Origin: Xanthobacter agilis | GTDB taxonomy: Bacteria > Pseudomonadota > Alphaproteobacteria > Rhizobiales > Xanthobacteraceae | DNA: 64,000 nucleotides | Assembly (NCBI RefSeq): GCF_021730435.1 | Contig: NZ_JABWGX010000006.1 | Span: forward strand, 62,001 to 126,000 | Direction of reading: 5' to 3' | Shown: positions 1-64,000 of the stretch, in pieces | Layout of the letters: every line of letters starts with the position of its first letter | How positions within the stretch are numbered: the stretch's first letter is position 1 | Position numbers and translations under genes: made by a program | Notes under the pieces: generated by a model | Seen by the model: the letters and a program-made list of their open reading frames with translations, nothing else | What the model was told of the DNA's origin: nothing | Databases searched by the model: none

Positions 1-352
<352 letters not shown>

Positions 353-455
353 CTAGGACGTCTTTGACGACGCCATCCGCGCCTCGGGCGAAGCGGCGTC
401 ATTGATCTATCTAGAGCGGGCATCTGCCTAGGGAAAGCATGTTTGCACCGCAAAA

Positions 456-491
456 ATGGCGTTGAGGCACCTAAAGATGCTTCAACGCCAT
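456..491 (-). terminator. Intrinsic terminator of mrp
   Basis: A 14-pair stem (10 perfect pairs, ATGGCGTTGA with TCAACGCCAT, then four more including one G-T) closes an 8-nt loop. On the minus strand it is followed by TTTTGC and lies 26 nt past the mrp stop. Confidence 0.7.
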
Positions 492-516
492 CTCTTGCGA
501 CATAAAATGACGCAGT

Positions 517-1656
517 CTATTCGATGACGATGCGCGGCGCGGTCTTGGCGCCGGCCTCGACGCGGTCGAGGGCGGCCTTCACGCCGGCTGCCACATGGCG
601 ATAGGCGGCGGCCTGCTCGCCTTGCGGGTCGGACACCAGGACCGGCGTGCCGGCGTCCGACATCTCGCGGATGCGCATGTGCAGCGGGATCTCGCCCAGG
701 AACGGCACGCCCATCTTGTCCGCTTCCTGGTGGGCGCCGCCGTGGCCGAACACGTCCGAGCGCCCGCCGCAGTGGGGGCACACGAAATAGGCCATGTTCT
801 CCACCACGCCGAGAATGGGCACGTTGACCTTCTCGAACATGGCCACCCCGCGCCGGGCGTCGATCAAGGCGAGGTCCTGCGGGGTGGACACGATGACGGC
901 GCCGGCCAGGTTCACATTCTGGGCCATGGTGAGCTGAGCGTCGCCGGTGCCGGGGGGCATGTCCACCACCAGCACGTCGAGGGGCCCCCATTTCACGTCC
1001 CGCAGCATCTGGGTGATGGCGCTCATCACCATGGGGCCGCGCCAGATCATGGGGGTTTCTTCTTCCACCAGGAACCCGATGGACATCAGCTTCAGGCCGA
1101 AGTTCTCGAGCGGGATGATGGTCTTGCCGTCCTCCATCTCAGGCTTCTGGGCAAGTCCCGTGAGGCGCGGCAGGGACGGGCCGTAGATGTCGGCGTCGAG
1201 CAGGCCCACCTTCAGCCCCAGGTCGCGCAGGCCCAGGGCGAGGTTGATGGAGGTGGTGGATTTGCCCACGCCGCCCTTGCCCGAGGCAACGGCGATGATG
1301 GCCTTCACCCCCGGCACGGCGGTGCCCTTGGGCGGTGCCGGCGGATGGGCGTGGCCGTGGGCGGGTTTGGCGGCGGGCGCGGCGGTGCGCTCGGCGGTGA
1401 GCGCCACCAGGGCCGAGCTGACCCCCGGCACGGCGGCGACGGCGGCCTCGGCGGCCATGCGCACGTTTTCCCAGGCCCGCACCTGGGCCGGGTCCACATT
1501 GACCGACAGATAGACCTTGCCGGACGTGACCACCACGCCGGACAGGGCCGGGGAGGCGGACAGGGCGACGCCCTCGGGCGTCTTCACCTGTTTGAGAGCG
1601 GCACGCACGGCGTCTTCGGTCACCGTTGCGGTTTCGGCTACGCCATTGTCGGCCAT
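517..1656 (-). CDS. mrp: Mrp/ApbC/NBP35-family iron-sulfur cluster carrier ATPase
   Basis: P-loop ATPase that carries and transfers Fe-S clusters to target proteins in the cytoplasm. The 379-residue protein has an N-terminal MIP18 (DUF59) domain (residues about 12-95), a His/Pro/Ala-rich linker (about 95-115), then the ParA/MinD-like domain. That domain has the deviant Walker A motif GKGGVGKST at about 125-133 and a C-x2-C pair (Cys-Pro-His-Cys) near 293-296 that binds the bridging cluster in this family. An in-frame ATG exists 40 codons upstream, but the start used here has a good Shine-Dalgarno (GGGAGA) and gives the normal family N-terminus. The gene stands alone, with its own terminator downstream. 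Confidence 0.95.
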   Translation of the reverse strand: MADNGVAETATVTEDAVRAALKQVKTPEGVALSASPALSGVVVTSGKVYLSVNVDPAQVRAWENVRMAAEAAVAAVPGVSSALVALTAERTAAPAAKPAHGHAHPPAPPKGTAVPGVKAIIAVASGKGGVGKSTTSINLALGLRDLGLKVGLLDADIYGPSLPRLTGLAQKPEMEDGKTIIPLENFGLKLMSIGFLVEEETPMIWRGPMVMSAITQMLRDVKWGPLDVLVVDMPPGTGDAQLTMAQNVNLAGAVIVSTPQDLALIDARRGVAMFEKVNVPILGVVENMAYFVCPHCGGRSDVFGHGGAHQEADKMGVPFLGEIPLHMRIREMSDAGTPVLVSDPQGEQAAAYRHVAAGVKAALDRVEAGAKTAPRIVIE

Positions 1657-1882
1657 CACGTCTCTCCCGCGCCGCCGCTCCCCGGTGGCGCCCGGCAGCA
1701 GGGCGCCGAGCGCGCGAGCGGCACTCTGGAACCAATCGAATGTGCTCTTGCTTCGCACGATGCGGCCTTTCTGCAAAGCCTCACTAATGAGCGCTGCCTA
1801 TGCAAAAGGCAAATTTTCCGCACAACCTTCGATCATGGGATATTCATTGCATACATTGATGGCGCAAGATGGGAAACGCGCG

Positions 1883-2548
1883 TCACGAGGGGCTGTCGCC
1901 GAGGCGCAGAATGCGGGCGATGTCGGCCTTCAGCTCCGGCAGCAGCTCGGCCTCGAAGAAGGAGTGGCGCTTCAGCCAGCCGGTGTTGCGCCAGGAGGGA
2001 TGGGGCAGGGGATAGAGGATCGCCGGCGGATCGAGGCGGAGCCCCTCCGCCCGCACGGTGCGCCATGCCGCCACGGTTTCCGTCAGCCCGGCCTTGGCGA
2101 GATGGGGCAGGCCCAGGCGTTTCAGGTGATAGGCTTGGGCCGGGCGACCCACCGCCAGCACCAGCCGGAACGGCGGCAGGGTGGCGAACAGGGCGTCGTG
2201 CCAGGTGGCGACGCACTCCCGCCGGGGCGGCAGGTCGGCGCCCTTGGCATCCTGGCCGGGGAAGCAGAAGCCCATGGGGGCGATGGCGATGCGCGTCTCG
2301 TCATAGAACGCATCCCGGCCCACCCCCATCCAGGCGCGCAGCCGGTCGCCGGAGGCATCGGTGAAGGGCAGGCCGCTGGCATGCACCTTGGTGCCCGGCG
2401 CCTGGCTCGCCACCAGGATGCGCGCGGTGGCCGACACCCGCAGCACCGGGCGCGGGGCATGGGGCAGCGGCGTGCCGCGCGGCGCCTCCACGCACACCCG
2501 GCAGGCGCGGATGCGCGCGAGGAGGGTGTCGAGGGCGGCTTCAGACAT
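1883..2548 (-). CDS. Uracil-DNA glycosylase superfamily protein (Fe-S type)
   Basis: A 221-residue member of the uracil-DNA glycosylase superfamily, presumably excising damaged bases from DNA. The N-terminus has a C-x2-C pair (Cys16, Cys19) and further on two Cys separated by 16 residues (GFC...REC). That spacing matches the four-cysteine Fe-S site of family 4 enzymes. The nucleotide-pocket loop reads VASQAPGTKVHASGLPFTD, and the C-terminal motif is LPHPSWRN, equivalent to the HPS motif of the family. The start chosen is the ATG that overlaps the stop of the upstream MBL gene by 8 nt; another ATG lies five codons upstream. The catalytic residue differs from classical Ung, so the exact substrate is uncertain. 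Confidence 0.8.
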   Translation of the reverse strand: MSEAALDTLLARIRACRVCVEAPRGTPLPHAPRPVLRVSATARILVASQAPGTKVHASGLPFTDASGDRLRAWMGVGRDAFYDETRIAIAPMGFCFPGQDAKGADLPPRRECVATWHDALFATLPPFRLVLAVGRPAQAYHLKRLGLPHLAKAGLTETVAAWRTVRAEGLRLDPPAILYPLPHPSWRNTGWLKRHSFFEAELLPELKADIARILRLGDSPS

Positions 2549-3284
2549 CGAGCACGAGGCCATCCGCGGCGAGCAGGAACAGGGCGCCGTCCACCTCGTC
2601 CCGCCGCGCCAGCATGTCGGCGCCCATGTGGGTGAGCAGGATGCGCCGGGCCGCCAGCGCCGCCCGATGGGTTGCCAGGGCGCGATAGGACATGTGGCCG
2701 GCGGGAGCGTCGTCGAACGCGGAACATTCGCAGATGAACAGGTCGGCCCCGTCCGCGATGGGGCCGAGGGCGTCGGTCCATGCGGTGTCGCCGGAAAAGG
2801 CGAGGGTGCCTTGCCCGTCGCTCAGGCGCAGGGCGGTGGCGGGGGCGCCGGCGGCATGGCGGACCTCGGCTGTGGTCAGGGTGAGGGGGCCGAAGGCGGT
2901 GGTGGAGCCCGGCGCCACCTCCTTCACCCGCCAGTCGAAGCGCCACGCCATGGCGCCCATGCCGGGGAACATCGCCTCCATCAGGGCATCGAGCCGGGTC
3001 CGCGTGCCGGGCGGGCCGACGATGGTGAGCGGCCGGCTGCGGGCGCGCTCGAACTGGCCGTCGATCAGCAGGATCGGCAGGCCGCCGAAATGGTCGCCGT
3101 GCAGGTGGCTCAGCATCACCATGTCGAGGCGGGCGCTGTCGATGCCGAGCCGGGCAAGGGCCAGCGGGGCGGTGGCGCCGAAGTCGAGGGCGAGGACGCT
3201 GTCGCCGCTCTCGACCACATAGCAGGTGTTGCTCCGCCCGCCGGAGCAGAAGGCATCGCCGCAGCCGGCTACCGTCAGTCGCAT
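2541..3284 (-). CDS. MBL-fold metallohydrolase (RNase Z-like subgroup)
   Basis: A 247-residue zinc-dependent metallo-beta-lactamase-fold hydrolase. The metal motif H-x-H-x-D-H is at residues 60-65 (SHLHGDHFGG), a later Asp is in FSGDTAW, and a C-terminal His is in LLTHMG. The opening MRLTVAGCGDAF...SNTCYVV strand pattern is that of the tRNase Z/arylsulfatase/PhnP-like branch. It lacks the long flexible arm of a true RNase Z, so a tRNA-processing role is not claimed. It overlaps the downstream glycosylase gene by 8 nt and starts 4 nt after the upstream GST gene, so the three genes look co-transcribed. Confidence 0.8.
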   Translation of the reverse strand: MRLTVAGCGDAFCSGGRSNTCYVVESGDSVLALDFGATAPLALARLGIDSARLDMVMLSHLHGDHFGGLPILLIDGQFERARSRPLTIVGPPGTRTRLDALMEAMFPGMGAMAWRFDWRVKEVAPGSTTAFGPLTLTTAEVRHAAGAPATALRLSDGQGTLAFSGDTAWTDALGPIADGADLFICECSAFDDAPAGHMSYRALATHRAALAARRILLTHMGADMLARRDEVDGALFLLAADGLVLDV

Positions 3285-3288
3285 GGGA

Positions 3289-3900
3289 TCACGCTTTCAT
3301 GCTGGGCCGCTGGGAGACGATGTCGCGCCAGCGCAGGATGTGGGTCAGCTTGTCCGGCACCTCGGTGCGGATGGCCCGCATGAAATCGACGGTGACGATG
3401 GCGGTGATGTCGGCCACCGTGAAGCGGTCGCCGGCGACAAAGGCGCGGTTCGCCAGCTCGGTGTCCAGGAATTCGAGGAAAGCGATGATCTTTGGCCGGT
3501 TGGCCTCGCCCCAGGCCGGCACCTGCGGCACCTCCATGGCGGCCATGGCCGGGTTCAGGTGGCGCAGCACGCTCATCACCGGCAGCAGCAGCTCCAGCTC
3601 CACCCGGCGCTGCCACATCTCCACCAGCGCCTGTTCCAGCGGCGTCGCGCCGAACAGGTTGGGCTCGGGCTGGAGAGCTTCGAAATAGCGGCAGATGGCC
3701 ACGGTCTCGCAAATCACCGCGCCATTGTCCAGCACCAGCGTCGGCACCCTCTGGCGTGGGTTGAGGCGGGTGAAGGCCTCCGACTTGTGCTCCATCGTGG
3801 TGAGGTCCACCGGCACCAGCGGCACCGTGATGCCCTTCTCGGCGAGGAAGATGCGCACGCGGCGCGGATTGGGGGCGCGGGTGGAATCATAGAGTTTCAT
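3289..3900 (-). CDS. Glutathione S-transferase family protein
   Basis: A 203-residue cytosolic GST. The thioredoxin-like N-terminal domain starts MKLYDSTRAPNPRRVRIFLAE and has the cis-Pro segment (RVPTLVLDNGAVICET) with the glutathione-binding E/S-type turn. A helical C-terminal domain follows, containing FTVADITAIV, the conserved N-capping region. A Shine-Dalgarno GGAGGAG precedes the ATG by about 9 nt. The open frame continues upstream for about 130 codons, but nothing there resembles a GST, so the shorter start is used. First gene of an apparent three-gene run with the MBL and glycosylase genes. Substrate unknown. Confidence 0.9.
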   Translation of the reverse strand: MKLYDSTRAPNPRRVRIFLAEKGITVPLVPVDLTTMEHKSEAFTRLNPRQRVPTLVLDNGAVICETVAICRYFEALQPEPNLFGATPLEQALVEMWQRRVELELLLPVMSVLRHLNPAMAAMEVPQVPAWGEANRPKIIAFLEFLDTELANRAFVAGDRFTVADITAIVTVDFMRAIRTEVPDKLTHILRWRDIVSQRPSMKA

Positions 3901-3970
3901 CGCCTGGGTCTCCTCCGTGAGAGCTGCGAGAGACGACGCCGTCTCGCTTGGCGCAAGGTGGCGGGGCCGT

Positions 3971-4456
3971 TCAGTCCGGACGCGGGTGGGCGGCGCGATA
4001 GTCGCGCGGGCGTTCAAAGCGGCCCGCCCACAGCCCGCGCCGGGCGGCGCGGGCCTCGGCCTCGGCGGTGCCATAGCGACCATCGGCGAGCGCGAGGCCC
4101 TGGCGCACCAGCTCCTCGGCGATGTCCACCCCGTCGACGGTGCAGCGCGCCAGCATGCGCCCATAGGCATCCGCTCCCGAGCCGGCGCAGAACACGTCGC
4201 CGCGCTGCACCAGCTCGACCAGGGCGAACCGGGCGGTGGCGCCGCAGGGCCAGCTTTGGCCGTCGCGCATGCAGGTCTGGGCCAGTTCCGGCGCATCCAT
4301 GCCGGTGAGGCGGATGCGCTGGCCGTCGAGGCGCAGGGTGTCGCCGTCGATCACCGTCGCCGGGCCGGCGACCACGTCCTTGCGCAGCATCCATTCCGCC
4401 ACGAACCCGATGGCGAGCACGAGGGCGAAGGCGACGATCACGTCGAAGATGCGCAT
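3971..4456 (-). CDS. Thermonuclease (SNase-like) family protein, membrane-anchored
   Basis: A 161-residue staphylococcal-nuclease-fold protein. A single hydrophobic helix at residues about 5-21 anchors or exports it. The SNase core follows with TVIDGDTLRLDGQRIRLTGMDAPE, which includes the first catalytic Arg and the Glu-bearing loop, and then AYGRMLARC, carrying the second catalytic Arg. Three or more cysteines in the exported part could form disulfides. It ends with the family pattern RRGLWAGRFERPRDYR. The gene is divergent from the histidine kinase gene, and the 105-nt gap holds the CtrA-type box. Nuclease activity is expected from the family but not demonstrated. Confidence 0.85.
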   Translation of the reverse strand: MRIFDVIVAFALVLAIGFVAEWMLRKDVVAGPATVIDGDTLRLDGQRIRLTGMDAPELAQTCMRDGQSWPCGATARFALVELVQRGDVFCAGSGADAYGRMLARCTVDGVDIAEELVRQGLALADGRYGTAEAEARAARRGLWAGRFERPRDYRAAHPRPD

Positions 4457-4531
4457 GGGGCGGTCGGATATGCTGGCGCGGCCATGGGGCCGCGTGGTTG
4501 TGGTTGACGTAGGAGCCTGGACGGGGGACCG

Positions 4532-4546
4532 TTAAGGCTTCATTAA
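4532..4546. promoter_or_regulatory. CtrA-type box TTAA-N7-TTAA
   Basis: Exact TTAA, seven bases, TTAA, in an otherwise very GC-rich region. It lies 15 nt before the assigned start of the histidine kinase gene and in the shared promoter region with the SNase gene. This is the published CtrA recognition pattern in alphaproteobacteria; binding here is inferred. Confidence 0.5.
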
Positions 4547-4561
4547 CTGCCTTTCGGCGAG

Positions 4562-5665
4562 GTGTCGAAAGATCCATTCGTGGCGGACGGCGTATTCCGG
4601 CGGCTGCCGCGCAGGGGAGCGCAAAAGGCGCCAAAGGCTCGCATGCACGGCTCCGTTCGGCTCCGGGTGACGGACGCGCCCGATTCCGCCCGCCGGGAGG
4701 GCGAGGGGGTATTGGCGCGTCGCTCCACCGTGCCCGGCATCGGGCTGGCGGCGGCGCTGGGCGGTCTCGGCGCGACCGCCGCCGCCTTGGCCTTCGGCGG
4801 CCCGCTCGCCATGGCCATCGTGGCGACCGTGGCCCTTGCGCTCGGCGCGGCGGCGGTGGCCTGGGCGCGCGGCATCGATCGCGCCGGCGCGGCGCTGGAG
4901 GCGCGGCTCGCCGCCGCCGAGGCGGCCCGGGTCCAGGCGGAGGCGGACAATCTCGCCAAATCGCGCTTCCTCGCCGAGATGAGCCACGAGCTGCGCACCC
5001 CCCTCAACACGGTGATGGGCTTTTCCGAGATGATGGCGGACGAGGTGCTGGGGCCGCACAAGGTCCCCGCCTATGGGGGCTATGCCCGCGACATCCTCGC
5101 CTCCGGCCGCCACCTTTTGGCGCTCGCCGACGATCTTCTCGACCTCGCCCGCATCGAGAGCGGGCATCGGGTGCTCTTGGAAACGCCGGTGCATCTGGAG
5201 CGGCTGGGGCAGGACTGCCTCGCCATGCTGAAGCCCGATGCCGCCGCCCGCCGGCTGGCCCTGCGGCAAGAGGGGAACGTGTCGGGGGGCACCCGGCTGT
5301 GGGGCGATGAGCGCGCGGTGCGGCAGATGGTGCTCAACCTCCTGGCCAATGCGGTGAAGTTCACACCCGTGGGCGGCGAGGTGCGGCTCGTGACCGGCCT
5401 GGACGCGAGCGGGGCGCCCTTCCTGTCGGTGGAGGATACGGGCGCCGGGGTCAGCGAGCGCGAATTGCCGCTCGAGGATGCCCGCCACCGCGAGAGCCGG
5501 CTCGATGTGAAGAGCGGGCGCGGGGCGGGCCTGGGCCTTGCCATCGTCCGGGCGCTGGCCACCCTGCACGGCGGCGAGCTCAGCCTGACCCGCCGCGCCA
5601 GTGGCGGCACCAGCGCCCGCGTCAGCTTCCCGAAAAGCCGGGCGCTTCAGGCGTCAGCGGTCTGA
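4562..5665 (+). CDS. Sensor histidine kinase, PleC/DivJ/PdhS-like DHp
   Basis: A 367-residue membrane kinase. Two hydrophobic helices (about 60-80 and 84-101) lead into a short Ala-rich coiled coil (104-135) and then the HisKA domain with the phospho-acceptor His142 in [20 protein letters not shown]. The sequence after the H-box ([25 protein letters not shown]) resembles the PleC/DivJ/PdhS branch that controls CtrA. The ATPase domain has an N box (NLLANAVKF), a G1 box (VEDTGAGV) and a G2 box ([11 protein letters not shown]). The first start is a GTG with no clear ribosome site; an ATG 27 codons later (4643) is an alternative. The last 12 bp overlap the convergent queG gene. No sensory domain is visible. 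Confidence 0.85.
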
Positions 5666-6799
5666 AGTGGCGTCCCGCCACTCGTCGCGCACGCCGGCGT
5701 CGTCTTCCCGATCCGCATGGGCGGCGGCCTGGGTGCGCACGGCATCGGGCGGCAGCAGCCGGGCGAGGGCCCACACCGCCGCGCCCCGCACCAGGGCCGA
5801 GCCATCGCGAAGCCGGGCCGCGACCGCGTCGGCGAGCGCGGGGTCGGAGCTGTTGCCCAAGGCGATCAGCACGTTGCGGATGAAACGGTCGCGCCCCACC
5901 CGCTTGATGGGGCTCTTGGGAAAGCGCGCGCGGAAGGCCGCGTCGTCGAGCGCGACCAGATCGGCGAGGCGCGGCGCCTCGTTGTCCGCCCGCGCGGCCA
6001 GCTTCGCCTCGTGCCCGGCGACGGCGAACTTGTTCCAGGGGCAGGCGGCAAGGCAATCGTCGCAGCCGTAGATGCGGTTGCCCACGAGGGGCCGCAGCGG
6101 GCGCGGGATCGGCCCCTTCAGCTCGATGGTGAGATAGGACACGCAGCGCCGCGCATCGATCCGGTAGGGGGCGGGAAAGGCGTTGGTCGGGCAGGCGTCG
6201 AGGCAGGCGCGGCAGGAGCCGCAATGGTCGCGCTCCGCCGCGTCGAACGGCAGCTCCAGGGTGGTGGCGATGGCGCCGAGGAACAGCCAGGAGCCGAACG
6301 GGCGCGAGACGAGGTTGGTGTGCTTGCCCTGCCAGCCGAGGCCGGCGGCGCCCGCCAGCGGCTTCTCCATGAGCGGGGCGGTGTCCACGAACACCTTCAC
6401 GTCGCCGCCCCCGGCCGCCGCCAGCAGGCCGCGGGCGATGCGCTTCAATTTCGGCTTGATGACCTCGTGATAGTCCTCGCCCCGCGCATAGACCGAAAGG
6501 GCGCCGGCCGCGGGGTCGGCGAGCACGGCGCGGGGGTCCTGGCGCGGGCCGTAATTGAGGCCGAGCATGACCACGGCGCGCATCTCGGGCCACAGCACCA
6601 GGGGATCGGCGCGGCGCTCCAGCGTTTCGGCCATCCAGCCCATGTCGCCATGGGCGCCCTCGGCCACCCATTGGGCGAGCCGCGCCCCCGCCGGTCGACC
6701 GGCGCGCGGATCGGCGATGCCGATGGCGTCGAAGCCTTCCGCTAGGGCAAGTTCGGCAAGGTGCGCCTTGAGCGCGACCGGTGTCGGCGCCGCCTTCAG
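5654..6799 (-). CDS. queG: Epoxyqueuosine reductase QueG
   Basis: Cobalamin- and Fe-S-dependent enzyme for the last step of queuosine synthesis in tRNA (epoxyqueuosine to queuosine). Visible features are [15 protein letters not shown], the ferredoxin motif C-x2-C-x2-C-x3-CP in [16 protein letters not shown], and a second cluster motif in [14 protein letters not shown], followed by a HEAT-like C-terminal tail rich in Ala and Asp. The start is uncertain: no ATG, GTG or TTG occurs near the expected N-terminus. The frame opens with a CTG that overlaps the stop of the upstream GST gene as CTGA. The nearest ATG (6925) would overlap the GST gene by about 130 nt. queC lies 10 kb away in the same window. 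Confidence 0.9.
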
Positions 6800-7485
6800 A
6801 AATCCAGATCCGCGTAGGTCTTGGAGGGCGGCATTCCCGGAATGCTCTCGTTGAGCAGGGCGCGGAAGGTCGGGCGCGACTTGATGCGCGCATACCAGTC
6901 CCGTGCGTGCTCGTCCTCGTCCCATGGGACGTCGCCCAGATAGTCCGCCACCGAGAGATGCGCGGCGGCGGCAAGGTCCGCCTGGCTCAGCCGCTCGCCC
7001 GCCAGCCATTTGCGGGCCTTGGCCAGCCAGCCGATGTATTTCAGATGATAGCGCAGATTGGTGCGGGCCATGCGCAAGGCGGTGGCGTCGGGCGGGCCGC
7101 CGCCCTGCTGGCGCGTCATATAGCGCTTGTGGATGCGCTCGCGGACCAGGGGCTCGGTGGATTCCACGTACATCTTCTCGTGGAACCAGGCGGTGAGCCG
7201 GCGCACCTCCACCCGCTCGCCGGGGCTTTCCGGCAGAAGACGGTGGTCGGCGAGGGCGAGGCCGCGGGTCTCATCCAGATATTCGGCGATGATGCCGGCA
7301 CCGGGCACGGAGGCGCATTGCTCCTCCACGATCACCGGCGTTTCGCCGGCGGGGTTCAGGGCCAGGAAGCCGGGCCGGCGCTCCCACACCCGTTCTTCCA
7401 CGAGCTCCGGTTCCAGCCCGTACTCGGCGAGCAGCAGGCGAACGAAGCGGGAATGGGGGCAGAAGGGATGATGGTGCAGATACAT
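6796..7485 (-). CDS. Glutathione S-transferase family protein
   Basis: A 229-residue GST. The N-terminal thioredoxin-fold domain has a potential CPHS redox motif ([14 protein letters not shown], residues 7-11), the arrangement of beta/omega-like bacterial GSTs, and the cis-Pro strand [12 protein letters not shown]. The helical C-terminal half contains [20 protein letters not shown]. An upstream in-frame GTG (7527) would add 14 residues; the ATG used gives a standard N-terminus. The stop overlaps the presumed CTG start of queG, so the two genes are probably translated together. There is no obvious biochemical link to queuosine synthesis. Confidence 0.85.
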
Positions 7486-7907
7486 GAGGTTCTGTTTCGC
7501 CGGGGCGTTCGAGCGCCGTGCGCTCACCCGGCCCGTTCATGTTTAGGGACGGAGTCTTTCCGATTGGTTCCATTCGGAGCGCGCGGTGTTGCATCGCCGA
7601 AAAGGTGGGGAGGATTGTCCCCGTCATCGTGAACGGAATGCGGCACGGCCATCGGCGCGTGCTTCATCCCCGGTGTAGTGCGCCCGCGCCCGCCCGGCAA
7701 GGCATGGCGCAAGGGAAGGGTGGCGTCGCGGTCGGCTGCGCCCCTCCCGAGGTCGGGCGCGGGCCGGTCTCGCGGATGCAGGCGGGCGACCCTGCGGCAG
7801 GGATGGTGCGGGCCGTAATTGCAGCTTAATGGCTCTGTGCGCACGATGCCGCGTCCGGCGCGGCCGTGCGCGCCCGGTCGTCTTCTCTCCTTCGGATCTT
7901 CCCGCCC
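7486..7907. other. Intergenic region between divergent GST and uppP genes
   Basis: About 420 bp without a credible gene. Long open frames cross it on the minus strand, but they have no ribosome site and no family pattern. It must carry the divergent promoters. I found no convincing -35/-10 pair, RNA fold or repeat by eye. Confidence 0.5.
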
Positions 7908-8714
7908 ATGACCCTCGGCGACATGTTTGAAGCGCTCGTGCTCGGCCTCGTGGAGGGCCTGACCGAGTTCATTCCCGTCTCTTCGACCGCCCATCTGCTG
8001 CTGCTCGGCCATTTCATGGGCTTCCAGAGCACCGGGCGCACCTTCGAGGTGCTGATCCAGCTCGGCGCCGTCCTGGCCATCCTCACTGTCTATTTCGAGC
8101 GTTTCGTGCGGGTGGCGAGGCAGTTGCCCACCAATCCCGGCGCCCGGCGCTTCGTTCTCGGCGTGGTGGTGGCGTTCCTGCCGGCGGCGGTGATCGGCGC
8201 GTTCGCGCACGGCTTCATCAAGGGCGTCTTGTTCGAGACGCCGGCGCTCATCTGCGCCACGCTCATCTTCGGCGGCGTCGTGCTGCTGTTCATCGACAAG
8301 GTGGTGCCGGAGCCGCGCTACAACAACGCCATGGGCCTGCCGCTTCCGGTGGCGCTGAAGATCGGCTTCTGGCAGTGCCTCGCCATGATCCCCGGCATGT
8401 CGCGCTCGGGCTCCACCATCGTCGGCGGCATGCTGATGGGCGTGGACAAGCGGGCGGCGGCGGAATTCTCCTTCTTCCTCGCCTTGCCCACCATGCTCGG
8501 CGCCTTCGCCTATGACCTGTACAAGAACCGCAACGCGCTCTCGCTGGACGACGGGCTGCTGATCGCCATCGGCTTCGTCGCGGCCTTCTGCGCGGCGGTG
8601 GTGGTGGTGCGCTCGCTGCTCGATTTCGTCTCCCGCCACGGCTACAAGCCGTTCGGCTGGTGGCGCATCGCGGTCGGCATCGCCGGGCTGATCGGGCTCG
8701 CGCTGGTGGGCTGA
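7908..8714 (+). CDS. uppP: Undecaprenyl-diphosphate phosphatase UppP (BacA)
   Basis: Integral membrane phosphatase that recycles undecaprenyl pyrophosphate to the monophosphate carrier used in peptidoglycan synthesis. The 268-residue protein has about eight hydrophobic segments and both active-site signatures, the glutamate-rich [16 protein letters not shown] near the N-terminus and PGMSRSGST in the middle, and ends in a hydrophobic helix. A GTG 14 codons upstream is possible, but the ATG used matches the family start [13 protein letters not shown]. No clear Shine-Dalgarno is present. It is followed by an intrinsic terminator, so it is probably monocistronic. Confidence 0.97.
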
Positions 8715-8728
8715 ACGCCGTCGTCTTC

Positions 8729-8757
8729 ACCCGCCGGGCGCACCCCCGGCGGGTTTC
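8729..8757 (+). terminator. Intrinsic terminator of uppP
   Basis: Ten-pair stem ACCCGCCGGG/CCCGGCGGGT with a 6-nt loop, followed by TTTC, 14 nt after the uppP stop. Confidence 0.7.
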
Positions 8758-8796
8758 TCCCCTCGGGCCTTTCATCTCTCGGGGGGGCGGGGCCGG

Positions 8797-9237
8797 TCAG
8801 GCGCGCTTGACCGTCAGGGTGGGGCCGTCCGCGGCCACCACCTTCACGTCGGTGCCGGCGGCGGTGTCGGGGCCGGTGACACGCCAGACCGTATCGTCGA
8901 TGCGCACCCGGCCGGTGCCGTCGACGATGGGTTCGTCCAGGGTGAACACCCGCCCGACGAAGCCCTGTGCCCGCCGGTTCAGGAACGGCCGGTCTGAGGC
9001 CTTGCCGGGGCTGGGGGACACCTTGCGGCCCACCAGAACGGCCACCACCGCCAGCGCCGCGAAGGCGACCACTTGCACTTGCCAGGAGAGGTCCGCCACG
9101 AGGCCGAGGGCACCGGTGGCGAGGGCGGCAAGCCCGAGCCACAGCAGGAAGGCGCCCGGCGCCGCGATCTCGGCCACCAGCAGCAGGGCGCCGAACACGA
9201 ACCAGGCCCAGGGTCCGAGGTTGGAGAGAAACGTCAT
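8797..9237 (-). CDS. NfeD-like membrane protein, short form
   Basis: A 146-residue NfeD family protein. Three hydrophobic helices occupy roughly the first 75 residues, followed by a C-terminal OB-fold domain of about 60 residues (GRVFTLDEPIVDGTGRVRIDDTVWRVTG). It has no N-terminal ClpP-like protease domain, so it is the NfeD1b short type. It lies 7 nt after the slipin gene in the same operon. NfeD and stomatin-like proteins are a conserved pair that act together at the membrane. Confidence 0.9.
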   Translation of the reverse strand: MTFLSNLGPWAWFVFGALLLVAEIAAPGAFLLWLGLAALATGALGLVADLSWQVQVVAFAALAVVAVLVGRKVSPSPGKASDRPFLNRRAQGFVGRVFTLDEPIVDGTGRVRIDDTVWRVTGPDTAAGTDVKVVAADGPTLTVKRA

Positions 9238-9244
9238 GTCCGCC

Positions 9245-10225
9245 TCACGCGGTGGGCGGCGTCGCCGGGCCGGTGGGGCGCGCGCGGCGAAGCTGAGCCG
9301 GCGCCTCCGGCCCGAACGCGCCGCGGGCGATCTCGCCGATGCCGGCGAGGGACGAGAGCAGGGCCGTGCCCTCGTAGGGCATCAGCACCACCTTCTGGTT
9401 GGGGGCGGCGCCCAGGGTCTCGAACGCCTTCACATATTTCTCGGCGATGTAATAGTTGAGGGCGGCCGGATCGCCGCTGGCGATCGCCGCCGACAGCATC
9501 TCGGTGGCGCGCGCATCGGCCTGGGCGAGGCGCTCGCGGGCCTCCGCGTCGCGGAAGGCAGCCTCCCGACGGCCCTCCGCCTGCAGGATCTGGCCCTGTT
9601 TCTGGCCTTCCGCCTTGAGGATCTCCGACTGGCGCAGTCCCTCGGCCTCCAGGATGGCGGCGCGCTTCTCGCGCTCGGCCTTCATCTGCCGGCCCATGGC
9701 GTTCACGAGGTCGGCGGGCGGCACGATGTCCTTGATCTCGATGCGGGTGATCTTGACGCCCCAGGGTGAGGCGGCGGCGTCCACCACCCGCAGTAGGCGC
9801 ACATTGATTTCGTCGCGGTGGGAGAGCAATTGGTCGAGATCCATGGAGCCCATGACGGTGCGGATGTTGGTCATGGTCAGGGCCAGGATGGCCACGTCGA
9901 GCCGGGCCACCTCATAGGCGGCGCGGGCGGCGTCGAACACCTGGAAGAAGGCCACCCCGTCCACCGAGACGGTGGCGTTGTCCTTGGTGATGACCTCCTG
10001 GGTGGGCACGTCCAGCACCTGTTCCATCACGTTCATCTTGGTGCCGATGCGGTCGATGAACGGGACGATGATGTTGAGACCCGGCTGCAGGGTCTTGGTG
10101 TAGCGGCGAAAGCGTTCGACCGTGAACTGGTAGCCCTGGGGCACCGTCTTCACTCCGGCGAAGACGACGGCGATGGCAAGCACCACGAGCACGATCACGA
10201 AGAGGTTCGGGCCGATCTCGAACAT
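9245..10225 (-). CDS. SPFH/stomatin-like membrane protein (slipin, QmcA type)
   Basis: A 326-residue band-7 protein. One N-terminal membrane helix (about residues 8-25) is followed by the SPFH domain (VPQGYQFTVERFRRYTKTLQPGLN...) and a long Ala/Glu-rich coiled coil (about 175-245, with many EAEG and QAEG repeats) that drives oligomer formation. The C-terminal tail is Pro/Arg-rich. Family members form membrane-associated scaffolds and modulate proteases such as FtsH. Strong Shine-Dalgarno CAGGAG before the ATG. First gene of the slipin-nfeD operon. Its promoter must lie between the start codon and the tandem repeat array that begins 151 bp upstream, or inside the array itself. Confidence 0.92.
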   Translation of the reverse strand: MFEIGPNLFVIVLVVLAIAVVFAGVKTVPQGYQFTVERFRRYTKTLQPGLNIIVPFIDRIGTKMNVMEQVLDVPTQEVITKDNATVSVDGVAFFQVFDAARAAYEVARLDVAILALTMTNIRTVMGSMDLDQLLSHRDEINVRLLRVVDAAASPWGVKITRIEIKDIVPPADLVNAMGRQMKAEREKRAAILEAEGLRQSEILKAEGQKQGQILQAEGRREAAFRDAEARERLAQADARATEMLSAAIASGDPAALNYYIAEKYVKAFETLGAAPNQKVVLMPYEGTALLSSLAGIGEIARGAFGPEAPAQLRRARPTGPATPPTA

Positions 10226-10375
10226 GTCATCTCCTGTGGGCCGCTCCCGAAGGGCTTAGGGCTTTGCTCCGCCGGCGGGCGCCGTTGCCGGAGCGTGAGG
10301 GGGGCGGCCGGCGCAGTCGAGCATGGCCCCGCCACACCCGCAAGGGGCGGATGGCCCGCACGCCGGCGGCGCGAG

Positions 10376-11436
10376 GGAACGAAGCGCGATTGTGCCCGGT
10401 GCAGCGATTCGCGCGCGTTTTGTTCCCGGTTGTTCCGGCTGGCGGGGGCGGGTGTCACAAAATGGGATGGTCGGGAGCCAGCCGTGGGGACGGCTCCGGG
10501 ACGAAAGAAGGGCGCCGGTCGCCGGGGCGAGAAGGGCCGCCCGGCGTCGTCGCGCATGGTCCTGCCCTCCAGTGGGGGCCGGCGCGGGGGCGGTGGCATG
10601 GCGGAACAAAGCGCGATCGTCCCCGGAGCAGCGATTCGCGCGTGTTTTGTTCCCGGCTGTTCCGGCCGTCAGGGGCGGGTGTCGCGAAATGGGATGGTCG
10701 GGAGCCGGCCGTGGGGACGTCTCAGGGACGAAAGAAGGGCGCCGGTCGTCGGGGCGAGAGGGGTGGCCGGGGTCGTCGCGCATGGTCCTGCCCGCCAGCG
10801 GGGGCTGGCGCGGGGGGGCCGGCGGCATGGTGGAACAAAGCGCGATCGTCCCCGGAGCAGCGATTCGCGCGTGTTTTGTTCCCGGCTGTTCTGGCCGCCG
10901 GGGGAGAGTGTCGCGAAATGGGATGGCTGGGAACCGGCCGTGGCGGCTGGTCCTGGGAAGGAAGAAGGCGCCGGTCGCCGGAGCGCGAGGAGGCCCGGCT
11001 GGCATCGTCGCGCATGGCCTCGCTCGCCAGCGGGGCCGGCGCGGGGGCGGCGGCATGGTGGAACAAAGCGCGATTGTCCCCGGAGCAGCGATTCGCGCGT
11101 GTTTTGTTCCCGGTTGTTCTGGCCGCCGGGGGAGAGTGTCGCGAAATGGGATGGCTGGGAACCGGCCGTGGGGACGGCTCCGGGACGAAAGAAGGGCGCC
11201 GGTTGCCGGGGCGAGAGGGGCCGGCCGGCGTCGTCGCGCATGGTCCTGCCCGCCAGTGGGGGGCCGGCGCGGGGGCGGCGGCATCGTCGCGCATGGCCCC
11301 GCTCGCCAGCGGGGCAGGTGTGGTGTGACTGCGGCATGGCGGAACGAAGCGCGATTGTCCCTGGTGTCGCGATTCGCGCGTGCTTTGTTCCCGTTCGGTG
11401 CCCGGCCGGAGGCGGTCGCGTGTCGCAATGGGACGG
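10376..11436. repeat. Tandem array of a 227-229 bp GC-rich unit, four copies plus a truncated fifth
   Basis: Units start with GGAACAAAGCGCGAT (or GGAACGAAGCG) at 10376, 10603, 10832, 11060 and 11341, giving lengths of 227, 229, 228 and 281 bp. The fourth is longer because a short internal block is duplicated, and the fifth is cut off and diverged after about 95 bp. Each unit begins with a stem-loop of about 51 bp (arms GGAACAAA and TTTGTTCC, with an inner GCGCGA/TCGCGC pairing). Other shared blocks are TGTCGCGAAATGGGATGG and GGACGAAAGAAGGGCGCCGG. Copies 3 and 4 are nearly identical over their first 110 bp. All frames are open only because of the base composition. Unit lengths that are not multiples of three argue against coding. 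It sits between the 3' end of the phytase-like gene and the 5' end of the slipin gene. Confidence 0.95.
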
Positions 11437-11463
11437 CGCCCTGGCAGGGGCGTCGCCGGTCGC

Positions 11464-12525
11464 TCAAGGGGCGACGGCGTGACGGTTCGGTTCGCCCACG
11501 GCGAACCGCAGCAGGATGGTGCGCTGGATGGGGCTGAAATTGTCGTCGGAGATCATGGTCAGCAGGGTTTCGCCAGCGGCATTGGTGGTCACCGCCAGGC
11601 CCTCCATATTGTCGATCTCATAGCCGTTGTCGAAGGTGCCGAGCACGGTTCCGCTCACCACCGCGCCCGGCTTGACCTCGGCGAGGGCGAACCAGCGGAC
11701 CTGCATCAAGACCCCGGTGGACAAGGAAAAATGCCGCTCCAGCAGATACATGTCGCCATTGGGGGCGATCGCGAGGTCGGTGGCGTTGAAGGGGCGGCTC
11801 TTGAGGATGGTGAAGCGGCCCGGGGCGGGGCCGCCGATGATGAAGCCCGGCAGGTCCTCGCCCTTCTGGATGCCATCCTCGCCGATGCCGATCAGCGCGC
11901 CCTTCAGCGGGCCGGACGGCACATAGGCGAGGCCTTCGAGGCCGAGATTGTTACGCAGGTCGCGCACCATGGGGGCCGGCACGCGGGTGCCGTTTTTCCC
12001 CATCGGGTCGCGCGGATAGCGCCAGACCTCGTTGACGTCCTCCATGCCCACATAGACCGCGTCCGGGGCGATGGTGAGGGATTCGCTGTCGCCGCGCCCG
12101 CGCTGGGCCTGGAGCCGGCCGGCGTCATCCTTCAGCGCCGCCGCCATCACGTCGGAGAGGCCGGTGGGCCGGTCGCCGTCCACATCGAGCCGGCCGGAGA
12201 GGAATACGCCGGCATCGGTGACGGCGAGGAAGCGGTTGTCCGGGGCGAGCGTGAAGCCGGAGATGCCGCCGAAGGCCGGATAGGCGGAGTGCAGCACCAG
12301 CCCGCCGCGGAAGCTGAGCGCGCCGAAACGGGTGCCGTCGTCGCCGATCTTGAAGCGGGTGATGGGGGTGGCCGTGACGCTCAGCGCTTCCGGCTGCTCC
12401 GGCAAGGCGGTGGGCTTGGAGGTGGCGGTGCCCACCACCACCGCGCCGGCGAGGCCAAGGGCGAGCACGCCGGCGGCGGCGATGCTCGCGATTCGTGCGA
12501 ACCGGGACCTTGAACCTGCGCCCAT
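11464..12525 (-). CDS. Esterase-like activity of phytase family protein (secreted)
   Basis: A 353-residue protein with an N-terminal signal peptide or membrane anchor (hydrophobic stretch at about 12-33). Behind it lies a beta-propeller-like domain of the phytase-like family (PF13449 type), recognisable from FGGISGFTLAPDNRFLAVTDAGVFL, DSESLTIAPDAVYVGMEDVNEVWRY, NLGLEGLAYVP and NGYEIDNMEGLAVT. The reaction is not established for this family; phytase or esterase activity is only a name inherited from related sequences. The ATG overlaps the cobT stop (TGATG), so its translation is coupled to cobT. A TTG one codon upstream is also possible. It is the last gene of the dnaJ-like-cobS-cobT run. Confidence 0.85.
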   Translation of the reverse strand: MGAGSRSRFARIASIAAAGVLALGLAGAVVVGTATSKPTALPEQPEALSVTATPITRFKIGDDGTRFGALSFRGGLVLHSAYPAFGGISGFTLAPDNRFLAVTDAGVFLSGRLDVDGDRPTGLSDVMAAALKDDAGRLQAQRGRGDSESLTIAPDAVYVGMEDVNEVWRYPRDPMGKNGTRVPAPMVRDLRNNLGLEGLAYVPSGPLKGALIGIGEDGIQKGEDLPGFIIGGPAPGRFTILKSRPFNATDLAIAPNGDMYLLERHFSLSTGVLMQVRWFALAEVKPGAVVSGTVLGTFDNGYEIDNMEGLAVTTNAAGETLLTMISDDNFSPIQRTILLRFAVGEPNRHAVAP

Positions 12526-14414
12526 CAATGCGCCCGCCGGCCGCGGACCGGTGCGGCGGCCTTTTCCGCGAACAGCTCGGCGAGCTTCTCGGTCATCACC
12601 CCGCCCAGCTCCTCCGCGTCCACGATGGTCACGGCGCGGCGGTAGTAGCGGGTCACGTCATGGCCGATGCCGATGGCGATCAGCTCCACCGGCGAGCGGG
12701 TCTCGATCTCCGTGATGATGTGGCGCAGGTGCCGCTCCAGATAATTGCCGGGGTTCACCGAGAGGGTGGAATCGTCCACCGGGGCGCCGTCCGAGATCAT
12801 GATCAGGATGCGCCGGGCTTCGGTGCGCGCCAGCAGGCGCTGATGGGCCCAGTCGAGGGCCTCGCCGTCGATGTTTTCCTTGAGTAGCCCTTCGCGCATC
12901 ATCAACCCCAGATTGCGCCGGGAGCGCCGCCAGGGGGCATCGGCGGCCTTGTAGATGATGTGCCGCAGATCGTTGAGCCGTCCGGGCCCGGCCGGCTTGC
13001 CGGCGGCGAGCCACGCCTCGCGGGATTGGCCGCCCTTCCAGGCCTTGGTTGTGAAGCCCAGCACCTCCACCTTCACCCCGCAGCGCTCGAGCGTGCGGGC
13101 GAGGATGTCGGCGCAGGTGGCCGCCACCGTGATCGGCCGCCCCCGCATGGAGCCGGAATTGTCGATGAGCATCGTCACCACCGTGTCGCGGAAGTCGGTG
13201 TCGCGCTCCTGCTTGAAGGATAAAGCGGCGGTGGGGTCGGTGACCACGCGGGACAGGCGGGCGGGGTCGAGTACGCCCTCTTCCAGGTCGAAATCCCAGG
13301 CCCGGTTCTGCTGCGCCAGCAGGCGCCGCTGCAGCCGGTTGGCGAGCCGCGCCACCACCCCCTGAAGGTGGGACAGTTGCTTGTCCAGATAGGCGCGCAG
13401 GCGGGTCAGCTCCTCCGGGTCGCAGAGGTCCTCGGCGTGCACTTCCTCGTCGAACGTAGTGGTGAACGCGTGGTATTCCGGTCCGCGATTGTCATGGGTC
13501 ACCGGCGGACGGGGCTGCCAGGGCTCGGCGGCCTCGTCGCTGTCGCCGGGCTCGGCGCCGTCGGGCATGTCGTCGGGCGGAGCGGCGTCCGCGTCGATCT
13601 CGCCGAGGGGCAGCTCCTCCTCGGAGAGCATGGCCTCGCTTTCGGAGGCGCCCTGCTGGCTCTCGTCCTGCTTGGACTGGCCCTGCTCGGCGCCCTCCTC
13701 CTCGGCGCCGCCCTGGTTCTCGTCGTCCTCCTCGTCGTTCTCGGTGTCGAGGCTGGAATCCTCGCCCATGTCGAGGGAGGAGAGCAGGTGGCGGGCGATC
13801 TCGCCGAAGTGCTTCTGGTTCTCGATGGAGGCCGCGAGCCGTCCGAGGTCCTTGCCGGCCCGCTCCTCGATATAGGGGCGCCACAAATCCACCAGCTTGC
13901 GGGCCTCGCGCGGGGGCGCCTCGCCGGTCAGCCGCTCGCGCACCAGGAGCGCGATCGCGTCCTCGATGGGCGCCTCCGAACGCTCGGTGATGTCGGCGAG
14001 ATTGCTGCGGTGGTAGCGGTCCTGGAGCATGGCCGCGATGTTGCGCTTGGTGCCGGGCATGCGGTTGGAGCCGATCGCCTCCACCCGCGCCTGTTCCACC
14101 GCCTCGAACACGGCGCGGGCGGTGTCGCCGGCGGGCAGCATCTTGCGGTGCGTGGCCGGGTTGTGGCAGGCGAGCTTGAGGGCCAGGGCATCCGCCTGCC
14201 CGCGCACGATGGCGGCGTCATGGGCGGTGAAGCGGCGCGGCGGCTCGGACAGGCGCACCCGGCCGGGGGAGAGGCCCGGCCGCTCGCTGGAAAAGGTCAC
14301 CTCGAACTCGGCGACCCCCGCGATGGCCTTGAAACAACCGGTCACCGCCCGCTTGAAGGGCTCGACGGCCGCCTCCGAGGACGCCTTTCCGGGGGTGCGG
14401 TTGGTGGGGGCCAT
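12525..14414 (-). CDS. cobT: Cobaltochelatase subunit CobT (aerobic pathway)
   Basis: Chaperone-like subunit that works with the AAA+ ATPase CobS to power CobN, which inserts cobalt into hydrogenobyrinic acid diamide during aerobic vitamin B12 synthesis. The 629-residue protein has the expected layout: an N-terminal domain beginning [16 protein letters not shown], a long acidic Glu/Asp/Gln/Ser-rich linker (about residues 215-300), and a C-terminal von Willebrand A domain with the metal site in [13 protein letters not shown] (D-x-S-x-S) and a second segment [13 protein letters not shown]. It starts 78 nt after cobS. No cobN is present in the window. Confidence 0.97.
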
Positions 14415-14492
14415 GGTGCGGCTCTTTCTCGGCTCTCGTCACGCGGGGCAGGTTGGGCCGGCCCTTGGGCCGGCGCCGGAAAGCAGGGATCC

Positions 14493-15476
14493 TCAGGAGA
14501 GGGCGACGTTCACCGTGCTCTCGGTCAGCTCCTGGCCGAAGCAGCGCTGGTAGAACTCGGCCACCAGCGGGCGTTCCAGCTCGTCGCACTTGTTGAGGAA
14601 GGTGACGCGGAAGGCGAAGGCGATCTCCTTGAAGATGTCCGCATTCTCGGCCCAGGTGATGACCGTGCGCGGGCTCATCACGGTGGACAGGTCGCCGTTG
14701 ATGAAGGCCTGCCGGGTGAGATCGGCGAGGCGCACCATGCGGTTCACCGTGTCGCGCCCCTCCTGGTTCTGGAAGTGCTTGGCCTTGGCCAGCACGATGT
14801 CCACTTCCTTGTCGTGGGCCAGATAGTTCAGGGTGGCGACGATCGACCAGCGGTCCATCTGCGCCTGGTTGATCTGCTGGGTGCCGTGATAAAGGCCGGT
14901 GGTGTCGCCGAGGCCGATGGTGTTGGCGGTGGCGAACAGCCGGAACGAGGGGTGGGGGCGGATCACCCGGCTCTGGTCGAGCAGGGTCAGGCGGCCGGAG
15001 GATTCCAGCACCCGCTGGATCACGAACATCACGTCCGGGCGGCCGGCGTCGTATTCGTCGAACACCAAAGCGATGTTGTTCTGGTAGGCCCAGGGCAGGA
15101 TGCCGTCGCGGAACTCGGTGACCTGGAGCCCGTCCTTCACCACGATCGCGTCCTTGCCGATCAGGTCGATGCGCGAGATGTGGCTGTCGAGGTTGATGCG
15201 CACGCAGGGCCAGTTGAGCCGCGCCGCCACCTGTTCGATATGGGTGGACTTGCCGGTTCCATGGTATCCGGTAACCATTACGCGGCGATTGTGGGCAAAT
15301 CCGGCGAGGATGGCGAGGGTGGTCGGCCGGTCGAACAGATAGTCGGGGTCGAGGTCCGGAACGTGCTCGTCAGGCTCGGAATAAGCCGGCACCTCCATGT
15401 CGATGTCGATGCCAAAGGTCTGGCGCACCGACACTTTCATGTCCGGGGTGGGGGCAAGGATCTCGGTGCCGCTCAT
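14493..15476 (-). CDS. cobS: Cobaltochelatase subunit CobS (AAA+ ATPase)
   Basis: MoxR-like AAA+ ATPase that forms the ring complex with CobT and drives cobalt insertion by CobN. The 327-residue protein has Walker [10 protein letters not shown] at residues 70-78, Walker [11 protein letters not shown], a sensor-1 region in [14 protein letters not shown], and an arginine-finger region [10 protein letters not shown]. The length equals that of typical rhizobial CobS. It lies between the dnaJ-like gene and cobT in the conserved order of Hyphomicrobiales. I looked for a cobalamin riboswitch in the 114 nt upstream and did not recognise one. Confidence 0.97.
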
Positions 15477-15590
15477 AGGTCCTCCGTGGGCGGATGCTGT
15501 GCGCCCTTCACGTCTGAATGGCTGCCCTGGAGGCTCGACCGAAGCCGGCCCGGGGGCAATATGAAAAATGTCACGCCCGGTCCTGCCGGG

Positions 15591-16199
15591 TCAGCAAAAG
15601 CCCGCCTGCTTGAGGTTGGCATAGGCCTGGATGACGGAGCGCAGCCGGTCCTCCGAGGAGCGGTCGCCGCCGTTGGCATCGGGATGGTGCTTTTTCACCA
15701 GTTCCTTGTACCGGGCCTTGATTTCGTCCGCGCCGGCGGACATCTCGAGCCCCATGACCTCCAGCGCCCGCCGTTCGGTGGTGCGGATGATGCGGCCGTC
15801 CGGCTCCTCGCGGTCGGCCCGGAAGGTGCGGCCCATCTCGCCGGCGAAGCCGAACGGGTCCTTGACGTTTTCCTTGAATCCGCCGTCCCGCTCGGGGCTC
15901 TCGTTCCCGCGCGCGCCCATGCGCCAGGTGGGACGATGGCCGGTGAGCGCGTCCTTCTGATAGGCCGAGACCGCGTCGTCGGGCATGCCCGCGAAGTAAT
16001 TGTAGGACTGGTTGTATTCCTTCACATGGTCGAGGCAGTAGTGCCAATACTGGCCTTCCAGGTGTCGTCCCTTCGGCGCGCGGTGGGTCGCGGGCGCGGT
16101 GCATCCGGGCCATTGGCAGCAGGCCTGCTGGGGGGGGCGCGCGCGGCCCTCGCCAGATTTTACGCGGATGCGATCGAAGAGCGGGGAGTTCAGCTTCAT
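15591..16199 (-). CDS. J-domain protein, cobS-linked
   Basis: A 202-residue DnaJ-domain protein. The J domain is at the C-terminus (ALEVMGLEMSAGADEIKARYKELVKKHHPDANGGD) with the HPD tripeptide that stimulates DnaK. The N-terminal half has a Cys pattern (CCQWPGC...C, with HYCLDHVKEYN) that looks like a small metal-binding site, followed by YNYFAGM. This architecture is conserved in alphaproteobacteria next to cobS and bolA, but no specific client is known. It is divergent from bolA, with a 194-nt promoter region between them. Confidence 0.9.
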   Translation of the reverse strand: MKLNSPLFDRIRVKSGEGRARPPQQACCQWPGCTAPATHRAPKGRHLEGQYWHYCLDHVKEYNQSYNYFAGMPDDAVSAYQKDALTGHRPTWRMGARGNESPERDGGFKENVKDPFGFAGEMGRTFRADREEPDGRIIRTTERRALEVMGLEMSAGADEIKARYKELVKKHHPDANGGDRSSEDRLRSVIQAYANLKQAGFC

Positions 16200-16309
16200 G
16201 ATGAAACGATTATGAGGGTCGCGTCGCGGCGCGGCAAGGAAGGAGCTTGGGCCTGAGCGGTCCGGGGAAGGCCACCCCGGCGCGCGGGGCGCGAGGATAG
16301 GCGGGCAAT

Positions 16310-16327
16310 GATAATGCTTATATAATG
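16310..16327. promoter_or_regulatory. AT-rich promoter element between the dnaJ-like gene and bolA
   Basis: Eighteen bases reading GATAAT, GCTTAT, ATAATG, the most AT-rich spot in the neighbourhood, containing a perfect TATAAT (16321-16326) about 68 nt before the bolA start. The hexamer pattern loosely resembles a Fur-type site. No matching -35 box was found. Confidence 0.35.
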
Positions 16328-16393
16328 GCTTCAGGCCAGTGCACCATCGTGGTGCGCGGCGCCCATCCTTTCATTCCGGATATCGGTTTCATT

Positions 16394-16693
16394 ATGTCCC
16401 AGATTTCCCTCGCCACCATTCGCGAGACGCTGCAAAGCGGCCTCAATCCCCTGGCCCTCGACCTCGTGGACGAGAGCCACAAGCATGCCGGCCATATGGG
16501 CGCCAGCCACGACCACAAGGGCTCCAGCCGCGAAGATGGCGGCGTAACTCATCTCAAGGTGAGGGTGGTGGCGGCGGACTTCGCCGGCAAGAGCCGCGTT
16601 GAGCGGCACCGGATCGTGAACACCCTGCTTCAGGGCGAGATCGCCAAGGGTCTCCATGCCATCTCCATCGACGCCAAGGCGCCGGGGGAGTAA
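16394..16693 (+). CDS. bolA: BolA family protein
   Basis: A 99-residue BolA-like protein; the family works with monothiol glutaredoxins in iron-sulfur trafficking and affects morphology genes. It has the helix-turn region VDESHKHAGH near residue 26, the conserved FAGKSRVERHRIVNTLL, and the invariant C-terminal LHAISIDAKAPGE. A longer frame begins 23 codons upstream, but this ATG gives the standard start. The block HMGASHDHKGSS between the first two conserved segments is a His-rich insert. It is divergent from the dnaJ-like gene and 115 nt before queC. Confidence 0.93.
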   Translation: MSQISLATIRETLQSGLNPLALDLVDESHKHAGHMGASHDHKGSSREDGGVTHLKVRVVAADFAGKSRVERHRIVNTLLQGEIAKGLHAISIDAKAPGE

Positions 16694-16808
16694 GGCTGCA
16701 GGCTGGACCGGTCGGCGTGGGCGGTGGCGATCTTGGATGTATGTGCAGGGGTCGCCGCCGCGCGGATTTCGCCGCCGCGCGGACCTGGGAGACGAGACTT
16801 AAGCCGAC

Positions 16809-17579
16809 ATGACCACCGCCGCCGCGCGTTTTTCCGAAGGTGCCGCCCAAAGCGCCCCGCAAGGGGCCTTGGTGCTGTTTTCCGGCGGCCAGGATTCCAC
16901 CACCTGCCTGGCCTATGCCCTTGAGCAGTTCGACCGGGTGGAGACGGTGGGTTTCGCTTATGGTCAGCGCCATGCGGTGGAGCTGGAATGCCGCCCCCGC
17001 GTGCGGGAGGCCCTCTCCCGGCTCAATCCGGTCTGGCGCGGCCGGTTGGGCGAAGACCATATGGTGAGCCTCGATGCCCTCGGCCAGCTCTCCGACACGG
17101 CGCTCACCCGCTCCGTTGCCATCGAGATGGAAGCGGGCGGCCTGCCCAACACCTTCGTGCCGGGGCGTAATCTGATTTTTCTCACGTTCGCGGCGGCGCT
17201 GGCCTACCGGCGGGGGCTCCGGCACATTGTCGGCGGCATGTGCGAGACCGACTTTTCCGGCTATCCCGATTGCCGCGACGACACGGTGAAGGCCATGCAG
17301 GTGGCGCTGAACCTCGGCATGGAGAGCCGGTTCGTGCTCCACACGCCGCTCATGTGGATCGACAAGGCCGCCACCTGGCGTCTGGCGGAAACCCTCGGCG
17401 GCGCCGCCCTGGTGGCGCTGATCCAGGAAGAGACACACACCTGCTATCTCGGCGAGCGGGGATCACGGCACCCCTGGGGCTATGGCTGCGGGACCTGTCC
17501 CGCCTGCCGTCTTCGCGCCGACGGATATGCGCGCTACCGTGCCGGGGTCCGTGGCGGCGCCATGCCGGCGGCAGACTGA
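16809..17579 (+). CDS. queC: 7-cyano-7-deazaguanine synthase QueC
   Basis: ATP-dependent enzyme that converts 7-carboxy-7-deazaguanine and ammonia to preQ0, the queuosine precursor. The 256-residue protein has the PP-loop SGGQDSTTC at residues 25-33, the conserved [22 protein letters not shown] and the [15 protein letters not shown] substrate segment. Near the C-terminus are the zinc-binding cysteines (HTCYLG and [13 protein letters not shown]). It is 10 nt upstream of the LprI-like gene. queG in the same window completes the pathway end; queD, queE, queF, tgt and queA are not here. Confidence 0.96.
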
Positions 17580-17589
17580 GGAGACGGTC

Positions 17590-17976
17590 ATGGGCATGGG
17601 TTTTCGTTCGGCGTGTCGCGTGCGTTCGGTTGTCTTTGCGGCCGCTCTGCTGCTGCCCTTCGCGGGCGGGCTGGGCTCGGGCGCCGCGGCGGCGGCCAGC
17701 TTCGATTGCTCCACCGCCAAGGCCACCGATGAAAAGGCGATCTGCGCGAACTGCGGCCTGCAGCAGCTCGATGTGAAGATGACCACCCTCTACGGCGTCA
17801 TCACCAAGCTCGTGGCCATGGGCCAGCGCGGCGACATTCAGGACGCCCAGCGGGCCTGGCTCTCGCGGCGTGCCCTGTGCGGCAGCGACGCGGGTTGCCT
17901 ACGCCAGGCCTATGAGGGCCGCATCCGCGAGCTGGAAGCCGGGCTTTCGGAAATCTATTCCCGCGGGCCGTTCTGA
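17590..17976 (+). CDS. LprI-like (DUF1311) periplasmic protein
   Basis: A 128-residue exported protein. The signal peptide spans about residues 1-36 (Arg-rich start, hydrophobic core, Ala-Ala-Ala-Ala cleavage region). The mature part has the lysozyme-inhibitor LprI-like pattern FDCSTAKATDEKAICANCGLQQLD, then a helical stretch with W-L-x-R and a Cys pair in LCGSDAGCL. The four to five cysteines suggest disulfides. Strong Shine-Dalgarno GAGGAG before the ATG; 10 nt after queC, so probably co-transcribed. Inhibition of host lysozyme is known only for a mycobacterial relative and is not inferred here. Confidence 0.85.
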   Translation: MGMGFRSACRVRSVVFAAALLLPFAGGLGSGAAAAASFDCSTAKATDEKAICANCGLQQLDVKMTTLYGVITKLVAMGQRGDIQDAQRAWLSRRALCGSDAGCLRQAYEGRIRELEAGLSEIYSRGPF

Positions 17977-18025
17977 CCGGCCCCCTTCCGATCCGGTGCG
18001 CCAGGGCGCACCCGACGAGCATCAC

Positions 18026-18733
18026 ATGACCCTCATTCTTCCGCAGTCCCGTTTCCAGCAGGTCGAGACCTGGGTGTTCGACCTCGACAACACCCTCTAT
18101 AGCGCCGACCATGACCTGTGGTCGCAGATCGACGCGCGCATGAAGGCCTACATCGCCGATTTCCTCGGTATCGCGCCGGACGATGCGTTCAAGTTGCAGA
18201 AGGACTATTACCGGCGCTACGGCACCTCCCTGCGCGGGCTGATGATCGAGCACGGGATGGACCCCGATGCCTTCCTCGATCATGTGCACGACATCGACCT
18301 CTCCGGCCTGTCCGCGACCCCCCGGCTCGGCGCCGCCATCGACGCCCTGCCGGGGCGAAAGATGGTCTACACCAACGGCTCCGAGCGGCACGCCCGCAAT
18401 GTGCTGGAAAAGCTCGGCATCGACGATCGCTTCAGCGCGGTGCACGACATCGTGGCGGCCCGTTTCCAGCCCAAGCCCACCGATGCCGCCTATCGCTGTT
18501 TCCTGGACGCCCACGGCGTGGACCCGCGACGCGCCGCCATGTTTGAGGATCTTTCCCGCAATCTGGAGGTGCCCCATCGCCTCGGCATGGCCACCGTGCT
18601 GGTGGTAACGCAGGGCACTCCGGCCGAAACCCGCCCCGGCAGCCGCGAGGCCTGGGAACTGGAAGGCCGCGATGCCGCCCATGTGGACCAGGTGACTGAC
18701 GACCTGCCCGCCTTTCTCGAACGGCTGGTCTGA
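18026..18733 (+). CDS. HAD-superfamily pyrimidine 5'-nucleotidase
   Basis: A 235-residue haloacid-dehalogenase phosphatase of the SDT1/pyrimidine 5'-nucleotidase group, expected to remove phosphate from pyrimidine nucleoside monophosphates. Motif I is FDLDNTLYSAD (catalytic Asp pair at residues about 18 and 20), motif II is the Thr in YTNGSE, motif III is the Lys in FQPKPTDAAY, and motif IV is FEDLSRNL. The helical cap includes YYRRYGTSLRGLM, typical of this family. It begins 49 nt after the LprI-like gene on the same strand. Confidence 0.88.
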   Translation: MTLILPQSRFQQVETWVFDLDNTLYSADHDLWSQIDARMKAYIADFLGIAPDDAFKLQKDYYRRYGTSLRGLMIEHGMDPDAFLDHVHDIDLSGLSATPRLGAAIDALPGRKMVYTNGSERHARNVLEKLGIDDRFSAVHDIVAARFQPKPTDAAYRCFLDAHGVDPRRAAMFEDLSRNLEVPHRLGMATVLVVTQGTPAETRPGSREAWELEGRDAAHVDQVTDDLPAFLERLV

Positions 18734-18897
18734 CCTGGGTGGTGTCCTGGTGCGTCAAATGGGGGTGCACGCAAAAGTAGAGATGCGTTGCGGAAAATTT
18801 CACCTGTACAGCCGCGCGGACCGCGTTACCCTTGCTCTCTGGCAGCTCCGCAACAGGTGTCGCGGGCATGATCGGCGGGCATGGGGTCTCCTGAGGG

Positions 18898-20259
18898 ATG
18901 AACACAGATCGCTTCGCGTGGCTCGATCTGGTCTACACCCCTCTGCTCGCCATCGAGCCTGATGGCCAGACGGTTCGGCGCGCCAATGCCCAGGCGGCGG
19001 GCCTGTTCGGCCGCGATCCCACCGGGATGGATCTGAGCGAGCTTCTCGGCGCCTATGCGGCGGGGCGGGTGCGCGGTCTGCTGATGGCCGAGAGCCACGA
19101 CACCGAAGAGATGGTGCTTTATTGTCGCACCCCGATCGGCCTCGCTACGCTGGGTTTCAAGGCCTCGCAGCTTCGCGATGAATGGGGCTCGATTGTGACG
19201 CTGCGCGATCACGGCACCCGCGGGCCGGCGCCGGGGCGCGGCGGTTCCACCACGACGGTGCTGGATTTTTCCACCATGCTCGAAGACATCGTGCGCTCGC
19301 TGCCGGTGGGGGTGGAAATCTACGACAGCAATATGCGGGAATTGTATTGCAACGAGCAGTCCGAGCATCTCCTGGGCTATGGCTATCTGGGGCCGGCGCC
19401 CCATCATGACGATTGGTGGGAAAAGGGCTTTCCCGATGATGCGCTGCGGGCCCAGGTGATCGCGGACTGGCGGGCGCGCATCGAGCGCGTGCGGGCTGAT
19501 CCCGGGGAGGTGGAGAAGGTGGAGTGGGATGTGGTCTGTCGGGACCGGCAGACGCGCACGCTCCAGTTCCGGTTCCGTTTCATTAGCGATACTTACATCG
19601 TGGTCTACTGGGACGTGTCCGAGCGGCGGCGGCTGGAGGAGGAGTTGCGCTACCTCGCCGTGACCGACGAATTGACCGGCCTGTGCAACCGCCGGCGCTT
19701 CTTCGAGGAGGCCGACCGCGCTTTCCGCGTCGCCGTGGCGACCGACAGCGACCTCTCGGTGCTGATGCTGGACCTCGACCACTTCAAATCCATCAATGAC
19801 AATTTCGGTCACGGCGCCGGCGACGTCGTGCTGCGCGAGGTGGCGCAGCGCTGCCGCGGCGCGCTGCGGACGCGCGATGTGGTGGCGCGCATGGGCGGCG
19901 AGGAGTTCGCGGTGTTGTTGCCCAGCACCGATATGGAAGGCGCGGCCCAGGTCGCGCGCAATCTGATCGCGTCCATCTCCGGCACGCCGGTGGATATCGG
20001 CTCCGTGACCCTCGACGTGCGGACGAGCATCGGTGTCGCCGCCATGGTGAAGGGGGACCGTGACATCGAGGACATCCTTGAGCGCGCCGACCGCGCCCTC
20101 TATGGCGCCAAGGATGGCGGCCGGAATCGGGTGATGCTGTCCGCGCTCGGACAGGGGAATGGCGACGGTGCCATCCGCGATGGCCCGTCCCGAGATGGCC
20201 TGTCCAGGGATGGCGAGTTTCGGGACGGTGCGTTCCGGGACGGCGTTTCCCATGAGTGA
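18898..20259 (+). CDS. Diguanylate cyclase with N-terminal PAS domains
   Basis: A 453-residue soluble protein that should make cyclic di-GMP. Two PAS-like regions precede the catalytic domain (about residues 5-100, and 115-245, the latter containing VGVEIYDSNMRELYCNEQSEHLLGY). The GGDEF domain (about 260-415) has the active motif GGEEF and, five residues before it, the inhibitory I-site Arg-Thr-Arg-Asp, so product feedback is expected. No EAL domain. The C-terminus carries five in-frame copies of a 5-residue x-x-Arg-Asp-Gly repeat. The stop overlaps the start of the GNAT gene by 8 nt. Confidence 0.95.
   Translation: MNTDRFAWLDLVYTPLLAIEPDGQTVRRANAQAAGLFGRDPTGMDLSELLGAYAAGRVRGLLMAESHDTEEMVLYCRTPIGLATLGFKASQLRDEWGSIVTLRDHGTRGPAPGRGGSTTTVLDFSTMLEDIVRSLPVGVEIYDSNMRELYCNEQSEHLLGYGYLGPAPHHDDWWEKGFPDDALRAQVIADWRARIERVRADPGEVEKVEWDVVCRDRQTRTLQFRFRFISDTYIVVYWDVSERRRLEEELRYLAVTDELTGLCNRRRFFEEADRAFRVAVATDSDLSVLMLDLDHFKSINDNFGHGAGDVVLREVAQRCRGALRTRDVVARMGGEEFAVLLPSTDMEGAAQVARNLIASISGTPVDIGSVTLDVRTSIGVAAMVKGDRDIEDILERADRALYGAKDGGRNRVMLSALGQGNGDGAIRDGPSRDGLSRDGEFRDGAFRDGVSHE
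20170..20244 (+). repeat. Five tandem 15-bp repeats encoding x-x-R-D-G
   Basis: Five in-frame 15-bp units at the 3' end of the diguanylate cyclase gene encode AIRDG, PSRDG, LSRDG, EFRDG and AFRDG. The first two positions vary; Arg-Asp-Gly is constant. Confidence 0.9.
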
Positions 20260-21133
20260 GGATCTCCCCATTCGTCCGCTCTCGGCGGCGGAGGTGGAGA
20301 TGGCGGTGGAGTGGGCGGCGCGGGAGGGCTGGAACCCTGGCCTTGCCGATGCGGCGGCCTTCCACGCCCAGGATCGCGAGGGCTTTCTCGGCCTGTTCGC
20401 GCACGGTGAGCTGGCCGCGACCCTTTCGGCGGTGCGCTACGGGGCGAGCGGCCCCGGCCGGGCGGGGTTCGCGTTTTTGGGGTTCTACATCTGCCGTCCG
20501 GACCTGCGCGGGCAGGGCCTGGGGTTTCGCCTGTGGCAGGCCGGCATGGCCCGCCTCGCCGGCTGCACCATCGGCCTCGACGGGGTGGCGGCGCAGCAGG
20601 CCAATTATGCCGCCTCCGGCTTCGTGCTCGCGCACCGCAATATCCGCTACGGCGGCGTCGCGGCAGTGGGGGACGGGGTGCCCGATGCCAGGGTGATCGC
20701 CGTCACGCCGGCATTGCGGGCGGCAGTGGCAGCCTGCGACACCGCCCATTTCGGCGTCCCGCGCCCGGATTTCCTCGCCCTTTGGCTGGAACCGCCGGTC
20801 GGTGCCGCGCGGGTGCTGGTGGAAGATGGGGCGGTGACCGGGTACGGGGTGATCCGGCGCTGCCGGGAGGGCTTCAAGATCGGGCCCCTGTTCGCGCCGA
20901 CCGCGGCCGGTGCGCGGGCCCTGTTCGCCGCGCTGGCGGTGGAGGCAGGGCGCGCGGAGGCAGGGGGTGCGCCGCTCTTTCTTGACGTGCCCGAGCCGAA
21001 CGGGGCGGCGCGGGCGCTGGCCGAGCAGGCCGGTCTCTCCCCCGTGTTCGAGACCGCGCGCATGTATCGCGGCCCCGCGCCCGACCTGCCGTTGGCGCGC
21101 ATCTTCGGCATCACCAGCTACGAGCTCGGTTGA
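20252..21133 (+). CDS. GNAT N-acetyltransferase with YitH-like C-terminal domain
   Basis: A 293-residue two-part acetyltransferase. The N-terminal GNAT domain has the acetyl-CoA loop RGQGLGFRLWQ at about residues 86-96. The C-terminal half (about 160-290) matches the Acetyltransf_18/YitH type, with GYGVIRRCREGFKIGPLFA and the LFLDVPEPN segment. The acceptor is unknown. The start overlaps the diguanylate cyclase stop by 8 nt, so translation is probably coupled. The family also occurs alone, so coupling does not prove a role in c-di-GMP signalling. Confidence 0.88.
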   Translation: MSEDLPIRPLSAAEVEMAVEWAAREGWNPGLADAAAFHAQDREGFLGLFAHGELAATLSAVRYGASGPGRAGFAFLGFYICRPDLRGQGLGFRLWQAGMARLAGCTIGLDGVAAQQANYAASGFVLAHRNIRYGGVAAVGDGVPDARVIAVTPALRAAVAACDTAHFGVPRPDFLALWLEPPVGAARVLVEDGAVTGYGVIRRCREGFKIGPLFAPTAAGARALFAALAVEAGRAEAGGAPLFLDVPEPNGAARALAEQAGLSPVFETARMYRGPAPDLPLARIFGITSYELG

Positions 21134-21181
21134 GCGCTGCGTCATTCTGACCCGCTGGGCCGGGCGCAGACGGCCGCGAAC

Positions 21182-21194
21182 GGACAAAATGTCC
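21182..21194. promoter_or_regulatory. Candidate upstream activator site (palindrome)
   Basis: GGACA-N3-TGTCC, a perfect 5-bp inverted repeat about 95-105 bp upstream of the predicted transcription start of the MFS gene. This is the usual distance for an NtrC-type enhancer site. Confidence 0.4.
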
Positions 21195-21258
21195 ATATGT
21201 GTGCCGGGGCGTTCATTGAAATGCCACCGTAAATCAGCCGGTTGCGGGCGATCTGGTG

Positions 21259-21275
21259 TTGGCCTCCCCCTTGCT
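21259..21275 (+). promoter_or_regulatory. Sigma-54 (-24/-12) promoter of the OFA transporter gene
   Basis: TTGGC, seven bases, TTGCT: the invariant GG and GC have the correct spacing of the TGGCAC-N5-TTGC consensus. The predicted start lies near 21286, leaving a 57-nt leader before the ATG. An NtrC-type activator is encoded directly downstream of the transporter. Confidence 0.65.
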
Positions 21276-21342
21276 AATCGGACACCACCGCGCCGTGACG
21301 CGGCCGGCGGACCGCCGGAACAAGAAGATGCCAGGAGGAAGC

Positions 21343-23046
21343 ATGTCCGTTTCGACCCTCGCCCCGCCGCCGTTCCTGAGCCGGGAGCGCACCATCGCCG
21401 GCGCTGGCTTCAATCGCTGGCTGGTGCCGCCGGCGGCTCTCGCCATCCATCTGTGCATCGGCATGGCCTATGGCTTCAGCGTGTTCTGGCTGCCGTTGTC
21501 GCGCGCCGTGGGCATCACCGCGCCGGTCGCCTGCCCGGCCGACATGGGCTTCATCGCCGGCCTGTTCGCCACCGCGTGCGACTGGCAGATTTCCCAGCTC
21601 GGCTGGATGTACACCTTGTTTTTCGTGCTGCTCGGCTCGTCGGCGGCGGTGTGGGGCGGCTGGCTGGAGACGGCGGGGCCGCGCAAGGCGGGTCTGGTGT
21701 CCGCCTTCTGCTGGTGCGGCGGGCTCGTGATCTCGGCGGCGGGCGTCTATCTGCACCAGATCTGGATGCTGTGGCTCGGTTCCGGCGTCATCGGCGGCAT
21801 CGGCCTGGGACTCGGCTACATCTCGCCGGTGTCCACCCTCATCAAATGGTTTCCGGACCGGCGCGGCATGGCCACCGGCATGGCCATCATGGGCTTCGGC
21901 GGCGGTGCCATGATCGGCGCCCCGCTCGCCAACATGCTGATGCAGCATTTCGCCGGTCCGACCTCGGTCGGCGTGTGGCAGACCTTCCTCGCCATGGCGG
22001 CCATCTATTTCGTGTTCATGGTGGTCGGCGCCCTGGGGTATCGGGTGCCGCGCGAGGGTTGGAAGCCGGCCGGCTGGACCCCGCCCGCCGCCAGCGCTAA
22101 TGCCATGGTCACCCATCGCCATGTGCATCTGAACGTGGCTTGGAAGACGCCGCAGTTCTGGCTGCTGTGGGCGGTGCTGTGCCTCAATGTGTCGGCGGGC
22201 ATCGGCGTGATCGGCATGGCCTCGCCCATGCTCCAGGAGGTGTTCGGCGGGCGGCTGATCGGCCTCGATCTCACCTTCTCGCAGCTTGATGCCGCCCAGA
22301 AGGCGCAGATCGCGGCCATCGCCGCCGGCTTCACCGGCCTGCTCTCCTTGTGCAACATCGGCGGGCGGTTCGGCTGGGCCTCCTTCTCCGACCGGCTGGG
22401 ACGCAAGATGACCTATGCGGTCTTCTTCGTGCTGGGCTTCGCGCTCTATGCGCTGGTGCCCACCACCGCCCACATGGGTTCGGTGGTGCTGTTCGTGCTC
22501 TCCTTCTGCATCATCCTGTCGATGTATGGCGGCGGCTTCGCCACCATCCCGGCCTACCTTGCCGACATCTTCGGCACCCACATGGTGGGGGCCATCCATG
22601 GCCGGCTGCTCACGGCCTGGGCCACCGCCGGCGTGCTTGGCCCGGTGCTGGTGAACTATCTGCGCGAATACCAGATCGCCTCCGGCATCCCGCGCGAGGC
22701 GGCCTATGACCAGACCATGTACATCCTGGCCGGACTGCTGGTCCTGGGCTTCGTCGCCAACCTGCTGGTGAAGCCCGTCGCCGAGCATCTCTACATGACC
22801 GACGACGAGCTGAAGAAGGCGGGCAAGCTCGCCGCCCAGTCGAAGGAAGAGAAGGTCCACGCCGACTTCGAGGATTTCGAGGAAGAGGCCAAGGATGGCA
22901 CGGCCGGCGCCGGCCGCGCCTCCACCCCGGTGGCCCGGGGTGCGACCCCGGTGGCGCTGGCGGTGGTGGCATGGCTCGCCGTGGGCGTGCCGCTGGCCTG
23001 GGGCGTGTGGATCACCCTACAGAAGGCGGTGATCTTGTTCCGTTGA
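21343..23046 (+). CDS. MFS transporter, oxalate/formate antiporter (OFA) family
   Basis: A 567-residue inner-membrane carrier with about twelve predicted helices. The OFA signature is the long first extracytoplasmic loop after GMAYGFSVFWLPL, with two cysteines (CPADMGFIAGLFATACDW), followed by the family pattern for helices 4-5 (GLGLGYISPVSTLIKWFPDRRGMATGMAIMGFGGGAMIG). The second half contains NIGGRFGWASFSDRLGRK, the MFS loop motif. A charged cytoplasmic segment (about residues 490-530) separates it from one extra C-terminal helix. Strong Shine-Dalgarno AGGAGG. Family members exchange small carboxylates such as oxalate and formate; the substrate here is inferred only to be of that class. Confidence 0.9.
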   Translation: MSVSTLAPPPFLSRERTIAGAGFNRWLVPPAALAIHLCIGMAYGFSVFWLPLSRAVGITAPVACPADMGFIAGLFATACDWQISQLGWMYTLFFVLLGSSAAVWGGWLETAGPRKAGLVSAFCWCGGLVISAAGVYLHQIWMLWLGSGVIGGIGLGLGYISPVSTLIKWFPDRRGMATGMAIMGFGGGAMIGAPLANMLMQHFAGPTSVGVWQTFLAMAAIYFVFMVVGALGYRVPREGWKPAGWTPPAASANAMVTHRHVHLNVAWKTPQFWLLWAVLCLNVSAGIGVIGMASPMLQEVFGGRLIGLDLTFSQLDAAQKAQIAAIAAGFTGLLSLCNIGGRFGWASFSDRLGRKMTYAVFFVLGFALYALVPTTAHMGSVVLFVLSFCIILSMYGGGFATIPAYLADIFGTHMVGAIHGRLLTAWATAGVLGPVLVNYLREYQIASGIPREAAYDQTMYILAGLLVLGFVANLLVKPVAEHLYMTDDELKKAGKLAAQSKEEKVHADFEDFEEEAKDGTAGAGRASTPVARGATPVALAVVAWLAVGVPLAWGVWITLQKAVILFR

Positions 23047-23078
23047 GCCGGACCTTTTGCGACCGCGAGCGTTCAGAC

Positions 23079-23101
23079 CGGCCGGGCCTTGTGCCCGGCC
23101 G
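23079..23101 (+). terminator. Hairpin downstream of the OFA transporter gene
   Basis: Nine-pair stem CGGCCGGGC/GCCCGGCCG with a 5-nt loop, followed by a weak T-containing stretch (CGTCGTTTC), 33 nt after the stop. Confidence 0.5.
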
Positions 23102-23304
23102 CGTCGTTTCGGGGTGGGCGCGGCCGCGCCATTTGATTGCCGCAGCGATTTGAGCGATTGATAATCCTGATGACGAACGGGCCGCGCGGGTTCTCCCGGC
23201 TCAGAAGCCCGCCGTCTCGGGGAGGAGGCGTGGCGCCAGGCGCCAGGCCTCGAGGATGGCTTCCGCCGCTGGTCGGCGCGGGCCTGGGACCTGCGGCCGA
23301 CCAC

Positions 23305-24696
23305 ATGACCATGACCAGCCTCGCTCCGGCGGAGCCCGCCACCGACCTCACCTTCAGCCCTCACCTGGCCGAGTCCTCGGTGCTGGTGGTGGATGACGAG
23401 CCGGGCATGCGCAATTTCCTCACCCGCATGCTCGAGACCCGCTGCCGCCATGTGGCCGAGGCGGCGGATGTCGCGAGCGCGGCCCGCCTGCTGGAGGCGA
23501 CGCCGTTCGACCTCATCATTCTCGACAACATCATGGCCGGGCGCACCGGCCTCGACTGGCTGAAGGAGCTGCGCGCCACCGGTTTCTACCGCGAGGTCAT
23601 TCTCATCACCGCGTTCGCGGACCTGGAAACCGCCATCGAGGCGCTGCGGGCGGGGGCGGCGGATTTCGTGCTGAAGCCGTTCCGCTCCAACCAGATCCTG
23701 AATGCCATCGCCCGCTGCCTGGAGCGCGGGCGCCTCAGCCGCGAGAATTTCGTGCTCAAGCGGGCGCTCGGCACCCTGCCGCTGGCGCCGTCCGGCCCCT
23801 CGACTTTGGTGGGTGAATCGCTCTCCATCCATGCCGTGCGCGCCATGGTGGCCCGCGTCGCGCCCATGCCCACCACCGTGCTGGTGACCGGGGAGAGCGG
23901 CACCGGCAAGGAGGTCACCGCCCGCGCCCTCCACACCGCCTCGTCCCGCGCGGCCAAGCCGTTCGTGCCGGTGAACTGCGCCGCCATCGCGCCCGAGATC
24001 ATCGAGAGCGAGCTGTTCGGCCATCTGAAGGGCGCCTTCACCGGCGCCGCCTCGTCCCGCGAGGGCCTGTTCTTTTATGCCCAGGGCGGCACGCTGTTCC
24101 TGGACGAGGTGGGGGAACTGCCGCTCGGCCTCCAGGCCAAGCTGCTGCGCGTGATCGAGGACAAGAAGGTGCGGCCGGTGGGCGCCGAGCGGGAGGTGCC
24201 GGTAGATGTGCGCCTCGTGGCCGCCACCAATTGCGACCTGAAGGAGATGGTGGCCTGCGGCCGGTTCCGGCAGGACCTCTATTACCGCCTCAACGTGGTG
24301 AACATCGACCTTGCCCCCCTGCGCGAGCGGGCGGCGGACGTGGCGCCCCTGGCGCGGCTGTTCATGGCGGAACTGTCGGCCCAGCTCGGCGTGCCGCCGT
24401 TGGAGCTCACCCCGGCGGTGTTGCGCGAGCTTGCGCGCTATCCCTGGCCGGGCAATGTGCGCGAGCTGCGCAACGTGATCGAGCGGGCGCTCATTCTCGG
24501 CGATTTCCCCCGCGATGTGGTGCCGGCCGAGGACGGGGAAGGCGAGGAGGCCCATTCCCAAGCGCTGGAGGCGGTGGAAAAGCACCACATGCTGAAGGTG
24601 CTCGCCGAGGCCGGTGGCAACCGGGCGGAAGCCGCGCGCCGGCTCGGCGTGTCGCGCAAGACCCTCGATCGCAAGCTCAAGGCCTGGCATGGCTGA
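23305..24696 (+). CDS. Sigma-54-dependent response regulator, NtrC family
   Basis: A 463-residue activator of sigma-54 RNA polymerase. The receiver domain (about residues 25-145) has the acidic pair in VVDDEPG, the phospho-acceptor Asp in DLIILDNIMAG and the Lys in VLKPF. The AAA+ domain (about 175-400) has Walker A GESGTGKE, the sigma-54 contact loop GAFTGA and Walker B FLDEVGELP. The C-terminal Fis-type helix-turn-helix is AEAARRLGVSRKTLDRKLK. Two ATGs lie two codons apart at the start. The stop overlaps the kinase gene by 8 nt. Together with the -24/-12 promoter upstream, it most likely activates the OFA transporter gene. Confidence 0.95.
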   Translation: MTMTSLAPAEPATDLTFSPHLAESSVLVVDDEPGMRNFLTRMLETRCRHVAEAADVASAARLLEATPFDLIILDNIMAGRTGLDWLKELRATGFYREVILITAFADLETAIEALRAGAADFVLKPFRSNQILNAIARCLERGRLSRENFVLKRALGTLPLAPSGPSTLVGESLSIHAVRAMVARVAPMPTTVLVTGESGTGKEVTARALHTASSRAAKPFVPVNCAAIAPEIIESELFGHLKGAFTGAASSREGLFFYAQGGTLFLDEVGELPLGLQAKLLRVIEDKKVRPVGAEREVPVDVRLVAATNCDLKEMVACGRFRQDLYYRLNVVNIDLAPLRERAADVAPLARLFMAELSAQLGVPPLELTPAVLRELARYPWPGNVRELRNVIERALILGDFPRDVVPAEDGEGEEAHSQALEAVEKHHMLKVLAEAGGNRAEAARRLGVSRKTLDRKLKAWHG

Positions 24697-26818
24697 GGAC
24701 GGCGGCCCCGCGTTGGGCGCGCCGCGTCCCACCGGCGACCTCGGGCCGCCAAGCGCGCGGGGACGGACAGGTCCCCTGTATCGGTCGGGCGTCTTGGGGC
24801 GGCTCGGTTCGGTGCGCATGCGGCTGCTCGCCATCGCGCTCCTACCCATGCTCATCATCCTGCCGGTGGTGCTGCTGCTGGTGGTGGGGTGGTGGACGCG
24901 CCAATTCGACCGCCTGCTCATTTCCAAGGTGCAGGGCGACCTGACCATCGCCCGCCAGTATCTCGACCGGCTGATGGAGCGATCGGACGAGACCTTGCAC
25001 GCGCTCGGCGATTCGGTGGCGTTCGAGAAGGTGGCGGAAGGCGGCGATCGCGGGGCCCTCGATGCCTTCCTCGCCGCCCGGCGCGCGGCCCTGGGGTTCG
25101 ATTTTCTTTATGTGCTCGAGGCCGATGGCGCCCTGGTGGCGGCCTCCCCGCCCGGCGCGCGGCCCGACGCGGGGCTGGCCTCGTCGGCGGTGGTGGAACG
25201 GGCGCGCGCGGGCACGGCTGGGTCCGCCATCGACGTGTTCGGGCCGGAGACCCTCGCCCGCTTGTCGCCCGATCTCGAAGCGCGGGCGCGGGTGGAGCTC
25301 GTGCCCACCCCCGGCGCGGGGCCGACGGCCCGCGCGCTGGAGGAGCGGGGCATGGTGGTGCAGTCGGCGGCGCCGGTCCGGCTCGCCGGCGACCGGCGCG
25401 GGGTGCTGGTGGGCGGGGTGCTGCTCAACCGCAACCTCGATTTCATCGATACCATCAATGATCTGGTCTATGGCCGCGGCGTCCTGCCGGCCGGCAGCGA
25501 GGGCACCGCCACCTTGTTCCTCGACGACGTGCGCATCTCCACCAATGTGCGCCTGTTCGAGGGTAAGCGGGCGCTCGGCACCCGCGTATCGGGGGAGGTG
25601 CGGGCGGCGGTGCTGGGCGAGGGGCGAGTGTGGCTCGACCGCGCCTTCGTGGTGAACGACTGGTACATTTCCGCCTATGAGCCGATCCTCGATTCGGCTG
25701 GGCACCGGGTGGGGATGCTCTATGTGGGCTTCCTGGAAGCGCCGTTCCTGGCCTTGAAGCGCACCATCCTGATCGCGGTGGGGGTGGGCTTCGTGCTGGT
25801 GGCGGCGGTCACCATCCCCATCCTCCTGCGCTGGGCGGCGGGCATTTTCCGGCCGCTGGAAGCCATGAACGTCACCATTTCGAAGGTGGAGGAGGGCGAC
25901 CTGTCCGCCCGCACCGGCCTGTCTGGCCAAAGCGACGAGATCGGCCGGCTGTCCCACCATCTCGATGCCATGCTGGACCTGCTGCGCCAGCGCGATGCGG
26001 AATTGCGCCGCTGGGCGGACGAGCTGGACGCGCGCGTCGCCGCCCGCACCCGCGAGCTTCAGGCCGCCAATGCCGAGCTGGCGGCGGCCCAGAAGCAACT
26101 GGTGATGAGCGGCAAGCTCGCCGCCATCGGCGAAATCACCGCCGGCATCGCCCATGAGATCAACAATCCGGTGGCGGTGATCCAGGGCAATCTGGACGTG
26201 GCGCGTGAGCTGCTGGGACGGGCGGCGACGCCGGTACGCACTGAGTTCAACCTGATCGACCAGCAGGTGCACCGCATCCACATCATCGTGTCGAAGCTCC
26301 TGCAGTTCGCCCGCCCCGGCGAGTTCGCTGGGGTCAGCGACCCGGTGATGCCGAGGGAGGTGATCGGCGACAGCCTGCTTCTGGTGCAGCATCTGGTCTC
26401 CCGCGCCGAAATCGCGGTGGTGCGCGGCGACGGCGCGGGTCGCGTCGTCTTCATGAACCGGGTGGAATTGCAGCAGGTGCTCATCAACCTGATGGTGAAC
26501 GCGGTGCATGCCATGCCCGGCGGCGGCACCTTGAGCCTGGAGAGCCGCGACGAGACCCGCGGCGGGCGGGCCGGCGTCGCCATCGTGGTGCGGGATACGG
26601 GCATGGGCATTCCGGCCGCGCATCTGGCGCGGGTGTTCGACCCCTTCTTCACCACCAAGGGTCAGGGCGGTACCGGGCTCGGCCTGTCCATCAGCTACAC
26701 CCTGGTGGAGCGGGCCGGCGGCATCATGGGGGTAGAAAGCGTGGAAGGCGTGGGCAGCGCCTTCACCATCTGGCTGCCGCAGGCCCCGCCGGCGCATGAT
26801 GCGGCCAGCCGCTCCTGA
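24689..26818 (+). CDS. Membrane sensor histidine kinase with extracytoplasmic cache-type domain
   Basis: A 709-residue kinase that is probably the partner of the adjoining NtrC-type regulator. After a 40-residue cytoplasmic start there is a helix (about 44-68), a periplasmic sensing domain of about 300 residues with the cache pattern (FVVNDWYISAYEPILDSAGHRVGMLYVGF at its end), and a second helix (about 365-385). A HAMP domain (EEGDLSARTGLSGQSDEIG) and a coiled coil follow. The HisKA H-box is GIAHEINNPVAVI, and the ATPase domain has NLMVNAVHAMPGGG, VRDTGMGIP and TGLGLSISY. The layout resembles DctB-type kinases that sense carboxylates. Gene overlap with the regulator is 8 nt. Confidence 0.93.
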   Translation: MAEDGGPALGAPRPTGDLGPPSARGRTGPLYRSGVLGRLGSVRMRLLAIALLPMLIILPVVLLLVVGWWTRQFDRLLISKVQGDLTIARQYLDRLMERSDETLHALGDSVAFEKVAEGGDRGALDAFLAARRAALGFDFLYVLEADGALVAASPPGARPDAGLASSAVVERARAGTAGSAIDVFGPETLARLSPDLEARARVELVPTPGAGPTARALEERGMVVQSAAPVRLAGDRRGVLVGGVLLNRNLDFIDTINDLVYGRGVLPAGSEGTATLFLDDVRISTNVRLFEGKRALGTRVSGEVRAAVLGEGRVWLDRAFVVNDWYISAYEPILDSAGHRVGMLYVGFLEAPFLALKRTILIAVGVGFVLVAAVTIPILLRWAAGIFRPLEAMNVTISKVEEGDLSARTGLSGQSDEIGRLSHHLDAMLDLLRQRDAELRRWADELDARVAARTRELQAANAELAAAQKQLVMSGKLAAIGEITAGIAHEINNPVAVIQGNLDVARELLGRAATPVRTEFNLIDQQVHRIHIIVSKLLQFARPGEFAGVSDPVMPREVIGDSLLLVQHLVSRAEIAVVRGDGAGRVVFMNRVELQQVLINLMVNAVHAMPGGGTLSLESRDETRGGRAGVAIVVRDTGMGIPAAHLARVFDPFFTTKGQGGTGLGLSISYTLVERAGGIMGVESVEGVGSAFTIWLPQAPPAHDAASRS

Positions 26819-26936
26819 CCGATGACACGCTTTGGACCTGAGGCGCGCGGGACGGCTCCGGGACCTGCGCCACAGTGCGATCTTGAGAACGCCAAAGTGC
26901 TGCTTTAGCTCCCGGTCGACCACGAGGGAGACGCTC

Positions 26937-27644
26937 TTGACCTATGGATTGATCGGCGGGACCGGCCTTGGCCTTGTCCTCGGCGGCCCGCTTGGCGCCC
27001 TGCTCGGCGCGCTGGCGGGCCATGTGCTGGACCGTTTGCTGCTGGCCCCGGCGCCGAAGCCCGCCGCCTTCTCGGTGGCGCTTATCGCCCTGTCGGCCAA
27101 GATGGCGAAGGCCGATGGCGTGGTGGTGCCGGCCGAAGTGAAGGCGTTCCAGGAGGTCTTCGACATTCCGCCCGAGGATTTCGACGCCGTGTCCCGGCTG
27201 TACAATCTCGCCAAGGCGGACGTTGCCGGCTTCGATGCCTATGCCCGCCAGGTGGCGCAGATGTTCGCCGACGATCGCGAGACCCGCGAGGATCTCATGG
27301 ACGCCCTGTTTCATGTGGCCAAGGCGGACCACGCCCTGCATGAGCGGGAATTGGTCTTCCTGGAGGAGGTGGGGCGCATCCTGGGCTTCACCGGCACCGC
27401 CTATGCCCGCATCGAGGCGCGCCATGTGCGCCGGGCCGATGATCCCTATGCCGTGCTCGATCTTGCTCCCGATGCCTCCGATGCCGAGGTGAAGCAGCGC
27501 TGGCGGTCCCTCGTCTCCACCCACCATCCCGATCGCATCGCCGGCCGCGGGTTGCCGCCGGCGGCGGTGAAGCTCGCCACCGACCGGGTGGCGGTGCTGA
27601 ATGCCGCCTATGGTCGCATCGCCGAGCTGCGGGACTTCCGGTGA
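26937..27644 (+). CDS. DjlA-like protein: TerB-type domain plus C-terminal J domain
   Basis: A 235-residue protein. A short Gly-rich hydrophobic N-terminus (IGGTGLGLVLGGPLGALLGALAG) could insert in the membrane. A TerB/DjlA central helical domain (about residues 45-155) follows, then a C-terminal J domain with the HPD motif in STHHPDRIAGRG. It is therefore a co-chaperone for DnaK, likely at the membrane. The start is a TTG with Shine-Dalgarno GGGAG; no ATG fits. The stop overlaps the amidase start as GTGA, so the two are translated together. Confidence 0.85.
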   Translation: MTYGLIGGTGLGLVLGGPLGALLGALAGHVLDRLLLAPAPKPAAFSVALIALSAKMAKADGVVVPAEVKAFQEVFDIPPEDFDAVSRLYNLAKADVAGFDAYARQVAQMFADDRETREDLMDALFHVAKADHALHERELVFLEEVGRILGFTGTAYARIEARHVRRADDPYAVLDLAPDASDAEVKQRWRSLVSTHHPDRIAGRGLPPAAVKLATDRVAVLNAAYGRIAELRDFR

Positions 27645-28408
27645 ACGATATGTCTCCTTTTGCGCCCGACAGCGTGCGGGTGACCGCCCTTGCCCCCTCG
27701 CCCAATTTCGGCGAACGGCTCCGGCCGATCGACATGCTGCTGCTGCACTATACCGGCATGGACACGGCGGAGGCGGCCATCGCCGAGCTGCGCAGCCCGG
27801 AGGCGCAGGTCTCCGCCCATTATGTGGTGCTGGAGGACGGCGGCGTCGTGCAGATGGTGCCGGAGCGCGCCCGTGCGTGGCACGCGGGCGCGTCCGAGTG
27901 GGAGGGGATCGGCGACACCAATTCCCGCGCCATCGGCATCGAGATCGTCAATGCCGGCCATTCCGGCGGCCTGCCGCCCTATCCGCCGGCGCAGATCGCG
28001 GCGGTGACGGCATTGTGCGTGGATATCGTCGCCCGTCACCGCATCCGCGCCGACCTTGTGCTCGGCCATTCGGACGTGGCGCCGGCGCGCAAGGACGATC
28101 CGGGCGAGCATTTTCCCTGGCATGTGCTGCATGCGGCGGGCATCGGCCATCTGGTGCCGGAGGCGCCGGCCTTGGGCGGCCGCTTCCTGATGCCCGGCGA
28201 CAGCGGCCCGCCGGTGGAGGCGCTCCAGGCCATGCTGGCCCTCTACGGTTACGGCATCGCCGTGAACGGCAGCTATGATCTTGCAACCGAGCAGGTGGTC
28301 CGGGCGTTCCAGCGCCATTTCCGACGCGCGCGGGTGGACGGGGTGGCGGATGCCTCCACCATCATGACCCTGCATCACCTCGTGTCCTCGCGCCCGATGG
28401 TTGCGTGA
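27641..28408 (+). CDS. N-acetylmuramoyl-L-alanine amidase (amidase_2) with peptidoglycan-binding domain
   Basis: A 255-residue amidase of the AmpD/AmiD type that cuts the bond between muramic acid and the stem peptide. The zinc-binding His residues are in LLLHYTGM and in LGHSDVAPARKDDPGEHFPW, and the conserved ARAWHAGAS and IGIEIVNAGH are present. A peptidoglycan-binding_1 domain lies at the C-terminus (about 185-250, with YGIAVNGSYDLATEQVVRAFQRHFR). No signal peptide is visible, which favours a cytoplasmic recycling (AmpD-like) or non-classical location. The start is a GTG overlapping the DjlA-like stop; an ATG three codons later is possible. Confidence 0.9.
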   Translation: MNDMSPFAPDSVRVTALAPSPNFGERLRPIDMLLLHYTGMDTAEAAIAELRSPEAQVSAHYVVLEDGGVVQMVPERARAWHAGASEWEGIGDTNSRAIGIEIVNAGHSGGLPPYPPAQIAAVTALCVDIVARHRIRADLVLGHSDVAPARKDDPGEHFPWHVLHAAGIGHLVPEAPALGGRFLMPGDSGPPVEALQAMLALYGYGIAVNGSYDLATEQVVRAFQRHFRRARVDGVADASTIMTLHHLVSSRPMVA

Positions 28409-28434
28409 GGACCGGCTTTACCGGCGCCGCCGCG

Positions 28435-29451
28435 TCAGGCGACGCCGATGTGCAGCAGGTCGTGGATGTGCAGCACGCCCACCGGCCGGCGATCATCCGC
28501 CACCAGCAGCGAGGTGATCTTCTGGGCGTTCATGATCTTGAGCGCCTCGGAGGCGAGCTGGTCGGAACGCACGGTCTTGGGTGAGGGGGTCATGACCCGC
28601 TCCACCGGCTGGACCACCAGGTCGTTCGCCATGTGGCGGCGCAGGTCGCCGTCGGTGACGATGCCGGTGAGGTGGCCCTGCGCGTCGATCACGGCGACGC
28701 AGCCGAGGCCCTTGCCGCTCATCTCCACCAGGGTCTCGCCCATGAGGGTGCCGGTCCTGACCAGGGGCAGCGCCTCGCCGCCGCGCATCACGTCGCGCAC
28801 GAAGGAGAGGCTGGCGCCGAGCTTGCCGCCGGGATGGAACTGCCGGAACTGGAGCGCGGTGAAGCCCCGCCCCTCCAGCAGCGCCACCGCGATGGCGTCG
28901 CCCAGGGCCAGCAGCATCACCGTGGAGGTGGTGGGCGCGAGGCCGAGCGGGCAGGCTTCCTGCGCCGCCGGCACTTCGAGCAGGGTGGAGGCCATGCGCC
29001 CCAGCGTGCTGTCGCCACGGGCGGTGAAGGCGATCAACGGCGCGTCGAAGCGCCGGGAATAGTTCACGAGGTCGCGCAGCTCCGCCGTCTCGCCCGACCA
29101 TGACAAGGCGATGATGACGTCGTCCGCGGTGATCATGCCGAGGTCGCCGTGGCTCGCCTCGGCCGGGTGGACATAATAGGCCGGGGTGCCGGTGGAGGCG
29201 AGGGTGGCCGCGATCTTGCGGGCCACATGGCCGCTCTTGCCCATCCCGGTCACCACCACCCGCCCGCGCGCCTCGCGGATGGTGGTCACCGCCTGCGCGA
29301 AGGCAGTGGCGAGCGGCCCCTTGAGCGCGCGGATGAGGGCCTCAAGGCCATTGCGCTCGGCTTCGACGGTGGCGACGGCCGATGCGACGGCCACCTGGCG
29401 CACATCCGTTGCGTCGTCGTCGCGCACGGAGGTTTGTTCGGATGTCATCAT
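28435..29451 (-). CDS. kdsD: Arabinose-5-phosphate isomerase KdsD/KpsF
   Basis: Converts ribulose-5-phosphate to arabinose-5-phosphate, the first step toward Kdo of lipopolysaccharide. The 338-residue protein has an N-terminal SIS domain (about 45-180) with GMGKSGHVARKIAATLASTGTPA and the HPAEASHGDLGMI active-site segment. Two CBS domains follow, the second with VMTPSPKTVRSDQLASEALKIMN. Two adjacent ATG codons occur; the first, after AGAAGGGGC, is used. It converges on the amidase gene with 26 nt between them, and is transcribed away from the acyltransferase gene cluster upstream of it on the same strand. Confidence 0.95.
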   Translation of the reverse strand: MMTSEQTSVRDDDATDVRQVAVASAVATVEAERNGLEALIRALKGPLATAFAQAVTTIREARGRVVVTGMGKSGHVARKIAATLASTGTPAYYVHPAEASHGDLGMITADDVIIALSWSGETAELRDLVNYSRRFDAPLIAFTARGDSTLGRMASTLLEVPAAQEACPLGLAPTTSTVMLLALGDAIAVALLEGRGFTALQFRQFHPGGKLGASLSFVRDVMRGGEALPLVRTGTLMGETLVEMSGKGLGCVAVIDAQGHLTGIVTDGDLRRHMANDLVVQPVERVMTPSPKTVRSDQLASEALKIMNAQKITSLLVADDRRPVGVLHIHDLLHIGVA

Positions 29452-29524
29452 GCCCCTTCTCTTAGCACCGATTCGCGCGGGCAAGGAATCACGGTGCGCA
29501 ACCAGGGGGAAACGAGGCGACGGG

Positions 29525-30139
29525 TCAGGCGCCGTGCTTCTCCAGGAACGCTTCCACCGACAGCGCGCGGAAATCGGCGAGGGCCGTCCGCAGCGCCTCG
29601 TGGCTCCAGTCCCACCAGGCCAAGGCCTGGAGGCGTTCGGCGATATCGGGGGGGAAGCGCCATTTCACGAGGCGCGCCGGCACCCCGGCGACGATGGCAT
29701 AGGCCGGCACGTCCTTGCTCACCACCGCGCCGGCCGCCACCACCGCGCCGGTGCCGATGCTGCGCCCGGCGAGCACGATGGCGCCGTGGCCGATCCAGAC
29801 GTCATGGCCGATGGTGAGCCGCTGGGCGCGCCGCCAGGCGAAAAAATCCTCTTCGTCCGCCTCACCAGGGAAATAGGCGGAGGCGCGATAGGTGAAATGG
29901 GCCTGGGTTGCCCGCCATGTGGGGTGGTTGCCGGGGTTGAGCCGGGTCATGGCGGCGATGGAGCAGAACTTGCCGATCGCGGCGGACGCGATGTCGGCGT
30001 CGTTCACCACATAGGAATAGTCGCCCATCTCCACGTCGAGGAGCTTGGTGCGGGCGCCCACCTCCGTATAGCGGCCGAGCCGGGAGGCGCGCACCTCGGC
30101 GGTGGGGTCGATCAAGGGGTCTGGGCCGAGCTGCTTCAT
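29525..30139 (-). CDS. Left-handed beta-helix acyltransferase of the phosphonate-associated type
   Basis: A 204-residue hexapeptide-repeat acetyltransferase. Early repeats ([36 protein letters not shown]) lead to the xenobiotic-acetyltransferase-like [19 protein letters not shown], with the likely catalytic His in NPGNHP. The final coils [41 protein letters not shown] are typical. This subfamily (DapH/DapD/GlmU-related, TIGR03308 type) is usually encoded with C-P lyase genes. Here it starts 2 nt after the DUF1045 gene, but no phnGHIJKLM genes are visible in the window. The acceptor is unknown. Confidence 0.85.
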
Positions 30140-30141
30140 GT

Positions 30142-30843
30142 TCAAGCTCCGGTGCCGAGGGGAATGCGGCGGGCGAGGCGGAACCGGGCGCCCGGCCGGT
30201 CCTGCACATAGAGGCCGACATCGCTCACCCGGAGCGGCACGCTGGCGCCGGAGGCGGCGTAGGCCTCGGTCAGGGCATTGAGGGCGTGGGTGTGCGCCGC
30301 GTCCTCGAGCGGTCCGGTGAGCGTCATGTGGAAGCGGAAGTCCTCGCACACATAAGGATAGCCGTATCGATCGAGATGGGCGCGCTGGCGGGCCGAGAGC
30401 TGGTCCGGCCTGCGGCGGGCCAGTTCCTCGGGGGTGAGGGGCGCGCGCGCCGGGTCCACCTCCACCACCGCGCAGCGGGCGAGGTCGTCCAGGGTCGGCA
30501 CCGGCCCCGGCGGCACCAGCGCCACGAACGTGCCGATGGCCCTCACCACCAGTGGCGGCAGCTCGAACGGATGGTGTTCGGCGGCGAAGGCGTGCAGGAG
30601 CGCGTCGAGATCGGCCTCGGTCTTGTCGTCGGCGAGCCGGAAGGGGGCCTTGAGCGTGCCGTGGAAACCGTAGCGGCGCGGCTCGGCGGTCAAGGCGTGC
30701 CAGTTCTCCGGATCGAAGCCGGCGATGTCGGGCGCCGGCGGCTCGGCGCCGGTTGCGGCATCATAGCCGATGATGGCGGAGCCGAAGCGCCACAGGGGGC
30801 TCTCGGTCGCGGGGGCGAGATAGACGGCGTAGCGGTGCGCCAT
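30142..30843 (-). CDS. DUF1045 protein, putative 2H-type phosphoesterase linked to phosphonate use
   Basis: A 233-residue protein of the family annotated as putative phosphonate metabolism protein (TIGR03223). It has two H-x-T-x motifs, HGTL in [12 protein letters not shown] and HMTL in [11 protein letters not shown], about 110 residues apart. This is the arrangement of two-histidine phosphoesterases, which cleave 2',3'- or 1,2-cyclic phosphates. I infer an enzyme acting on a cyclic or linear ribosyl phosphate; this is not established. It sits between an MBL hydrolase gene (8 nt upstream) and the acyltransferase gene (2 nt downstream), clearly one operon. Confidence 0.82.
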
Positions 30844-30851
30844 GGACGGGA

Positions 30852-31493
30852 TCAGCCCTCGAGGAAGGGATTGTGGGCGCGCTCGTCGCCGATGCTGGTC
30901 AGCGCCCCATGGCCCGGCACGCACACCACGGCATTGCCGAGGGGCAGCAGCTTGCCGACGATGCCGGCGATGAGCTGGGCGTGATCGCCATAGGGAAAGT
31001 CGGTGCGCCCCACCGAGCCGCGGAACAGGGTGTCGCCGACGATGGCGATGTTCTCGGCCTTCAGCACATAGACGAGATGGCCGGGCGTGTGGCCCGGCAC
31101 ATGCAGGATGTCGAGGTTCAGCGCGCCGATGGCGAGGGGATCGCCCTCGTTCAGGTAGCGGTCCGGGGTCACGGCGCGCCCGCCCTCGAAGCCGTATTTG
31201 GTGGCCATGGCGGGAATGCCGTCCAGCAGGAACTGATCGGCGGCGTGGGGACCCTCCACCGGCACCTTCAGCATCTCGGCGAGGTCCGCGGCGCCGGCCG
31301 CGTGGTCCACATGGCCGTGGGTCAGCAGGATCTTCTCGATGGTGGCGCCGGTCTCGGCGATGGCGGCCACGATGCGGTCGAGATCGCCGCCGGGGTCGAT
31401 CACCGCCCCCTTCATGGTCGTGGTGCACCAGACGATGGAGCAGTTCTGCGCGAACGGCGTGACGGGCACGATGGCGATCTGGACCGGCTGCAT
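30852..31493 (-). CDS. MBL-fold hydrolase, glyoxalase II-like (YcbL type)
   Basis: A 213-residue metallo-beta-lactamase-fold hydrolase. The metal motif is THGHVDHAAG (residues about 58-67), with further ligands in VPGHTPGHLVY, VGDTLF and the C-terminal VPGHG. The sequence FAQNCSIVWC at the start and SVGRTDFPYGD are diagnostic for the YcbL/glyoxalase II-like subgroup, which lacks the C-terminal glutathione-binding domain of full GloB. Good Shine-Dalgarno GGAG. It precedes the DUF1045 gene by 8 nt. It is not PhnP-like, so it does not supply the missing C-P lyase phosphodiesterase. Confidence 0.88.
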   Translation of the reverse strand: MQPVQIAIVPVTPFAQNCSIVWCTTTMKGAVIDPGGDLDRIVAAIAETGATIEKILLTHGHVDHAAGAADLAEMLKVPVEGPHAADQFLLDGIPAMATKYGFEGGRAVTPDRYLNEGDPLAIGALNLDILHVPGHTPGHLVYVLKAENIAIVGDTLFRGSVGRTDFPYGDHAQLIAGIVGKLLPLGNAVVCVPGHGALTSIGDERAHNPFLEG

Positions 31494-31546
31494 GTCATCT
31501 CCGCTGCCGCCGTACGGCGCTGGCGTTTGCGGGTTGGGGTGTGTCC

Positions 31547-32377
31547 TCACAGGGTGATCCCGCGGGCCAGCTCCACGAGGCGCCGCACCACAGCGGACTC
31601 GGGGTCGGCGAGGGGGTCGAGGACGGTGAAATGGTTGGCCGCCGGCGTCTCCGCATAGCGGGTGGCGGCGCCCTGGGCGGCCCAGATGTCGGCCAGGCTC
31701 CGGCTTTGGCGCAGGAAGGCGGGGCTTTCGTCGGTGCCGACCACGGTGTCGAAGATGCGGCCCGGCGGCACCGGCCAGGCCGAGGGCGACAGCCGGCGGG
31801 CCTCTTGCGTGGTGAGCTTGAGGGCCCTGTTGAGCGGGGTGGAGACCAGCGGCTCGACATCGTAGACGCCGGAGAGCCCGACCCCGGCGGGCACGAGGTC
31901 GGCCGGTGCGCCGGGGAATTGCTCGGGCCATGGGGTGCACACGAGGGCGGCGGCGAGGTGGGCGCCGGCCGAATGGCCGCACGCGACCAGACGCCGTCTC
32001 ACCAGCCGCGCGAGGCACAATGCGGCGGCGCGGGCCTGACCGAGAATGGCGGACAAGGTCACGTCCGGGGCGAGGTCATGGCCGGCGACCGCCACCGCCA
32101 CCCCGTGGGCGAGGCAGCCTCTGGCGATGAAGCTGGCGTTGCGCGGATGGCCGCGCTGCCAGTAGCCGCCGTGGAAGAACAGCACCACCGGTGCCCGGCG
32201 GGACGGATCGGGCCACAGAATGTCGAGGGTCTGCCGGGGCGAGCCGCCATAGGGCACGCCGAGGTCGGCCGCCGCCACATCGGCCCGCATGGCGGCGGAC
32301 CGGCGCGCCCAGCCCGCGACGATGGCCGGATAATCGGGGACCCGGGCCCGGTTGTCGTATTCGACCGCGAGATCCAC
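31547..32377 (-). CDS. Alpha/beta hydrolase, kynurenine formamidase-like
   Basis: A 276-residue alpha/beta-hydrolase. The oxyanion-hole motif is FFHGGYWQRG (residues about 68-77), the nucleophile Ser is in CGHSAGAHLA, and the catalytic His is in PAANHFTVLDP near the C-terminus. The HGGYW form is characteristic of arylformamidase-like hydrolases, and the N-terminal VEYDNRARVPDYPAIVAGW also fits that group. Kynurenine formamidase activity is possible but unproven; no other tryptophan-degradation gene is present. The start is a GTG with Shine-Dalgarno GGAGG. It is 53 nt upstream of the MBL gene on the same strand. Confidence 0.85.
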   Translation of the reverse strand: MDLAVEYDNRARVPDYPAIVAGWARRSAAMRADVAAADLGVPYGGSPRQTLDILWPDPSRRAPVVLFFHGGYWQRGHPRNASFIARGCLAHGVAVAVAGHDLAPDVTLSAILGQARAAALCLARLVRRRLVACGHSAGAHLAAALVCTPWPEQFPGAPADLVPAGVGLSGVYDVEPLVSTPLNRALKLTTQEARRLSPSAWPVPPGRIFDTVVGTDESPAFLRQSRSLADIWAAQGAATRYAETPAANHFTVLDPLADPESAVVRRLVELARGITL

Positions 32378-32428
32378 ACCGCCCTCCGCTGGGGTCGTCC
32401 GCTGGGGTCGCCCGCGCCAACCCTGGCC

Positions 32429-33763
32429 TCAATCGTGATCGCTATGGGCGCGCCGGATGCGCCGCACCACCCACCAGACCCCGAGCACCGTGAGCGGCAC
32501 CGAGACGGCGGTCACCAGCCCCACGTCCAGGTGCAGGCCGAGGGCTTCGGCGATCCCGCTTTCGTGCAGCCCCTCGGCGAGGTGCTGGATCAGGCTCACC
32601 ACATAATAAGAAATGGCGGCCACCGAAAGCCCTTCCACCGTCCGTTGCATGCGCAGCTGGAGGCGGGTGCGCTCGTTCATGGAGGTGAGCAGGTCGCGAT
32701 TCTGCTGCTCCAGCTCCACATCGACCCGGGTGCGCAGCAGGTCGGCGGCATTGGCGAGCTTGCGGGCGATCTTCTCCTGCCGCTCCTCGATGGAAAGGCA
32801 GGTCCGCATGGCGGGCGCCATGCGCCGGTCGAGGAACTGCTGCCAGGTGGGAAAGCCTGGCACCGGCACCTCGCGGATGGTGGCGAGCCGCAGCTTCACG
32901 ATTTCCAGGTAAGCCCGGCTGGCGCCGAAGCGGAACAGGGAGCCGGCCGCCGCCGCTTCCAGCTCGGCGGCGAGCGCCACCAGCTCGTCGAGCAGCTTGT
33001 TGTTGGCGGAAAGGCCCTCCGAATGGGTCATGGCGTTGGCGGCTTCCGCGAGACGGCCCTCGATCTTGGTGATGGCGGGGGCGAGGCGTTGCGCCTCCGG
33101 CAGGCCGAGCAGGGCCAGGGTGCGGTAGGTCTCGATCTCCAAGAGCCGCTGCACCAGGGCGCCGGCGGCATCCGGCCCGAGCCCCCGGTCGCGCACCAGG
33201 ATGCGCACGAAGCCGGACGGGTCGGCGCGGAAGTCGCAGGCGATCTCCGCGAGCCCGTCGTTGACGTCGGCGCGGGCCAGACTTGCCCGGTCGAACACCT
33301 TGTCGAGGAACAGGTCTTCCGCCGTGTCCTGGATCAGGTGCAGATCCACCGCCACCAGCAGCGGCCCCGGCTGCGGCATCTCGCCGAACGGCGTCGCCAG
33401 CGTCGCGACCGCCGGCTGGAACGGCAGCATGCCGGGCAGCACGCCGGGGGAGGGCAGGTCCCAGGTGTAGGTCGAGAACTCGGCGTGGCTCTCCCAGCGC
33501 AGATCGGCGCCGCCGAACGACACATGGTGATGCTTGGCGCCCGCCGCCGGGCCCGCCAGCCCGCGCGAGACGCACAGGGTGGTGAGCGCCTCGCGATCCC
33601 TGCGGGCACCGCCCGCGTCGAGCAGGAATGCCGCATGCAGGATACGCCGGGGCGGCTGCGCCGGCACGAACGGGCGCGCGTGCAGCTCGCGCAGCACCGC
33701 GGCCCGCAGCGGATGGGCCGACAGGGCGCGCCCCTCGCCGATGAGGAGATCGGCTTCACCCAT
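32429..33763 (-). CDS. DUF3422 family membrane protein
   Basis: A 444-residue protein of unknown function widespread in alphaproteobacteria. The soluble part (about 1-385) opens with LRAAVLRELHARPF, a family hallmark, and contains HHHVSFGGADLRWESHAEFSTYTW. It ends with a helical region (ERQEKIARKLANAADLLRTRVDVELEQQNRDLL) that may form a coiled coil. Two hydrophobic helices lie at the C-terminus (AISYYVVSLIQHL and GLVTAVSVPLTVLGVWWVV), so the bulk probably faces the cytoplasm. The second of two closely spaced ATGs is used because it has a properly spaced GGGAG. No catalytic motif is recognisable. Confidence 0.85.
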   Translation of the reverse strand: MGEADLLIGEGRALSAHPLRAAVLRELHARPFVPAQPPRRILHAAFLLDAGGARRDREALTTLCVSRGLAGPAAGAKHHHVSFGGADLRWESHAEFSTYTWDLPSPGVLPGMLPFQPAVATLATPFGEMPQPGPLLVAVDLHLIQDTAEDLFLDKVFDRASLARADVNDGLAEIACDFRADPSGFVRILVRDRGLGPDAAGALVQRLLEIETYRTLALLGLPEAQRLAPAITKIEGRLAEAANAMTHSEGLSANNKLLDELVALAAELEAAAAGSLFRFGASRAYLEIVKLRLATIREVPVPGFPTWQQFLDRRMAPAMRTCLSIEERQEKIARKLANAADLLRTRVDVELEQQNRDLLTSMNERTRLQLRMQRTVEGLSVAAISYYVVSLIQHLAEGLHESGIAEALGLHLDVGLVTAVSVPLTVLGVWWVVRRIRRAHSDHD

Positions 33764-33921
33764 GGTCATCTCCCGCGCCCCGCATCTGGCCCCTCCCTTA
33801 CGTCTTTCGTAAGGGGGTCGCACGGGGGCGCGGCGGGATCAAGCAGGGACGTGGGCCGCATTCCGTCGCATGGGGCGCGGGCGCGGGGCGTATGCCGATC
33901 ATCAAAGGCTGGTCCGCCGAT

Positions 33922-33948
33922 GCCGCCCGTGCCGCAGGCACGGGCGGC
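33922..33948. terminator. Strong hairpin downstream of the Spy-like gene
   Basis: A perfect 12-pair stem GCCGCCCGTGCC/GGCACGGGCGGC with a 3-nt loop, 68 nt past the stop of the minus-strand Spy-like gene. There is no T-run on the minus strand, so it may be a pause or stability hairpin rather than a true terminator. Confidence 0.45.
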
Positions 33949-34015
33949 TTCAGCTTGCTGCCGGCGACGGGCGCCGCCGGCAAAAGGGCTCCTCGCGGCC
34001 GGTGTGCGCTGGGGT

Positions 34016-34516
34016 CTATTCCTCTTCCTCGAAGATCCAGAGCTGGGTCGAGCCGGGCGTCGGCCCATCGGTGGGAACCTGGAGGCCGATGAAGGCCGGC
34101 AGCCGGTTGAGCTGGGCCGGGGTCAGCACCGCCACGAACGGCTTCGCGGCGACCACGAAGGCCTTCAACGACTTGGCCCGCGCCTCCTCGGAATCGGCGA
34201 TGATCGAGAGCACGTCGAGGGCGGTGGCCGGCGGCGGGGCGGCCATGCGGGCCTCGCGGCGGGCGATGGCGCCCTTCACCGCGTCGCGAATGGCGGCCTC
34301 CACCGGGGGCCACAGCTTCTCCTGCTCGGGGGTCAGCTTCAGCACAGTCTTCAGGGCGGCGAGGCGCGCATCGAGGATGGCGGCGGCATCCTCGGGCGTG
34401 TAGTAGGGCGCGGCGGCATGGGCGGGCTGCGCCGGTGTCGCGGGCTGGGCGAGGGCGGGGACAGCCACGCCGGCGCCAAGGGTGAGGGCGATCGCAAGGG
34501 CGGGAAGGATGCGCAT
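34016..34516 (-). CDS. Spy/CpxP-like (LTXXQ motif) periplasmic protein
   Basis: A 166-residue exported protein with a signal peptide (residues 1-23, cleavage after Ala-Leu-Ala). The mature part is helical with two LTxxQ-type motifs, LKLTPEQEKLW at about 60-70 and VLTPAQLNRLP at about 130-140. That pattern marks periplasmic chaperone-like Spy/CpxP relatives. It ends in an acidic run (IFEEEE). Family members protect against envelope stress or metal; nothing in the promoter region identifies the signal. It is transcribed alone between DUF3422 and the ABC exporter operon. Confidence 0.82.
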   Translation of the reverse strand: MRILPALAIALTLGAGVAVPALAQPATPAQPAHAAAPYYTPEDAAAILDARLAALKTVLKLTPEQEKLWPPVEAAIRDAVKGAIARREARMAAPPPATALDVLSIIADSEEARAKSLKAFVVAAKPFVAVLTPAQLNRLPAFIGLQVPTDGPTPGSTQLWIFEEEE

Positions 34517-34734
34517 GGAAGGAACGGGCTCCGTGGTCGGAAGCGACGCTTGGTAAGGTGCGGCATTTTCGAGCCCGACGGAAGCCGAACCCTGCGCGGA
34601 AAACGATGCGCCACGAGATTGGGAGCGATTCCAGGGTGCAGGAGCGGGGACGGTGGGTTCCGATTCGGGGCGGGGCCAACGCGCCATGGGCGAGCGTCCT
34701 GGCGGCTTGCCCATGGCGCGGGTGCTCTTGGATC

Positions 34735-37263
34735 TTACAGGTGTCGCAGCACCCGCACCGGCGGCACGCCGAGGGCGCGGACGGTGCCAAGGAGGCCGAA
34801 GCCCACGGTGAGCACGAGCGCGCCCGCCACCGCGCCCGCCGCCGCCGGGACCGAGAAGGTGAAGGGGATCTCCATCACCTGGGTGACCACCCCATAGGCG
34901 GCAAGTCCGCCCGCCGCCACCGCGAACACCGCCGTGACGAGGCCGAGGCCCGCATATTCCAGCGCATAGGCGGCGATGAGGCGGGGCCGGGTGGCGCCCA
35001 GCGTCTTCAGGATCACGGCGTCATACACCCGGTGCTGATGCCCCGCCGCCAGCGCGCCCGCCAGCACCAGCACCGAGGTGAGGAGGGTGACGAGGCTCGC
35101 CGCGCGGATGCCCAGGGAGAGGCTGTCGAGCATGCGCCGGGCTTCCTCCAGCGTCTCCTTCACCCGCACCGTGGTGACGGCGGGATAGGCGGCGGCCACC
35201 GCCTTCAGCACCGCCATTTCGCGCGCGGTGTCGCCGCCGTCCGGGAAGGCGAGGGTGGAGAGCACGGTGTAGGGCGCGCCGGCAAAGGTGTTGGGCGAGA
35301 ACACCATGACGAAATTGATGCCGAGCCGCTCCCAGTTCACCTGCCGCAGGTTGGTGATCCGCGCGGTGATGGTGCGGCCCAGCACGCTCACGCTGACCGC
35401 GTCGCCGAGCTTCAGGCCGAGCCCGGCCGCCAGCTTGTCCTCGAACGAGAGCTGGGGCTCGCGCGCGTCGGCGCCCCACCATTGCCCCGCCACCACCTTG
35501 GAGCCCTCCGGTACCTCGGCGGCCATGGAGATGCCGCGGTCGCTCTGGAGCACCCAGGCGGCGTCGGCGCTGCCCTTCACCTGGTCGGCGGGCACGCCGT
35601 TGAGGGTGGTGATGCGTCCGCGCAGCATGGGCACGGATTTCAGGACGCCGTCCGGGGCCTCGGCCGCGATGAAGGCGGCGAACGCATCCCGCTGGGCGGC
35701 GGGCACATCCACGAAGAAGAAGCTCGGCGCCTTCTCCTGCATGGGGCCGGAGAGTTCCATGGTGAGGCTGCGGTCCACCAGGGCCAGCGCCACCATCAGC
35801 GACAGGCCGAGGCCGAGCGAGAGCACCACCGTGGGGGTGAGCGCACCCGGCCGGTGGATGTTGCCGAGAGCGAGCCGCGTCAAGGCGGAGCGCGGTCGCG
35901 GCAGGCGTCGCGCGACCGCCATGATGGCGAGCGCCACGCCCCGCAACAGCACGAACACCGCCGCCGAGGCGGCCAGGAAGATGGCGGCCGTGCGCAGATC
36001 GTCGGAGCTGGCGAGCGCCACCCCCGCCACCCCCGCCGCCAGGGCGCCGATGAGGGCCAGATAGACCAGGGCCGGGCGCTGGATGCGCGCGCCCAACCCG
36101 TCGCGGAACAGAGTGGAGACCGGCGCCTCCTGGGCGCGGGCCAGCGGCCAGATGGTGAACAGGGCCGCCACCGCGAGCCCGTAGAAAGCGGCCAGCGCCA
36201 AGGCCGCGATATCGAGCCGGGGCGCCAGCGGGAACGGCACCAGCGCGGCGATGGCGCCCGCCGCCGCGAACGGCAGCGCCGCGCCCAGCAGCAGGCCGAG
36301 GGCGATGCCGACCAGGGCGATCAGCACGATCTCGATGCCATAGGTGGCGAAAAGGGTGTTCCGGGTGGCGCCCAGGGCCTTGAAGGTGGCAATGGTCTCG
36401 CGCTTGGCTGCGAGGTGGCTTGATACCGCATTGGCGACCCCGACCCCGCCCACCAGCAATGCGGTGAGGGCCACCAGGGTCAGGAACTGGCTGATGCGCC
36501 GCACATTGCGTTCGAGCTGCGGCGTGGCGGCGTCGCGGGTGCGGATCTCGAAGCCGGCGGGGCCGAGAACCGGCTTCACCCGTGCCAACACGTCGGCGAG
36601 CTGCTCGGGGTGGTCGAGGGCGACGCGGTAGCTCCAGCGCACGAGGCTGCCCGGCTGGATCAGCCGCGCCGCGTCGAGCCCGGCCTCGGACACCAGGAGC
36701 CGCGCGCCGAAGCCGACGCCGGTGGAGAGCTTGTCCGGCTCGGAGACGATGCGGGCGCGGATCTCGAACGTGGCTTCGCCGACCATGATGCGGCTGCCGA
36801 CGCCAAGCCCGAGCCGGCTCATGAGCACCGCGTCCGCCGCCGCGCCATAGGCGCCGTCCACAAGGCGGAACAGGGTCTCCAGGGGCTGGGGCGGGGCGAG
36901 GTCGAGGCGGCCCACCAGGGGATAGGTGCCGTCCACGGCCTTCAGCTCCACCATGGTGGCGTCGCCTGAGGGGGCACGGGCCATGGCCCGCAGCTGCGCC
37001 ACCGTGCCGATGGTGCCGCCGGCGCCGATCGCCGCCAGCTCGTCGGGCGTCGCTCCGCGCTGCACCAGCGTAAAGGCGGCATCGCCGCCGAGGATGGTGC
37101 GGCCCTCCCGCTCCAGCCCCTCGGTGAGGGCACGGGCGAAAGAGCCGATGCCGGCGATGGCCATCACCCCCACCGCGAGGCAGGCCAGAAAAATGCCGAA
37201 GCCGCGCCGCGCGCCGCGCAGCTCCCGCGTCGCGAGCCTCAGGGCGAGGGGAAGACGGGTCAT
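34735..37263 (-). CDS. ABC transporter permease, FtsX/YbbP type (duplicated)
   Basis: An 842-residue inner-membrane permease made of two FtsX-like halves. There is an N-terminal helix (about 20-40), a large periplasmic domain, three helices around 250-400, additional helices near 420-480, a second periplasmic domain, and a C-terminal three-helix FtsX domain ending VPPVRVLRHL. This is the layout of E. coli YbbP. The start overlaps the ATPase stop as ATGA. With the ATPase it forms an exporter- or mechanotransmission-type ABC complex beside tesA, as in E. coli. The substrate is unknown; lipid or lipoprotein processing is a guess from the neighbour. Confidence 0.9.
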   Translation of the reverse strand: MTRLPLALRLATRELRGARRGFGIFLACLAVGVMAIAGIGSFARALTEGLEREGRTILGGDAAFTLVQRGATPDELAAIGAGGTIGTVAQLRAMARAPSGDATMVELKAVDGTYPLVGRLDLAPPQPLETLFRLVDGAYGAAADAVLMSRLGLGVGSRIMVGEATFEIRARIVSEPDKLSTGVGFGARLLVSEAGLDAARLIQPGSLVRWSYRVALDHPEQLADVLARVKPVLGPAGFEIRTRDAATPQLERNVRRISQFLTLVALTALLVGGVGVANAVSSHLAAKRETIATFKALGATRNTLFATYGIEIVLIALVGIALGLLLGAALPFAAAGAIAALVPFPLAPRLDIAALALAAFYGLAVAALFTIWPLARAQEAPVSTLFRDGLGARIQRPALVYLALIGALAAGVAGVALASSDDLRTAAIFLAASAAVFVLLRGVALAIMAVARRLPRPRSALTRLALGNIHRPGALTPTVVLSLGLGLSLMVALALVDRSLTMELSGPMQEKAPSFFFVDVPAAQRDAFAAFIAAEAPDGVLKSVPMLRGRITTLNGVPADQVKGSADAAWVLQSDRGISMAAEVPEGSKVVAGQWWGADAREPQLSFEDKLAAGLGLKLGDAVSVSVLGRTITARITNLRQVNWERLGINFVMVFSPNTFAGAPYTVLSTLAFPDGGDTAREMAVLKAVAAAYPAVTTVRVKETLEEARRMLDSLSLGIRAASLVTLLTSVLVLAGALAAGHQHRVYDAVILKTLGATRPRLIAAYALEYAGLGLVTAVFAVAAGGLAAYGVVTQVMEIPFTFSVPAAAGAVAGALVLTVGFGLLGTVRALGVPPVRVLRHL

Positions 37264-37985
37264 GCCGTCACCTCGGCGCCCGCCGTGGTGCGGGTGCTGT
37301 CGGCGACGATGAGGCCGGAGCGCACCTGCAGCACCCGGCCGCAGCGTTTGGCCAGGGCCGCATCGTGGGTCACCAGCACTAAAGTGGTGCCGCGGGCGGC
37401 ATGGGCGGCGAACAGGAGGTCCATGATCTGCCGGCCGGTGGCTTCGTCGAGGTTGCCGGTGGGCTCGTCGGCGACCAGGATCGGCGGTTCGGGGGCGAGC
37501 GCGCGGGCCACCGCCACCCGCTGCTGCTCGCCGCCGGAGAGCTGGGCGGGATAATGGCCGGCGCGATGGGCGAGGCCCACCGCCTCCAGCTCCCGCGCGG
37601 CGCGGGCGAAGGCGTCGCGCCGGCCGGCAAGCTCCAGCGGCACCGCGACGTTTTCCAGCGCGGTCATGGTGGGGATGAGGTGGAACGATTGGAACACGAT
37701 GCCGATGTGGCGGCCGCGAAAGCGGGCGAGCGCATCCTCGGACAGGCGGGTGATGTCGGTGCCGGCGACCGCGACGGTGCCGCTGTCGGGGCGCTCCAGC
37801 CCCGCCATGACCATGAGCAGGGTGGATTTTCCCGATCCGGACGGCCCCACGAGGCCCACCGTTTCCCCCGCCGTGATATGGACGCAGACGTCTTTCAGCA
37901 CATGCACGCGGGCCGCGCCGGCGCCGAGCGACAGGTCCACGGATTTCAGGTCGAGCGCGCGCGGGGACAAGGAAACATCGTTCAT
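37260..37985 (-). CDS. ABC transporter ATP-binding protein, YbbA/LolD type
   Basis: A 241-residue ATPase subunit. Walker A is GPSGSGKST (about 49-57), the Q-loop is in IGIVFQSFHL, the ABC signature is LSGGEQQRVAVARAL, Walker B is ILVADEPTGNLD, and the H-loop is in LVLVTHD. The LSGGEQQR and PTGNLD forms are characteristic of the MacB/LolD/YbbA group that pairs with FtsX-like permeases. It is translationally coupled to the permease. Its ATG lies in a CATG that also contains the tesA ATG on the opposite strand. Confidence 0.93.
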   Translation of the reverse strand: MNDVSLSPRALDLKSVDLSLGAGAARVHVLKDVCVHITAGETVGLVGPSGSGKSTLLMVMAGLERPDSGTVAVAGTDITRLSEDALARFRGRHIGIVFQSFHLIPTMTALENVAVPLELAGRRDAFARAARELEAVGLAHRAGHYPAQLSGGEQQRVAVARALAPEPPILVADEPTGNLDEATGRQIMDLLFAAHAARGTTLVLVTHDAALAKRCGRVLQVRSGLIVADSTRTTAGAEVTA

Positions 37986-38718
37986 GCCTGACAGGACCCT
38001 CGAACCGAACGGAACCGACGCGCCGCGCCGGGGGCGCCATGCTGCGGCGCGCCCGCGTTTATGGGAAGCGGCATTTAAGGCGGCGCGAGGGCTGCTCGCG
38101 CTCGTCGCGCTCATCACGATCACGTCACCGGCGTTGGCGCGCACGGTGCGGGTGGTGGCGCTGGGCGACAGCCTCACCGCCGGTTACGGCGTGGCGCCGA
38201 AGGAGGCCTTTCCGGTCCAGCTTGAGGCGGCGCTGCGGGCCAGGGGGCATGACGTGGTGATCGAGAATGCCGGCGTGTCCGGCGAAACCGCGACCCAGGG
38301 GCTCGCCCGGCTCGACTGGTCGGTGCCCGAGGGGACCGATGCGGTGATCCTGGCGCTGGGCGCCAACGACATGCTGCGCGGCCTGCCGCCCAAGGTGACG
38401 CGGGCCGCGCTCACCCAGATCGTGGCGCGGCTGAAGGCGCGCGGCATCACCGTTCTCGTCGCCGGCATGCGGGCCGCGCCCAATCTCGGGGCCGTCTACG
38501 CCGCCGCGTTCGATCCCATCTTTCCGGAGGTGGCGGCCGAGCAGGGGGTGCTGCTCTATCCCTTCTTCCTGGACGGGGTGGCGGGCGATGCGACACTGAA
38601 CCAGAAGGACGGCCTGCACCCCAATCCCAAGGGGGTGGCGGTGATGGTCGCCGGCATCCTGCCAAAGGCCGAGGAGCTGTTGGCCGCGGTGACGGTCCGG
38701 GCGAACGGCTCCAATTGA
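37984..38718 (+). CDS. tesA: Periplasmic arylesterase/thioesterase I-like GDSL hydrolase (TesA)
   Basis: A 244-residue SGNH/GDSL hydrolase, exported to the periplasm. The first 35 residues are Arg/Pro/Ala-rich; a hydrophobic segment (about 36-50) ending Ser-Pro-Ala-Leu-Ala looks like a signal peptide with an unusually long N-region. Block I is ALGDSLTAGYG (nucleophile Ser), block III is LGANDML, and block V is DGLHPN with the catalytic Asp and His. No other in-frame start lies before the signal, so the ATG in the shared CATG is used; AAGGA lies about 10 nt upstream. Divergent to ybbAP-type genes as in E. coli. Confidence 0.92.
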   Translation: MPDRTLEPNGTDAPRRGRHAAARPRLWEAAFKAARGLLALVALITITSPALARTVRVVALGDSLTAGYGVAPKEAFPVQLEAALRARGHDVVIENAGVSGETATQGLARLDWSVPEGTDAVILALGANDMLRGLPPKVTRAALTQIVARLKARGITVLVAGMRAAPNLGAVYAAAFDPIFPEVAAEQGVLLYPFFLDGVAGDATLNQKDGLHPNPKGVAVMVAGILPKAEELLAAVTVRANGSN

Positions 38719-38756
38719 GCCGCTCCCGGCCGTCGCGCGCCCGCCGGGACAAAACA

Positions 38757-39140
38757 GCACCAGCCGGCCTGTAAGCCGGGTTCTGTACGGCGGGCCTTGC
38801 GGCCCGCGTGGCGGCCATTCCTCTGGGACGCCGGTTGCCCGGCGCCTCTAGCAGTCAACCCGGACGACGCCCCGAAGACGGGGTGGTTTCCCGTGTCGTC
38901 CCTATTCGACTTTGCTCCCGGTGGGGTTTGCCGTGCCGCTCCCGTTGCCGGTCGCGCGGTGGGCTCTTACCCCACCGTTTCACCCTGGCTCGTGCACGCA
39001 CGAGTGGTCTGATTTCTGTGGCACTTTCCCTGGGGTCGCCCCCGCCGGACGTTATCCGGCACCGTGTCTCCGTGGAGCCCGGACTTTCCTCGATGCGGGG
39101 CGTTCAATCCCTCGCACCGCGGCCGCCCGGCCGGCTGGTC
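38757..39140 (-). ncRNA. rnpB: RNase P RNA, bacterial A type
   Basis: The catalytic RNA of RNase P, which removes 5' leaders from tRNA precursors. On the minus strand the universal P4 region reads GAGGAAAGTCCGGGCTCC, followed by ACAGAAATCAGACC-type and GGTAAGAGCCCACCG segments. Near the 3' end are GAATGGCCGCC and AACCCGGCTTACAGGCCGG. The ends were set by the P1 helix, GACCAGCCGGC at the 5' end pairing with GCCGGCTGGT at the 3' end, giving about 384 nt. Downstream, the minus strand reads GTTTTGTCC. It occupies the space between tesA and lysC and is not coding. Confidence 0.96.
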
Positions 39141-39466
39141 GCGGGAGGAATGGGCGCTTCGCCGCCGCCCGTCAAGAGCCGGAGCGGTGGATATCCGGGC
39201 AAGCCCGAAGGTTGCCCAAAGTTCCAAGTGCCGCTATGGAGGCGCCAGCGACCCGGCGCCCGCTCGATCCGGCGCGGACAAGGTTTTTGGGGATGGTTCC
39301 GAACGTCACGCTCTCTTCGCCGTCTTGGTGCGCTCTTTCGCGCCGTGGGACGCCGCGGCTTCGAAAATGACGCCCGGCTGAGGCCGGCGCCGGCCGAAGA
39401 CCGCTTCGCGCCGCGCGCCGTTTCAAGACGTTCTCCCCGCATCCCGTGTGAAGAAAGGCGCGAGCG
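39141..39466. other. Intergenic region between rnpB and lysC
   Basis: About 326 bp between divergent rnpB and lysC. It contains the rnpB promoter at its left end and must hold the lysC promoter and leader. I saw no lysine riboswitch (no recognisable five-helix junction) and no leader peptide with a lysine run. Confidence 0.5.
39148..39176 (-). promoter_or_regulatory. rnpB promoter
   Basis: On the minus strand CTTGAC (39176 to 39171), a 17-bp spacer, and CCATTC (39153 to 39148) place the transcription start at about 39141, which matches the rnpB 5' end found independently from the P1 helix. Confidence 0.65.
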
Positions 39467-40726
39467 ATGGCTCGGCTGGTGATGAAGTTCGGCGGCACCT
39501 CGGTCGCCAATATCGAGCGTATCCGCAACGTGGCGCGCCATGTGAAGCGCGAGGTGGAGGCCGGCTACCAGGTGGCGGTCGTGGTCTCGGCCATGGCCGG
39601 CAAGACCAATGAGCTGGTCGCCTGGTGCAAGGAGGCCGCGCCCCTCTACGACCCGCGCGAGTATGACGCGGTGGTGGCTTCCGGCGAGCAGGTGACCTCC
39701 GGCCTGCTGGCGCTCGCGCTGCAGCAGCTCGGTGTTCCGGCCCGCTCCTGGCAGGGCTGGCAGATCCCCCTTTATACCGACGATGCGCACGGCTCGGCCC
39801 GCATCATGGACATCGACGGCGCGCGCCTGGGCGGCGCCATCGACGGCGGAGAGGTGGCGGTCATCGCCGGCTTCCAGGGCATCCATGCCGAAACCGGCCG
39901 CCTCACCACTCTGGGCCGGGGCGGCTCCGACACCAGCGCGGTGGCCATCGCGGCCGGGCTCAAGGCCGAGCGCTGCGACATTTATACCGACGTGGACGGC
40001 GTCTACACCACCGATCCGCGGGTCGTGCCCAAGGCGCGGCGGCTCGACCGCATCGCCTTCGAGGAGATGCTGGAAATGGCGTCGCTCGGCGCCAAGGTGC
40101 TCCAGGTGCGCTCGGTGGAGCTCGCCATGGTGCACAATGTGCGCACCTTCGTGCGTTCCAGCCTCACCGACCCCGACGCGCCCGAGATGGCGAATGTGGA
40201 AAAGGCCGGCACGCTCATCTGCGACGAGGAGGAGATCGTGGCAAACCAGATGGAATCCCAGGTGGTCACCGGCATCGCCTTCTCCAAGGACGAGGCCCAG
40301 GTGTCCATCCGCCGGGTGGCCGACAAGCCCGGCATCGCGGCCTCCGTGTTCGGGCCGCTGGCGGACGCCCACATCAATGTGGACATGATCGTTCAGAACG
40401 TGTCCGCCGACGGCTTCACCGACATCACCTTCACCGTGCCCACCGCCGATTACGAGCGGGCCAAGGCAGTGATCGACGGCGCCAAGGCGGCCATCGGCCA
40501 CCAGATCGTGGAAGGCGCCGCGGACGTCACCAAGGTGTCGGTGATCGGCATCGGCATGCGCTCGCACGCGGGGGTGGCGGCCAAGGCGTTTGAGGCGCTG
40601 GCGGCCAAGGGAATCAACATCCGCGCCATCACCACCTCGGAGATCAAGATCTCCTTCCTCATCGATGCGGCGTATACCGAACTTGCGGTTCGGACTCTGC
40701 ATTCGCTATACGGGCTGGACAGCTGA
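39467..40726 (+). CDS. lysC: Aspartate kinase
   Basis: First enzyme of the aspartate family pathway (lysine, threonine, methionine, diaminopimelate). The 419-residue single-function kinase starts with KFGGTSVANIERI (residues 5-17), has GRGGSDTSAVAIAAGL, and the catalytic region CDIYTDVDGVYTTDPR. Two C-terminal ACT domains (about 265-340 and 345-415, including VSIRRVADKPGIAASVFGPLADAHINVDMIVQN) provide feedback control. The length is typical of alphaproteobacterial LysC. Followed after 88 nt by ptsP, the conserved gene order of the group. Confidence 0.96.
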   Translation: MARLVMKFGGTSVANIERIRNVARHVKREVEAGYQVAVVVSAMAGKTNELVAWCKEAAPLYDPREYDAVVASGEQVTSGLLALALQQLGVPARSWQGWQIPLYTDDAHGSARIMDIDGARLGGAIDGGEVAVIAGFQGIHAETGRLTTLGRGGSDTSAVAIAAGLKAERCDIYTDVDGVYTTDPRVVPKARRLDRIAFEEMLEMASLGAKVLQVRSVELAMVHNVRTFVRSSLTDPDAPEMANVEKAGTLICDEEEIVANQMESQVVTGIAFSKDEAQVSIRRVADKPGIAASVFGPLADAHINVDMIVQNVSADGFTDITFTVPTADYERAKAVIDGAKAAIGHQIVEGAADVTKVSVIGIGMRSHAGVAAKAFEALAAKGINIRAITTSEIKISFLIDAAYTELAVRTLHSLYGLDS

Positions 40727-40814
40727 CGGCGGACGCCATGGCGCCCCTCCCGGTGCCGTTGTTCGTTGGTGGCTTTGCGGGTGTGCAACCCGCTGCAATT
40801 TAAGGATGCGGCCG

Positions 40815-43082
40815 ATGCGTGGCGCGCTCGGCGGTCCTCGTGTGCTGCTCCGGCGTCTCCGCGAGGTGATGGCGGAGCCGGTCAGCGCGCAGGATCGTCT
40901 CGACAAGATCGTGGTGCTGATCGCCGCCAACATGGTCGCGGAGGTCTGCTCGGTCTACGTGCTGCGCGTCGATCAGACCCTGGAGCTCTATGCGACCGAG
41001 GGTCTGAACCGCGACGCGGTGCACCAGACCGTGCTCAGCGTGGACGAGGGTCTCGTCGGCCATGTGGCGCGGGAGGCCGAGTCGCTCGCGCTCTCCGACG
41101 CCCAGGCTCATCCCGAATTCTCCTACCGGCCGGAGACGGGGGAGGAGATCTACAGCTCCTTCCTCGGCGTGCCGATCCTGCGCGCGGGCAACACCCTTGG
41201 CGTGCTGGTGGTGCAGAACCGGGCCCGCCGCACCTACACCGAAGAGGAAATCGAGGCGCTCCAGACCACCGCCATGGTGCTGGCGGAGATGATCGCCTCC
41301 GGTGAGCTGACCGCGCTCGCCCGCCCCGGCGCCGAGCCGGCGGTGCGCCGCCCGCTGCATCTGAAGGGCGTCAGCCTCGCCGATGGCCTCGGCCTCGGCC
41401 ATGTGGTGCTGCACGAACCGCGGGTGCGGGTCACCAACGTCATCGCCGACGATGTCCAGCGCGAGACCCATCGGCTCGACGCCGCCATCGGCAAGCTTAG
41501 GCACGCCATCGACAAGATGCTGGAGGATGACGGCCTCGCCAAGTCCGGCGAGCATCGGGACATCCTCGAAGCCTATCGCATGTTCGCCCACGACCGGGGC
41601 TGGATGCACAAGATGCGCGAGGCGGTGCTGTCCGGCCTCACCGCTGAGGGCGCGGTGGAGCGGGTGCAGTCGGACACCCGCGCCCGCATGATGCGCGCCT
41701 CCGACCCCTATCTGCGCGAGCGCCTGCACGATCTCGACGATCTCGCCAACCGGCTCCTGCGTGAGCTGCTGGGCCGCGCGCCGGGACCGGACCGGGAGGC
41801 GTTGCCGGAAAACGCCATCATCGTCGCCCGCAACATGAGCCCGGCCGCCCTTCTGGACTACGACCGGACCCGCATCCGCGGCCTGGTGCTGGAAGAGGGC
41901 GGCACCACCAGCCATGTGTCCATCGTCGCGCGCGCGCTGGGCATTGCCGCCGTGGGCCAGGTGGACAACATCACCGGCCTTGCCGATTCCGGCGATCCCA
42001 TGATCGTGGACGGGCAGGCGGGCGAAGTGCATCTGCGCCCGCCGGGCGACGTGGAGGAGGCCTATGCCGAGAAGGTGCGCTTCCGTGCCCGCCGACAGGC
42101 TCAATATGCGGCCCTGCGCACCCGCCCGTCGGTGACCAAGGACGGGGTGCATGTCGCGCTCCATCTCAATGCCGGGCTGGTGGTGGACCTGCCCCATATC
42201 GCCGAGACCGGGGCGGCGGGCATCGGCCTATTCCGCACCGAGCTTCAGTTCATGATCGCCTCGGCCTTCCCGCGCATCTCGGAGCAGTTGAAGCTCTACC
42301 GCGCGGTGCTGGACGCCGCCGGCGAGCGGCCGGTGACCTTCCGCACCCTCGACATCGGCGGCGACAAGGTGCTGCCCTACATGCGCGCGGTGGAGGAGGA
42401 GAACCCGGCCCTGGGCTGGCGCGCCATCCGCCTCGGGCTTGACCGACCGGGCCTGCTGCGCAGCCAGGTGCGGGCGTTGCTGCGCGCCGGAGCGGGGCGC
42501 GACCTGCGCGTCATGTTCCCCATGGTGGCGGCGGTGGAGGAATTCGACGCCGCCCGCGCCATCGTCGAGCGCGAGTTGACGCACCTGCGCAAGCACGGCC
42601 ACAGCCTGCCGGAGCGGGTGTTCGTGGGGGCCATGGTGGAGGTGCCCTCGCTGCTGTTCCAGCTCGACGAGATCCTGGCCCGCGCGGACTTCCTGTCGGT
42701 GGGCTCCAACGATCTGGTGCAGTTCCTGTTCGCCGCCGACCGCGCCAATGTGCGGGTGGCCGACCGCTTCGACCCCCTCTCCCCGGCCGCGCTGCGGGCC
42801 TTCCGCATGGTGGCGGAAGCGGGCAGCCGCGCCGGCAAGCCCATCACCCTGTGCGGCGAATTGGCCTCGCGGCCGCTGGAGGCCTTGGCTTTGGCGGCGC
42901 TGGGCTATCGCTCCTTGTCCCTGTCGCCGGCGGCGGTGGGGCCGGTCAAGGCGGCGCTGCTGGAACTGGACGTGAGCGCCGCCCGCAAGGTGCTGCTGCC
43001 GCTGCTGGAAGACCGTTCCGGGACGGCGCGGATCCGCGAATCGCTGCAGGCGTTTGCCGAGATCACGGGCGTGCCCGTGTAG
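40815..43082 (+). CDS. ptsP: PTS-Ntr enzyme I, phosphoenolpyruvate-protein phosphotransferase PtsP
   Basis: Transfers phosphate from PEP to NPr in the nitrogen-related phosphotransferase system, which is regulatory rather than a sugar importer. The 755-residue protein has an N-terminal GAF domain (about 20-165) that in relatives senses glutamine. The enzyme I N-domain carries the phospho-His motif [16 protein letters not shown], and the PEP-binding barrel has [26 protein letters not shown] and the catalytic Cys in LCGELAS. An ATG three codons upstream exists; the chosen one has AAGGA at the right distance. It lies between lysC and prfA on the same strand. Confidence 0.95.
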
Positions 43083-43149
43083 CGACGGCAGCCGACGCCC
43101 CGTCCTTCCGCGATTCGCACCCCCTTCGCTCGAAAGCGCCCCCTCCGCC

Positions 43150-44235
43150 ATGTCGTCCGTCCTGCCCCTCGCCAAGCTCGACCAATTGGTCGCGCGCCAT
43201 GCGGAGATCGAAGCCGCCCTCGCCCGCGGCGCGGAGGGCGAGGAATATGTGCGGCTCGGCCGGGAGTTTTCGGAGCTCGGGCCGGTGGTGGCGCAGGTCA
43301 ATGCCCTGAAAAGCGCCGAGCGCGACCTCGAAGGCGCCCGCGAGCTATTGGCCGATGCCGCCTCCGATCCGGAGATGCGCGCGCTGGCCGCCAGCGAAGT
43401 GGAGCGGCTGGAAGCCCGCATCGAGGATCTGACCCACGCCGTGCGGCTCGCGCTCCTGCCCAAGGACGCCATGGATGAGCGCGGAATCATCCTGGAGGTG
43501 CGCGCCGGCACCGGCGGTGACGAGGCCGCCCTGTTCGCCGGCGACCTTTACCGCATGTACACCCGCTATGCCGCTGAACGCGGCTGGACCGTGGAGGTGC
43601 TTTCGCAGAGCGAGGGCACCATGGGCGGCTACAAGGAAATCGTCGCCGCCATCCACGGGCGCGGCGCCTATGCGCGCCTGAAGTTCGAGAGCGGCGTGCA
43701 CCGGGTGCAGCGGGTGCCGGCCACCGAGGCCGGCGGGCGCATCCATACCTCGGCCGCCACCGTCGCCGTCCTTCCGGAGGCGGAAGAGGTGGACGTGGAC
43801 ATCAACGAGGCCGATCTGCGGATCGATGTGTTTCGCGCCCAGGGCGCCGGTGGCCAGCATGTGAACAAGACCGAGAGCGCGGTCCGCATCACCCATCTGC
43901 CCACCAATACGGTGGTGGCGGTGCAGGACGAGCGCTCGCAGCATCGCAACAAGGCGCGCGCCATGGCGCTGCTGCGGTCCCGCCTGCTGGACGAGGAGCG
44001 CACCCGCGCCGCCGCCGGTCGCGCCGCCGAGCGCCGCGGGCAGGTGGGCTCGGGGGACCGCTCCGAGCGCATCCGCACCTATAACTTCCCACAGGGGCGG
44101 GTGACCGACCACCGCATCAACCTCACCCTCTACAAGCTGGAGGAGGTGATGGCGGGCATCGCCCTTGACGAGATCATCGCGGCCTTGCTGACCGAGCATC
44201 ATGCGGCATTGCTGGCGGCCGCCGATGAGACGTAA
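43150..44235 (+). CDS. prfA: Peptide chain release factor 1
   Basis: Releases finished proteins at UAA and UAG stop codons. The 361-residue protein has the codon-recognition tripeptide region ([21 protein letters not shown], with the PxT-type anticodon motif). The catalytic GGQ loop is [24 protein letters not shown] at about residues 230-253, and the C-terminal [18 protein letters not shown] is typical. The extra upstream frame lacks family similarity; this ATG gives the usual N-terminus. prmC, whose product methylates the GGQ glutamine, follows 57 nt later. Confidence 0.97.
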
Positions 44236-44292
44236 AATGGCCTTGGATCGCAGCTACTTATGGTTGTGTCTATCGTTTCGAGTTGCTGCACG

Positions 44293-45159
44293 ATGATCGC
44301 TGCCCCTTCGTTCACGGTCACCGCCTTCCGTCGCCAGATGGCGGCTGAACTGACGGTGTCCGGCGTCGAGGCGCCGGATCTGGAAGCGCGGCTCCTGCTG
44401 GCCCATGCCCTGCAATGGGATCGCGATGCGCTGTTCGCGCGCGGTGATGAATCCATGCCGTCCGCCGCGGCCCGGGAGGCCCAGGGGCTTCTGCTGCGCC
44501 GGATCGCCGGTGAGCCGGTGAGCCGGATCCTGGGACATCGCGAATTCTGGAGCCTCGATTTTCAGTTGTCGCCGGACACCCTGGTGCCGCGTCCGGACAC
44601 CGAGGCGGTGGTGGAGGAGGCCTTGGCGCTGTTTCCGGAGCGGGGCGCGGGCCTGCGGATTCTCGATCTCGGCACCGGCTCGGGCGCCATTCTCGCGGCT
44701 TTGCTCACCGAGCGGCCGGCGGCCCTGGGGGTCGGGGTCGATCGTGCCGAGGGCGCGGCCCGCACCGCGCGCGACAATCTGGCCCATGCGCGGGTCGAGA
44801 CGCGAGGCGCGGTGCTGGTGGGTGACTGGGGCGCGAGCCTGTCCGGCGGATTCGATCTCGTGGTGTCGAATCCGCCCTACATCACCCATCGCGCCATGGC
44901 GAGCTTGCCGCGGGAGGTGCGCCTGCACGACCCGGAGCTCGCCCTCGATGGGGGCGACGACGGGCTCAGCGCCTATCGCGCCATCATTGCGGACCTGCCG
45001 CGTCTGCTCGCGCGCGACGGCGCGGCGGTGCTGGAGCTCGGCGCGGGGCAGGAGGCGGCCGTGGCCGCCATCGCGGTCGAGGCGGGACTTGTGGTACCTG
45101 CGCCGGCCCGCCGGGACCTCGCGGGCATTCCGCGCGCGCTGACCGTGCGGCGGTCGTAA
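44293..45159 (+). CDS. prmC: Release factor glutamine methyltransferase PrmC
   Basis: Methylates the glutamine of the GGQ motif in RF1 and RF2 with S-adenosylmethionine. The 288-residue protein has the helical N-terminal domain (LEARLLLAHALQWDRDALFAR), the linker SRILGHREFWSLDFQLSPDTLVPRPDTE, the SAM-binding motif DLGTGSGAILAAL, and the substrate motif VVSNPPYITH. The start used has no strong ribosome site; upstream in-frame alternatives exist within 33 nt. It is paired with prfA. Confidence 0.95.
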   Translation: MIAAPSFTVTAFRRQMAAELTVSGVEAPDLEARLLLAHALQWDRDALFARGDESMPSAAAREAQGLLLRRIAGEPVSRILGHREFWSLDFQLSPDTLVPRPDTEAVVEEALALFPERGAGLRILDLGTGSGAILAALLTERPAALGVGVDRAEGAARTARDNLAHARVETRGAVLVGDWGASLSGGFDLVVSNPPYITHRAMASLPREVRLHDPELALDGGDDGLSAYRAIIADLPRLLARDGAAVLELGAGQEAAVAAIAVEAGLVVPAPARRDLAGIPRALTVRRS

Positions 45160-45696
45160 GGGCACTCCCGACCAAGGTGTGGGAAGGGGCCGAAAAAATT
45201 CACTTGGAACAAGGCCGGGAACTGGCTAGTGTCCTTTTCAGGAATCGAACCGCAGCATCCAAGGTAGCGGATGCGGGCTTCCGAAAGCTCAAAAAGCAGT
45301 TTCGGGTGCTGAAGGACGGCCAATGAGGTGGCGCGCGGATCTGCTGCGCTCCCGAAGGCATCCAGCGGATGATTGTTTCATGAAGGGCGCGCGTCTTGGT
45401 TTTCGAGCCAGGCGGTGTGGGGTTGGGCGGCCGCTAAGGACTCCGGAATGAGATTCCTGCGGGATGGAGCTCGATAAGCGGACGAATCCGGAACCTTAAT
45501 CGACATGAGTGTGCGCGAGCACCCGAAGCAGGCGGGGCTCGTTGAAGACGACGTTCATCACCTGCGGTGAAAGATGCGGACGCTGCCGCCGATTTTCGCA
45601 CACCACGATTTTCGGACACGCCGGGATCATCACATCCACGGTGACGCGCGCCGACACTGGGGCGGTTTTCACGCCGCGCGAATAGAGAAGATCCAG
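45160..45696. other. Intergenic region between prmC and the DUF4167 gene
   Basis: About 537 bp without a convincing gene, and less GC-rich than its surroundings. Several short frames on both strands lack ribosome sites or family patterns. It probably holds the DUF4167 promoter and a long leader, or a small RNA; nothing could be identified by eye. A GGTTCGATTCC-like stretch on the minus strand near 45240-45253 does not fold as a tRNA. Confidence 0.5.
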
Positions 45697-46740
45697 ATGA
45701 GAAATGGTCAGCAAAAGCGCATGCGCGGCCGAAATAACCGCCGCGGCTCTAATCCCTTGACGCGGGTCTACGAGTCCAACGGTCCGGACGTGAAGGTGCG
45801 CGGTACTGCTCATCATATCACCGAGAAGTACCAGCAGCTCGCCCGTGATGCCCAGTCGTCGGGCGATCCGGTGGCTGCGGAAAACTATCTCCAGCACGCT
45901 GAACATTATCTGCGCCTCATCGCCTCCCTCCAGGGTCAGTTCACGCCGCAGCTCGGCTTCGGCCGGGATGACGATATGGACGACGAGGACATGGACGATG
46001 TGGGCGGGCTCGACGCCCCCCAGCCGTTTTCGCGTCAGGAGCAATATGCGCCGCGCGAGACGCGGGAGCCTCGCGAAGCGCGCGAGGCCAGGGACGGGCG
46101 GGAGCAGCGGGAGAGCCGGGAGCCGCGCGAGCCAAGGGACACGCGCGAGCCAAGGGAGGCTCGGGAGCCGAGGGACACTCGGGAGTCGCGAGACTCGCGT
46201 GAGCCGAGGGACACGCGCGAATCAAGGGACACGCGTGAGCCTCGTGAAGGTCGCGAGCCGCGTGAAGCGCGTGAGCCGAGGGCCGAGGGCCGGACGAGCC
46301 GGGAAGGCCGCAATTTTCGGCGCACCCGCGAGGAAGAGGGCGCCGAGCCGCGCGAATATCGCGCGAGCCGCACCCCGCGCGAGGACGCCGGCGAGGGCGC
46401 CGGCTATGCGCCGGCTCCTGCGCCGCGCCCCGCGCGGAGCAGCCGGAGCCGCGACGAGGCCGAGGCGGCCCCCCGCGCGCCCCGTGCCGAGCGCGCGGAA
46501 GAGGATCATGATATCGGCCTGCCGGCTTTCATCACTGGCACCCCCGCGGTGACCAAGGAGGTTCGGGTCGAGCCGAAGGCGGAGGGCGAGGAGCCCATGG
46601 CGGCCGACGACGCGACGGATGCTGGCGACGGGCGTGTGACGCGCCGCCGCCGCCGTTTCCGCACCCGTGCCGAGCGCGCGGAGGAGACGGGGGCGGGAGA
46701 CGCCCCGGCGCCGGAGCAGCAGGTGTTGTTCGGCGAGTGA
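45697..46740 (+). CDS. DUF4167 domain protein with a long Arg/Glu/Asp repeat region
   Basis: A 347-residue protein. The conserved N-terminal DUF4167 domain (about residues 1-80) begins MRNGQQKRMRGRNNRRGSNPLTRVYESNGPDVKVRG and includes TAHHITEKYQQLARDAQSSGDPVAAENYLQHAEHYLR. The Arg-rich start suggests RNA or nucleic acid binding, but this is an inference. Residues about 118-205 are low-complexity, built of short units such as REPRE, RESRD and REPRDT. The rest is disordered, with an RRRRRFRTRAERAEE patch near the end. An Arg/Asn-rich start followed by a charged, disordered tail is typical for the family. An intrinsic terminator follows. Confidence 0.85.
   Translation: MRNGQQKRMRGRNNRRGSNPLTRVYESNGPDVKVRGTAHHITEKYQQLARDAQSSGDPVAAENYLQHAEHYLRLIASLQGQFTPQLGFGRDDDMDDEDMDDVGGLDAPQPFSRQEQYAPRETREPREAREARDGREQRESREPREPRDTREPREAREPRDTRESRDSREPRDTRESRDTREPREGREPREAREPRAEGRTSREGRNFRRTREEEGAEPREYRASRTPREDAGEGAGYAPAPAPRPARSSRSRDEAEAAPRAPRAERAEEDHDIGLPAFITGTPAVTKEVRVEPKAEGEEPMAADDATDAGDGRVTRRRRRFRTRAERAEETGAGDAPAPEQQVLFGE
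46050..46300 (+). repeat. Degenerate coding repeat (Arg-Glu/Asp units)
   Basis: About 250 bp of short, imperfect tandem units (GAGCCGCGCGAG, GAGCCAAGGGAC, GAGTCGCGAGAC and similar) encoding alternations of Arg with Glu or Asp inside the DUF4167 gene. Unit length is mostly 9, 12 or 18 bp, so the frame is kept. Confidence 0.85.
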
Positions 46741-46788
46741 GCGCCAGCAGCGCCGGTTGGCGCGCGGTTTGATGATTGTCATGTGTCG

Positions 46789-46817
46789 ATGCCCGGGGCT
46801 TGCCCCGGGCATTTTTA
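46789..46817 (+). terminator. Intrinsic terminator of the DUF4167 gene
   Basis: Eleven-pair stem ATGCCCGGGGC/GCCCCGGGCAT with a tight TT loop, followed directly by TTTATT, 48 nt after the stop codon. Confidence 0.85.
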
Positions 46818-47038
46818 TTGCGAGATCCGCAGGCGGCAGTCTCGGGCTTTCCACCATCCGTTTGATCCAGGCGCCCGAGCGCCATCGCCGCCGCGGACTG
46901 TGGGGCGATGGTGAAAAGGTGCGCCGCCGGCAGATCCGCTCAAGCCATGCGCGCAACCGCGCATCGTGATCTTGCGCCCGCTCTTGCAGGGAACACGCGG
47001 CTGGAAAACCGCTGCGGTTCCAGGAAAAACAAGCGGCC

Positions 47039-48010
47039 CTACAGGCGGCGCAGGCTGACTTCGGCCACCTCGTGGTCTCCCGCCTTGCGCAGGATAAGGT
47101 CGGCGCGCTGGCGGGTGGGCAGGATGTTGTCCTTGAGGTTGGGCAGGTTGATGGTGCGCCAGATGGACAGCGCCCGTTCGCGCGCGCCCTCGTCGGTGAG
47201 CTGCGAATAGCGGTGGAAATAGGACAGGGGATCGCGGAAGGCGGTGGCGCGCAGGCGCATGAAGCGCGAGACGTACCAGTCCTCCAGAACCTCTTCCTCG
47301 GCATCGATGTAGATCGAGAAGTCGAAAAAGTCCGAGACGAAGGGAATCGCCTTGCTGTCCTTGGGCGGACGGGTGGTCTGCAGCACGTTCAGCCCCTCGA
47401 CGATGAGAATGTCGGGGCGCTCCACCTCCACCACCTGGTCCGGCATCACGTCGTAGAAAAAGTGGGAATAGAGCGGCGCCCGCACCTGCCGGCGCCCGGC
47501 CTTGATGTCGGTGAGAAAGCGCAGCAGCAGCGGCAGATCATAGCTCTCCGGGAAGCCCTTCTTGTCCATCAGTCCCTCGCGCTTCAACACCGCGTTGGGG
47601 AAGAGGAAGCCGTCGGTGGTCACAAGGTCCACCTTGGGGGTATTGGGCCAGCGGGCGAGCAGCGCCTGCAACACGCGGGCGGTGGTGGACTTGCCCACCG
47701 CCACCGAGCCGGCGATGCCGATGATGTAGGGCATCTTGCCCTCGCCCTCGCGCTCGGTGTCCTTCTGGTCGAGGAAGTAGCTCATGGCGCGGAACAGCTT
47801 CTGCGTCGCCGCCACATAGAGCGAGAGCAGGCGCGAGAGCGGAAGGTAGATTTCCTCCACCTCGCCGATGGAGAGGTGGGCGTTGATGCCTTCCAGGCGC
47901 GCGATGTCGTCGGGCCGCAAGGTCATGGGCGTGTCGCGCCGCAGCGCGGCCCATCCATCGCGCGAGAAGGTGCGATAGGGAGAGAGGCTGGAGTCGATCC
48001 GGCGGTCCAT
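47039..48010 (-). CDS. coaA: Pantothenate kinase, type I (CoaA)
   Basis: Phosphorylates pantothenate, the first and controlling step of coenzyme A synthesis. The 323-residue protein has the P-loop [14 protein letters not shown] (about 110-123), [15 protein letters not shown], and the conserved [27 protein letters not shown] and [21 protein letters not shown]. The sequence begins with [14 protein letters not shown], the normal start of the family. It lies 21 nt after hisE at the end of the histidine operon, an arrangement common in Hyphomicrobiales. Confidence 0.97.
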
Positions 48011-48031
48011 CTGGGGCCTCGCTCCGGTGTG

Positions 48032-48403
48032 TCAGCTCTGGGGCCGGCTGGCTTTTTCCGCAAGGCCGGATTGTCCGGTGCGCCGGGCAAGCTCGGCCTG
48101 GATCTCGCTCAAGGCCACACCCCGCGCCCGCAGCACCACCATGAGGTGGTAAAGGAGATCGGAGGTCTCGGACACCAGCTCCTCCCGCGAGCCGGAGACC
48201 GCCGCGATCACGCTTTCCACCGCCTCTTCCCCGAGCTTCTGGGCGCATTTGGCGACGCCCTTGTCGAGCAAGGAGCGGGTGTAGGAGGCGCCGGCATCGG
48301 CGCCCGCGCGCGCGGCGATGATGGCTTCGAGGTCGGCGAGGGTGAAGGCATCGCCGGCGGCGGTGTCACGGGTAAAGGTTTCGCTGGTGAACGGCTCGCT
48401 CAT
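48032..48403 (-). CDS. hisE: Phosphoribosyl-ATP diphosphatase HisE
   Basis: Hydrolyses phosphoribosyl-ATP to phosphoribosyl-AMP in the second step of histidine synthesis. The 123-residue MazG-like protein has [41 protein letters not shown] and the metal-binding [14 protein letters not shown]. It is a stand-alone HisE, not fused to HisI. It follows hisF after a 117-nt gap and precedes coaA by 21 nt. Confidence 0.95.
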
Positions 48404-48520
48404 GGGGCACCCGGCGGTTCCCCGCCGCAGGTGCGGACGGGTGGGAAGAGGCGCGAACGACCCACGCGGCGCGGCGTGGGGGCGGCAACGGCGGGAGCGC
48501 CACGACGCGGTCGCGGTCGA

Positions 48521-49297
48521 TCACACATCCAGGCGGACCGGCAGGCCGGCATCGGCGAGGCACATCTTGGCTTCGCGGATGGTGAAGGTGCCGAAATGGA
48601 AGATGGAGGCGGCCAGCACCGCCGAGGCCCCGCCTTCGCGGATGCCGTCCACCAGATGCTCGAGCGTGCCCACCCCGCCGGAGGCGATGACCGGCACATG
48701 CACCGCGTCCGAAACCGCGCGGGTGAGGGCGCAGTCGAAGCCGAGGCCGGTGCCGTCGCGGTCCATGGAGGTGAGCAGGATCTCGCCGGCCCCCAGGTCC
48801 ACGACCTCGCGGGCATAATGGATGGCGTCGATGCCGGTGGGCTTGCGCCCGCCATGGGTGAAGATCTCCCAGCGGTCAGCCTCGCCGGGGGCGGACACCT
48901 TCTTGGCGTCGATGGCGACCACGATGCATTGCTCGCCGAATTTCTCCGCCGCCTCGCCCACGAAGGCGCGGCGGTTCACGGCGGCGGTGTTGATCGAGAC
49001 CTTGTCGGCGCCCGCGTGGAGCAGGGTGCGCACGTCGTCCACGGTGCGCACGCCGCCGCCGACCGTGAGCGGCATGAAGCATTGCTCGGCGGTGCGCTGC
49101 ACCACGTCGAGGATGGTGCCCCGGTTCTCGTGGCTGGCGGTGATGTCGAGGAAGGTCAGTTCGTCGGCACCCGCGGCGTCATAGGCGCGGGCGGCCTCCA
49201 CCGGGTCGCCGGCGTCGCGCAGGTCCACGAACTGGACACCCTTCACCACGCGACCGTCCTTCACGTCGAGGCAGGGGATGACCCGGACTTTCAGCAT
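48521..49297 (-). CDS. hisF: Imidazole glycerol phosphate synthase subunit HisF
   Basis: Cyclase subunit that joins with the HisH glutaminase to make imidazole glycerol phosphate and AICAR. The 258-residue (beta-alpha)8 barrel has catalytic Asp residues in [16 protein letters not shown] (about 11) and in [11 protein letters not shown] (about 130), phosphate-binding [10 protein letters not shown] and [11 protein letters not shown]. Located 7 nt after hisA, so in the same operon. Confidence 0.97.
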
Positions 49298-49304
49298 GGC
49301 ACAC

Positions 49305-50033
49305 CTACCGTCCGGCCACCAGGGCCAGCGCCTCGCGGGGGTCGAGCCGGCCGTCGTAGAGGGCGCGGCCGGTGATGGCGCCTTCGAGCTTTAGTGCCCG
49401 CGGCTCCAGCATCGCCTCGATGTCCTTGAGCGAGGCGAGCCCGCCGGAGGCGATGACCGGGATCGAGACCGCATCGGCGAGCGCGATGGTGGCTTCCAGG
49501 TTCAGGCCCTTCAAAAGGCCGTCGCGGGCGATGTCGGTGTAGATGAGGGCGGACACGCCCGCATCCTCGAAGCGCCGGGCGATGTCCACCGCCGGCAGGT
49601 CCGAGGTCTCGGCCCAGCCCTGCACCGCGACCTGTCCGTCGCGGGCGTCGAGGCCCACCGCGACGCGGCCCGGATGGGCCTTGGCGGCGGCCTTCACGAA
49701 GTCGGGATCGCGCACCGCGGCGGTGCCGAGGATGACGCGGGTGACGCCCTTCCCCAGCCAGGCGTCCACGGTCGCCATGTCGCGGATGCCGCCACCGAGC
49801 TGCACCGGGATCGAAACCGTCTCCAGGATCCGTTCCACGGCGGCGGCGTTCACCGGCTTGCCGGCGAAGGCGCCGTTGAGGTCCACCAGATGGAGATAGC
49901 GGAAGCCGAGGGTTTCGAACTCCCCGGCCTGGGCGGCGGGGTCGTGGTTGAACACGGTGGCGCGCGCCATGTCGCCCTGTTCGAGGCGAACGGCGAGGCC
50001 GTCCTTCAGATCGATGGCCGGAAAAAGGATCAC
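49305..50033 (-). CDS. hisA: Phosphoribosylformimino-5-aminoimidazole carboxamide ribotide isomerase HisA
   Basis: Isomerises ProFAR to PRFAR, the substrate of HisHF. The 242-residue barrel has the catalytic Asp in [14 protein letters not shown] near the N-terminus and the second in [12 protein letters not shown], with phosphate-binding QLGGGIRDM and [10 protein letters not shown]. The start is a GTG overlapping the hisH stop as GTGA, so expression is coupled. No ATG is near the expected N-terminus. Confidence 0.96.
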
Positions 50034-50677
50034 GGATGCCACTTCAGGAAATTCGCGAGCAGGGCCAGACCGAGGGTCTGGCTCTTTTCGGGGTGGAACT
50101 GGGTGCCGGCCACGTTGTCGCGGGCGACCATGGCGGTGATGGTTCCGCCATAGTCGGTGGTGGCGACGAGGTCGAGCCCGTCGGCCGGTTTCATGTGGTA
50201 GGAATGCACGAAATAGGCGTTGAGCCCACTTTCCCCGGTGCGGATGCCCGCGAGCAGCGGATGTTCGCGCGCCGGGTTCAGCGTGTTCCAGCCCATGTGC
50301 GGGATCTTGAGGTGCGGATCGGCGGGCGTGATGCGATCCACCTCGCCCCGGATCCAGCCGAGGCCCTGCGTGACCTTGTGTTCCAGGCCGCGCTCGGCCA
50401 GGAGCTGGGCGCCGACGCAGATGCCGAGGAAGGGCCGGCCCTTCTCCTTCACCGCCTCGGTCATGGCCTCCACCATGCCGGGCACGGCATCGAGGCCGGC
50501 GCGGCAATCGGCGAAGGCGCCGACGCCGGGCAGCACCACCCGGTCGGCGGCGCGCACCACATCCGGGTCGCTGGTGACGATCACGGTCTCGTGGCCGAGG
50601 CTCTGGGCCGCCCGCTCCATGGCCTTGGCGGCCGAATGCAGGTTGCCGGAATTGTAATCGATGATGGCGACGGTCAT
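50030..50677 (-). CDS. hisH: Imidazole glycerol phosphate synthase glutaminase subunit HisH
   Basis: Class I glutamine amidotransferase that feeds ammonia to HisF. The 215-residue protein has the catalytic Cys in GICVGAQLL (about residue 87), the His-Glu pair in [10 protein letters not shown] near 193-195, and the oxyanion-loop PGVGAFADC. It starts 5 nt after the DUF2628 gene and overlaps hisA. Confidence 0.97.
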
Positions 50678-50682
50678 GGACT

Positions 50683-51171
50683 TCAGTGTCCCGGAAAGGT
50701 GCCGATGACGGACGACACCGCCGCCAGCCCGGCCGTCTCCGCCCGCGGCGCGGGGCGCGGGGCGAGGGCTTCCGGCGGTGCCGGGCGACGCGGCGTCCAG
50801 GCCGCGAAGAAGCGCTGTTCGGCGAGATCCCGCTTCGGTGCGATGACCACGCCCTCCTCCACATAGCCGCCGCGGGCGAGCTTGCGCGCGCGCAGCGCCG
50901 GCAGATCGAAGGCGATGAGCAGGCTGAAGCCGATCATCACCACCTCGACGCTCGCGGCAGGGGCGCCGGCCACGGACAAGGCGACCGCCATCAGCAGCGA
51001 CACCGCCACATAGGCGGCGAACACCATCCACAGCCGATGATAAAGCAGCACCAGGGGCGTGAACAGAAGCGCAAGCCACGAGAAGGCCTCGCGCACGAAC
51101 ACGACGCGCCCTTCCGCTGCCGCCACGGTATCGCCGGGGCGGGTGCGGGAGAAGACCGTGAAGGTCGCCAT
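50683..51171 (-). CDS. DUF2628 membrane protein in the his operon
   Basis: A 162-residue inner-membrane protein of unknown function. The N-terminal cytoplasmic strand region ([29 protein letters not shown]) is followed by two or three hydrophobic helices (about 34-48, 49-66 and 75-90). A Pro/Ala/Arg-rich cytoplasmic tail begins with [23 protein letters not shown]. It lies between hisB (21 nt) and hisH (5 nt), with a good Shine-Dalgarno. This position is conserved among related bacteria as far as I know, but no role in histidine synthesis is established. Confidence 0.85.
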
Positions 51172-51192
51172 GATGTGCTCCCGTCCGTTCGT

Positions 51193-51786
51193 TCAGCTAC
51201 CCAGCGCGCCCTTGGTGGAGGGGATCTCCCCCGCTGCCGCCGGATCGATGGCCACCGCCGCCCGCAGTACCCGGGCGAGGCCCTTGAAGCAACTCTCGGA
51301 GATGTGGTGCGCATTGAGCCCGTACAGGGTCTCCACATGCAGCGTCACGCCCGCATTCATGGTGAAGGCCTGGAAGAACTCGCGCACCAGCTCGGTGTCG
51401 AAGGTGCCGATCTTGGCCACTGGAAATTCGGTGCGGAACACCAGGAACGGCCGTCCCGAGACATCGATGGCGACGCGGGTCAGGGTCTCGTCCATGGGCA
51501 TGAGGCAGTCGGCATAGCGGGTGATGCCGCGCAGGTCGCCCAGCGCCTTCTTCACCGCCTGGCCGAGCACGATGCCCACGTCCTCGGTGGTGTGATGGAA
51601 ATCGATGTGGAGATCGCCCTTGGCCTTTATCGACAGGTCGAAGCGGGCATGACGCGCGATGGCATCCAGCATATGGTCCAGGAACCCGATGCCGGTGGAA
51701 ATGTCCGATTTCCCCGTCCCGTCGAGATCGACGGAAACGGAGATCTGCGTCTCCTTCGTCTCGCGAACGATATCTGCCTTGCGCAT
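51193..51786 (-). CDS. hisB: Imidazoleglycerol-phosphate dehydratase HisB
   Basis: Manganese enzyme that dehydrates imidazole glycerol phosphate to imidazole acetol phosphate. The 197-residue single-function protein has the metal-binding motifs [13 protein letters not shown] and [11 protein letters not shown], then the C-terminal copies [14 protein letters not shown] and [13 protein letters not shown]. It lacks the phosphatase domain of the enterobacterial bifunctional enzyme. First gene of the hisB-DUF2628-hisH-hisA-hisF-hisE-coaA run; the divergent hydrolase gene begins 172 bp away. Confidence 0.97.
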
Positions 51787-51958
51787 GACCGCCTCTGGTC
51801 CACCTTCAGGAGGCTGCTGGAACCTCTCCAAGGCAGCGGGTTCTAGCAGCATCCCTGCTGCAACGCCATATGGCGATGAGATGACGCGGCCCCGGCGCGG
51901 CCGAAGCGCGCGGGGCGTGCCGGATGGTCCCCCCTGAGTGTAGCAAACGGGAGCCGTG

Positions 51959-52759
51959 ATGCCGACCACGTCCAATGACGATATCGTTCTCGATTATCAG
52001 GTGAGCGGCGAGGGGCCGCCCGTGCTCCTCATCTCCGGCCTGTCGGCGCAGCGGCCCTTCTGGGGGCTTACCCGGCCGCTCCTGTCCGGCTTCACCCTGG
52101 TCGAGTTCGACAACCGCGACATCGGCAAGAGCGGGCAGGCCCGCGGCCCTTACACGGTGGCCGACATGGCGCGCGACGCGCTGGCGGTGCTCGATGCCGC
52201 CGGCATCGGCAAGGCCCATGTGGTGGGCCACTCCATGGGCGGGGCCATCGCCCAGGAATTGGCCATCGCCGCGCCCGGCCGGGTTGACCGGCTGGTGCTC
52301 GCCAACAGCTTCGCCCGGCAGAATCTTTATACGCGCGGCATCATGCGCCTGTTCGCCGACCTGCGCCGGCATGTCGCCGACGAATTGGTGTTCGGCGCCG
52401 GCCTCACCAGCTTCGTGCTCGGGGAGGAGTTCTTGCGGCGCAACGACCTTTATGCCGTGGTGCAGGCCTCCCTTGACGCCGGCCTCGACCAGCCCAAGGC
52501 GGCGTTCCTGCGCCAGCTGGAGGCCTGCGTGGCCTCGGATACGCTGGACCGCCTGCACGACATCAAGGCGCCGACGCTGGTGGTGTATTCCGACGGCGAC
52601 CGGCTGTTCTCCCCGGCCATGGCGCGGGAGCTGGCGTCGGGCATCCCGGCCGGCGCCGACCTCGACGAGATCGTGGACAGCGGCCATTGTCCGATGGTGG
52701 AGCAGCCCCAGGCGTTCGCGCAGGTGGTGCGGCGCTTCCTCGGGGCCGGGGGGCGCTGA
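51959..52759 (+). CDS. Alpha/beta hydrolase
   Basis: A 266-residue alpha/beta-hydrolase of the esterase/haloperoxidase-like group. The nucleophile elbow is [13 protein letters not shown] (about residue 90), the acid is probably Asp in [12 protein letters not shown], and the His is in [13 protein letters not shown] near the C-terminus. The early [23 protein letters not shown] is typical. A GTG one codon earlier is possible; the ATG is better spaced from GGGAG. It is divergent from hisB and precedes hslV by 165 nt. Substrate unknown. Confidence 0.88.
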
Positions 52760-52835
52760 GGCGCCTTTCCGTCGCCGTGTTGCGTTCGCGCATTGCATGG
52801 GCGCGCGAACGACATAAGTAACGGCAGGAGTCAGC

Positions 52836-52860
52836 CCCGCGGGTGGAGCCCACCCGCGGG
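52836..52860 (+). promoter_or_regulatory. Hairpin in the hslVU leader
   Basis: A perfect 11-pair stem CCCGCGGGTGG/CCACCCGCGGG with a 3-nt loop, 64 nt before the hslV start and without a following T-run. It may end the upstream hydrolase transcript or sit in the hslVU leader. Confidence 0.5.
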
Positions 52861-52924
52861 AGATCACGCGCCGCGCCCCGTTTCCCCGCCGCGGGGGGAG
52901 GGCGCGGCCCGAGCGGAGCGCTTG

Positions 52925-53473
52925 ATGCATTCTTCCCCGGATACCATTTACGGCACTACCATCGTTTCCATCCGCAAGGGCGGCAAGGTCGCCATCGCCG
53001 GCGACGGGCAGGTGACGCTCGGCAATACCGTGCTGAAATCCAACGCCCGCAAGGTGCGGCGACTGGGCCGGGGCGACGTGATCGGGGGCTTCGCCGGTGC
53101 CACCGCCGATGCCTTCACCTTGTTCGAGCGCCTGGAAGGGAAGCTGGAGCAGTATCCCGGCCAGCTCCAGCGGGCCGCCGTGGAACTGGCCAAGGACTGG
53201 CGCACCGATCGCTACCTGCGCCGGCTGGAGGCCATGATGATCGTGGCCGACGCCGCCGTGACGCTGGTCCTCACCGGCACCGGCGACGTGCTGGAGCCGG
53301 AAGCCGGAGTGGCCGGCATCGGTTCGGGCGGGTCCTATGCGCTGGCCGCGGCGCGGGCGCTGCTGGACCACCAGGACGACCCCGAGGCGATCGCCCGGCG
53401 GGCGCTCGAGATCGCCGCCGACATCTGCATCTACACCAACCGGAACATCGTCATCGAGACCATCGGCGCCTGA
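52925..53473 (+). CDS. hslV: ATP-dependent protease subunit HslV
   Basis: Proteolytic core of the HslUV (ClpYQ) complex. The 182-residue protein is a threonine peptidase; the likely mature N-terminus is the Thr at residue 11 in [19 protein letters not shown], so a ten-residue propeptide is removed. Other conserved parts are [55 protein letters not shown] and [12 protein letters not shown]. The start is an ATG preceded by GGAG; a TTG lies one codon upstream. hslU follows after 51 nt. Confidence 0.97.
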
Positions 53474-53524
53474 GGGCCGCCGGGTTTCGATGCCACACGC
53501 CCCGTTACGGAAGCAAGACCTGAC

Positions 53525-54835
53525 ATGAGCAGCGACTTTTCCCCCCGCGAGATCGTTTCCGAGCTTGATCGCCACATCGTCGGCCAGGCCAATGCCAAGC
53601 GGGCGGTGGCCATTGCCCTGCGCAACCGCTGGCGCCGGCTGAAGCTGGACGACAAGCTGCGCGAGGAGGTTCTGCCCAAGAACATCCTGATGATCGGCCC
53701 CACCGGGGTCGGCAAGACCGAGATTTCCCGTCGCCTCGCCAAGCTCGCCGGGGCGCCGTTCCTGAAGGTGGAGGCCACCAAGTTCACGGAAGTGGGCTAT
53801 GTGGGCCGCGACGTGGAACAGATCGTGCGCGACCTCGTGGAGGTCGGCATCGGCATCGTGCGCGAGGTCAAGCGCAAGGACGTGCAGGCCAAGGCTCATC
53901 TGGCCGCCGAAGGCCGGGTGCTCGACGCCCTGGTGGGGGTGAATGCCTCCCCCGCCACCCGCGACGCGTTCAGGAAGCGCCTGCGCGCCGGCGAGTTGGA
54001 CGACAAGGAAGTGGAGGTCGAGGTGCAGGCCGGCGGCGGCGGGATGCCGTTGTTCGAGCTGCCGGGCATGCCGGGGGCGCAGATGGGCGCCGTCTCGCTC
54101 GGCGACATGCTGGGCAAGGCCTTCGGCGGGCGCACCAAGACCCGCCGGGTGAGCGTGAAGGAAGCCCATCCCCTCCTGCTCACCGAGGAGGCCGACAAGC
54201 TCATCGACCAGGAGGCCACCGTTCAGGACGCCATCCACGCGGTGGAGAACAACGGCATCGTGTTCCTGGACGAGATCGACAAGATCGCCGGGCGCGAGGG
54301 CCGCTCGGGGGCCGACGTCTCCCGCGAGGGCGTGCAGCGCGACCTGCTGCCGCTCATCGAGGGCACCACCGTATCCACCAAGCACGGGCCGGTGAAGACC
54401 GATCACATTCTGTTCATCGCCTCCGGCGCCTTCCACGTGTCGAAGCCCTCGGACCTGCTGCCCGAGCTGCAGGGCCGCCTGCCGATCCGGGTCGAGCTGG
54501 AGGCGCTCACCCGTGCCGATTTCGTGCGCATCCTCACCGAGACCGAGGCCAGCCTCGTCAAGCAGTCGGTGGCGCTGATGGCCACCGAGGGCGTCGCCCT
54601 CACGGTCACCCCCGAGGCCGTGGAGGCCATCGCCGACGCGGCGGTGGAGGTGAATTCCAGCGTGGAGAACATCGGCGCCCGCCGGCTCCAGACCGTGATC
54701 GAACGGGTTCTGGACGACCTCTCCTTCACCGCTCCCGACCGCTCCGGCGAGGCGGTGGTGATCGACGCGGAATATGTGCGTTCGCGGGTCGCGGATCTGG
54801 CCAAGAACGCCGACCTGAGCCGCTTCATCCTCTGA
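53525..54835 (+). CDS. hslU: ATP-dependent protease ATPase subunit HslU
   Basis: AAA+ unfoldase that feeds proteins to HslV. The 436-residue protein has Walker [10 protein letters not shown] (about 58-66), the pore motif in [19 protein letters not shown], the I domain (about 105-240), Walker [17 protein letters not shown], and sensor-2 [15 protein letters not shown]. It ends with the C-terminal DLSRFIL that inserts in HslV. Length and ends are normal for the family. Convergent with the PHB depolymerase gene. Confidence 0.97.
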
Positions 54836-54919
54836 ACGGCGCAGGTTCTTGCGCAGGTTCTTCCGCGGGTCCTTGACCGCGGTTCATGGGACCTGTCGCC
54901 GGATCCCCGCGGCGGCGCC

Positions 54920-56053
54920 TCAGCCGCCCTCAGCCGCGGCCATGATGTGTGACACGGCGGGAATCACCTGGGCGCGCATGGCCCGCCCGTAGAACAAGGC
55001 GAAGTGCCCCGCCTTGGGGACCACCAGCCGGGCTCGCTTCGCCTCCGGGATATTGGGGCACAGGTCATGCGCCGCCTCGGTCTGGCAGAGGGCGGAGATG
55101 TCGTCCTCCGCCCCCTCGACGGTGAGGAGGGCGGTCTGCCGCAGTGCCGCCGGGTCCACGCGGTGCCCCGCCACCTCAAGGGTGCCCTGCACCAGGGCGT
55201 TGGCCTGGAAGATCGTGGCCACGTTCTCTATGAAGAACTCGCCCGGCACGTCCATGAGCGTCCAGCACAGCCGCGCCAGGGGAAAGCGGAACGGGTCGTC
55301 GCCCTCGTCGAAGGCAAGCTGGAGCGGCAGCCGCCCGCCGGTCATGCTCTGGCGCCAGAGGTAGAGAGCGAAGGTGTCGGTCTGCCGCCAGGCCGGGAAT
55401 ACCAGCCGCCCGGCACCGGGAAAGCGCTCCGCCACCGGCTCGATCACCTGCCGCTCCAGGGCTTCCAGCGTGCGCCCCTGGAGCATCCGCCACAGGCGCG
55501 TGGGATTGCGCGAGGGGTCGATGGGGCCGCCGATGAGGGTGAGGCTGGCCGGTGCAAGCCCGGCCTGCGCGAGCAGCGCCGCGCCCACCAGGGCCGGAAC
55601 CGAGCCCTGACAGACGCCCACCACATGGGTCGAGCCCGCCTCTTCGGAGAGGGCGCGAATCATCTGCGCGGTCTCGATGCAATTGTCGACGAAGCTGAAC
55701 GGGCCGGCGGAAACGGGCACATAGCGGGCGTCCGGCCAGTCGGTGATGGCGACCTCGTCGGCGATGGCGAGCAGGGACACCACCAGGTCACGCATGAGGA
55801 AGGGGAAGCCGCCGGCGAGCGGCGATACCACCAGCACCCGCCGCCCGGTCGGGGGCGGCGCGCCCTCGCCCGTCCGCTTGAAGCTGCGCAGCATTCCGTA
55901 GGGTAGGTGGGCGCGGACCGTGTCGGACACGGCAAAGTCGGTCGTGGTCGTTGAAATGTGGTCGATGCCGAAGGGGCGGAACGCATCCTCGTCGAGGCAC
56001 CGGTCGGGAGCCGGGGCGCCGGGCGCGAGGGGGCGATGATCGTCGAGCCACAT
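54920..56053 (-). CDS. Intracellular polyhydroxyalkanoate depolymerase (PhaZ type)
   Basis: A 377-residue depolymerase that mobilises stored poly-3-hydroxybutyrate in the cytoplasm. The nucleophile motif is the Cys form GVCQGSVPALVGAALL (about 143-158), where the intracellular i-nPHB depolymerases carry Cys instead of the lipase-box Ser. Other matches are VLVVSPLAGGFPFLMRDLVVSLL, DEVAITDWPDARYVPVSAGPF, IGGPIDPSRNPTRL, DVPGEFFIENV and PKAGHFALFYGRAMR with the catalytic His. It has no signal peptide. The protein is shorter than classical PhaZ1 (about 400-420 residues). Presence suggests the organism stores PHB. Confidence 0.88.
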   Translation of the reverse strand: MWLDDHRPLAPGAPAPDRCLDEDAFRPFGIDHISTTTTDFAVSDTVRAHLPYGMLRSFKRTGEGAPPPTGRRVLVVSPLAGGFPFLMRDLVVSLLAIADEVAITDWPDARYVPVSAGPFSFVDNCIETAQMIRALSEEAGSTHVVGVCQGSVPALVGAALLAQAGLAPASLTLIGGPIDPSRNPTRLWRMLQGRTLEALERQVIEPVAERFPGAGRLVFPAWRQTDTFALYLWRQSMTGGRLPLQLAFDEGDDPFRFPLARLCWTLMDVPGEFFIENVATIFQANALVQGTLEVAGHRVDPAALRQTALLTVEGAEDDISALCQTEAAHDLCPNIPEAKRARLVVPKAGHFALFYGRAMRAQVIPAVSHIMAAAEGG

Positions 56054-56150
56054 GACCCACTCCTAAGGCATCTGGCTCGATCGTAGCAGGGGGCGGGGGG
56101 CGTCCGCGAGGGGGTGTGATGTCCCAATGGCATCGGGGTGGCGCCTTGGC

Positions 56151-56996
56151 TCACGACGGCGGCCCGAACAGGGCGCTCAGGCGGGCCCTGGAGCCCCGTG
56201 CGTCCCGGACCGCGCGCAACAGGGGCACCCAGCCGACCATCGCGACGGCGAGCGGGTTGACGCCGGGCGCACCGCCGGCGAGGCCGAAAACAAGGGCCTC
56301 GTCTCGCGGCGCCTCCGCGAAGGTGCCGAACAGGCGGTCGAACACGATCAGCACGCCGCCGAAGTTCCGATCCAGGCAGGCCCGGTTCGAGGCATGGTGC
56401 ACCAGATGATGGCGCGGCGTGTTCAACACCCATTCCAGTGGCCCGAGGTGGGGCGGGTGCGCGAGATGCAGGGCGAATTGATAGGCGAGGCCGAGGCCCA
56501 GCATGCCGAACACGGCGAAGGGTGAAAAACCAAGCGCGACCAGGGGCAGGTAGAACACGATGCCGCCGGTGAGCGGCCCGCCCCAGCCGAGCCGCACCGC
56601 CGCCGTCAGGTTGATGCGGCGCGCGGAGTGGTGCACCGCATGGGTCGCCCACAGCCAGCGGACCTTATGCATGGCGCGGTGGTGGATGTAATAGGCAAGG
56701 TCCACCGCCACGAACAGCACCGCGACCATCCATGGGCCGTCGATCCTGATGTCGAGCAGGCGGTGGTCGGCGACGAACAGAACGGGCACCGCCACGAGGC
56801 CGGCGGTGAGGACGCCGATGGCCTTGTGGCCCAGGGCCACCAGCAGCGAGGCGGCGGTTTCCGCCCCATCGTGGCCGGGTCCGCCGCTGATGCGGAGATA
56901 CAGGGCCTCGGCCAGCATCAGCAGCAGCGCCAGGCCGGCGAGCATGAGTCCGGCGCCCGAGGCCTCGGCCGGGGCGGCCGTCAAGAGGGCCATCAT
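56151..56996 (-). CDS. Sterol desaturase/fatty acid hydroxylase family membrane protein
   Basis: A 281-residue integral membrane di-iron protein. The histidine boxes are HHRAMH (H-x3-H plus one), HAVHHS (H-x2-HH) and, later, HHLVHH with HHAS. Together they supply the eight or so ligands of the family. Helices flank the boxes (about 15-32, 60-78, 85-105, 145-170). Reaction and substrate are unknown; bacterial members hydroxylate or desaturate lipids and carotenoids. Two adjacent ATGs occur at the start. It lies upstream of nothing obvious on its own strand; the Cys-rich gene ends just beyond its start. Confidence 0.88.
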   Translation of the reverse strand: MMALLTAAPAEASGAGLMLAGLALLLMLAEALYLRISGGPGHDGAETAASLLVALGHKAIGVLTAGLVAVPVLFVADHRLLDIRIDGPWMVAVLFVAVDLAYYIHHRAMHKVRWLWATHAVHHSARRINLTAAVRLGWGGPLTGGIVFYLPLVALGFSPFAVFGMLGLGLAYQFALHLAHPPHLGPLEWVLNTPRHHLVHHASNRACLDRNFGGVLIVFDRLFGTFAEAPRDEALVFGLAGGAPGVNPLAVAMVGWVPLLRAVRDARGSRARLSALFGPPS

Positions 56997-57039
56997 GTTG
57001 AATCTCTCCCTGTGCGGCCGCCGCCCCCGGCCGCCGTTC

Positions 57040-57294
57040 CTATTTCTGGCGGGCCTGCGCGGCGGCGGCCATGGCGCTCTTGCAGGCCGGCGAGATCTGC
57101 TCGGATTTTTCCATGAGGCATTGCTTGATGCGTCCGCCGCCCGGCTGCACGCCGGCGCACAGGGTCTTCACGTCGGCGCCGCAGGCCTTCTGGAGGTCTG
57201 CCAGCGACTGGGCGAAGGACGGCGCGGCCAGCAGCAGAGCGCCAATGGCGCAGATGGTGGCAAGGGTCGGACGGAGGGGACGGATTCGAGCCAT
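57040..57294 (-). CDS. Small secreted Cys-rich repeat protein
   Basis: An 84-residue protein with a signal peptide (about 1-29, cleavage after Ala-Pro-Ser-Phe-Ala). The mature domain of about 50 residues has four cysteines in ACGADVKTLCAGVQPGGGRIKQCLMEKSEQISPACKSAM. This is the Cys_rich_FGFR (golgi apparatus protein) repeat seen in many bacterial periplasmic proteins of unknown role. It is 43 nt upstream of the fatty acid hydroxylase gene on the same strand and divergent from the two-component system. Confidence 0.85.
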   Translation of the reverse strand: MARIRPLRPTLATICAIGALLLAAPSFAQSLADLQKACGADVKTLCAGVQPGGGRIKQCLMEKSEQISPACKSAMAAAAQARQK

Positions 57295-57603
57295 GGACGG
57301 TCTCCTGTCTGGAAGGGAAAGGGCGGCATGCCCCAGCGGCTGACGCTGACCGAGCCGGAGAGCGGGGGACGCTGTTGCCCGCCGGAGCCGGAACGTTTCC
57401 GGGCGTGGCCCGGAGCGATGGCGGCGCGCGGGGTGGTGCGATTTATGGCAGCCTCCTTCGGCGGCGAAGGGCCGGTTGCGATGGTTCGACTGTGGGCGGC
57501 GCCGTTTACGACCTGATTGCGCGGCCTGTGCCGCATGTAACTTTTTGTAACGGGCGGGGGCCTTTGCATTGATGCCGGCCGCCTTCGCCGCGACACTGGA
57601 GCC
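57295..57603. other. Intergenic region with divergent promoters of the Cys-rich gene and the two-component system
   Basis: About 309 bp without a credible gene. Apart from the GTAAC direct repeat at 57537-57551, no clear feature is visible. Confidence 0.55.
57537..57551 (+). promoter_or_regulatory. GTAAC-N5-GTAAC direct repeat, candidate OmpR-family regulator box
   Basis: Two identical GTAAC half-sites (each also preceded by T) separated by TTTTT, 52 nt before the response regulator start. Direct repeats with a period of 10-11 bp are the usual binding form of OmpR-type regulators (compare the CpxR form GTAAA-N5-GTAAA). Autoregulation is inferred. Confidence 0.5.
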
Positions 57604-58317
57604 ATGCCGCAGCAACGCACCCTTCTCCTGGTGGAGGACGACCGGGAAATCCGCTCCCTTCTCGCCGATTTCCTCGGGCGGGAGGGGTATCGGGTGCTGG
57701 CCGCCGGGGACGGCATCGCCATGGACCGCCTGCTGCACGTCGCGCGGCCCGACCTGGTGGTGCTGGACCTGATGCTGCCGGGGGAAGACGGCCTGTCCAT
57801 CTGCCGGCGCCTCCGCTCCCGCGGGGGCCTTCCGATCCTCATGCTCACCGCCAAGGGCGATGACGTGGACCGCATCGTCGGCCTGGAAATGGGCGCGGAC
57901 GACTATCTGCCGAAGCCGTTCAACCCGCGCGAGTTGCTCGCCCGCATCCGCGCCGTGCTGCGGCGCGCGGACGGCCAGGGTGTGCCGGACCTCAACCGGC
58001 GCCTGGCGTTTGCAAGCTTCGTGGCCGATCTCGATGCTCGCGGCCTCGCCCATGCCGGCGGCGCCCCGGTGGAGCTCACGTCCGCCGAATTCGATCTGCT
58101 GACCTGCTTCCTGGAGCGCTCCAAGCGGGTGCTGTCCCGCGAGCAGCTCCTGGACTGGACCCGCGGCCGCAGCGCCGATCCCTTCGACCGAACCATCGAC
58201 GTCTCGGTGAGCCGGCTGCGGCGCAAGCTCGCGGCGGTCGATCCCGAAGCGTCGGGCTTCATCAAGACCGTGCGCAACGGCGGCTATCTGTTCGCGCCGG
58301 ACGTGCGCGCCCTGTGA
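57604..58317 (+). CDS. Response regulator, OmpR/PhoB family
   Basis: A 237-residue DNA-binding regulator. The receiver domain (1-120) has the acidic pair in VEDDREI, the phospho-acceptor in LVVLDLMLPGEDGL and the Lys in DYLPKPFNPREL. The C-terminal winged helix (about 135-235) contains LTSAEFDLLTCFLERSKRVLSREQLLDWTRGR and the recognition helix in DRTIDVSVSRLRRKL, ending NGGYLFAPDV. It is translationally coupled to the kinase gene (TGATG). The nearest target candidate is its own promoter. Confidence 0.95.
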   Translation: MPQQRTLLLVEDDREIRSLLADFLGREGYRVLAAGDGIAMDRLLHVARPDLVVLDLMLPGEDGLSICRRLRSRGGLPILMLTAKGDDVDRIVGLEMGADDYLPKPFNPRELLARIRAVLRRADGQGVPDLNRRLAFASFVADLDARGLAHAGGAPVELTSAEFDLLTCFLERSKRVLSREQLLDWTRGRSADPFDRTIDVSVSRLRRKLAAVDPEASGFIKTVRNGGYLFAPDVRAL

Positions 58318-59705
58318 TGGGACGGCATCGCTTCGGCATCGCGGCGCGGCTGGCGCTCATCCTGGTCGGCGCCCTGGCTTTGGCGCAGCTTCTCATGCTG
58401 GCGGCCTACATGGCGGAGCGCCGCCGGGCCGAGGAGGCCCGGTTCACCATCGTGCCGCTGATGGTGCAGATCGCCGCCGTGGTGCGGCTGGCGGACGCGG
58501 TCGACCCCGCTCAGCGCGCGCTGGCGCTGGCGGCGGCCACCAGCACCGGCTTCATTCCCCGTTATCTGCCCGCCGTCCCCGAGATCGGTTCCCCGCCCGT
58601 CTTGGCGCCGCTGGCGCAGCGGCTCCAGGGCCTGCTTGGGGACGACCGGACGGTGATGGTGGCCATGCTGACCGCGGAGACGCGGGGCGAGCAGGCGGTG
58701 GAGAGGCTGCGAGACCTGTCCGGGGCGCGGCTGCGGGTCGTGGTGCCGCTGAAGCACGGCGGCGCGCTGGAGGTGACAGCGGGGGGCGACCTGGTGGTGC
58801 GGCTGCTCGGCCTTCCGGTGGGGCTGCTGGCGGGCGTGCTCGGCTTTCTGGTGGCGTTCGTCGCGCTGCTGGCGGTGCGACGGGAGATCCGCCCATTGTC
58901 CGACCTCGCCGCCGTGGTGGAGCGCTTCGGCGCCGATCTGGAACCGCAGGAGGTGGCGGAGCGCGGTGCCCCCGAGGTGCGCGCCGTCACGCGCGCCGTG
59001 AACACCATGCAGGCCCGCATTTCCGAGCTGGTGCGCGCGCGGGCGCTGGTGCTCGGCGCCATCAGCCACGACCTGAAGACCTATCTCACGCGGCTGCGGT
59101 TGCGGCTGGAGCTTCTGGGGGAGGCGCCGCAGGTCATGAAGGCCAAGGCCGACCTGGACGACATGGAGGCGCTGGTGAACGACGCCTTGTCCTATGCGCG
59201 CGCGGCCTTCTCGGGCGCGCACGCGGAGCCGGTGGATCTCGCGTGGCTGGCGCGGGCCGAGCACGACGCCCGCCTTGCCCAGGGGGCAAAGGTGACGCTC
59301 GCGGGCGCCGACACGCCCCATCCGGTGCTCGGCGCGCCGGGAGCGCTGGCGCGGGTTCTCGCCAATCTGGCGGGCAATGCGCTGGCCTATGGCGGCTGCG
59401 CCGACATGGCCCTGGCGGCGCGCGCCGACGAGGTCGAACTCCGTGTCGAGGATCGCGGCCCCGGCATTCCGCCGGCCGCGCGCGCCGCCGTGTTCGAGCC
59501 GTTCTACCGCCTGGAGCCCTCGCGCAACCGGGAGCGGGGCGGGGCGGGCCTCGGCCTCACCATCGTGCGCCAGATCGTGGAGGCCCACGGCGGTCGCGTC
59601 GAGATTTCGGACCGGCCCGGTGGCGGTGCGCGCGTGAGCGTGGTGCTGCCGCGGCACCTGCCGGAAGCGGGCGGGTCGGCGCGGGCGGAGCCGCCGCCGC
59701 GCTGA
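58317..59705 (+). CDS. Membrane sensor histidine kinase, EnvZ-like
   Basis: A 462-residue kinase, partner of the preceding OmpR-type regulator. Two membrane helices (about 10-28 and 160-185) enclose a periplasmic domain of about 130 residues. A HAMP domain follows, then the H-box GAISHDLKTYLTRLRLRLE, in which the usual Pro after Thr is replaced by Tyr. The ATPase domain has NLAGNALAYG, VEDRGPGIPP, FEPFYRLEPSRNRERGGAGLGLTIV. A GTG one codon earlier overlaps the regulator stop as well. The signal is unknown; the adjacent Cys-rich and lipid-modifying genes hint at an envelope function. Confidence 0.93.
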   Translation: MGRHRFGIAARLALILVGALALAQLLMLAAYMAERRRAEEARFTIVPLMVQIAAVVRLADAVDPAQRALALAAATSTGFIPRYLPAVPEIGSPPVLAPLAQRLQGLLGDDRTVMVAMLTAETRGEQAVERLRDLSGARLRVVVPLKHGGALEVTAGGDLVVRLLGLPVGLLAGVLGFLVAFVALLAVRREIRPLSDLAAVVERFGADLEPQEVAERGAPEVRAVTRAVNTMQARISELVRARALVLGAISHDLKTYLTRLRLRLELLGEAPQVMKAKADLDDMEALVNDALSYARAAFSGAHAEPVDLAWLARAEHDARLAQGAKVTLAGADTPHPVLGAPGALARVLANLAGNALAYGGCADMALAARADEVELRVEDRGPGIPPAARAAVFEPFYRLEPSRNRERGGAGLGLTIVRQIVEAHGGRVEISDRPGGGARVSVVLPRHLPEAGGSARAEPPPR

Positions 59706-59914
59706 GCGCCCAGGCCGAGGCAAAGGCTCAGGCGTCAGTGTTCAGCGCCAGACGGCCCAGGGCAATTTCGCGAAAAACCCTGTTTCACTCCCATCACGCT
59801 CCCGTAAGGCTCGTGGCCGCCAGCCTGAGCGGAAGCCGGCCCAGGGGGCGGACAACGTCCCGGCGTCGCTGAGGACTGGGATGGGTATGACGGAAATCGA
59901 CCCCATTTCTGGAC

Positions 59915-59935
59915 GTCAATCGCCGGTCGATTGAC
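59915..59935. promoter_or_regulatory. Perfect inverted repeat overlapping a -35 box
   Basis: GTCAATCG, five bases, CGATTGAC: a 21-bp perfect palindrome whose right arm covers most of the TTGACA -35 element of the next gene. It has the form expected for a repressor operator. Confidence 0.6.
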
Positions 59936-59960
59936 ACCCTTCGCAAAACCTCCCTAGGCT
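59931..59960 (+). promoter_or_regulatory. Promoter of the secreted Cys-rich protein gene
   Basis: Consensus -35 TTGACA (59931-59936), an 18-bp spacer and TAGGCT (59955-59960). The predicted start lies near 59967, leaving a leader of about 26 nt. Confidence 0.6.
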
Positions 59961-59992
59961 CCTTTCGGGATACTGGGACATAGGGGGTGCAC

Positions 59993-60724
59993 ATGCGGTT
60001 TTTTCGTCTTGCAGGACTGATGTTGGCGACGCTTTTCATCGCCGCGCCAACATTCGCCTTGGCGGCCGACACGTCAAAGGTGCAGATCGTCAACAAGCGG
60101 ACCGAGCACTTGCTGGTGTCCTATTCGGAGGCGAGCCAGATCACCTGGGGCGCCGGCTGCACGGAGGTCGCGCACGGCGCTGTCATTGCCGCAGGGAAGA
60201 CCTGCACCGCGACCGTGGCCGACGACAACGCATCAACCCGCTTCTGCGCCACCGATGTCACGAGCGTGGCCGCGGCCCATAAGGTGCGGCTCGACTGCAG
60301 CAAGGCCCAGAACGGTAATCTGACCATGGTTGAAACCATCTTCCAGCCGTCGACGGCGGGCGGATGCTTCAACAAGGGCACCTGCGTCTGGTACGACATC
60401 AGCATCATTCCGCTGAATTGCACCGACGCGCTGTGGAAGCAGAACAAGTGCGCGAATGCCGGTGGCGCGTCCTACAATCTGCCGGTATCGCTCGGCTGCG
60501 GCGGCGAGACGTTCTATGTTTGCCAAGGCCCGGTGAGCACGAAATATGGTGCCGCAATGTATCCGAGCAATTGCGGCAACCCCAATTCAAAGACGCAAGG
60601 CGGGAAGACCGGCCAGAACGCCTATTTCTACCCCATGTTCTATCCGCCAGAGAAATACTACCAGCCGAACCGCGCCTGCCTCGGCGGCGCTACGCTGATG
60701 GTGACCTTCCTCGCGGGCAAATGA
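59993..60724 (+). CDS. Secreted protein with many cysteines, function unknown
   Basis: A 243-residue exported protein I do not recognise. The signal peptide spans about residues 1-24 (cleavage after Ala-Leu-Ala-Ala). The mature part starts with a beta-strand-like KVQIVNKRTEHLLVSY and carries about twelve cysteines, including GGCFNKGTC, NCTDALWKQNKC, LGCGGETFYVC and SNCGNP. It is rich in Asn, Gly and Tyr, and its base composition is visibly less GC-rich than the neighbours, which suggests later acquisition. The pattern of many disulfides around small-residue loops recalls thaumatin-like or secreted binding proteins, but no family is claimed. GGGGG precedes the ATG; a GTG lies two codons upstream. 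A strong terminator follows. Confidence 0.8.
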   Translation: MRFFRLAGLMLATLFIAAPTFALAADTSKVQIVNKRTEHLLVSYSEASQITWGAGCTEVAHGAVIAAGKTCTATVADDNASTRFCATDVTSVAAAHKVRLDCSKAQNGNLTMVETIFQPSTAGGCFNKGTCVWYDISIIPLNCTDALWKQNKCANAGGASYNLPVSLGCGGETFYVCQGPVSTKYGAAMYPSNCGNPNSKTQGGKTGQNAYFYPMFYPPEKYYQPNRACLGGATLMVTFLAGK

Positions 60725-60742
60725 ACACCTGAGGCACCTAAA

Positions 60743-60779
60743 ACCAAGGCCCCGTGCGTGTCACGCACGGGGCCTTGGT
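60743..60779. terminator. Bidirectional hairpin terminator
   Basis: A 16-pair perfect stem ACCAAGGCCCCGTGCG/CGCACGGGGCCTTGGT with loop TGTCA, between convergent genes. The minus side is followed by a TTTTAG run, so it fits best as the mltB-type gene terminator, serving the secreted-protein gene too. Confidence 0.8.
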
Positions 60780-60832
60780 CAAGTCCGCGCCTCGCCCGTG
60801 CCGCGGCGGGTTCGTCGAAGGCACGGTCACGC

Positions 60833-62170
60833 CTAGCGCCGCAACTGCTCCAGGAAGGCGAGGTCGGGATAGCCGTCCGGCAGCAGGCCGCGGCGCACCT
60901 GGAAATCCTGGATGGCATTCTTGGTCTTCTGGCCGAGAATGCCATCCACATTGCCGATGTCATAGCCCATCTGGGCGAGCCGGCCCTGGATCTCCTGGCG
61001 CTCGGCCTTGGACAGGCCTCGCTCTTCCTTCGGCCACGCCTGGGCGAAATCACCGCCGCCGCGCAGCCGGTCCGCGAGGTGGCCGATGGCGAGGGCATAG
61101 GCGTCGGCGGGGTTGTATTTCAGAATCGCGTTGAAATTGCCCATCATCAGGAAGGCCGGGCCGTTGGCCCCCGCCGGCAGCAGCAGATAGGCCTGGTCGG
61201 AGGCGCGCGCGAAGCCCTTGCCGCCGGGCCGGGTGACGCCAAGGCTCGCCCACTGGCCCAGCGACTGCTTGAAGGTGCGGTTGGCGTAGCGGTAGTCGAA
61301 GCCCTGCGGCAGCACCACCTCGTAACCCCAGGGCTTGCCGAATTCCCAGCCGTCCAGCTTCAGGTTGTTGGCGGTGGAGGCGATGATGTCGGGGATGGAA
61401 TCCACCACGTTGCGCTTGCCGTCGCGATCGAAGTCCACGGCGAAGCGCTGGAACGAGGTGGGCATGAACTGGGTGGGGCCGAACGCGCCCGCCCACGACC
61501 CCTTCAGGTGGTCATAGGGCACGTCGTCCTTTTCGAGGATCTGGAGGGTGGCGATGAACTCGTCGCGGAAATAGTCCTGGCGCCGGCCGATGCAGGCCAG
61601 CGTCGCGGTGGAGACCAGCACGTTGCGATTGCCGATGCCCTTGGGATCCCCATAGGTGGATTCGATGCCCCAGATGGCGGCCACCGCGTAGCGGTCCACC
61701 CTGTAGGCTTTTTCCACCTGATCGAACACGGGCTTGTAGCGGGCGAGGATCTCGCGGCCCTTCTTCACCCGCCAGTCGCTCACCAGCATGGTGACATAGG
61801 CGCCGGTGGGCTTGGAGAACTCCGGCTGGCTGTCCATGAAGTCCATGATCTTCATGTCGGGCTCGAGCGCGCTGGTGTAGCGCTCGAACGTGCGCTGGGA
61901 CACGCCCTTGGACTGGGCCAGCGGCCACATGGAGGCGATGCAATTGCCGAAATTCGCCTGCGCCGCGGCGATGGCCTCGGGCCGCATCTCCGGGTGGCCG
62001 ACGCCGCCCTGCGGCTGCTGGGGCGCGCCGAAGCCGGTGAAGCCGCCGAAGATGGAGCCGGTGGTCTGGGCCTGGGCACTGGCCGGCGTGATGAGCGCGA
62101 CTGCCGCAAGAGCCAGTGCGGCGCCAAGGAAACCCGTGACCGCGGTACCCTTGGTGGTCGTGGAAGCCAT
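60833..62170 (-). CDS. Lytic murein transglycosylase, MltB type, with peptidoglycan-binding domain
   Basis: A 445-residue periplasmic enzyme that cleaves glycan strands to 1,6-anhydro ends. The signal peptide is at residues 1-34. The SLT_2 domain (about 70-345) has the catalytic Glu in AAIWGIESTYGDPKG, plus GSWAGAFGPTQFMPTSF, DGKRNVVDSIPDIIASTANNL and NFNAILKYNPADAYALAIGHLADRL. The C-terminal peptidoglycan-binding_1 domain (about 375-440) includes LAQMGYDIGNVDGILGQKTKNAIQDFQ. No lipobox Cys is seen, so it is soluble in the periplasm. The region upstream is shared with galU. Confidence 0.95.
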   Translation of the reverse strand: MASTTTKGTAVTGFLGAALALAAVALITPASAQAQTTGSIFGGFTGFGAPQQPQGGVGHPEMRPEAIAAAQANFGNCIASMWPLAQSKGVSQRTFERYTSALEPDMKIMDFMDSQPEFSKPTGAYVTMLVSDWRVKKGREILARYKPVFDQVEKAYRVDRYAVAAIWGIESTYGDPKGIGNRNVLVSTATLACIGRRQDYFRDEFIATLQILEKDDVPYDHLKGSWAGAFGPTQFMPTSFQRFAVDFDRDGKRNVVDSIPDIIASTANNLKLDGWEFGKPWGYEVVLPQGFDYRYANRTFKQSLGQWASLGVTRPGGKGFARASDQAYLLLPAGANGPAFLMMGNFNAILKYNPADAYALAIGHLADRLRGGGDFAQAWPKEERGLSKAERQEIQGRLAQMGYDIGNVDGILGQKTKNAIQDFQVRRGLLPDGYPDLAFLEQLRR

Positions 62171-62456
62171 CTCGTGAGCCCTCGTCGCGTCTTGCGCCGC
62201 CTGATGCGGCTGGTGTGCATGTCGTCCCTACTGGGCGGCCAAGCTGGTTGCGCCACGGTTAACAGAAGCCCGGAATTTATGCCTTTTGGAGGGCGCGGGC
62301 GCGTTCGCGGCCGGGGTGTCCCGATGGTTCCCTGCGGTTAGGGAAACATCAACCATGATGCGCCAGATTTCAGCCTGCATTCTGATCGATAGGTGCGCGG
62401 CATTCATGCGCCCCGGGGCCGCGCGCCTCCCAAAGAGTTAAGGCGGACTTCACGAC

Positions 62457-63341
62457 ATGCGTAAGCCCATTCGCAAGGCCATTTTGCCCGTGGCAGGCCT
62501 CGGCACCCGCTTTCTTCCGGCCACCAAGGCGGTGCCGAAGGAAATGCTGACCGTGGTGGATCGCCCCATCGTCCAACATGTGGTGGACGAGGCGCGGGCC
62601 GCGGGCATCGAGCACATCGTGTTCGTGACCGGGCGCAACAAGGCGGTGATCGAGGATCATTTCGACCGCCAGTTCGAGCTGGAGCGCACCCTGCTGGAGC
62701 GCGGCAAGACCAAGGAGCTGGAGCAGCTCGACCGCGACACGCCGAAGGCCGGCACCACCTCCTTCACCCGCCAGCAGCTGCCCCTGGGCCTTGGCCATGC
62801 GGTGTGGTGCGCGCGCGACCTCATCGGCGACGAGCCGTTCGCGCTGCTGCTGCCGGACATGTTGCACCGGGCGAAGAACGGCAAGGGCTGCCTCGCCAGC
62901 ATGGTGGAAGCCTACAATGAGACCGGCGGCAACGTGCTCTCGGTGTACGAGGTGCCGGACGACCAGACCCACCAATACGGCATCGTCGGCACCGGCGCGT
63001 CGCACGGCAAGGCCCACGCCATCACCCAGATGGTGGAGAAGCCCAAGCCCGGCACCGCGCCGAGCAATCTCGCCATTTCCGGCCGCTACATCCTGCAGCC
63101 CACCATCTTCGACCTGCTCGCCAAGCAGGAGCAGGGCGCCGGCGGCGAGATCCAGCTCACCGATTCCATGCTGAAGCTGAAGGAGACCGAGAGCTTTTAC
63201 GCGGTCACCTTCGACGGCGCCATCTATGACTGCGGCTCCAAGATCGGCTTCCTCATGGCGAACGTTGCCTACGCCCTGTCGCGCCCTGACATCGCCGGCG
63301 ATTTCCGCCTGGCCCTCGACCAGATTCTCGCCCGCGACTGA
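62457..63341 (+). CDS. galU: UTP-glucose-1-phosphate uridylyltransferase
   Basis: Makes UDP-glucose for polysaccharide and lipid glycosylation. The 294-residue protein has the nucleotide-binding GLGTRFLPATKAVPKEMLTV (about 14-33), VDRPIVQHVVDEARAAGI, the GLGHAVWCARD loop and LLPDMLHRAKN. The sugar-binding EKPKPGTAPSNLAISGRYIL and KETESFYAVTFDGAIYDCGSK near the C-terminus complete the family pattern. The intergenic region upstream (286 bp) is shared with the divergent transglycosylase gene and contains an inverted repeat TTCCCT-N6-AGGGAA. Confidence 0.97.
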   Translation: MRKPIRKAILPVAGLGTRFLPATKAVPKEMLTVVDRPIVQHVVDEARAAGIEHIVFVTGRNKAVIEDHFDRQFELERTLLERGKTKELEQLDRDTPKAGTTSFTRQQLPLGLGHAVWCARDLIGDEPFALLLPDMLHRAKNGKGCLASMVEAYNETGGNVLSVYEVPDDQTHQYGIVGTGASHGKAHAITQMVEKPKPGTAPSNLAISGRYILQPTIFDLLAKQEQGAGGEIQLTDSMLKLKETESFYAVTFDGAIYDCGSKIGFLMANVAYALSRPDIAGDFRLALDQILARD

Positions 63342-63438
63342 TCCTCGGCCGGACCGCCGGCTGTGGCGGCGCCGCGCGCGCCGCCACCATTCGGCCGACT
63401 TCCTGGGTCACAGGAACAGCGATGAGGGAGCGATGAGG

Positions 63439-64000
63439 ATGATGCGTTTCGCGCTGTTGGCTACGGTCCTGGCCCTCGCCATCGTTTCGCCGCGCCCGGC
63501 GGCCGCCCACCCCCATGTGTGGGTGACCATGAAGACCGAGATGGTCTACGGCCCGGACGGAGCCCTTACCGGGCTCCGGCAGGCCTGGACCTTCGACGAC
63601 GCCTTCTCCGCCTTCGCGCTCCAGGGGCTGGAGAGGCGCAAGGACGGCACCTATGGCGACGACGTTCTGAAGCCACTGGCGCAGGTGAATGTGGAGTCGC
63701 TGAAGGAATACGATTATTTCGTCACCGCGAAATCCGCGACGACCAAGCTCGCCTTCAACGAGCCGGTGGATTATTACCTGACCTATGCCGATGATCTGCT
63801 CACCCTACACTTCACCTTGCCGTTGAAGAAGCCGCAGCCGGCCAAGGGGACCGTTTCTGTGGATATTTACGACCCCACCTATTTCATCTCCTTCACCTTT
63901 ACGGAGAAGGATCCGGTGAAGCTGGTGGGGGCCCCGGCGAGCTGCACCGAGCATGTGGTCTCGCCCGAGCAGCAGACGGTTCCGCTTGATGAGAACTTCT
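63439..64000 (+). CDS. DUF1007 family periplasmic protein (C-terminus outside window)
   Basis: The first 187 residues of an exported protein. The signal peptide spans about residues 1-24 and ends Ala-Ala-Ala, directly before HPHVWV, the N-terminal His signature of DUF1007. Then FDDAFSAFALQGLERRKDGTYGDD and YYLTYADDLLTLHFTLPL follow the family. DUF1007 proteins are usually encoded with a NicO/RcnA-type nickel or cobalt permease, and the exposed His-x-His after processing fits metal binding. That link is known for the family and not visible here. ATGs at 63433, 63439 and 63442 compete; 63439 is best spaced from AGGGAG. The frame is open to the window end. Confidence 0.85.
   Translation, partial: MMRFALLATVLALAIVSPRPAAAHPHVWVTMKTEMVYGPDGALTGLRQAWTFDDAFSAFALQGLERRKDGTYGDDVLKPLAQVNVESLKEYDYFVTAKSATTKLAFNEPVDYYLTYADDLLTLHFTLPLKKPQPAKGTVSVDIYDPTYFISFTFTEKDPVKLVGAPASCTEHVVSPEQQTVPLDENF

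What the first reader, a model, noticed from the sequence alone, without database searches (positions are those of the whole stretch)
10376..11436. Non-coding tandem array of a 228-bp unit between two operons
Four full copies plus a truncated fifth of a 227-229 bp unit fill the space between the cob operon end and the slipin promoter. Unit lengths of 227 and 229 are not multiples of three, so reading frames shift between copies, which argues against a repeat protein. The unit matches no insertion sequence or CRISPR repeat I know. Long-unit arrays of this kind in bacteria are rare and could serve as a boundary, topoisomerase or gyrase target, nucleoid-protein platform or RNA source.
Basis: seen in the sequence. 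Interest (0 to 1): 0.75.

Follow-up and report, generated by a model that had tools for sequence, protein, structure and literature searches.

The report
Five-copy cluster of conserved DNA elements
The repeat between two genes is a five-copy cluster of a short, fixed-length DNA element that recurs near a small set of genes in related bacteria and carries a DNA-methylation site, so it looks like a docking array for a still unknown DNA-binding protein.

Summary
The array is real (TRF 10376-11284, period 228) and lies between a phytase-like gene that overlaps cobT and a slipin-nfeD operon. What is conserved is not the 228-bp unit but a module inside it: a 51-bp element (GGAACRAA-N7-CGAATCG-N21-YTTYGTTCC, minus strand) with a palindrome-like arm ~43 bp upstream. 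All five copies keep the module.

The element is dispersed: 4-10 pattern matches in 13 of 14 own-genus genomes, 2 in the other, reversed-pattern control 0 in all 14. Outside the family it mostly stands 5' of a SUV3-like helicase gene. In a search free in length, 14 of 14 51-bp hits outside the array carried CGAATC[GA]; 0 of 7 hits of unrelated length did. Neighbouring copies share orientation and stand at ~11-bp-stepped spacings. Orientation to each recognised neighbour gene is constant. Base-pair covariation is weak or absent.

Best reading: a protein-docking/operator array with one CcrM (GANTC) site per copy, amplified upstream of slipin-nfeD. The binding protein, methylation and effect are inferred. 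It resembles Caulobacter's CcrM-associated intergenic repeats but membership is not shown.

The parts
10376..10426 (-). 51-bp element, copy 1 (nearest slipin)
   Evidence: this copy was in the training set of model R1
10603..10653 (-). 51-bp element, copy 2
10832..10882 (-). 51-bp element, copy 3
11060..11110 (-). 51-bp element, copy 4
11341..11391 (-). 51-bp element, copy 5
10453..10469 (-). palindrome-like arm of copy 1 (degenerate)
   Evidence: 9 of 14 letters of TGTCCCGNNNCGGGACA, start 43 nt upstream of the element
10680..10696 (-). palindrome-like arm of copy 2 (degenerate)
   Evidence: 10 of 14 letters
10909..10925 (-). palindrome-like arm of copy 3 (degenerate)
   Evidence: 10 of 14 letters
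11137..11153 (-). palindrome-like arm of copy 4 (degenerate)
   Evidence: 10 of 14 letters
11419..11435 (-). palindrome-like arm of copy 5 (degenerate)
   Evidence: 9 of 14 letters, start 44 nt upstream
11217..11318 (.). 53-bp tandem duplication that lengthens the last step to 281 bp
9245..10225 (-). slipin (SPFH/Band 7) gene downstream of the array
   Evidence: PF01145
8797..9237 (-). nfeD-like gene after slipin
   Evidence: PF01957
11464..12528 (-). phytase-like esterase gene whose 3' end borders the array
   Evidence: PF13449
12525..14414 (-). cobT, overlapping the phytase-like gene
   Evidence: TIGR01651, coordinates

Best explanation
The array is five tandem copies of a dispersed cis-acting DNA element. 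Each copy is a module of about 95-100 bp: a palindrome-like arm (TGTCCCGNNNCGGGACA type), a linker, and a 51-bp dyad with GAAC/GTTC half-sites about one helical turn apart and an off-centre CGAATCG that holds a GANTC (CcrM) site. SHOWN by comparison: fixed length, conserved half-sites, ~11-bp stepped spacings, constant orientation to recognised neighbour genes, fewer variable columns in the core than in the spacer, weak or no base-pair covariation, and a CcrM-like methylase gene in the genome. INFERRED: a sequence-specific multimeric protein, not identified, loads on successive half-sites on one face of the DNA; methylation of GAATC changes its binding; at this locus the stack controls slipin-nfeD. 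The five-copy state arose by tandem duplication in this lineage: other own-genus genomes with the element at slipin have one or two copies.
For: 12 of 14 own-genus slipin loci have the element, one or two copies outside the window genome (G001's second is an overlapping register), also in three genomes where slipin is not beside the phytase-like gene. Length-free search: 14 of 14 51-bp and 2 of 2 50-bp hits outside the own array carry CGAATC[GA], 0 of 7 others (counted from the listing). Half-sites outside the search pattern are conserved in 160 elements. Arm: 95 of 160 flanks reach 11 of 14 letters against 1 of 160 shuffled; 95 offsets fall near steps of 11 bp. 41 of 45 spacings under 200 bp lie in four bands about 10-11 bp apart; 0 adjacent pairs on opposite strands. 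One orientation for each of 15 recognised genes. Core 5 of 51 variable columns against 59 of 182 (p 0.0012). Methylase ORF.
Against: No protein that binds it is known, and no methylation or expression data were available. 15 ICMT-like and 13 xseB loci have the element at gene 3' ends, which a promoter operator does not explain. The array copies have a degenerate arm and an upstream GAAC at 10 rather than 11 bp. The core-versus-spacer contrast is weak in comparisons with copy 1 (p 0.64, 0.031, 0.79). The 227-229-bp steps of the window were not shown to be in helical phase. GANTC is lost in at least one relative's copy (G009:C20). Orthologous loci inflate the spacing and context counts.
Confidence: 0.5

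Rival explanations
1. It is a CIR/MITE-like intergenic repeat: a once mobile, non-autonomous repeat in intergenic DNA with no specific role at slipin; the array is a by-product of repeat duplication.
For: Size, arms, linker and GANTC fit the description of CIR elements in PMC2229807 (passages). Copies occur in 3'-3' intergenic regions as well as 5' regions. Copy number varies from 1 to 5.
Against: Each recognised gene has the element in one orientation only across genera, half-sites and spacings are helically stepped, and the core varies less than the spacer. CIR RNA is described as structured; here covariation is weak or absent.
Confidence: 0.25
2. CGAATCG works as a GcrA/CcrM promoter site: GcrA with sigma-70 uses the methylated GANTC of each copy.
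For: CGAATCG reversed is CGATTCG, which fits YGAKTCG, the extended GcrA motif given for Caulobacter in PMC7987155 (passage). A CcrM-like ORF is present.
Against: A GANTC site alone does not need a fixed 51-bp dyad and an arm. No sigma-70-like site was found in 10150-11520, and in helicase loci the likely -10 box is tens of bp away from CGAATCG. GcrA was not searched for in this genome.
Confidence: 0.1
3. The module is transcribed and works as a structured RNA.
For: The ends are complementary; the plus strand of copy 1 folds somewhat better than shuffles (z -2.16, 5 of 200 shuffles as good). Pairs 6-46, 8-44 and 24-28 have a slight excess of Watson-Crick pairs (18, 12 and 6 of 1000 shuffles as high).
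Against: On 61 sequences 71.1% of cells pair against 69.8% in shuffles, covariation score 0.171 against 0.153 (33 of 500 as high). Inner symmetric pairs are near chance. Minus strand z -0.97. No Rfam match.
Confidence: 0.06
4. The half-sites are LexA (SOS) boxes, recalled as GTTC-N7-GTTC in alphaproteobacteria.
For: GAAC stands 11 bp upstream of the element's GAAC in 75 of 160 elements.
Against: The window has no GTTC-N7-GTTC on either strand; its copies 1-4 have N6. The neighbour genes are not the SOS genes that I recall.
Confidence: 0.03
5. The array is an assembly artefact or a neutral tandem duplication without function.
For: The assembly is a 66-contig draft, and tandem duplication clearly happened.
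Against: Units differ by 10-18% from each other, the element is conserved at this locus in 11 other own-genus genomes, and other loci have clusters too.
Confidence: 0.06

Closest known systems
CIR1-CIR4, CcrM-associated intergenic repeats of Caulobacter and Brucella (Chen and Shapiro 2003; seen only through passages of PMC2229807 and PMC10969869)
   Same: About 100-110 bp, two inverted-repeat arms with a linker, GANTC site, intergenic, several copies per genome
   Different: GAATC is off-centre (17-21 of 51) rather than at the loop/centre of an arm; fixed 51-bp length and ~11-bp stepped half-sites; weak or no RNA covariation; sequence identity to CIR1-4 could not be tested
Br-REP1/Br-REP2 of Bradyrhizobium (PMC5082802, passages)
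   Same: Intergenic palindromic repeats in the same wider group of bacteria; the Br-REP1 consensus also contains GANTC
   Different: Other sequence (0 matches with up to 3 mismatches in the window); Br-REP1 reported at about 200 sites in one genome, here 9-13 model matches per genome in six genomes
CenR operators, TGA-N8-TGA (PMC9275681, passages)
   Same: Direct half-sites 11 bp apart by sequence, near envelope genes (slipin and htpX here)
   Different: Half-site GAAC/GTTC instead of TGA; dyad of several half-sites, GANTC and a second arm
GcrA/CcrM-regulated promoters (PMC7987155, passages)
   Same: A YGAKTCG-compatible GANTC site
   Different: Part of a larger fixed-length dyad; not shown to lie in a core promoter

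Membership tests
CIR (CcrM-associated intergenic repeats) | GANTC site in the repeat | tested here: met
   One GAATC in each of five window copies; CGAATC[GA] in 14 of 14 51-bp hits of a search that did not ask for it
CIR (CcrM-associated intergenic repeats) | Two inverted-repeat arms joined by a linker, about 110 bp | tested here: inconclusive
   Arm 1 present in 95 of 160 flanks at 11 of 14 letters, degenerate in the window; arm 2 is the 51-bp dyad; module about 95-100 bp
CIR (CcrM-associated intergenic repeats) | GANTC at the centre/loop of one arm | tested here: not met
   GAATC at 17-21 of 51, dyad centre at 26
CIR (CcrM-associated intergenic repeats) | Long stem-loops in the RNA | tested here: not met
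   Pairing close to shuffles
CIR (CcrM-associated intergenic repeats) | Intergenic position | tested here: met
   In 92 of 113 loci with a recognised neighbour the cluster lies beside, not inside, that gene (two ICMT-like loci touch it); 21 loci had no recognised neighbour
CIR (CcrM-associated intergenic repeats) | Sequence homology to CIR1-4 | not testable with these tools
   The 2003 paper is not held
MITE | Target-site duplication and empty sites | not tested
   No close strains compared
LexA box | GTTC-N7-GTTC (recalled) | tested here: not met
   0 matches in the window
Br-REP1 | CCGGAATCTCGAGATTCCGG | tested here: not met
   0 matches with up to 3 mismatches in the window
Known structured RNA (Rfam) | Match to a covariance model | tested here: not met
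   None in 10200-11500 up to E 1
GcrA-activated promoter | Methylated YGAKTCG in an active core promoter | not testable with these tools
   Motif present; methylation and transcription starts unknown

The most novel reading that the evidence does not exclude
An undescribed, widely conserved DNA-binding protein assembles as a helically phased stack on these modules. CcrM methylation of the single GAATC per module gates the stack with passage of the replication fork. The ancestral site is the SUV3-like helicase promoter, and a regulon (helicase, nfuA, htpX, slipin-nfeD, glutamine-synthetase-like and others) was built by spread and tandem amplification of the module; the window holds the largest cluster seen here.
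Probability: 0.33. Interest if true: 0.78.

Novelty: new variant of a known kind. Interest (0 to 1): 0.6.

Why it matters
It turns an odd local satellite into one instance of a dispersed cis element with a sharp, testable architecture: fixed 51 bp, half-sites in ~11-bp steps, one GANTC site, and a defined set of neighbour genes. That gives a handle on an unknown DNA-binding protein and on why methylation sites are kept in intergenic repeats, a role that the review passage read here calls undetermined for CIR elements (PMC2229807). The natural series of 1, 2, 3, 4 and 5 copies would allow a test of cooperativity.

Tried and rejected
Repeat protein: unit lengths shift the frame; seven ORFs over the array have no Pfam family. 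Plasmid or phage origin: no match in the plasmid and phage collections at blastn sensitivity. Known RNA. RNA hairpin: (one search was a pairing that I wrote two columns out of register; its slide +2 is). Simple sigma-70 promoter or intrinsic terminator: 0 found. LexA box. Br-REP1. CenR operator: the half-site differs. Marker of one chromosome region: in five one-replicon or near-complete genomes (G001, G003, G012, G013, G096) the matches are spread out (judged by eye; origin and terminus not mapped). Ten paper searches showed no description of this element in the listings or in the passages that I read; the library lacks most subscription papers, so this is not proof of absence. One search took upstream regions without turning minus-strand loci and was redone; there the entry for L081 (G030) is not its upstream region, because little of it is held. 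The set of 160 elements required GAAT or AATC at the centre and at most one mismatch in 15 letters, so conservation inside CGAATCG in that set is built in; one search is the unbiased test. The pattern allows one mismatch, so some single matches among the 171 of 296 genomes are chance (reversed-pattern control at most 3 in a genome).

Full report
1. Observation. The array is in the sequence as described. TRF gives 10376-11284, period 228, four copies, 87% matches; the repeat finder gives steps of 227, 229, 228 and 281 bp. The odd 281 equals one unit plus 53 bp, and a 53-bp tandem duplication lies at 11217-11318. In the held genome (4.81 Mb, 66 contigs) the unit matches at the array and in one 24-bp piece elsewhere. 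On the plus strand from left to right stand nfeD, slipin, the array, a phytase-like gene and cobT, all these genes on the minus strand. The array is thus 5' of slipin and 3' of the phytase-like gene.

2. What is conserved. Comparison of slipin upstream regions of relatives showed a shared 51-bp element, read on the minus strand: GGAACRAA, CGAATCG at 16-22, YTTYGTTCC at the end. Of 25 rows, 21 have GTTC ending at letter 50; three of the other four are a second, overlapping register in G001, G003 and G010, and one (G009) ends GGTCC. 12 of 14 own-genus slipin loci have an element (not G007, G008), as has G014 of another genus; 0 of 15 further slipin loci of other genera (L075-L089) do within the sequence held, which for L081 is short. 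In G001, G003 and G010 slipin was not found beside the phytase-like gene, yet the element is upstream of slipin. G004, whose phytase-like protein is the most similar of those searched (83%), has one copy; the window has five.

3. Length and centre without bias. A search for GGAACRAA-N{20,50}-TTYGTTCC in 100 family genomes, exact matches, gave 24 places outside the own array (counted from the listing). 14 were 51 bp long and all 14 had CGAATC[GA] in register; 2 were 50 bp and both had it; 7 of other lengths had none; one 62-bp place (own genome, contig 13) overlaps a true element.

4. Dispersal. With one mismatch allowed, GAAC-N10-CGAATCG-N24-GTTCC gave 4-10 matches in 13 of the 14 own-genus genomes and 2 in the 88%-complete G006, with 0 for the reversed pattern in all 14; 171 of 296 family genomes had at least one match, some by chance. 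A sequence-only profile from 61 elements gave 9-13 matches per genome at E <= 0.05 in six genomes. In the own genome there were 12: five in the array, three on contig 8, one each on contigs 13 and 1, and two weak ones. In a class-wide draw 5 of 114 other genomes matched at E <= 1e-4, with stricter filters. An exact scan of named genomes returned 12 loci, among them Methylopila, Hansschlegelia, Chenggangzhangella, Aestuariivirga and Afifella (that tool may leave out records near the window's own).

5. Anatomy. In 160 distinct elements columns outside the search pattern are conserved: G at 13 (155 of 160), a GAAC-like block at -9 to -6 (G 139, A 94, A 135, C 139), T at 37 and 38 (91, 125). Half-sites thus stand at -9, 2 and 13 and, inverted, near 36 and at 47, 11 bp apart, around a dyad at 26. 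A palindrome TGTCCCGNNNCGGGACA stands upstream: 95 of 160 flanks reach 11 of 14 letters against 1 of 160 shuffled flanks. Of these 95, 77 start at -45 to -41, 8 at -34/-33, 4 at -55/-54, 3 at -66 to -63 and 3 at -22, close to steps of one helical turn; the -22 class may reuse the -9 half-site. In the window the arm is degenerate (9-10 of 14 letters), and in copies 1-4 the upstream GAAC is 10 rather than 11 bp away.

6. Clusters. In the loci examined, 45 neighbouring elements lie under 200 bp apart on the same strand, and no adjacent pair within 400 bp is on opposite strands. 41 of the 45 spacings fall in 98-101, 107-112, 117-120 or 130-133 bp (counted from the list). The 20 distinct spacing values alone give R 0.57 at period 11.0, p about 0.0014 (several periods were tried, and 10.5 gives p 0.026). 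Orthologous loci are among the 45, so they are not independent. Clusters had 1 (74), 2 (29), 3 (8), 4 (2) or 5 (2) elements; the two fives are the window array counted twice, as window and as L060.

7. Neighbours. tblastn with 17 query proteins taken from these loci recognised a neighbour within 600 bp in 92 of 113 element-bearing loci; 2 of the 115 loci given had no element at the threshold. Each recognised gene kept one orientation. With the gene 5' end on the element's 5' side: SUV3-like helicase 26, nfuA 13, glutamine-synthetase-like 11, cyclase-like 4. With the gene 5' end on the 3' side: slipin 13, htpX 5, DUF1537-like 4, kpsF-like 4. With the gene 3' end facing it: ICMT-like 15, xseB 13, phytase-like 9, rho 8, lysA 2, atpC 2, lacI-like 1. 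Pfam supports the helicase, slipin, nfuA, rho, glutamine-synthetase-like, ICMT-like, xseB, phytase-like, lysA, atpC, SIS/CBS (kpsF-like) and M48 (htpX) names; DUF1537, lacI and cyclase are my reading of the sequence. Loci were chosen because they hold an element, so this does not say how many genomes lack one. Outside the family the helicase is beside the element in 11 of 12 named loci and in 4 of 6 others examined. In helicase loci a GTCCCGATATGATAC-like sequence, with a likely -10 box, often follows; exact TA[TC][GA]AT occurs in 9 places of 46 rows (some duplicate), at 34-37 (7) or 44-47 (2) bp past the half-site. Slipin and htpX upstream regions share a CTTGC...CCCAT arrangement that resembles, from recall, heat-shock sigma promoters; it is poor in the window species.

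8. DNA rather than RNA. Inner symmetric pairs form at about chance; 6-46, 8-44 and 24-28 have a slight excess (18, 12 and 6 of 1000 shuffles as high). On the 61-sequence alignment 71.1% of cells pair against 69.8% in shuffles (44 of 500 as high), covariation score 0.171 against 0.153 (33 of 500). Copy 1 folds unremarkably on the minus strand (z -0.97) and moderately on the plus strand (z -2.16). Rfam finds nothing in the array.

9. Constraint inside the array. Between four full units, 5 of 51 core columns vary against 59 of 182 others (p 0.0012). Copies 2 and 3 differ at 0 of 51 core and 45 of 181 other columns. With copy 1 the contrast is weak or absent (p 0.64, 0.031, 0.79) (not corrected for several tests). 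Units are 82-90% identical, which argues against a simple assembly duplication, though the draft cannot exclude one.

10. Methylation site. GANTC occurs 64 times in the window against 180 expected from base composition, and five times in 10226-11463, once in each element. The genome has a 398-aa ORF with N6_N4_Mtase and RAMA domains; the NCBIfam CcrM model is its best hit but below that model's cut-off (610.5 of 830 bits). One relative's element has lost GANTC (G009:C20). Whether the sites are methylated is unknown.

11. Mechanism. Fixed length, stepped half-sites, constant orientation and weak covariation favour a protein-bound DNA module. The likeliest function is a regulatory stack at promoters, gated by methylation, amplified here upstream of slipin-nfeD. 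The binding protein, the gating and the effect on the promoter are inferred. The 3'-3' locations are the main fact that this does not explain; a more general nucleoprotein or CIR-like role could.

12. Comparison. The closest known kind are the CcrM-associated intergenic repeats of Caulobacter and Brucella, which I know only through passages of PMC2229807 and PMC10969869. Size, linker and GANTC agree, the arms in part; the place of GANTC and the lack of RNA structure do not; sequence homology could not be tested. I therefore call it a new variant of that kind and do not file it as a CIR. Passages of PMC5082802, PMC7987155, PMC9275681 and PMC1273637 were used for the other comparisons; no paper was read whole.

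Noticed in passing
window 43091-43128 (-): Partial match to the element model (20.8 bits) with GTGCGAATCGCGG but without the GGAAC/GTTCC ends.
   Followed up: partly
window 46050-46282: Tandem repeats of 18, 36 and 72 bp; whether coding was not checked.
   Followed up: no
window 38756-39138 (-): Bacterial RNase P class A RNA.
   Followed up: no
window 1-64000: GANTC is about three-fold rarer than base composition predicts: 64 against 180.
   Followed up: no
L061-L073 (slipin) and L197, L202, L247, L253, L255 (htpX): A CTTGC...CCCAT arrangement between element and start codon in several of these resembles, from recall, heat-shock sigma promoters.
   Followed up: no
L151, L158, L210, L218, L232 and other glutamine-synthetase-like loci: A conserved GCGTTGACA...TGTTCCCT sequence between the element and the gene looks like a promoter.
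   Followed up: no
L150, L156, L162, L246, L252 and other helicase loci: GTCCCGATATGATACAG-like sequence: the arm's half-site seems fused to a -10 box of the helicase gene.
   Followed up: partly
L068 (G007): The slipin upstream region is replaced by AT-rich sequence beyond about 120 bp and has no element.
   Followed up: no
G009:C20:14213-14262 (L219): An element at the ICMT-like locus reads CCAATCG, so GANTC is lost there.
   Followed up: no
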